Virus record (IMG/VR): IMGVR_UViG_3300030102_005481
Coordinates: 1 to 27,157 of that record
DNA: 27,157 nucleotides
Source: a virus
Direction: 5' to 3' (one strand)
Each line of letters opens with the position of its first letter. Positions within the stretch are counted from its first letter, which is position 1. Below are positions 1 through 27,157 of the stretch, one piece after another. The translations under genes and the position numbers were made by a program. Below the pieces are notes generated by a model, which was not told where the DNA came from, made no database searches, and saw only the letters and a program-made list of their open reading frames with translations.

Positions 1-2
1 TA

Positions 3-1037
3 TTCAATATAAATAAATATGATATAGACTGCTCTAACTTTAGCCATCTATTGTGCGACGATGTTAATGCAGAGTTGGAGGAAAAATTTGCAAAATACGT
101 TGGAGCTAAATATGCATGTGTTGCAAACAGCGCCAGTAGCCTACTTTTTGTTTGCCTGGATATAACAAAAAGAATGTTGACAAGATACAGCTCTGATAAA
201 AAAGAAGCGATTAGAATGAATCCGGTGTTCTTACCATCCATAATACCTCCTGCCGTTGCGAACGTTGTGCATAATTCTGGAATGATGGGTATCTGGACTG
301 ACAATGTTGATTGGGTTGGAAGCTCTTATGTGCTATATGATTTTGCAAAAAGCGTGTGTTCCAAGAACTCGATAGAGATAAATACAAACTTTGAGGTTAA
401 GGGATATAAAATAATAGACTCTGCGCAAGAAGTTAGAAGAAATCAATTCGAAGAAGACTCCTGCTCTAAAGGCGATTTAATGGTTTTTAGTTTTTATCCT
501 ACTAAGCCTGTAGGCGGAATAGATGGTGGAATAGTTGTCTCTAATGATGAAGGAATAATTAATCATATAAGGTCAATGGTGAACTTGGGGTCTTCAGAAA
601 GCACCGCCAAGGACAGTTTCTTGAGAGCGAACACGATGGCTGGGTGGAAAATGAACGCTAATTCTGCGCAGTGTTATTACGCGCTACAGAATCTAAACAA
701 ATTAGATGATAAAAACGAAAAAATTTCTAGCATTAGAGAAATGTATAATGACGCGTTTAATCTTGAAAATAAAAGCTGTCACCTATACACCATAGACGTT
801 AAAGACAGGGTTAGATTTATGAATATAATGAAGAAAAATGAAATACAAACAGGAGTTCACTACAATGCTTGCCACAGGAAGCGGTTCTATAATATTGTAT
901 CTCCGCCTAGCCTGCCGTTATCTGAAAGTAAAAATTCACAAACAGTTAGCATACCATTAAACGAAACTTTAACTAAAGAAGACGCCGGTTACATAATAGG
1001 CAAAGTAAAAGAAAGCGAGTTGTTGATAGAAAAATGA
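3..1037 (+). CDS. DegT/DnrJ/EryC1/StrS-family PLP sugar aminotransferase, 5' end cut by window edge
   Basis: Probably transfers an amino group from an amino acid to a keto-sugar nucleotide in the cytoplasm, using pyridoxal phosphate. The match to the DegT/StrS family is by motif: the N-terminal AELEEKFAKYVGAKYACVANSA block, IIDSAQEV (PLP-ring contact), FSFYPTKPVGG with the PLP lysine encoded at 504-506, and a C-terminal GWKMNANSAQCYYALQNLNKL helix region. The frame has no stop back to position 3. The family normally carries a further 20-30 residues before AELEEKF, so I treat the gene as truncated by the left edge rather than starting at the TTG at 51, which has no ribosome binding site. The gene ends in an ATGA overlap with the RmlB-like gene. 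With the RmlB- and FdtA-like genes next to it, the likely role is FdtB/QdtB-type C3 amination. An ArnB, WecE or PseC-type specificity cannot be excluded. Confidence 0.85.
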   Translation, partial: FNINKYDIDCSNFSHLLCDDVNAELEEKFAKYVGAKYACVANSASSLLFVCLDITKRMLTRYSSDKKEAIRMNPVFLPSIIPPAVANVVHNSGMMGIWTDNVDWVGSSYVLYDFAKSVCSKNSIEINTNFEVKGYKIIDSAQEVRRNQFEEDSCSKGDLMVFSFYPTKPVGGIDGGIVVSNDEGIINHIRSMVNLGSSESTAKDSFLRANTMAGWKMNANSAQCYYALQNLNKLDDKNEKISSIREMYNDAFNLENKSCHLYTIDVKDRVRFMNIMKKNEIQTGVHYNACHRKRFYNIVSPPSLPLSESKNSQTVSIPLNETLTKEDAGYIIGKVKESELLIEK

Positions 1038-1948
1038 AAATAATGACGACTGGAGGAAGAGGTTTTATTGGAAGCCACTTTGTTGAAAAGGTTCTGAAAT
1101 TTAAGAATGTTTCATCGGTAATAGATTACGACTGCATGACCTATGCGGCAAGCAAATCTTTGCCCTTTGACGACAATCCTAAATATGAGCATGTAAATGA
1201 AAACATACAAGACATACAAAGACTTCCTCCGAATATAGACTATATCATCAATTTTGCCGCAGAGAGCCATGTAGATAATTCAATAGCTTCTCCAACAATA
1301 TTTATCGAAAGCAATGTGCTTGGCGTCTACAATTTGCTAGAGCTTATACGAGGAAAGGTATACTCTAGACCTCAGCTTATACACATCAGTACAGATGAAG
1401 TTTACGGTGATGCAGATGACGGGGATAGTCATTTTGACGAAGACCATAAGCTAACTCCAAGCAACCCATATGCTGGCTCCAAAGCGGCGGCTGAAATGAT
1501 GATTATGTCGTATGGAAGAACATTTGGAATAGATTATAAAATTACAAGAAGCACAAACAATTATGGCCCGAGACAATATCCTGAGAAGCTAATACCTAAG
1601 TGTATAGATTCAATTCAGTCTGGCAAAAAAATACCACTCCATGGAAATGGTAGCTATGTTAGAGATTGGATTCATGTCAAGGATAATGTTGATGGAATTT
1701 GGTATGTTATTGAATATGGGGAAAACAGAAACGTATATAACATAAGCGGCGACAATCCTTTGTCTAATATCGAGGTTGTTAAACAAGTTTGCTCTTGGTT
1801 TGGAATAGAAGATTACGAAAGTCATGTTGAATTTGTAGAAAACAGACTGGGCCAAGACGCAAGATATTCAATCAATAGTAGAAAAGCAGAAGACTTGGGG
1901 TGGTCAAGAAAATTTGAAAAAGGGCTAACTAATTATGTTGCATATTAA
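1034..1948 (+). CDS. RmlB-like dTDP-glucose 4,6-dehydratase (extended SDR)
   Basis: Converts dTDP-glucose to dTDP-4-keto-6-deoxyglucose with tightly bound NAD, the entry step to most deoxysugars. The N-terminus shows the Rossmann motif GxxGxxG (G7, G10, G13). The catalytic Thr-Asp-Glu triplet typical of RmlB is in STDEVYGD (T120, D121, E122), and the YxxxK pair is Y146/K150 in NPYAGSK. NNYGPRQYPEKLIP is the usual RmlB substrate-loop block. At 304 residues it is somewhat shorter than cellular RmlB (about 330-360), with the C-terminal part reduced. It starts inside the stop of the aminotransferase gene (ATGA) and overlaps the ketoisomerase gene by 14 bases, so translation is likely coupled. A UDP- or GDP-sugar dehydratase of the same superfamily is the main alternative, but the STDEVYG motif favours RmlB. 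Confidence 0.85.
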   Translation: MKIMTTGGRGFIGSHFVEKVLKFKNVSSVIDYDCMTYAASKSLPFDDNPKYEHVNENIQDIQRLPPNIDYIINFAAESHVDNSIASPTIFIESNVLGVYNLLELIRGKVYSRPQLIHISTDEVYGDADDGDSHFDEDHKLTPSNPYAGSKAAAEMMIMSYGRTFGIDYKITRSTNNYGPRQYPEKLIPKCIDSIQSGKKIPLHGNGSYVRDWIHVKDNVDGIWYVIEYGENRNVYNISGDNPLSNIEVVKQVCSWFGIEDYESHVEFVENRLGQDARYSINSRKAEDLGWSRKFEKGLTNYVAY

Positions 1949-2318
1949 TAAAGACAAAAGAGGTAGATTAATTTCTATGAATGATATTTTGCGTCAGATA
2001 CCTTTTACGGTAAAAAGGTTTATGCATATATCTGATGTTCCAGAAGGCGAGACAAGAGGCTATCACGCTCATCGAACTAATGAGCAACTTCTTCTGTGTT
2101 TTAGCGGCGAAGTGTCTGTTAAAACTATCAATAAAAACAGCCAGGGCGAGCTTGAGGAGAAAATTCACGAATTGAAAACTGGAGATTTTTTGTACATGCC
2201 GCCAATGACATGGGGTGAACAGACCTATCATAATGACGCTGTGCTTCATGTGCTTTGTTCCAAAAAATACAATGAGGATGATTATGTCAGAGACTATGAA
2301 GAATTCAAAAACAATTAG
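1935..2318 (+). CDS. FdtA/QdtA-type dTDP-4-keto-6-deoxyglucose 3,4-ketoisomerase (WxcM-like cupin)
   Basis: Moves the keto group of dTDP-4-keto-6-deoxyglucose from C4 to C3, making the substrate for a C3 aminotransferase. The 127-residue length is typical of a single cupin domain of this family. Family motifs are visible in order: RGYHAHRTNEQLL (H44 and H46 match the conserved His pair proposed to act in catalysis), CFSGEVSV, GDFLYMPPMTWGE and DAVLHVLCSKKYNEDDYVRDYEEF. The last block is a hallmark of FdtA/QdtA proteins. The start overlaps the RmlB-like gene by 14 bases. Together the three genes form a coherent pathway toward dTDP-Fuc3N or dTDP-Qui3N. I cannot tell galacto- from gluco-configuration by eye, so I give no symbol. 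Confidence 0.88.
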   Translation: MLHINKDKRGRLISMNDILRQIPFTVKRFMHISDVPEGETRGYHAHRTNEQLLLCFSGEVSVKTINKNSQGELEEKIHELKTGDFLYMPPMTWGEQTYHNDAVLHVLCSKKYNEDDYVRDYEEFKNN

Positions 2319-2778
2319 CTTTCTTATTGCTAACTCTGGCGCAAGTCAGATGTCGTTTTATTTGATAAATGAGTTAAATAAATTTTTCTCAAAAGATTCG
2401 CAAATAGACCCTATAGTTTACTATGAAGATAGGCACAGAAATTGTGTACCTCCAAATTTTTCTATGATGCAAATCTCAGAGGCTTGGTTTCAACCAGGAC
2501 CCATAATCGCAACATCTATTTCCACGGCCAAAAGTCTTATAGAATTTACGTCTCCTGAAAAATTTTTTTATGTTTGGGATTTGGAGTGGATTAGAAATAC
2601 TCCAGCTCAATCTGTGCAATATGAAAATTTTAAAGATGTGTACACAAATAAATCTTTGAAGCTGATAGCTCGCTCACAGAGCCACAAAAAGCTAATAGAA
2701 AACTGCTTCAATAGGGATGTTGATTACACTGTGGAAAACTTCAACATGCAACAAATTATGAGGATTGTAAATGAATAA
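2284..2778 (+). CDS. Protein of unknown function, possibly a partial GT-B glycosyltransferase
   Basis: I do not recognise this 164-residue protein with confidence. It starts with a hydrophobic beta-strand followed by a small-residue loop (ISFLIANSGASQMSFYL). Further strands follow (PIVYYEDRH, IIATSISTAKSLIEF, KFFYVWDLEWIR), then LKLIARSQSHKKLIENCF. This alternation resembles the N-terminal Rossmann-like half of GT-B glycosyltransferases, which would fit the sugar-nucleotide genes upstream, but such enzymes usually exceed 300 residues. I chose the ATG at 2284 because GAGG lies 6 bases before it. The ATG at 2296 is a possible alternative start. The open frame back to 2215 lies inside the ketoisomerase gene. 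It overlaps that gene by 35 bases and the endonuclease gene by 8, so it may be a remnant left by insertion of the endonuclease gene. Confidence 0.65.
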   Translation: MSETMKNSKTISFLIANSGASQMSFYLINELNKFFSKDSQIDPIVYYEDRHRNCVPPNFSMMQISEAWFQPGPIIATSISTAKSLIEFTSPEKFFYVWDLEWIRNTPAQSVQYENFKDVYTNKSLKLIARSQSHKKLIENCFNRDVDYTVENFNMQQIMRIVNE

Positions 2779-3550
2779 ATTAAAAGATAAAACATGGTGC
2801 TATAAGCAATACTGGATTTTGGAGAGGAGTATTGGGGATATAGCCAAGCAGCTTGATACATACCCAAATAAGGTCAGAAGGGCCTTAAAATCGCATGGAA
2901 TTAAACTTAGGGATAAGGGGTCCGCACAGGCAGTCGCTTTAAAAAAGGGCCGTAGCAGCCATCCTACGAAAGATAAGGGGCACTCTGAGGAGGCAAAGCT
3001 AAAAATTTCTGAAAGTGTTGCTCATAACTGGGAAAACTTGTCAGATGAAGAGCTAGAGGCTCGCAGAGAGACAGCTAGAAAGCAGTGGGCTAATATGTCT
3101 GAGGAAGACAAAACAAAGCTCAGAGAGGCGGCTGTTCCTGGCATAAAAAGGGCGTCTCAAGAAGGCTCTAAATTAGAAAAATACATTAGAGATAAATTGA
3201 CAAAAGAGAGCTATGTGATAGAATATCATAAGAAGGGGATTGTACCTAACGCTAATCTTGAGGTAGATATATATTTGCCAGAATTAGGCACGGCCATAGA
3301 GATAGACGGTCCTTCTCACTTTTTACCAATATGGGGAGATGAAGCTTTAAGAAAAACAATAAAGTCTGACAATGAAAAAAACGGACTTCTTAGGTATCAT
3401 GGGATAATGGTTCTTAGGGTAGCACAAAAGAAAAAGACGTTATCTCAAAAGGCCATGAGAGATACATGGAATAGTATTAAAAAAGAGCTTGAAGTTATAT
3501 CTGTAAAGATGCCGACAAAATCAGAAAGATTTAAAGAAATAGAGGTTTAA
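2771..3550 (+). CDS. Free-standing homing-type endonuclease: HTH, NUMOD3 and Vsr-like PD-(D/E)XK domain
   Basis: Predicted site-specific DNA endonuclease, likely selfish. Residues about 8-47 form a helix-turn-helix candidate (YWILERSIGDIAKQLD...RRALKSHGI). Residues 70-85 match the NUMOD3 DNA-binding repeat (GHSEEAKLKISES), and a second lysine/glutamate-rich helical copy may sit at 95-125. The C-terminal domain has the layout of Vsr/EDxHD-type nucleases of the PD-(D/E)XK fold: D166 in EVDIYLP, E177 and D179 in AIEIDGPSH, H183, then SDNEKNGLLRYHG with basic residues and a hydrophobic strand IMVLRV. Comparable phage proteins are the Hef-like and I-Bth0305I-type homing endonucleases. It overlaps the preceding gene by 8 bases and lies 3 bases before the annealase gene, so it is co-transcribed. 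A domesticated role in repair or recombination is an alternative. Confidence 0.75.
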   Translation: MNKLKDKTWCYKQYWILERSIGDIAKQLDTYPNKVRRALKSHGIKLRDKGSAQAVALKKGRSSHPTKDKGHSEEAKLKISESVAHNWENLSDEELEARRETARKQWANMSEEDKTKLREAAVPGIKRASQEGSKLEKYIRDKLTKESYVIEYHKKGIVPNANLEVDIYLPELGTAIEIDGPSHFLPIWGDEALRKTIKSDNEKNGLLRYHGIMVLRVAQKKKTLSQKAMRDTWNSIKKELEVISVKMPTKSERFKEIEV

Positions 3551-3553
3551 TTT

Positions 3554-4510
3554 ATGACTACCAAACATGGATACGAAGACGTAAGCGTGGCAAAGATTAG
3601 AGAGGAGCTTAAAACACTTGGGGTCGAAGATGAGGAAGTTCTGTCTCAAAGCAAAAAGCCATTGGTAGAATTGCTTTTAGAAACAAAAGAAGAAGTGAAA
3701 GAGGCTGACGAAATTTTGTTTGACGCAGAGATGGATGTGGAAGAAGACATACTTTCTGCTGTAGATAAAGATGCTTTAGTTGAAGGCAAATCTCTCGTAC
3801 AGCCAGCCTTTAATACAGAGAAGTGGTCTGAGTGGGTAATGTCTCGTTTTGCTGATGATGAGTTGGAGAATGGAGCCCCAACGTGCGATGGGCTTCGAAG
3901 AGTTACAGAAGATGTTCTTGGGCCAATAGCTAAAGTAGAGGTTATAAAAAATGACACCCCAACAGTGTCTAATAAAGGAAACGCAACGGTTGTTGTCGGC
4001 ATCACAATTGAACCAGTCTTGCTTGAGGGGCATCCTAGACAAGGTAAATCAATATACGTTGAAGACTTGGCAGATGCAAATAAGCTAAATACGCCAGAGG
4101 AAATATTTAAGCATCCTTCAGCTACTGCGGGTACTAGAGCAGAGTCTAGAGCATACCGAAAAATGCTCAGGCTTAGAAAAGTTCTTACAGCAGAAGAGCT
4201 TGCGTCAAACGAGACAAATTTAGAAGAAGATTGGTCTCCGTCTACGCCAATTACAGACCAGCAAATTACTGTGATAGACATGCTTTGTCAGCGAACAAAC
4301 ATAAGTGTGTCTGAATTTATTAACTGCGGAGACGCGAAGTATGTGTGCATAGAGCAAGTTTCAGAGCAGTCTGCACAAAAAATGCTTCAGTATTTAAATA
4401 GAATTCAAAGAAAAGACGCTCCAAGACCAGATGATGTGAGCGAATACGACGAAAACTGGAGAATAAAAAACGATGACTCAAGAGAAGAAAATTTTAGCAA
4501 AAGAGTATAG
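3554..4510 (+). CDS. Probable single-strand DNA annealing protein (RAD52/Red-beta-like) with SAP-like N-terminus
   Basis: The likely role is annealing of complementary single strands in phage recombination or repair. Residues 11-42 look like a short SAP-type helix pair (SVAKIREELKTLGV...KKPLVELLL). An acidic linker (43-75) follows. The core runs from about 112 to 215: a helix DGLRRVTEDVLG, strands IAKVEVIKN, ATVVVGITIE and SIYVEDLAD, then the helix ATAGTRAESRAYRKMLRLRK. This helix-strand-strand-strand-helix order, and the final helix rich in Ala, Arg and Thr, recall RAD52/ERF/Sak annealases. Residues 233-286 form a helical C-terminal domain (ITDQQITVIDMLCQRTNISV), of a kind I recall from phage annealing proteins. 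The tail is acidic. A weak AGAGG precedes the start. The call is by pattern only; a structure prediction would decide it. Confidence 0.5.
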   Translation: MTTKHGYEDVSVAKIREELKTLGVEDEEVLSQSKKPLVELLLETKEEVKEADEILFDAEMDVEEDILSAVDKDALVEGKSLVQPAFNTEKWSEWVMSRFADDELENGAPTCDGLRRVTEDVLGPIAKVEVIKNDTPTVSNKGNATVVVGITIEPVLLEGHPRQGKSIYVEDLADANKLNTPEEIFKHPSATAGTRAESRAYRKMLRLRKVLTAEELASNETNLEEDWSPSTPITDQQITVIDMLCQRTNISVSEFINCGDAKYVCIEQVSEQSAQKMLQYLNRIQRKDAPRPDDVSEYDENWRIKNDDSREENFSKRV

Positions 4511-5021
4511 GATATATAAGCCTAACTCCAAGGGAAGCGGAGCCGCCTCCAAGTTTCAATGCAGAACGAAATGGAAAACCATAGACAATAATGACTATGC
4601 GGAGCTAATACTTTTTTTAGAGACAGCATCTCAAAGTGGTGTTGATGGAAAAGGAAACGCATCTTTTAATTGGTCAAGTAGCGGTGAAAAGAATAAGGGT
4701 GGCTCAGTGACAATGAAGCTGGGTCTTCCAGATATAGGCGAAATGCTGCTGGTTCTAAAAGGGAGAAAAAAGTTTGTTGGCCCAGAACCAAAACAGGGTC
4801 GCTCTGTAGAACCTGGGCTTTATCATCAAAATAAAAATGGAAACACAAGCCTCAGACTAAAGTGGAGTGAAGGCAAGCTTTATTTAAATATATCATCGCA
4901 AGACTCTTCTAAAAAGGTCACGAAGATATCGCATAGCATTACTCCCGCAGAAGCAGCCGTGTTAGAATCTTTGCTAGATAACTTTATTGTTCAATATCAC
5001 AATTGGCAGCATCAGTATTAA
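4473..5021 (+). CDS. Small protein of unknown function, possible single-stranded DNA binding (Whirly/PC4-like) protein
   Basis: I do not recognise a named family. The 182-residue protein is strand-rich and basic. It has an N-terminal segment AKEYRIYKPN, a central glycine- and lysine-rich part (60-115, including KGGSVTMKLGLPDIGEML), and a C-terminal part with two strands (TSLRLKWSEG, LYLNISSQ) followed by the helix SITPAEAAVLESLLDNFI. A sheet closed by a helix of this sort, ending near an aromatic tail (HNWQHQY), is reminiscent of Whirly/PC4-type single-strand binding proteins. Its position directly after a probable annealase supports a DNA-binding role, since phage annealases often pair with a binding protein. 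GGAG lies 11 bases before the ATG. It overlaps the annealase gene by 38 bases in another frame, and its stop overlaps the stop of the opposing gene. Confidence 0.6.
   Translation: MTQEKKILAKEYRIYKPNSKGSGAASKFQCRTKWKTIDNNDYAELILFLETASQSGVDGKGNASFNWSSSGEKNKGGSVTMKLGLPDIGEMLLVLKGRKKFVGPEPKQGRSVEPGLYHQNKNGNTSLRLKWSEGKLYLNISSQDSSKKVTKISHSITPAEAAVLESLLDNFIVQYHNWQHQY
5018..5021. other. Convergent stop codons overlapping in TTAA
   Basis: The plus-strand TAA (5019-5021) of the small DNA-binding candidate and the minus-strand TAA (5018-5020) of the 213-residue structural protein share the bases TTAA. This is the only strand switch in the window. I see no inverted repeat with a T-run within about 60 bases on either side. 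Confidence 0.9.
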
Positions 5022-5659
5022 ATATATTCTAACGCAAAGAATAGACCGTACTGAGTTTTATTTCCAATTGAGTCTGGACTTGCTGATATTGCGGCGTACC
5101 AGTCATGCCTTGTAGACCTCTTCGTAGAGATAACAGACACACCATCCCCTGCAAACTCACCGCTGACTCCTGGAGATTGAGCAAAATTTACAACAACGCC
5201 AGAGCCGCCAGGGCTAATCCATGTCCTGTCTCCAGAACCAGTCGTTGTCTGTGTAACTCTAGGGTGAATTATTTCTGCAACTTTTGTTGTCACTCCAGAT
5301 GCTGGTTTATTGATATTATATCTGTCATAAATTCTAAGCTCGCAGTTTTGCGCTTTCACCTGAGATGAATGTGAAAATCTTATATTTAAAGTTGACTGAT
5401 AATTTGGTATTGTTCTGAGACCAATTCCACTTGCAGTCGCCCCAAGGATTCCACTACCAGCATTCAAGAACTTTACATTTTGAGCTTGGGCTCCTCTGGC
5501 CGTACCGGCACCATTAGACACAAAGGTCGTGCCTTGATAAGCCCCAACTTCAACGCTAGAGCCAAACCCTGGGTCACCAAAAAAAGCGAGCCCTGAGCCA
5601 CCTAATTTTAAGTCGTAATCAAAACCTGTTTGATTTACAAGAAATTCTAATTTTGCCAT
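5018..5659 (-). CDS. Probable virion structural protein, conserved phage type
   Basis: A 213-residue glycine-, serine- and threonine-rich protein dominated by predicted beta-strands, with no signal peptide, membrane segment or catalytic motif. The N-terminal MAKLEFLVNQTGFDYDLKLGG, the centre (STLNIRFSHSSQVKAQNCELRIYDRYNI) and the ending RHDWYAAISASPDSIG...GLFFALEYI give the impression of a single-domain jelly-roll or fibre-type protein seen in marine phage virions; this is recollection, not a search. It is the last gene of the tail module, preceded by a strong AAGGAGA at 5669-5675, nine bases before the ATG. The strong ribosome binding site and its own upstream motif suggest high expression, consistent with a capsid decoration, tail or fibre component. 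Confidence 0.65.
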   Translation of the reverse strand: MAKLEFLVNQTGFDYDLKLGGSGLAFFGDPGFGSSVEVGAYQGTTFVSNGAGTARGAQAQNVKFLNAGSGILGATASGIGLRTIPNYQSTLNIRFSHSSQVKAQNCELRIYDRYNINKPASGVTTKVAEIIHPRVTQTTTGSGDRTWISPGGSGVVVNFAQSPGVSGEFAGDGVSVISTKRSTRHDWYAAISASPDSIGNKTQYGLFFALEYI

Positions 5660-5668
5660 TTTTTATGG

Positions 5669-5675
5669 TCTCCTT
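5669..5675 (-). promoter_or_regulatory. Strong ribosome binding site of the 213-residue structural gene
   Basis: AAGGAGA on the minus strand, nine bases before the ATG at 5659. It is the longest Shine-Dalgarno match seen in the window. Confidence 0.75.
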
Positions 5676-5677
5676 TA

Positions 5678-5693
5678 TATTCTATATACACCA
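5678..5693 (-). promoter_or_regulatory. Candidate phage promoter motif TGGTGTATATnnAATA, copy 1
   Basis: On the minus strand, the 36-base gap before the 213-residue structural gene contains TGGTGTATATAGAATA. The same 16-base pattern, 14 bases identical and two variable, occurs before the 700-residue tail gene at 15537-15552. These are the two largest gaps of the module. The motif ends 18 bases before the ATG, with the AAGGAGA ribosome binding site in between. It resembles no host -35/-10 pair that I can define and is not the T4 late motif. A role as a promoter or other regulatory site is inferred. Confidence 0.4.
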
Positions 5694-5695
5694 TT

Positions 5696-5926
5696 TTATT
5701 GTACTTCTGGCCATTTATTTTCAGGGCATTTCTGAGTGTGCCATCTAGCTTTTATTGCTATGATACAGCCACATTTAGCACAGTTTCCATCAATATTAAA
5801 TTTACATAAATCGCATTCATCTAGCCTTGTTTGGTATTCTCCGTCAGAAACTTTCTTCATGCCTGATAAAAAGTGGTGCCATAAGCTATTTAAGAAATTT
5901 GTTATTTTTTTATTAAGTCGTACCAT
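5696..5926 (-). CDS. Small cysteine-rich, zinc-ribbon-like protein
   Basis: A 76-residue basic protein. The N-terminal third is a basic amphipathic helix (MVRLNKKITNFLNSLWHHF). The C-terminal half holds six cysteines in the order CDLC, CAKCGC and a final CPENKW. This looks like a compact metal-binding knuckle and recalls small CxxC...CxxCGC...CPxxKW proteins often found near phage virion genes. I start it at 5926, inside the preceding hub gene, because GGAG lies at a good distance before that ATG. The longer open frame back to 5989 would be fully overlapped by a confident gene. The two genes overlap by 14 bases, so translation is probably coupled. The function is unknown: it could be a virion component, a chaperone-like factor or a regulator. 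Confidence 0.72.
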   Translation of the reverse strand: MVRLNKKITNFLNSLWHHFLSGMKKVSDGEYQTRLDECDLCKFNIDGNCAKCGCIIAIKARWHTQKCPENKWPEVQ

Positions 5927-8900
5927 TAGTATCTCCAGTGCTAGTGTCAGTTCCGCTGCTAGTGGACCCAACCGGACAATCTTCAACATCTATCCATATT
6001 ATTTGTTCCATTTCTCCAGCGTCGCCTACTTTAGTGTGTCCTAATACCTGAACTTTATTTGGGTCGTAATTATAATCAGTGCCCCCGACAAAACCGGCTC
6101 CATCAATCACATCTCCAGCGCTTGAATTCTTTCTCCAGGTCTCCCACAGATAGCATGGGAAATTTGCCCTTACTTCCGATATGGGTTCTGCATTAGGGCC
6201 TGTTGCTGAATCCACTCTCCTGTCAGAGAGAGGGCAAATTTTAAAATCTACCCACTTCACACAATCATTGTCGATTCCGCCACGCTCTCCCTCGCCTTCA
6301 TGGTATATAATTTGGGATATTGAGGACTTAAATCCAAAGTCAGCTATTATATTATCATTATTGACAGTTGCTTTCTCTACGTCGGTGAGGGCTCTGTTTG
6401 GATTTCTATAATCTTCGCCTGCGTCTCTATTTCCAGCTCCAGGCGCCCCACTATCGAACAGCATGCTTTCAATGTTAGATGGATAACAAATTGAGCCTGA
6501 AAGTTCAGATATAGAATCCCAAAGAAGTCGCGGGTCTCCTCCCTCTGAATCTTTGTGTGTAAGAAATTGTCTTTTGTTTGGGTTGAAGTTATAGTCAAAG
6601 TGTTGAGTGCTGTCGCTTCTACGTGTATTGTTAAAGCCTCCATGAGTCGTATCTGCTTCAGTATACCTAAGTATTTCTTCAAGAGTACACGCAAAAATTC
6701 CAGGCGCACCTTCTGCAATATTAGAACCAACAGCTTTACCAAAGGCTCCTGCAAGCGGCGGTGGTAGACTCCCTGTATCAGAGATTACCTGAATGTTACA
6801 AAAATCCAACCAATACACACATGGCCCATCTTCTTCCGTTCTAGAGCCAGTGCCTTCCCCTGCAATCGGTTGAAATTTTTCTTCGCTTGATTGATGAAAA
6901 AACATCTGGTTTCTATTTGGATTAAAATTATATTGATGCGTTTGGTTATTGTTTGGAAAACCGTTTCTTGGGTTGCCTGTGTTTTGTGCGTCATCCGCAA
7001 CATAATTGTATGTTTGCTCAAGAGTGCAGGGCAAGCAGTCTTGACCCCAAAAATCCATGCTATCATAACTACCGCTAGTTTCTTTTATTAGACAGTCCTT
7101 GTCCTCAACCCATCTAACCATCGGACAACCTTCGCCCGTCAAGGGGTTGCCTTCTTCCCCACCAGCAGAGCTAAAGTGAACTAGTTTTTGTTTTACATTT
7201 GGGTCAAAGCCACAATCATATGTCGGATTTGTTCCAACTGGGCTGTTTCGAGGATTGTTTGGATTTTTATCATCATCGGCAGCAAACTTATAAGTATCTT
7301 CTAAAGAGCAGGGAAGACAGCCGTGAGTTGTTGCAGGGTCTCCCTGACCGTACTTAATTCCTTCTGGGTCTGTTTTGGCACCGGCTGTCTCTTTTGGAAT
7401 TGCGCATTTAGGTTCATGTGTTATCCATCTAATACTTGGACCCTGGCTAGGGTCGTTTGCGTCTGGCCCTAGATTAGGAAGATGCGCTAATACTTGTGTG
7501 CATTGCGGCTTGAATCCAAAATCATTTACAGCCTTGTCAGAAATGACATTGTCTTGCGACAAAAGATTCCAGTCTCTATTATTGCCGTTGGCGTCTACGA
7601 GTGGACAATTGGCAGGGTCTTCCATCCAGCTAAATGTAGGGTCATACTTATAAGTGTCTTCAAGCGTGCAAGGAAATTGATTTTGTCCAAAAACAACCCT
7701 TCCCGCAGAGTCCGTAGCGGTTTGTTCTTCTATTTCGCATGTTTGAACGTCAAACCACTCAACTTTTGGACCTTCATCTCCGTCATAGAATGGGTCGGAA
7801 GTATCCAGTTGACCAAATTCATCTCGCGGAGTTTCAATTGGCTTATCATTTAAACCTCTTGATGATGCCCTAACAGCGTCTTTTATACCGCCAGCATGGT
7901 GCCCTAAAACTTGTTTTTTTGTTGGGTCAAAATTGTAACGTGTTTCATTGTTGTATCCCCACCAGTTATTTGGCTCTCCCGTATAGGGAGAATGAATACC
8001 ACCTAATATTCCCGCTGAATTGTGCTTATAGGTTTCACACAATGATTGAGGCCATATATCTTGACCCCATCTGTGTTTATCCGAATCTCTCTGAACATTA
8101 TAGTCTGGGCGTATCGATATCTCGCTGTTAATTGCATAATATCTTTCTATTAGCTCTTTATCTGTTTTAGAGTTTGCTAGTATTGAAGATTTGGGTATGG
8201 ATGCATAATACTCTGGTAGCCACTGAACATTAGGTAGCCGTGTAACGCTGGGTTGAGTATCTGTTGTGTCGTCTGAAAAAACCTCATAGTTTTTATGGCC
8301 TAAATGCTGCCTCCACAGAGGCTGAAAAGAAAAATCACACGCCGTATTTCTGCTTGCTTCGAAAATTCCATTGTTAGGAAGCTGGTCGTCTGTTGAGTCT
8401 TTGTCAACATTAACTTCCTCTGGAAGCATTGTTTCTTCTAGGCTGTCATAATTACTGTTTGTTTGCGCAGGTCTATCCGAGAAAGTCCAGAAATATGTTT
8501 TTTCTAAACTGCATGGAAAAGCACTAAGGCTATCACTGATACTGCTTGTCGTATAAGCGCACTCTCCTAAAGTGACCATCTTTTTGCCAGTTTCTTCATA
8601 ATTCGTAGAAGCATCTGACGTCGCTGGTATGTCACAATCAATCATGTCGCCCCATTTAACGATAGGCCCTTCCGGCAAAACGTCATCGTTTTGATTATCT
8701 AGCCCGCCGAAGATTTCTCTGTATCCAGCCTTTTCATGTATGAGGGCTTGTTTCTTGTTTGGATTGAAATTAAAATCATGAGTAGACTGGCTGCTTATAG
8801 GCTGTGATATCGTAAAATCTTCAAAGTCTTCACCAAAATCTGGGGTTTCAGTAAACTTATACATTTCTGCGAGAGTGCAGGGGAATCCTCCATCTTTCCC

Positions 8901-11900
8901 CTGAGAGGTTCCACGAACGCCTTTTCGTCCAAATGTTAATTCTTTGCCAGTGCCTTCCTCTTCAATATTTCCATTGTCATCAAGGACCGTATCATCTCTT
9001 GTTGTAATCGCTGGAATATCACACTCTTCTGAATCTAACCACTGAACAAAAGGCCCCTTACTTCCATCATTGCCATCGTCTACTGATGGGGCTTTAATAT
9101 GGCCTAATACCTGTTGCTTAAAAGGGTCAAAGTTAAAATTATATTGAGCGTTTTCGCTTATGACAGGATAAGCAGCGATGCCTTTTTCATCATCATCTTC
9201 CTGCCTAATCCACTTATATGTCTCCTCTAATGTACATGGAAAATGACCCTTGTCTCCCTTAAGCTCATGCCTTCCATATACATATTTACCTCTTATGTCG
9301 TCTGGCGGGTTTGGGTCGCCGCCTTGATATTGTGTAGTCTCATCTATCTCACATTGCGTGCTTAATTCGATAACTATTGGTCCTGGCCAACAATCAAAAT
9401 CTCTGTAGGCGTGACCTTGTTGGCCAACCGCAGCAGTCTCATAAATACCCAAATAATCAAAAACAACTACCTGTTGGTCAAGGTCGAGGCACGTTCCGGC
9501 TTCTGGATTTGCAGTGAATTGGCGGACTATTTCTGAGCGCTCATGTTGATTTACAATGACTGATGGAGCGGGGCAGCAAGGGTCGCTTGCCGCAGAATTA
9601 ACGGTTGCAACAGCATAGTATATACCTTCTGGAGCCCAGGGCAAGGGAAGCTCGCCAGACTTATCCCCCTCTGTTTGTACTTCATTTTTTTGAAAAACAC
9701 TAGTTAATGTGAAAGTAAGTATTTTAAATTTATTAGCAGGCTTGCTTGTCCAAAGTTTTCTTTGTTCATCCCACCTTAAATCAACCGGACCAGTTTTCCA
9801 CTTGTCAGACTGCCTTAGCCATTTTCTTTCAAAATCATGTGTTCTGTCAGCCCCCTTATTATTATTGGCGTTTGGAACAGGATAGCCATCTACATCATAT
9901 CCCCAGCCAGTTATAACCATAGGCCCTCTTAGTGCATATGGTCTAAGGTCTTTCTGTATCAGACTTCCAACTCTTTCATCTTCGTCAAGAGTTATTGGGG
10001 CTTTGTTTGAGTGAAGTATTGATTTAATGTCGGTTCCGCCAGCATCGCTGGACATTTCTAAATTTGCGGCGTCCTCTGCACCCATGTATGGATTTAAAGT
10101 TCTGTTATTAATTCCAAATCTAGAATAACCTCTAGTTATGTTAATACCCTGTTGATTATTTCCATCAACACTATTCCCAAACTGAGAATTTCTATCTGGG
10201 TCATACCCTATCGCTTTTCTTTCTTCGCCTTGAACTGTTTGGTCAATTAAGTATTGAGGGAAATTCGCAATTTCAGAACTTCCTCCACCCTCTACTGTGC
10301 TTATGATAAATGGCCTAAACAAACCATCTAAGCTAACACCTCCTCTTTTTTTGTACTCTTCGCCTTTTTTATCTAAACCTAGATTCCCTAGAACTGCTCT
10401 TAAAGGTTCTATGGCTGTGTAATTTGATTTTGGAGTAGCGTAAGTTCCATCGTCATTTCTAACTTCAGTTCCAGCAAAAGTCATTCCAACAATAAAATCA
10501 CTCTCGTCTCCGTTATCAAATCCAGTGTGCGCTATTTCATTTTGACCAGCGTTACCGCCTGTAATGCTGCCTGAATTTGTACCTCCAGTGCCACCTGAAG
10601 AATTTGTTTGTTGGTCTTGAAAAGCCTGTTGAATATTAAAAGGTTGGTTTCTAGCTATCGCAAGATTTAAATTTCTTTGAGTTTCATAGTTTTGTCTACC
10701 TTGCGCTTGAATATAATCCAATTGATTTCTACCAAGCTCTCCAAAATTTCTTATATGAGTTCTAAATGTAACTGTGGTAGTTATGCCTTGCATACCCATG
10801 CTAACGCTAACGCCAGTGATACTACCACCTCCATCTCCTCCGAAAGCTTGTCCAATTCCAGCGCCTATATATGATGGAGGTCCAGCGAATTGTATGCTCC
10901 CTTGCTCAACAACCTCTTGATATGAAATTGATGACTGAACCAATACGTCTCCGCCATCAGTCATATTCTTATAGCCACCAAAATTCCAAGGCGTTAGCTC
11001 AGAGTTTCTTTCGTAGTGAGAGCGACCTGTGCCTCCTGTTGACATTTGAAATTTATCTACAATTAATTTTCTAGTGCCGTCAACAGGACCATATGTTTTA
11101 GATTTATCCATAAATGGCGCTGCGGCTGCGCAAGGCATGTGAGCTTTAGGTATAAGCCCAAGCCCTCTTAATTTTGCACCACCAATTTGGCCAAACAGGT
11201 CTCTTATTCTTTGTCGCTCAGTGCCATCAAGAGCACCTCCACCATATTCTTCGCCTGAAAGTATCAATAGCCACAAAACGTAATCTAGTCCATACGGCGT
11301 TCCATCTTCTGCGGTTGCTATGGCTGGTCTAATATTTAATGAATCCGGAATTCCTATTATTATACCTGCGCCATTACCGGCTAAGTTACAAGGGTCATGT
11401 ATTCTTTCCACTCCAGCCTGAGCCCATATTCTATATGTTGGAGGCTTACCGGCTATTTTTTGCACATACGCTGGAACTTTTATTCTTGCTAAATCAACTT
11501 CAGAGGCTTCTTGTTGCCTTTGAATTTCAGCCAGTATCTGAGCGCTTACAACTCCTGTCGCTGTATCTTGACGAAATCCTTCAAAATATAACATTGGAAA
11601 AAGCTTGCCTTCGGGGCTTTTAAATACCTCAAGGACCGTGCTATTCCAATTATACCCAAGAATATTATCTATTGGACCGCCTATTCCACCGCTTCCATCA
11701 TTACCCCAGGCATAGCCAGAGTCTGTTTTTTCTAAGTTTGGTTTTCTTGCCGCTCCTGCGCCTGTTACACAACATTGTATGAAAGGCACGCCATTAATTT
11801 TTTCTGGAATGTTTAAGAAAAACTTTTTTCCGTAATTAGCGGCGAAACTTGATACAAAAGAATGCAAAGACCTTAAAGCTTCTTTGCCTATCTCGTTGTC

Positions 11901-13379
11901 GTTTATAAACGCGCTATATGCCCGCATAAATTCTTGAGTTTGATTTACGGCATTAGATAAGTCTGCGGTGTTATCTTCATTGATAAGAGGCCAAAGCACG
12001 TTAGGAGCAAACCTGCTTAACGGAGTGCCAAGAGGCATATTGCCATAAAGGGCTCGAAGTATTTCTGGCTTAAAAGCCGCCATAAATTCTATCCATGAAT
12101 CAAGGCTAAACGCAGCGGCTCTTATCTCTAAGACAGATATATTGTAATATGGACTGTTCCCTAACGCTGAATCTATTATTCCAAAAAAGGGACGCTGAGA
12201 AATATCAACATTAAAGTTTTCTCCATCGCCCTCGCCAACTGAAGTTATTGGAATCATATTGCCTTGCTGGTCAGGCTCTTCTCCCCAAAAATGCCTGATT
12301 GTGCCGCTTGTATCAGCTCCGTATGGGCTATTTGGGTTTCCATCGTCTGTTATGCCCTCGCACGGCGGCGCATCATCTTTAGGCGTATGATAAAATTCTT
12401 GTACTATTTGTAGATAATCACCATGAATAAGAACATCGCTTATTGGGTTAGCTAATTCAACTCCATATTGCATAGATTGAACGACATCATTAAAGCCAAC
12501 TGCATCTGGAGTTATTTCTCCAGAACACCTTTGCTGTAGGCCAGCAAATTTATATGCAACGCCAAATTTTAATCTGTCCTCTATGCTAGCGGATGACTGA
12601 TTCATTAAAACAGCGGTAGGAGATGCGGTGCTGGTGTCGTTAGTGTAAACTTTAATTACATTCATACCTCCAGTCGACTCAAGCGCAAGATAAACCTGCC
12701 TTGCAGTGACAGTTGCGAATCTATTTATGGCGTCTAAGACACTTGTGCTTTCACCGGTAAACCTAAGATTATTGTTTCCTGCAATATCTAGCTCACTTAA
12801 ATCCAACCTGTATTGAACACCAGCATGAACAAAAATCCATTTCATGTGCAAAGCTTTAACTATATCTCCCCAGGTTAAACCGACTTCATTACAAAAAGAG
12901 AAAAAAGTCATGCCGCGAAACGGAACTGGATTTTGTAAACGATGAATATTTATAAATTTGCCATTATTAAATGGAGCCTTATTTGGGTCGTAATCATCAA
13001 GGCCTTTTAATATTAACGTTGCATTTGACAAAATTACATGAGGGGTTATAACTCTAGCTGAGTAAGTCTTTCCACTCATGCTATTGTTTTGCTGCCAGCC
13101 TTGAAGTATGCCGTTATAAGCAAATCCATTATAAAAGAAGTAGGCGGTATCTCCTACAGCAGGAGGATTAAATCCACCTCCTCCGGCGCCGGAAACTGTG
13201 GTTGGTTCGCCTAACTCATTGTATACAAAAGCTGGGCAGTCGTCGTCAACAAGTTCTACAGAGACCTCTCCTGTCTCCAAGCCCCACCCGACTGTTGAAG
13301 TGAACCCGTATATTACAGAGCCATAAAACCTAGACGGGTAAAAAGATGGCCCGCTATAATTAGCTACATTTCTACTCAT
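5913..13379 (-). CDS. Giant tail hub/baseplate-like protein (2488 aa) with a C-terminal ten-repeat array
   Basis: Probably a virion protein at the tail tip. Residues 1-260 are beta-rich and look like a tail hub entry domain (NGILQGWQQNNSMSGKTYSA, ending in a region similar to hub proteins that wrap the central channel). Residues 330-850 are a long mixed domain with isolated cysteines. Near 870 the segment TTVTFRTHIRNFGELG recalls a strand seen in other phage tail proteins, followed by a Gln/Asn-rich linker (about 890-960). Residues about 1380-2480 are ten diverged repeats of roughly 70-150 residues, listed separately. The end is a Thr/Ser/Gly/Asp-rich tail. No membrane segment or enzymatic motif is obvious. 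TAGGAAAAGCGGAAATG gives a good start. The next upstream gene stops 21 bases earlier. The hub assignment is inference; the virion location is supported by context. A long adhesin-like receptor-binding role for the repeat arm is possible. Confidence 0.75.
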   Translation of the reverse strand: MSRNVANYSGPSFYPSRFYGSVIYGFTSTVGWGLETGEVSVELVDDDCPAFVYNELGEPTTVSGAGGGGFNPPAVGDTAYFFYNGFAYNGILQGWQQNNSMSGKTYSARVITPHVILSNATLILKGLDDYDPNKAPFNNGKFINIHRLQNPVPFRGMTFFSFCNEVGLTWGDIVKALHMKWIFVHAGVQYRLDLSELDIAGNNNLRFTGESTSVLDAINRFATVTARQVYLALESTGGMNVIKVYTNDTSTASPTAVLMNQSSASIEDRLKFGVAYKFAGLQQRCSGEITPDAVGFNDVVQSMQYGVELANPISDVLIHGDYLQIVQEFYHTPKDDAPPCEGITDDGNPNSPYGADTSGTIRHFWGEEPDQQGNMIPITSVGEGDGENFNVDISQRPFFGIIDSALGNSPYYNISVLEIRAAAFSLDSWIEFMAAFKPEILRALYGNMPLGTPLSRFAPNVLWPLINEDNTADLSNAVNQTQEFMRAYSAFINDNEIGKEALRSLHSFVSSFAANYGKKFFLNIPEKINGVPFIQCCVTGAGAARKPNLEKTDSGYAWGNDGSGGIGGPIDNILGYNWNSTVLEVFKSPEGKLFPMLYFEGFRQDTATGVVSAQILAEIQRQQEASEVDLARIKVPAYVQKIAGKPPTYRIWAQAGVERIHDPCNLAGNGAGIIIGIPDSLNIRPAIATAEDGTPYGLDYVLWLLILSGEEYGGGALDGTERQRIRDLFGQIGGAKLRGLGLIPKAHMPCAAAAPFMDKSKTYGPVDGTRKLIVDKFQMSTGGTGRSHYERNSELTPWNFGGYKNMTDGGDVLVQSSISYQEVVEQGSIQFAGPPSYIGAGIGQAFGGDGGGSITGVSVSMGMQGITTTVTFRTHIRNFGELGRNQLDYIQAQGRQNYETQRNLNLAIARNQPFNIQQAFQDQQTNSSGGTGGTNSGSITGGNAGQNEIAHTGFDNGDESDFIVGMTFAGTEVRNDDGTYATPKSNYTAIEPLRAVLGNLGLDKKGEEYKKRGGVSLDGLFRPFIISTVEGGGSSEIANFPQYLIDQTVQGEERKAIGYDPDRNSQFGNSVDGNNQQGINITRGYSRFGINNRTLNPYMGAEDAANLEMSSDAGGTDIKSILHSNKAPITLDEDERVGSLIQKDLRPYALRGPMVITGWGYDVDGYPVPNANNNKGADRTHDFERKWLRQSDKWKTGPVDLRWDEQRKLWTSKPANKFKILTFTLTSVFQKNEVQTEGDKSGELPLPWAPEGIYYAVATVNSAASDPCCPAPSVIVNQHERSEIVRQFTANPEAGTCLDLDQQVVVFDYLGIYETAAVGQQGHAYRDFDCWPGPIVIELSTQCEIDETTQYQGGDPNPPDDIRGKYVYGRHELKGDKGHFPCTLEETYKWIRQEDDDEKGIAAYPVISENAQYNFNFDPFKQQVLGHIKAPSVDDGNDGSKGPFVQWLDSEECDIPAITTRDDTVLDDNGNIEEEGTGKELTFGRKGVRGTSQGKDGGFPCTLAEMYKFTETPDFGEDFEDFTISQPISSQSTHDFNFNPNKKQALIHEKAGYREIFGGLDNQNDDVLPEGPIVKWGDMIDCDIPATSDASTNYEETGKKMVTLGECAYTTSSISDSLSAFPCSLEKTYFWTFSDRPAQTNSNYDSLEETMLPEEVNVDKDSTDDQLPNNGIFEASRNTACDFSFQPLWRQHLGHKNYEVFSDDTTDTQPSVTRLPNVQWLPEYYASIPKSSILANSKTDKELIERYYAINSEISIRPDYNVQRDSDKHRWGQDIWPQSLCETYKHNSAGILGGIHSPYTGEPNNWWGYNNETRYNFDPTKKQVLGHHAGGIKDAVRASSRGLNDKPIETPRDEFGQLDTSDPFYDGDEGPKVEWFDVQTCEIEEQTATDSAGRVVFGQNQFPCTLEDTYKYDPTFSWMEDPANCPLVDANGNNRDWNLLSQDNVISDKAVNDFGFKPQCTQVLAHLPNLGPDANDPSQGPSIRWITHEPKCAIPKETAGAKTDPEGIKYGQGDPATTHGCLPCSLEDTYKFAADDDKNPNNPRNSPVGTNPTYDCGFDPNVKQKLVHFSSAGGEEGNPLTGEGCPMVRWVEDKDCLIKETSGSYDSMDFWGQDCLPCTLEQTYNYVADDAQNTGNPRNGFPNNNQTHQYNFNPNRNQMFFHQSSEEKFQPIAGEGTGSRTEEDGPCVYWLDFCNIQVISDTGSLPPPLAGAFGKAVGSNIAEGAPGIFACTLEEILRYTEADTTHGGFNNTRRSDSTQHFDYNFNPNKRQFLTHKDSEGGDPRLLWDSISELSGSICYPSNIESMLFDSGAPGAGNRDAGEDYRNPNRALTDVEKATVNNDNIIADFGFKSSISQIIYHEGEGERGGIDNDCVKWVDFKICPLSDRRVDSATGPNAEPISEVRANFPCYLWETWRKNSSAGDVIDGAGFVGGTDYNYDPNKVQVLGHTKVGDAGEMEQIIWIDVEDCPVGSTSSGTDTSTGDTNGTT
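5933..5936 (-). promoter_or_regulatory. Ribosome binding site that fixes the start of the small zinc-ribbon-like gene
   Basis: GGAG on the minus strand, followed by ATACTA and then the ATG at 5926. It lies within the last codons of the 2488-residue gene and supports the internal start over the upstream ATG at 5989. Confidence 0.6.
5940..9243 (-). repeat. Ten diverged cysteine-containing protein repeats in the hub-like protein
   Basis: Each unit has three landmarks in order: an entry block like FPCTLEETYKY, a middle block like YNFNPNKKQVLGH, and an exit block like GPxVxWxDxxxCxI. Entry blocks begin near 9243, 8886, 8520, 8058, 7676, 7318, 7034, 6697, 6493 and 6163, so spacing varies from about 200 to 460 bases through loops of different length. 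Units 3, 4, 8 and 9 have lost one or more landmark residues, including cysteines. A half-unit (GPIVIELSTQCEIDE, near 9340-9390) precedes unit 1. Divergence at the DNA level is high, so this is an old duplication rather than a recent expansion. Confidence 0.85.
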
Positions 13380-13400
13380 TTCCGCTTTTCCTAAAGTCCT

Positions 13401-15503
13401 TTAAACATATGTGTAAGTAATTTGTCTATTATAGCTACCCCTCCAAGGGTCGCTTGTAGTCTGGTCAGTAGTTTTCCAATAGGTTCCAGATAAAGACCTA
13501 AAAGCTTGTTTCATGTATTTTTCAACCTCAGCCACACAAGCAGAGGACGCCGCAGTTCCTGGAGGTCCTTGAAGCGAAACATTACATGTTATTGTGCCAG
13601 CGCTAACAGTCGATAAATCTTGAACAACTGGTCCAGCCGCTCTTCCCGGAACAGGTATCTGCGCAACTTGAGGAGCTTTTAAGGTTGTTGTTACGGACAT
13701 GCTTTCCTCAATAAATCCAAAATCGTGAAATCTTCTGACCTCATTAGAAAACTGCGCTGATACAGTTATCACACCGTCTTGCTCGTTGAAGCTAGTAGAA
13801 AGATTATTCATATATTTTGCTATATCGCTCGTAGAATAACTTCTAATAGCAGTTTTTAAATGTTCTTCAGTCATATATTCTTGCTGATAAACCCTTCTTG
13901 CATTTTCATATTTACTAGAAAGAACATTGTCCATATCTCTAGACATCGACCTTCCGTGTTCATTACCAGCGCCAGTATAGTGAAGCATTTGCTCTTCTGA
14001 GTCATAATAAGTTACACCCCTTTTTTCTAACCCATTAATAGTAATGCTTACCGAATGAACGGGTGTTCCCTCAGCCTCCGAGCTTGTGGCGTCCAGGCTA
14101 AAATTAACAATTGCATCTCCATATTTAGTTACTGAACTTCCATCTAAAACTGCTGCTCCTGGCTTGCATAAAATAAAAGTTTCTGTAATAGAATATGAGC
14201 CAGAAAATTTATCGACCTGTAAGTTTCTTTTATAGTTGTATACGCCTAAATCACTGTAATCTCCCCTAGAATCAAATATTCCGCCAACATCAGTTGGGGA
14301 GTTGACATAGGCATCATCAAAAAGCTGGTCGGGAGGCGTAAACGCTTGAGGCAAATGATGGTGCGATTCGTCATTTACATTGGCTCTATGTCTTGGGTAT
14401 TTTGTGCTGCTATTGCTGTACCTATCCCCGACAGGTATTAGACCCAATCTTTGCTCAACCCAAATCTTAGCGTTTTGCCATGGCTCTCTAATTAAACCAC
14501 CGCTGTCATAGGCTCTTTTACCTACAGCAGACATGGTGTGAGTTATGTTATATATTGGAACCTCATCGCCAGGGCTGCCTTTAACTCCTGGTCCATGATA
14601 TTGTTCTTGAGGCTCTATAGACCAGTTCTCAGAAATATCAGAAAGATATACTTTACCAGATAGGTTTTTAAAATTTGTTTGTTTATTAGGAATTCCAGAT
14701 ATTGGCTGGCCTTCAACGGTGTCAAATTTTGTATCACTAAACATGTCAGAAAAAGACTGGCCATCTTCAGCTCTTACGGTTATATGCGCCGAATTAAAAT
14801 CTTCCTCTGACAGGTCAATCGCTGAAGCGTTGAATATTTCGTCAACCTCAAGTTCAACTTGATATGTTGATGTCGTGTTATATTCACTGTTTGTTATATT
14901 TACAGAAATAACTCTAGGGTAAAAGTATATTCCCTTTGTTAAAAAAACAACATAGTTGTCATCTGTAAAGTCTCCAAAAATCCGATTGTCATCAGCAAGT
15001 CTAATTTGTGTATTGCTAATTCTTTCTTGAACCACATATGAAGAATTATTCAAATTCACTATAGAGCCACTTGTTATCGAATCTGGCCAGCTAGAAACTC
15101 CAGATATAGTGGCTACTCTTCCAGTTGCGCCAGGATTAACTCCAGTTCCCTCATGCACATATGAAACAGAAGCGGTTTGTATATCAGCGTCTTGAATGTC
15201 CCAGGTTACTATTTCTAACCTTTTGCCCTCTATGGCAAAAAGTTTTCTTAGGGCAGATGTTTTATTAATTAATGATTGCTGAATTTGCTCTTCTGGAACA
15301 TTTTCTTGCGGAGCCTCTTTATGTATTTTATTGTAAAAATTTCCATCTTTATTTGGAGAGCCTTTGTAGGGCAATATAGTGCCCTCCAGCGTTATTGAAT
15401 AAGTTGCGCCAACTTTTTTGCCGTCACCTGTCTTTAGGTACTCTTTTGACATACTAAGAAACGGCGCTGGTTCTATTTTGCTACCGTTGTATAAAACTGG
15501 CAT
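13401..15503 (-). CDS. Probable tail or baseplate structural protein (700 aa)
   Basis: The protein starts MPVLYNGSKIEPAPFLSMSKEY, then GATYSITLEGTILPYKGSPN, a beta-strand pattern that suggests a tail tube or distal-tail-like N-terminal domain. The rest is beta-rich with a long middle region, a histidine cluster (DESHHHLP, about residue 379), NFSLDATSSEAEGTPVHSVSITI, and a C-terminal domain (residues 560-700) with SAQFSNEVRRFHDFGFIEESMSVTTTLKAP and SACVAEVEKYMKQAFRSL. There is no signal peptide, membrane segment or catalytic motif. It sits between the fibre and the hub-like gene, so a baseplate or adaptor role is the simplest reading. AGGAGCT at 15513-15519, nine bases before the ATG, and the shared upstream motif mark it as a likely start of a transcription unit. 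The family is not recognised by name. Confidence 0.7.
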   Translation of the reverse strand: MPVLYNGSKIEPAPFLSMSKEYLKTGDGKKVGATYSITLEGTILPYKGSPNKDGNFYNKIHKEAPQENVPEEQIQQSLINKTSALRKLFAIEGKRLEIVTWDIQDADIQTASVSYVHEGTGVNPGATGRVATISGVSSWPDSITSGSIVNLNNSSYVVQERISNTQIRLADDNRIFGDFTDDNYVVFLTKGIYFYPRVISVNITNSEYNTTSTYQVELEVDEIFNASAIDLSEEDFNSAHITVRAEDGQSFSDMFSDTKFDTVEGQPISGIPNKQTNFKNLSGKVYLSDISENWSIEPQEQYHGPGVKGSPGDEVPIYNITHTMSAVGKRAYDSGGLIREPWQNAKIWVEQRLGLIPVGDRYSNSSTKYPRHRANVNDESHHHLPQAFTPPDQLFDDAYVNSPTDVGGIFDSRGDYSDLGVYNYKRNLQVDKFSGSYSITETFILCKPGAAVLDGSSVTKYGDAIVNFSLDATSSEAEGTPVHSVSITINGLEKRGVTYYDSEEQMLHYTGAGNEHGRSMSRDMDNVLSSKYENARRVYQQEYMTEEHLKTAIRSYSTSDIAKYMNNLSTSFNEQDGVITVSAQFSNEVRRFHDFGFIEESMSVTTTLKAPQVAQIPVPGRAAGPVVQDLSTVSAGTITCNVSLQGPPGTAASSACVAEVEKYMKQAFRSLSGTYWKTTDQTTSDPWRGSYNRQITYTYV

Positions 15504-15512
15504 TTTTGTTTT

Positions 15513-15519
15513 AGCTCCT
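15513..15519 (-). promoter_or_regulatory. Ribosome binding site of the 700-residue tail gene
   Basis: AGGAGCT on the minus strand, nine bases before the ATG at 15503. Confidence 0.7.
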
Positions 15520-15536
15520 ATAAAAACATAAACTAT

Positions 15537-15552
15537 TATTACATATACACCA
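15537..15552 (-). promoter_or_regulatory. Candidate phage promoter motif TGGTGTATATnnAATA, copy 2
   Basis: On the minus strand the 79-base gap between the fibre gene and the 700-residue gene contains TGGTGTATATGTAATA. It matches copy 1 (5678-5693) at 14 of 16 bases, while the flanks outside differ. The motif ends 33 bases before the ATG, leaving room for a short leader with the ribosome binding site. This gap is the largest in the tail module, which suggests a dedicated transcription start. The role is inferred. Confidence 0.4.
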
Positions 15553-15582
15553 AACTGGTCTTTTGATTAAATGTAAAAGTTG

Positions 15583-18500
15583 TTAATAACCATACCCATA
15601 ATCTACATCTTCGCCAGAAGAATCGTCGGATGAACCTGTGTCATCAGTTGATGTGGTTGTTGAAGATGTGTCTGTTAATGTCGCGTATCCTTCATCGGGA
15701 ATTTCTGGCGCAACATAACCTCCATGGAATTGATTGACGCCCATCGTTAATCCGTCTGGCATATAATATGTAAGTCCATTAAATATATGTGTGTGATATG
15801 TGCTTAACCCACTGCCTGCATTTGCAGATGCAATTTCGGGGACGGTATACAGCGGATAGTAGCCACTAACTGCTATAGGCCTGTTGATGTCTGTATCGTC
15901 TGACGACAATGGTATTCCAGACGCAGAGCCTGATATGTAAAGTCTGAGCCCTCTTCTTTCCCTGAACTGCTTAGTGTACGCGGCATAATCTTCGTCAAAG
16001 ATTTGTTCCATAGCATTTTTGCTACACACATTATTTGAAACTTTTATTTCGTCTATTAAAAATGATTCTTTATTCTTTTCGCTGTCTAAAAGACTGTAGC
16101 CTAAATTGTAATATGGGAGCGTCCCTGGTTCCCTCATCAAACCTCCTCCAACTTTAAGTTTTAAGCTGTCTGTATCAATTTTTACTTCGTATCCATCCCA
16201 TTTTTGAGTCTTATCAGTCATAGGTTTAATCTCAGGCATGTATCCAGATTCACCAGGGCTGCCTTTCGCTGGAGACGCAATCCTGCAATACGAAGTCTTT
16301 TGAGTTGTGTCTATCCAGAAATTAATGTAATACCATCTATCTTCCTCCATTGGCATCATTACTCCTGATAAATTCTCTTGAATTAATTCTCCTGTGTCTT
16401 TGTTTGCTCTTAGTAATCGCCCCATGTTTCCGCCAGCGGTAGTGTTTACATAAAAGAATAATCCTCCAAAAATGTCGAAATCAATTTTTATCCGGCCCTC
16501 ATGGTTTCTTTGAAAAATATCTTTAGTAGAATTGAACGGAGAAGGTGAGCCGCTCGCTTTAAGCGAGGCGTTATGTGGCAAATAATAAATTCCCCATTCA
16601 CCAGACGCAGCATGTCTCGACTGATTCAATTCTAAATTACCTATAATGCCTCTAACGCCCCCTAGAGCAGTGGAGATTCCTGGAGCGATGCCTTTATTTT
16701 TATTTATCCAAAAAGATGTGGTAATACCCCTTCTGTTTGGATGTAGTCTATGCTGGTCGCTATCAGAGGGCGAACCAGATTGCATTAAAATGGTTCCGAG
16801 ATAATTGTTTGAATCCCCTTTAAACCTTATCACCCCTGTTCCGGCTATAGCTGTCGAGCCAAATCTAGAACTAGTTTGAAAAAGGGAAGAATCAACTTCG
16901 CTGGTATTAAATCCGCTCGCATACAATTTGAACTCGTAGTCAGAGGAATTGTCATTTGTATTATTTTCAAGACTATACAATGAGCCATCGCCGCAGTTTC
17001 TTTCTGTGTTTAAAAACGCAGTGGCTTTTCTTTGAAATGGTAAATACCCGTCACTGAAAACATTTTTATATCTATATATAGCATTTGACTCTGGTCCTCG
17101 AATACCGCTAAATCCTTGTATTTGCAGAGATGCTTGAGATGTATCTGCTAACTCTGAATCCTCTATGAAGCTATTTGTTGATATGCTTGAACCTGATGGC
17201 AAGGGTTGTTTATTTTGCAGTGATATTTTTGCACTATTCGTGTGTGGTTTTGCTTGTAGAAATAATGGTGAAAATTTACTTTCCGTAGATTCAGTGAGTG
17301 TAGTTAAGAATTTATCTATGGTTACTAAGCTACCTGTTGGTTGGTCATCTGTTCTTAAAAATAATGGAGACTTTCTTTTGAAGGTAAAGTTTCCAATGTT
17401 AAGGCTAACAAAGCCCGAATCAGGTATTCCAGCGCTTATATGTAAAGTAGCAGTGTTTGTTATTTTAGCATGAGCTGGCATGGCTAGTTTTAAGAATTCA
17501 TGAGACCTAAAACCAGTTAATGCTAAATCAACATTTCCGCTAGATTTTATTGCGCCCAAGGATTGAACAAACAAAGACGGGTGACCACTACCAACCGGGC
17601 TATTTCCGGAGGACTGTACTGCAATTGCTCCCAAAGATTGAACAAATAAAGTTCCAGAAGCGTTAATTTTGCTTGGGCCTAATGATTGAACGTATAAAAA
17701 TGGATGCCCACTTCCCACTGGGCTGTTGCCAGAGGATTGGATTTTTGAAACACCTAAAGACTGAACAAATAAAGTTCCGGAGGCGTTAATTTTTGCTGGT
17801 GCCTGCGCCTCAAGATACAAAGATGGCACACCGCTTCCAACAGCACTGTTGCCAGAAGATTGAATTCTTATTGCTCCAAGAGATTGCGCATATAAATCAA
17901 AGACACCGCTGGCTGGCTGTTCCTTCTCGGCATGCATGTGTAAGTCTACGCCACTTGAAACAGGAACCGGGCCTTGAACATAAAGCGCAAATTTTTTATT
18001 AAAAAAGCCAAACTCATACGCTCCAACATCTGGTGTATTTGGAAAAGCTCTTTTTATTCCTCTAAAATCATCTGAAACAGAAGGTATCACTTCTGCTCTA
18101 TTTCTAGCAACTGAACTTTTATGCAGTCTAAAATCACCAGAGGCAACGACCTTAACAACGCCTGATGATGGAGCATACCAGAATAATGCTTTATCAGAAT
18201 TTTTAAATATATTGGATGAGTTTTGATTTGAAATTCCAAGACTGCTCGTATCACTAGATATGTTATTTGACGTAGTTATACTTCCATTGCCGCCAGGAAC
18301 AAAAGAAAAGTCAGAGCCAAAAGAATCTACGGATATGCAGTTTTTAACAGATACGTTAGCTCCTCCATAAAAGCCCATGGTTTTGGTATTAAATACTCTA
18401 ATTCCAGTATTCTTGTGACCAACGCAAGTATTATGAAAGCAATCAATCTGCGGCTTACCCATAATCATATCTTGCCCGCCAAGGTCAAATCCAATGTCCT

Positions 18501-18999
18501 GTGTATTTGTTCCAAGAGCAACACAGTTCTGTATGACATTGCCTGAACTTGATGTGGCGGAACCAACTGACTTGGCCTTGAAGCAGGTGCCATCTTGAGA
18601 AGTAGCCCAACATTTTTCTATCTTTATATTTGACGCTGAGTCTAAATCTAATTCAAACCCTCTTGTGCTTCCTATCCCCTCTATTCTTGTATAGCTAACA
18701 GATATAGTATTGACTGCGGTGGTTCCAGACGGAACGGCTATGACCGGCCCTCTGTCTAAATTGCCTAAATGTAAATCTCCAGACGCTGCATATATTCTTG
18801 GATAGCCGGAAGCTGTGGGTGTAGAAGACCACCCTGACATTGTAAATGTGCCTAGATTAGAACCGCTATAGCACTCAGCCCATTGATAAGGATTGTCTTT
18901 GTCGTCAACAAAATCTTCCCAAGCTTGGATTGTGGTAAAATCCCCTGTTCCAAGTGGGTGTGTTGCGGCTCGTATTGTTCTTACTTTTGGAGTTCCCAT
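15583..18999 (-). CDS. Tail fibre/adhesin with beta-helix, short tandem repeats and LamG-like domain (1138 aa)
   Basis: Likely receptor-binding or side fibre. Residues about 1-330 look like a right-handed parallel beta-helix: TIQAWEDFVDD at the start, then many short strand-turn blocks (NVIQNCVALGTNTQDIGFDL, DCFHNTCVGHKNTGIRV, NVSVKNCISVDSFGSDF) and a closing PDVGAYEFGF, a common ending of such domains. Residues about 366-486 hold the QSLG repeats listed separately. Residues about 750-985 fit a LamG/concanavalin-like sandwich (TTSFWINKNKGI, RWYYINFWIDTTQKTSYCRI, FLIDEIKVSNN), which often binds carbohydrate. Near 1065-1083 STYHTHIFNGLTYYMPDG contains an HxH pair. The last 30 residues are Ser/Thr/Asp-rich, ending GYGY. 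AGGA lies four bases before the ATG (19004-19007). It follows the tape-measure-like gene after 25 bases. A depolymerase is possible but I see no clear catalytic set. Confidence 0.75.
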   Translation of the reverse strand: MGTPKVRTIRAATHPLGTGDFTTIQAWEDFVDDKDNPYQWAECYSGSNLGTFTMSGWSSTPTASGYPRIYAASGDLHLGNLDRGPVIAVPSGTTAVNTISVSYTRIEGIGSTRGFELDLDSASNIKIEKCWATSQDGTCFKAKSVGSATSSSGNVIQNCVALGTNTQDIGFDLGGQDMIMGKPQIDCFHNTCVGHKNTGIRVFNTKTMGFYGGANVSVKNCISVDSFGSDFSFVPGGNGSITTSNNISSDTSSLGISNQNSSNIFKNSDKALFWYAPSSGVVKVVASGDFRLHKSSVARNRAEVIPSVSDDFRGIKRAFPNTPDVGAYEFGFFNKKFALYVQGPVPVSSGVDLHMHAEKEQPASGVFDLYAQSLGAIRIQSSGNSAVGSGVPSLYLEAQAPAKINASGTLFVQSLGVSKIQSSGNSPVGSGHPFLYVQSLGPSKINASGTLFVQSLGAIAVQSSGNSPVGSGHPSLFVQSLGAIKSSGNVDLALTGFRSHEFLKLAMPAHAKITNTATLHISAGIPDSGFVSLNIGNFTFKRKSPLFLRTDDQPTGSLVTIDKFLTTLTESTESKFSPLFLQAKPHTNSAKISLQNKQPLPSGSSISTNSFIEDSELADTSQASLQIQGFSGIRGPESNAIYRYKNVFSDGYLPFQRKATAFLNTERNCGDGSLYSLENNTNDNSSDYEFKLYASGFNTSEVDSSLFQTSSRFGSTAIAGTGVIRFKGDSNNYLGTILMQSGSPSDSDQHRLHPNRRGITTSFWINKNKGIAPGISTALGGVRGIIGNLELNQSRHAASGEWGIYYLPHNASLKASGSPSPFNSTKDIFQRNHEGRIKIDFDIFGGLFFYVNTTAGGNMGRLLRANKDTGELIQENLSGVMMPMEEDRWYYINFWIDTTQKTSYCRIASPAKGSPGESGYMPEIKPMTDKTQKWDGYEVKIDTDSLKLKVGGGLMREPGTLPYYNLGYSLLDSEKNKESFLIDEIKVSNNVCSKNAMEQIFDEDYAAYTKQFRERRGLRLYISGSASGIPLSSDDTDINRPIAVSGYYPLYTVPEIASANAGSGLSTYHTHIFNGLTYYMPDGLTMGVNQFHGGYVAPEIPDEGYATLTDTSSTTTSTDDTGSSDDSSGEDVDYGYGY
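17540..17900 (-). repeat. Short tandem repeats (QSLG/SSGNSPVGSGHP) in the fibre gene
   Basis: Two half-units alternate. One is LFVQSLG plus a linker and QSSGNSPVGSGHP, about 25 residues. The other is LYVQSLGPSKINASGT, about 16 residues. One full period is about 41 residues (123 bases), with roughly three periods. DNA similarity is high (AAAGTTCC and neighbouring bases recur), so this expansion is younger than the hub array and could vary in copy number between strains. Confidence 0.8.
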
Positions 19000-19024
19000 T
19001 TCGTCCTAATCATTATATAATATT

Positions 19025-22000
19025 TTATAGCATTACCATTCCTGGGTCAGTTCCTCCACCAGCAGCTCCTGGTCCTGGTGAACCTGCACTTCCACCCATT
19101 CCTAGCTTGCCTTCTAGGGCTTGTATTCTTTCTCCAACAATATTTAAAACCTCTGCTCTGATTATGGGAGCTAAACTATCAAGACCATTAATATTTACAT
19201 TAACGCCACTTGTTAAAGTTAGTTGATGCTGTATAGGTGCGCCACCAAAAGCGCTAGTAAACTTATCCAGCGATGTGGCTAAAGCAGAAGAAGAACCAGA
19301 GAAACTGGTCATGGCGCCTTCACTGATTCCCAAGCCGCCTCCTCCAGCACAGATACAATCTCTTATTTCGGTTAATATTCCAGCAACTGTATCTAAACCA
19401 GCTAGGCTCACTCCAGCAAAGCCGTCTCTTATGGCATTCTCTACATTTTGACCTTGTTGCTGAGCATCTACACCAGCGCTACCTCCAACAGACACAGGTT
19501 GCCCAGCTTGATTGACATTTAAAAATCCACTTTGAACAATTGGTAGGTTGTTGTTTACAAAATCATTGGCGGCACCTAAACCTTCTAATCCAGTCATTCC
19601 TGCGTTAGGCCCTAGAACACTACTGCCAGCAGCCATGTTAGCCAGCGCCGCTGAATTTGCTCCAGATATTAAACTGCCTGGACTTCCAAAAAACTGAGAG
19701 AACATTGTAAGCAAATCTGGGCCTAGCGTTCCACCAGACATAACGCTGTCCATTACGTTACCGCCAAGCAAGCCAGCGTCAGTTAAAAGATTTTGAAAAG
19801 CCGTGCCAGCGCCACCAAACATAAAACCAAATATATCTTGTCCAGTTATACCTAAGTTAGTGAAGCTTCTTGCAACGAGTTCTGGTAGTCCATTTGTAAA
19901 TCCAAACAAGGAGTTTATGCCGTCATTAAGGCTTCCCTCTCCGGCGCCAAATAGATTTGTTATTGCATCCATTAGGCTGCCTGCGTTTAAACCAAGAAGC
20001 TGACCCAAAATACCACCAACAGGACCTCCAAATAAATTACCAATAACTGAACCTACAGTCCCGCCTATTGTGCTAATACTAGAGTTTGTTTCTTCTAGAC
20101 CCTCTCCTAAGTTTCTGCCTAAGTCGGTTAATGAAGCCCCTATGCAGGTACATATTGCGTTTTGCGCGTTGGCTGCAGCACCTCCAGACATACCTGGAGT
20201 TCCTGGCAGTATTCCTCCAGGCCCTCGACCTGTGGGTTCTATGCCTAGAAACGCCATGTCATCGGCAGTGGTATCATCTGTGGTTGTATAAGTTGGAGGG
20301 GTAACTGGCGTTCCAAGGTCAACTTCTGGAAGAACCATGCTTGGAGGGGCTCCTGGAGGAGGACCTTTTGGGCGACCACCTTTACCTTTTGGAGGACTAC
20401 TTTTTGGAGGACGAATCTTAATATCAAGTATTTCATCTAACTCGTCTAGCAATGCGTCGAGTGAATCTAAAGGAGGAAGTCCAACAGGAGGATATCCAAC
20501 AGCTCCGCCATTACTAAGTCTTTGTACTAATCCGCCTTTACGAAGTTTCTGCAAATCTGACTTCTTGCTAACAGGGTACGAGCCAGCGCTAGGCCTATAA
20601 TCCAGAAGTCTCTGTAAAAAACTACGAGTATCCTTTTTTGGAACAGGGAGTGGTGGTGAAGCCATTTCCGCCGATTCAAGTTCAGCTTCCCTCTTTTTGC
20701 GTATCCTTTGTATGTCTGCAGCTAATTTTTCAAACCCAAATGCTCCCGCCCCTTGAACAATGCCTCTGCCAACGGCACCGCCTTTATTTAATCTTTGCAG
20801 ACTAGCATGCCCAATTCTTTTTGCAGATGATTTATTTATTACAAACTCTCCTGGAGTAAGTAATGCTGGAACTTTATCTCCATTACCATGACCACCAACA
20901 GTACCGCCGCTAGCTAGTCTTTGAATTATACCGCCTGTTCTTTTTGTGCCTATGTTTTCATAAAGATTTTGAAGTGCCTCAAACTCGCCAGCTTCTTGAT
21001 ATTTATTAATTCTGTCCTTGCCACCCCCTGACAGCTCGTCCATCGGCTGTCTAGACGCTCTTTCGCTCTGACTTGAAAAGTATTTAGCGGTCATAACCGC
21101 TCCTGTGATGGCTCCGATGATGGCCCATTTTTGTTTTTTAGACAGTCCTTTATACCCCGATTTGACTTTTGCGAATATAGTAGAGGGAACTTTGCCCTGA
21201 TTCGGTACCCGTTGCTTACTAAAATCATACTCTTCCAGTTGACCACCTCTTGGGTTTTCAATAAGCTTGCCGGTATCTGCATCGTAGACCATCAGGTCCT
21301 GACTTTTTTGTTGCCGGATAGCTGGCGGCGGCGCGTCAAACCCTGAAACACCAGGGCCAGATGTATTTGTTAGTTGCCGAGGCGGAGTTCGCCTAGTGGT
21401 GCGCGCTGCGTCCCCTGCACCAAACAACGCTTTTGCCGCCTTAGTGTCAGCAATTCGTTTAGTAATATCTTTTATCTTCTTAGCTAAACCAGCGGCCTTT
21501 CCTAATCCCCCAGGAGTTCCTAACACTGGAAGTCCGGCAAAAGCAGCCATACCAGCATCAGCTAATTCACCATTACTTAACGCGTCAAAAAATCCAACGG
21601 CATCAGCAAATATTCCAAGGCCTGGAGTCATTCCTCCTGCAGACAAAGCTATTTGTCTCCGTAAATATTCAGCTTGTCTTTCTAAATCTTTCTCTACAGC
21701 AAAAAGCTCTGCTGATAAAGCGCCTGAACGTAATGTACCACCTTCTATGTTGCCAAAGCCTTGTTTAGTAAATTTTTCAATATATTCTTCCTCTAGAGCT
21801 CGCAACTGAGCAAGCAATTGCTCGACGCTTTCAAATCTTTTCGTTATGGACTCTATGTGAGCTTGCGCAGCTTTGTCTCCGATAGCGAGTTCCAACCTTT
21901 GTTCCCAGGGTATTTGGCTCCACTCACGCATCTGTTCGCTATTTAACAATACAGGTCTAGTGCCCCTACTTGTTTTCTTAATTGGCCTAGTTACAAAACG

Positions 22001-25000
22001 ACTTATTATTTTCTCTTGATTTAACTGACCATTAACTAATGCCTGTGCTTTTAGTTTTATTGATTTGTATCTTGGGTCTCTCATAAAACCCTGAAAATTA
22101 CCCATTAAAATCGCTGGGTCATCTTCAGCTAGTCTTTCAAAATTTGCTTGAGTATCGGCGGCACCTCTGTTTGGACCAGACATACTTCCGGGGGCTCTTC
22201 GTCGCGTACCCGCTATGCTTCTGTTTGAGCCATTTCTCAAATATTCAATTTGACCGCCTGTTCTAGCAAACTGACCGCTATTAATAGCTTCAAGAGTCCC
22301 CCTGTGTCTTTGTGTGGCAGATTTATTGACAACAAACTCGCCTGGAGTAAGAACAGTTAGGCGTGTGTCGGTAGACTGTGTAAGACTTCCTGCCGGAGAG
22401 CCAGTACCGTGGCTTACAGGACCTCCTCCGGCAAGCCTTATACCTCCTCTCCGCGACTCAACTGCGTCTATGTTTGCTTGAGCTTCGTCTAAAACAGTTG
22501 ACGATTTATAAGCCGCTTTATTTGCTTCAATTAATTTGTCGGCAGCCTCATTTAATTTTGTGCCCGCATTTGCTAAAGTAGTACCCGCTGTCCCCAAGTC
22601 AGATATGCTTTCAAGAACTGCATTTAGGTCGGATGTATTTTGAAGTCCTTCTATTTGGTCAGGAGTAAAGCCAAGAGCGCCAGCTTCTCCTCTTAGCCGA
22701 GTTCTATCTGTGGCAGCATCGATACCCGCTCTTGCCCTTTCTTGAGACGCGGTAGTTAAGAAGTCGTTCATCTGATTATTATCAATAGCCTCTTTAAAGT
22801 CGCCTAAAAGCCTATCGAATGCAGCGTTACCCATCTCGGCTCTACTAACACCGGTATATTTAACTAGCAGATTTTCGGCCTCATCTGAAAAAGCTTTTTC
22901 AGCAGCTTCTTGTTCTGCAGCGGTTGCACCACCGCCTGCGCCCAGTCTTCTTGGGTCTCCAGAGAGTCGTGATATTCTTGTGTCTTCAGCTAAAGTAACA
23001 CCACCCTGCGCGCCTAATTTTTGAAAGCCAACATTAGCCCTCGCTCCAGCAGCAACTTTCTCGTTAGCTTTAGCAAGGTCTTTAAATATCTGCTGCGTAT
23101 CATCACTTCGTAACGCATCAACTTGTTGCTGTGTAAATGATGTGGTTGTGCCAGTTCCGGTAAACGTAAAGTTTTGTAAATCATCAGCGGCTTGCTTGGC
23201 AGTTTGGGCTCTTGTTTTTTCTGCCTGAGCGTCTTGGGCGGCTCTTTGTGCAACCTCATTGTCTCTGGCCAACAGAGCTTTTATAATTGATAGAGTATTG
23301 ATTTTTACAAGATTGCCAACAAATTTATCTTGTGTTTCTAGACCATCTTCTAGCCTTTCTGCCATTAACTCATTGGCCTTCGCAGACCTCTTGAGAAGGT
23401 TCTCTTGCTCAATCATTATTTGTTTTTCAGACCGACTAGCGTTCATTGTCTGGTCTATTAGCTTCTCAACTTCATCTTCACCTAATCGTCGGCCATCTGG
23501 AGTTGTAAAGTTGGTTTGTCTCAGCATTTCACGTATTTGTCTTGATGTTGCATCCCTAAGAACCTCAGTTCCGGTTTGACCGCCAAGTATCGCGCTCTCA
23601 TTGTCACCTATAGCTTCCAAGAACTGTCTTGTCGGACCCCTCATTGGTTCCAGCAGCTCTTGAGGATTCATTCCAGCGGCCAATCCTCTTGCACCTAGAA
23701 TACCAAATTGAGCATTACGCATTTCTTCTTGGCCGCCAAAAGCAATGTCTGTTAGTGCTCCAGCCCTAACTTCTCTCTCTGCTCGTATAGATTCTAACAC
23801 GGTCTGAAGCTCGCCAAACGCCTCAGCAGTATCTGCAGCGGCCTCTAAGCCTCTTTGCAATGACTGACTTTCATCGTTTAGGTCTCTTAACGATTGTTGC
23901 AAATTGTCTTGCTGCTCCAGTGTCAACTTTTCATTTTCAAGCCTTTTCCTGATTGCCTCTCTCTCTTGGTCAATCAACCTCATCCTTTCGGCCATCGCTC
24001 CAACGTCTCCAGCAAGATTAACTGAAGCAGACCTGTCTCCCCCCATAGCGACTTGTTGACGTTCTATATCTCTTGCTTGTATTTGAGCTATTGTTAGCTG
24101 TCTGGCAGACCCGCCGCTCATTGCTGGATTTAGTGTAGTTCTCCTAAAGTCTTCAAGCCTATTTTGAGATTTTCTTAAAGTTTCTAGTCGTTTGATTAAA
24201 TCTTCCTCTAATTGAATCCTTACCTGTACCGCAGAGTTCACTTTTTCTTCCATTGCTATTCGCATGTCTGCTATTTCTTGAAGCTTATTATTAAGATTAG
24301 AAGCGGCTTCTGCGCCAAGCTCTCCAGCAATAGTAGTAGCATCAGCTAAAAGTTCTTTACCAAATTCTGCCTCGCTTCCTCCTTGCCTACTTTTTATTTG
24401 GTTTGCAAGTTCTGAGGCAATCGTTTTAACTATAGGTATGTCTCCAAATCTAGCTCTTAATTCATTTTCAACAGTAGTTTGTAGAGGCGCTCCAGATAAA
24501 GATTGTTGCGAAGCAGCGTTTCTTAAAATGTCGGGAAGGGATTGCATCACTTCCTGTGTTTTAATCGCTTGGTCTGCTATTTCTGCGGTTGGGGCGGTGG
24601 CCTCTACAGCTTGCCTATAAACATTTGCATCAACAGCTCTTCCCTCAGCGGCCATTCCTAGAACGCCGCTTTGCACAGCGCCTCCAGAAAATTGAGCTTG
24701 AACTCTTCCGCCCCTTGCGGCTGCAAGGTTTGCTTGCATGGCAGAATCAAGCATTGAAACGGATTGACTGGCTTGAGATAAAGCATCAGAAAAGGTATCT
24801 AGCTGAGCAGAAATTCTTGCCTGTTTTTCGGCAGCTTCTAGTCTCTTCTCTTCAGCAGCCTTGGCTTTTTCTGCTATTTTTATTCTAGCCTCAACAGAAT
24901 CTAATATATCTTTAACAGGCGCTCCTGTTATGTCTGAAATTAGCTGGGCAATAGCTGGTCCAGCTCCTCCTAGCCTAGAATTAAAGTCGGTAAGATTGGT

Positions 25001-27157
25001 TGAACCATCAGCTATTTTATTTAAATAATCTTGTAGTGCGGGAACTTGCCTGGCTAAACTTTCATTTATTTCGCTGGCAACAGTAGCGCTGGGAGCGGCT
25101 CTTGCTGCACCCTGCTGTGCTTGAATAGAACTTATTATCTCTCTTAGACCGCCGGTATCAACTCCGCCAGCAAGCTCCATCCTTCTTCCTGCTCTGGCAA
25201 TGTCGGCTTGTTCAAATCTAGCCCTAGCTCTTGCAATACTGGCCAGCTCTTGTGGAAACTCTGCTGGGTCTGGAGGCGCAGCCATCGTTCCACGATAACT
25301 ACCAACTGCGCTCGCCCCTCCTACGCCGATAGCCGCGAGACCAGCCGCTATTGGGTTGAATGTCGTTATTAATACAGCGCCAAACATTTTGGCGCCATCC
25401 GCAAAACCGTCTTCAAGAGCGTTTGAAAATGCTTTCGACTGCGTTCCTGCTTGAACACTTTCTCTCAGACCCTCCTGCACTTCACGCATCGTTGTTGCCA
25501 TTTCTATGGACTGCAAAGCCTCTTGTCTTTTTGCATCAGCTAATGCCTTACCCTCAAGCATGATGGTGGTGAATATACTAGCAACTAAGACGGCTGGACC
25601 TGCAATTTTTCCTATACCCATTGCCATTTTTCCAAGACCTCTAGTTGCTCCAGCAAAGCCTTTTGTAAGTCCGGCTAAGTTTGAACCGGCAGCCGCTTGA
25701 GCTGCTGCTGCTGCCTGCAATTGTCTTGAAAAACTAACTATAGCTACGCCGATGGATGTAAACTTAGCGCCCAAATTAATGCTCGCCATAGTCATTGATA
25801 AGGCTAGGAATGTTGTACCCATTCTCTGGATGCTTTGAATAGTTTTCCTTGTGGCTGGGTCAACCTCTCCAAACGTACTCATTAGTGCGTCCGCAGCAAA
25901 AGACAAGCCTATTAAAGCTCCAGATGCTTTATCTGCGAAAGCGGTAAATCTATCAGCTCTTCCGCCACCTGCGGCTCCACCGTTCGCCATTCTTTGAGCG
26001 CCAACAACACCGCCTCTATTGAACCCTTGTGCTTCGCCTCTATTTATTTTTTCTAGAGCGCCGTACCCAATTCTTTGAGCTGACTTTCTATTTACTACAA
26101 ATTCACCAGGAGTAAGAAGAGCGGGTACAGTATCAGAGCCAGATATTCCACCTCCGGACGCCAGTTGTATAGGGTCTCCAAGTTTTTGCGAGGGTTTCAT
26201 TTCTGCAACTTGTTTATACCGCCCCTTCCTTATGTTAAATTCTCCGTAAATCTTCTTTTGTAAGCCATCCTTGCCAGTAAGAGCGCTTTGAGACCTTTTG
26301 ACTTCAGCTATTTTAAGAAGTTCAGAGCCTTCTCCAAAAATCTCGGCCATTTTGGTTCTTTGGGGGCCAGTTATGTTTGGAAGGTCCATTGGGACTTTGT
26401 CGCCGCCTGGAGCAGCTCCGGTTAAACTTTGTATTACAGACTCAAATAAGAATCCGCTAACTGTCTTTATAACATTTTCATCGGTAGCAACCGCCGTTTT
26501 TGCCGCTGAAATGTTTGGCCTTAGCGGCTGTAATCCTTTGATATTAAAAGCCTTCGATTTAATAATGGAATTCATCGATTTTTGAATACCAGCTTTCATT
26601 CCGCTGATTGCGCCTTGGCTGATAGCTTTTTCGGTGCTGCCTTTCCTCAAAGAGCTTTCTTGAGGACCAAATGAAGCGTAACTTCCGCCTCTCATCTCAC
26701 CTTTAAGAGTGTCCGGAACGCGGGTTCTTGCATCGGATTGACTCAGAATTCTTTCTTGCTTAAGCCTTTTAACATAGTCTCGCCTAAAGATTGGGTTTTT
26801 AATAGTAAACGCAGCGGTATTGGTATTAACTGCCTTGGGGGGTTCGTTGGCTGGATTCAGATAAAATCCACCCATATCCCCTTGTTTGGGCTCAAAAACA
26901 ATAGGCTTCTTCCCGAGTGTACCCTGCCCAAAACCTCTAATGTTCAGGCCCCTTGCCCTTCCCCTCCTGCTCTGAGCAGCTCTGTCGTTTGCTCTTCTTT
27001 CAGCGACTGTTAGGGGCCTACTTGTTCTAGTAGCGCCATAAAGAAGCGCGTGTCCAGCGGCTAATCCTCTGCCCGAATCAACCCTACCGCCTAAAGCATA
27101 TCTGGCGGTAATCGCCCTAACACCCTTAAGTTTCTTTGCCGCTAAAATATTTTCTTT
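19025..27157 (-). CDS. Tape-measure-like giant tail protein, N-terminus beyond window (at least 2710 aa)
   Basis: Likely sets tail length and sits inside the tail tube, possibly reaching the host membrane on ejection. The frame stays open from 26875 to the last base, so the ATG at 26875 is internal; the extra 94 codons are arginine- and glycine-rich. Counting from the right edge: hydrophobic segments near 415-430, 515-535 and 590-617; helical, coiled-coil-type stretches rich in Ala, Glu, Gln and Arg at about 750-790 and 1055-1130; an amphipathic glycine-rich segment at 1847-1912; a membrane-like segment at 2004-2021; a Pro-rich linker near 2250-2290; and a glycine-rich hydrophobic C-terminal part. 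Three LTPGEFVVN-type motifs recur. Two cysteine pairs (ICTCIG, DCICAG) occur near the end. Giant size, Ala/Gln-rich helices, hydrophobic patches and its place ahead of fibre and hub genes all fit a tape measure. The exact family is not determined. Confidence 0.78.
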   Translation of the reverse strand, partial: KENILAAKKLKGVRAITARYALGGRVDSGRGLAAGHALLYGATRTSRPLTVAERRANDRAAQSRRGRARGLNIRGFGQGTLGKKPIVFEPKQGDMGGFYLNPANEPPKAVNTNTAAFTIKNPIFRRDYVKRLKQERILSQSDARTRVPDTLKGEMRGGSYASFGPQESSLRKGSTEKAISQGAISGMKAGIQKSMNSIIKSKAFNIKGLQPLRPNISAAKTAVATDENVIKTVSGFLFESVIQSLTGAAPGGDKVPMDLPNITGPQRTKMAEIFGEGSELLKIAEVKRSQSALTGKDGLQKKIYGEFNIRKGRYKQVAEMKPSQKLGDPIQLASGGGISGSDTVPALLTPGEFVVNRKSAQRIGYGALEKINRGEAQGFNRGGVVGAQRMANGGAAGGGRADRFTAFADKASGALIGLSFAADALMSTFGEVDPATRKTIQSIQRMGTTFLALSMTMASINLGAKFTSIGVAIVSFSRQLQAAAAAQAAAGSNLAGLTKGFAGATRGLGKMAMGIGKIAGPAVLVASIFTTIMLEGKALADAKRQEALQSIEMATTMREVQEGLRESVQAGTQSKAFSNALEDGFADGAKMFGAVLITTFNPIAAGLAAIGVGGASAVGSYRGTMAAPPDPAEFPQELASIARARARFEQADIARAGRRMELAGGVDTGGLREIISSIQAQQGAARAAPSATVASEINESLARQVPALQDYLNKIADGSTNLTDFNSRLGGAGPAIAQLISDITGAPVKDILDSVEARIKIAEKAKAAEEKRLEAAEKQARISAQLDTFSDALSQASQSVSMLDSAMQANLAAARGGRVQAQFSGGAVQSGVLGMAAEGRAVDANVYRQAVEATAPTAEIADQAIKTQEVMQSLPDILRNAASQQSLSGAPLQTTVENELRARFGDIPIVKTIASELANQIKSRQGGSEAEFGKELLADATTIAGELGAEAASNLNNKLQEIADMRIAMEEKVNSAVQVRIQLEEDLIKRLETLRKSQNRLEDFRRTTLNPAMSGGSARQLTIAQIQARDIERQQVAMGGDRSASVNLAGDVGAMAERMRLIDQEREAIRKRLENEKLTLEQQDNLQQSLRDLNDESQSLQRGLEAAADTAEAFGELQTVLESIRAEREVRAGALTDIAFGGQEEMRNAQFGILGARGLAAGMNPQELLEPMRGPTRQFLEAIGDNESAILGGQTGTEVLRDATSRQIREMLRQTNFTTPDGRRLGEDEVEKLIDQTMNASRSEKQIMIEQENLLKRSAKANELMAERLEDGLETQDKFVGNLVKINTLSIIKALLARDNEVAQRAAQDAQAEKTRAQTAKQAADDLQNFTFTGTGTTTSFTQQQVDALRSDDTQQIFKDLAKANEKVAAGARANVGFQKLGAQGGVTLAEDTRISRLSGDPRRLGAGGGATAAEQEAAEKAFSDEAENLLVKYTGVSRAEMGNAAFDRLLGDFKEAIDNNQMNDFLTTASQERARAGIDAATDRTRLRGEAGALGFTPDQIEGLQNTSDLNAVLESISDLGTAGTTLANAGTKLNEAADKLIEANKAAYKSSTVLDEAQANIDAVESRRGGIRLAGGGPVSHGTGSPAGSLTQSTDTRLTVLTPGEFVVNKSATQRHRGTLEAINSGQFARTGGQIEYLRNGSNRSIAGTRRRAPGSMSGPNRGAADTQANFERLAEDDPAILMGNFQGFMRDPRYKSIKLKAQALVNGQLNQEKIISRFVTRPIKKTSRGTRPVLLNSEQMREWSQIPWEQRLELAIGDKAAQAHIESITKRFESVEQLLAQLRALEEEYIEKFTKQGFGNIEGGTLRSGALSAELFAVEKDLERQAEYLRRQIALSAGGMTPGLGIFADAVGFFDALSNGELADAGMAAFAGLPVLGTPGGLGKAAGLAKKIKDITKRIADTKAAKALFGAGDAARTTRRTPPRQLTNTSGPGVSGFDAPPPAIRQQKSQDLMVYDADTGKLIENPRGGQLEEYDFSKQRVPNQGKVPSTIFAKVKSGYKGLSKKQKWAIIGAITGAVMTAKYFSSQSERASRQPMDELSGGGKDRINKYQEAGEFEALQNLYENIGTKRTGGIIQRLASGGTVGGHGNGDKVPALLTPGEFVINKSSAKRIGHASLQRLNKGGAVGRGIVQGAGAFGFEKLAADIQRIRKKREAELESAEMASPPLPVPKKDTRSFLQRLLDYRPSAGSYPVSKKSDLQKLRKGGLVQRLSNGGAVGYPPVGLPPLDSLDALLDELDEILDIKIRPPKSSPPKGKGGRPKGPPPGAPPSMVLPEVDLGTPVTPPTYTTTDDTTADDMAFLGIEPTGRGPGGILPGTPGMSGGAAANAQNAICTCIGASLTDLGRNLGEGLEETNSSISTIGGTVGSVIGNLFGGPVGGILGQLLGLNAGSLMDAITNLFGAGEGSLNDGINSLFGFTNGLPELVARSFTNLGITGQDIFGFMFGGAGTAFQNLLTDAGLLGGNVMDSVMSGGTLGPDLLTMFSQFFGSPGSLISGANSAALANMAAGSSVLGPNAGMTGLEGLGAANDFVNNNLPIVQSGFLNVNQAGQPVSVGGSAGVDAQQQGQNVENAIRDGFAGVSLAGLDTVAGILTEIRDCICAGGGGLGISEGAMTSFSGSSSALATSLDKFTSAFGGAPIQHQLTLTSGVNVNINGLDSLAPIIRAEVLNIVGERIQALEGKLGMGGSAGSPGPGAAGGGTDPGMVML
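20770..20911 (-). repeat. LTPGEFVVN-type motif, copy 3
   Basis: The block reads GDKVPALLTPGEFVINKSSA followed by KRIGHASLQRLNKGGAVG. It is closest to copy 1 in both halves. Confidence 0.8.
22255..22431 (-). repeat. LTPGEFVVN-type motif, copy 2
   Basis: The block reads RLTVLTPGEFVVNKSATQRH followed by RGTLEAINSGQ. The flank before it (GGGPVSHGTGSPAGSLTQST) differs from copies 1 and 3 in lacking the VPA, but it has the same glycine-rich entry and the Asn-Lys-Ser ending. Confidence 0.75.
26010..26160 (-). repeat. LTPGEFVVN-type motif, copy 1
   Basis: The protein block reads SGSDTVPALLTPGEFVVN followed by RKSAQRIGYGALEKINRG, flanked by glycine-rich GGG and GGV. This motif is common in tape-measure and other large phage proteins. 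Confidence 0.8.

Follow-up and report, generated by a model that had tools for sequence, protein, structure and literature searches.

Large clusters of sugar genes have been known in marine phages since P-SSM2, and both their function and the target that they decorate are still debated. The T4-like cyanophages P-SSM2, S-SSM7 and S-SCSM1 carry clusters of LPS genes (PMC2984593; PMC3037559; PMC9602691). The 24 LPS genes of P-SSM2 were suggested to change the host surface (PMC2984593), and the function of the cyanophage clusters was also left open, with stuffer DNA among the explanations considered (PMC3037559). Glycosylation of the virion itself is reported for mycobacteriophages (Freeman et al., 2023, as cited in a passage of PMC12619734). 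In bacteria, the dTDP-Fuc3N and dTDP-Qui3N pathway of S-layers and O-antigens consists of RmlA, RmlB, FdtA or QdtA and FdtB or QdtB, and enzymes of the same families are encoded in one operon of the phage DNA described here.

The DNA analyzed (the window; 27,157 nucleotides) is the left end, positions 1-27157, of a 53,496-base IMG/VR virus record (G000). Its first 2.3 kb carry, on the plus strand, genes for a DegT/DnrJ/EryC1 PLP aminotransferase with its 5' end missing (3-1037; PF01041, E 2e-31), an RmlB-type dTDP-glucose 4,6-dehydratase (1034-1948; PF16363 and TIGR01181) and an FdtA-type cupin 3,4-ketoisomerase (1935-2318; PF05523, E 1e-32). These Pfam and NCBIfam matches confirm the three identities given in a first-pass annotation of the sequence, which had listed the genes in the order of the reactions; the steps hold, but the order on the DNA is aminotransferase, RmlB, FdtA. 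The aminotransferase and RmlB genes overlap by 4 nt and the RmlB and FdtA genes by 14 nt, and further overlapping ORFs follow 3' of FdtA (2296-2778, then 2771-3550, both on the plus strand). The start codon of the aminotransferase is missing, as its gene runs off the left end of the record, and about 15-18 N-terminal residues are lacking in comparison with the copies of relatives. On balance, we lean towards the view that this trio closes, at the 3' end, a phage island for glycan assembly and makes a dTDP-3-amino-3,6-dideoxyhexose, most likely dTDP-Fuc3N, for a glycan on a phage protein.

The first of the ORFs to the right (2296-2778) encodes a 160-aa product that may correspond to the N-terminal half of a GT-B glycosyltransferase. 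It had no match among the sequence families searched; its AlphaFold2 model (pLDDT 82) was matched by Foldseek to WaaG, BshA and MshA with a probability of about 1 and TM of 0.55-0.64 but a weak E of 0.006. The second (2771-3550; phrog_559, E 2e-14) is an HNH/homing-endonuclease-like gene. The "phage recombination genes" previously placed beside the cassette were not confirmed, since 2771-3550 matches HNH/homing-endonuclease PHROGs and the proteins of 3554-4510 and 4473-5021 match no known family. Elsewhere in the window, a 2488-aa ORF (5913-13379, minus strand) carries many copies of LPCTLE-TYK / NFDPNKKQVLGH-like units towards its C terminus, in the second half, and reads as a repeated structural protein. 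Outside the window, a GDP-mannose 4,6-dehydratase (GMD) gene of the same record (49559-50626, minus strand; L004:9060-10127) adjoins the large terminase, and this neighborhood is conserved in relatives, including the distant L032, whose terminase is 60% identical.

A scan of viral contigs with the ketoisomerase found locus L005 in the 93.7-kb contig G001, and scans with the large terminase and the 3554-4510 protein found G002, G003, G004 and G005; G002 is 148.8 kb long and its terminase is 94% identical to that of our record. The three genes form the right end of a long co-directional island, with the aminotransferase directly 5' of RmlB-FdtA, in G001, G002, G003 and G005; as the last two hardly differ from each other, this amounts to three independent lineages. 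The small ORF is kept in all five relatives with the locus and the HNH gene lies at the same place in G001-G005; these two always form the right boundary. The island in G001 and G002 has 32 ORFs in the same order over about 26 kb, with local replacements in G003 and G005. Thus, the overlaps of the three-gene cassette stand, but it is not a stand-alone unit, since the trio is the tail of an island of about 32 genes in relatives. The window contig stops at the aminotransferase and the remainder of the island is seen in relatives, outside the G000 contig; we infer that the window's own phage carries it beyond the contig end.

According to Pfam, the G001 island encodes three GT4-type, several GT2-like, a weak GT8-like, a PF13524-type and a GT29 glycosyltransferase, MobA-like and CTP nucleotidyltransferases, FkbM, CmcI, TylF and C-methyltransferases, and GDP-fucose-synthase-like, sulfotransferase, PhyH, DHDPS and KDO8P-synthase-like proteins. 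A CMP-sugar-transferase gene is also present in G001, and an SDR epimerase, an RmlD-like protein and an RmlC-like cupin precede the aminotransferase, RmlB and FdtA. The search of the flanks for RmlA, acetyltransferase and glycosyltransferase genes therefore yielded at least eight glycosyltransferases in the island, and neither RmlA nor an N-acetyltransferase was seen in the islands of the relatives. Such absences are provisional: every record is a contig of the linear class and possibly incomplete. In G002, a UDP-galactopyranose mutase-like ORF was seen by eye beside glycosyltransferase-like ORFs at about 99.4-101.3 kb (L056), possibly a second glycan locus.

The RmlB-type protein keeps the GxxGxxG, TDE and YxxxK motifs (TGGRGFIG at 6, TDEVYG at 120 and YAGSK at 146). 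Its TIGR01181 score, 324 bits, is below the trusted cut-off of 365 bits, but this is still by far the top model, and the closest solved structure is an annotated dTDP-glucose 4,6-dehydratase (E 1e-73). The FdtA-type protein matches PF05523 as a full-length domain (113 bits against a cut-off of 23; profile 9-128 of 131), and no matching FdtA family was found in PHROGs. The catalytic pair corresponding to His51/His53 of QdtA is kept as GYHAH in all four phage copies. Its top solved-structure match is 4ZU4 (E 1.5e-24, 44% identity), with which it has PPMTWG, Arg17 and Gly97 in common; Arg17 and Gly97 occur in all four phage FdtAs. Wild-type QdtA has Tyr17/Arg97 and the FdtA structure 2PA7 has Arg17/His97. 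The phage residue 17 is FdtA-like, and Gly97 fits neither FdtA nor QdtA but matches 4ZU4. This pattern makes a product of the galacto (Fuc3N) series more likely, short of proof. At the position of Tyr37 of QdtA, its proposed general acid, the four phage copies have Met, 4ZU4 has Phe, and 2PA7 and 4ZU7 have Tyr; Tyr37 is not universal in the family because 4ZU4 has Phe there. The structures 4ZU4 and 4MZU presumably represent the ketoisomerase domain of the WxcM-like FdtD from Shewanella denitrificans, an enzyme of the Fuc3NAc pathway. As judged from its residues, the phage FdtA resembles this Fuc3N-type enzyme most.

RmlB is under strong purifying selection (dN/dS 0.02-0.04) and FdtA is also under purifying selection (dN/dS about 0.06-0.11 where measurable), while the synonymous sites of the aminotransferase are saturated and give no reliable estimate. 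The proposal raised for the cyanophage LPS clusters that such genes are non-functional stuffer DNA from the host (PMC3037559) would be consistent with the lower GC of the island (0.37-0.38, against 0.42-0.43 in the structural region). The low dN/dS of RmlB and FdtA (0.02-0.11 together) argues against it, as do the intact overlapping ORFs and the gene order kept in diverged relatives, and we consider it extremely improbable. Between the window phage and G002, RmlB is about 95% identical in nucleotides (dS 0.30), whereas the aminotransferase (59%) and FdtA (70%) are far more diverged. This sharp mosaic suggests allele exchange around RmlB.

The aminotransferase of the window keeps the PLP-binding Lys (YPTKPVGG, residue 168 of the fragment). 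It is 50-54% identical to the copies in G001, G002 and G003 and 39% identical to that in G004; among the plasmid matches listed, identity is about 24%. The first-pass annotation implied a place within the FdtB/QdtB clade. Instead, the phage aminotransferases are a deep separate clade, and forcing them together with the QdtB/WlaRG/HCAN_0200 group was rejected (AU p 0.0006); a looser placement as sister to the wider QdtB-containing group (p 0.097) and a grouping with ArnB (p 0.19) were not rejected. Moreover, the 4-aminotransferase ArnB scores above QdtB in profile ranking, NCBIfam names no subtype (top model PseC, 86 against a cut-off of 424), and Foldseek matched the structural model (pLDDT 72) about equally to QdtB, ArnB, PseC, DesV and WlaRG. 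C3 specificity thus rests on context, because the enzyme lies outside the QdtB/WlaRG clade. In the best tree, the nearest sequences are viral aminotransferases with Wlb-like neighborhoods (support 92/94, not decisive), and a look at these neighborhoods suggests that those enzymes aminate UDP-sugars at C3.

The context includes two informative loci. In G004, the left half of the island is present, together with an aminotransferase homologue (L051:9793-10779) that adjoins an Fcl-like gene, and neither RmlB nor FdtA was found. The Lys conserved in G001-G003 and L052 is lost in the alignment column of this homologue, which reads YPNTPMWG with Thr in place of Lys and is otherwise intact; it is possibly a non-catalytic or repurposed protein. 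Nothing in these data speaks more strongly for joint action of the three genes than the combined loss of RmlB, FdtA and the Lys. On the bacterial side, a scan of genome contigs found a single relative, L052, in a metagenomic bin (contig CAJQGZ010000125.1), with consecutive genes for the aminotransferase, FdtA, RmlB and RmlA. Its aminotransferase falls within the phage clade (support 100/100), GT2-MT genes lie upstream as in the phage island, Fcl and GMD are also present, and its glycosyltransferases are up to 59% identical to those of the phage island. L052 may be a bacterial donor locus or binned phage DNA.

It could be argued that the aminotransferase works at C4 or on another nucleotide sugar, such as GDP-4-keto-6-deoxymannose supplied via the phage GMD, with FdtA serving a different branch. 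Its exclusion from the QdtB clade, the tolerated grouping with ArnB, the GMD gene of its own record and the G004 homologue beside Fcl without RmlB or FdtA would all fit, yet that homologue lacks the catalytic Lys, the four genes are contiguous in L052, the aminotransferase immediately precedes RmlB-FdtA in four relatives, and the nearest viral enzymes have Wlb-like neighbors. We regard this alternative as unlikely, and a C3-amino sugar as the probable product of the cassette.

The dTDP-Fuc3N/Qui3N pathway named in the first-pass annotation is therefore still the best reading, with the RmlB and FdtA motifs on its side and the clade placement of the aminotransferase against it. RmlA (PF00483) is absent from all nine phage records, and dTDP-glucose is therefore probably supplied by the host; of the two sources suggested earlier, a gene further to the left is not borne out by these records. 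The reactions and their stereochemistry we infer from the gene identities and motifs. Host RmlA would make dTDP-glucose, which the phage RmlB would convert to dTDP-4-keto-6-deoxyglucose; FdtA would shift the keto group to C3, more likely in the galacto configuration, and the aminotransferase would aminate C3 to give a dTDP-3-amino-3,6-dideoxyhexose, most likely dTDP-Fuc3N. The island glycosyltransferases may then join the amino sugar with a CMP-ulosonate sugar, a GDP-fucose-type sugar, methyl and sulfate into a cytoplasmic oligosaccharide, for which our best guess of acceptor is a phage structural protein.

Simple hydropathy predicts no transmembrane segment in any protein of the 32-gene island, and in the 148.8-kb relative hydrophobic stretches are found only in very large structural or tape-measure-like proteins, a few proteins with isolated segments and small ORFs. 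Six phage records yielded neither Wzx (PF01943) nor an initiating transferase (PF02397), families that these searches did detect in 13 and 9 of 14 control genomes, respectively. Together, these results favor a soluble acceptor, for which a virion protein would be the simplest candidate, although host lipid carriers, or an LPS core modified in the cytoplasm, may be compatible with the same absences. Accordingly, the same chemistry could place the chain on the host envelope, as LPS core or a lipid-linked O-unit, through a host carrier and flippase, and block superinfection or grazing. The KDO8P-synthase-like and CMP-sugar-transferase genes of G001 recall LPS core, the diverse aminotransferase and FdtA alleles are as expected for surface antigens, and P-SSM2 with its 24 LPS genes is a precedent for a proposed host-surface change (PMC2984593). 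None of the membrane components was found in the island, but enzymes of the LPS core need not be membrane-bound, and whatever else is needed could come from the host; we hold this reading possible but rather doubtful. Phage glycosyltransferases that modify DNA exist (cited in a passage of PMC12619734), and the island might likewise glycosylate DNA bases. However, the thymidylate-synthase/hydroxymethylase family (PF00303), the one family searched in this respect, is absent from the six phage records, and the sulfotransferases, ulosonate synthases and at least eight glycosyltransferases suit a long glycan better, which makes this reading very improbable. Among the roles proposed in the first-pass annotation, virion decoration and host-surface change are both still candidates, and DNA decoration looks the least likely.

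Returning to the virion glycan that we favor, the island also varies by modules. Where G001 and G002 have the KDO8P-synthase-like gene, G003 (L048:3579-7171) and G005 carry a kinase-like gene, a different DHDPS-family gene and a synthase of the NeuB type (sialic-acid family) that is fused to a TIM-barrel domain. This swapped slot lies next to the conserved GT29 gene, of the sialyltransferase family, and is bounded on its other side by a conserved PseF-like CMP-transferase gene. We tentatively suggest that a lineage of environmental phages of about 150 kb encodes nearly all steps, with soluble proteins throughout, towards a complex virion glycan composed of an amino-dideoxyhexose, a methyl-branched deoxysugar, a fucose-type sugar, a CMP-ulosonic acid and sulfate. 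Swapping of modules (KDO8P-type or NeuB-type synthase) and of alleles (RmlB almost unchanged between aminotransferase and FdtA genes that have diverged) would then be a phage analogue of O-serotype switching. Conserved order, purifying selection, no detected membrane export genes and module swaps lead to specific predictions on the identity of the sugar, on the host as the source of dTDP-glucose and on the virion as a possible site of the product. If these are true, phages wear sugar coats comparable to serotypes, and the genome sequence reveals their chemistry.

As for precedents, four FdtA matches in INPHARED, all named "Bacteriophage sp.", were rejected: the two examined look like bacterial O-antigen DNA, because they have RmlA- and polysaccharide-flippase-like genes and no recognized phage gene. 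No genuine phage record with FdtA was thus found in INPHARED among the four matches, two of which were examined.

Compared with the bacterial dTDP-Fuc3N/Qui3N pathway, the phage enzymes keep the ketoisomerase HxH, the aminotransferase Lys and the motifs of RmlB; the phage records differ in the missing RmlA, in that no N-acyltransferase was seen, in the deep clade of the aminotransferase and in the phage location. The phage FdtA is like 4ZU4/4MZU, its closest solved structure, in having a non-Tyr residue at position 37, but 4MZU is a two-domain protein of 312 aa with the ketoisomerase at 180-300, whereas the phage protein is the ketoisomerase domain alone, with Met37. Like the mycobacteriophage system, the island has phage glycosyltransferases and a virion protein as the proposed acceptor; virion glycosylation in mycobacteriophages involves few glycosyltransferase genes, in contrast to the 30-gene pathway here. 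With the cyanophage LPS clusters it shares a large set of glycosyltransferases and of enzymes that make sugar nucleotides, GMD, Fcl and RmlB among them. On the other hand, the phage lineage is another one, with TerL at most about 27% identical to those of INPHARED phages, and the genes are arranged in one island of about 26 kb with FdtA, a CMP-ulosonate branch, GT29 and sulfotransferases. The present island is thus a locus of the cyanophage LPS-cluster kind in a distant phage lineage, with a different set of sugars.
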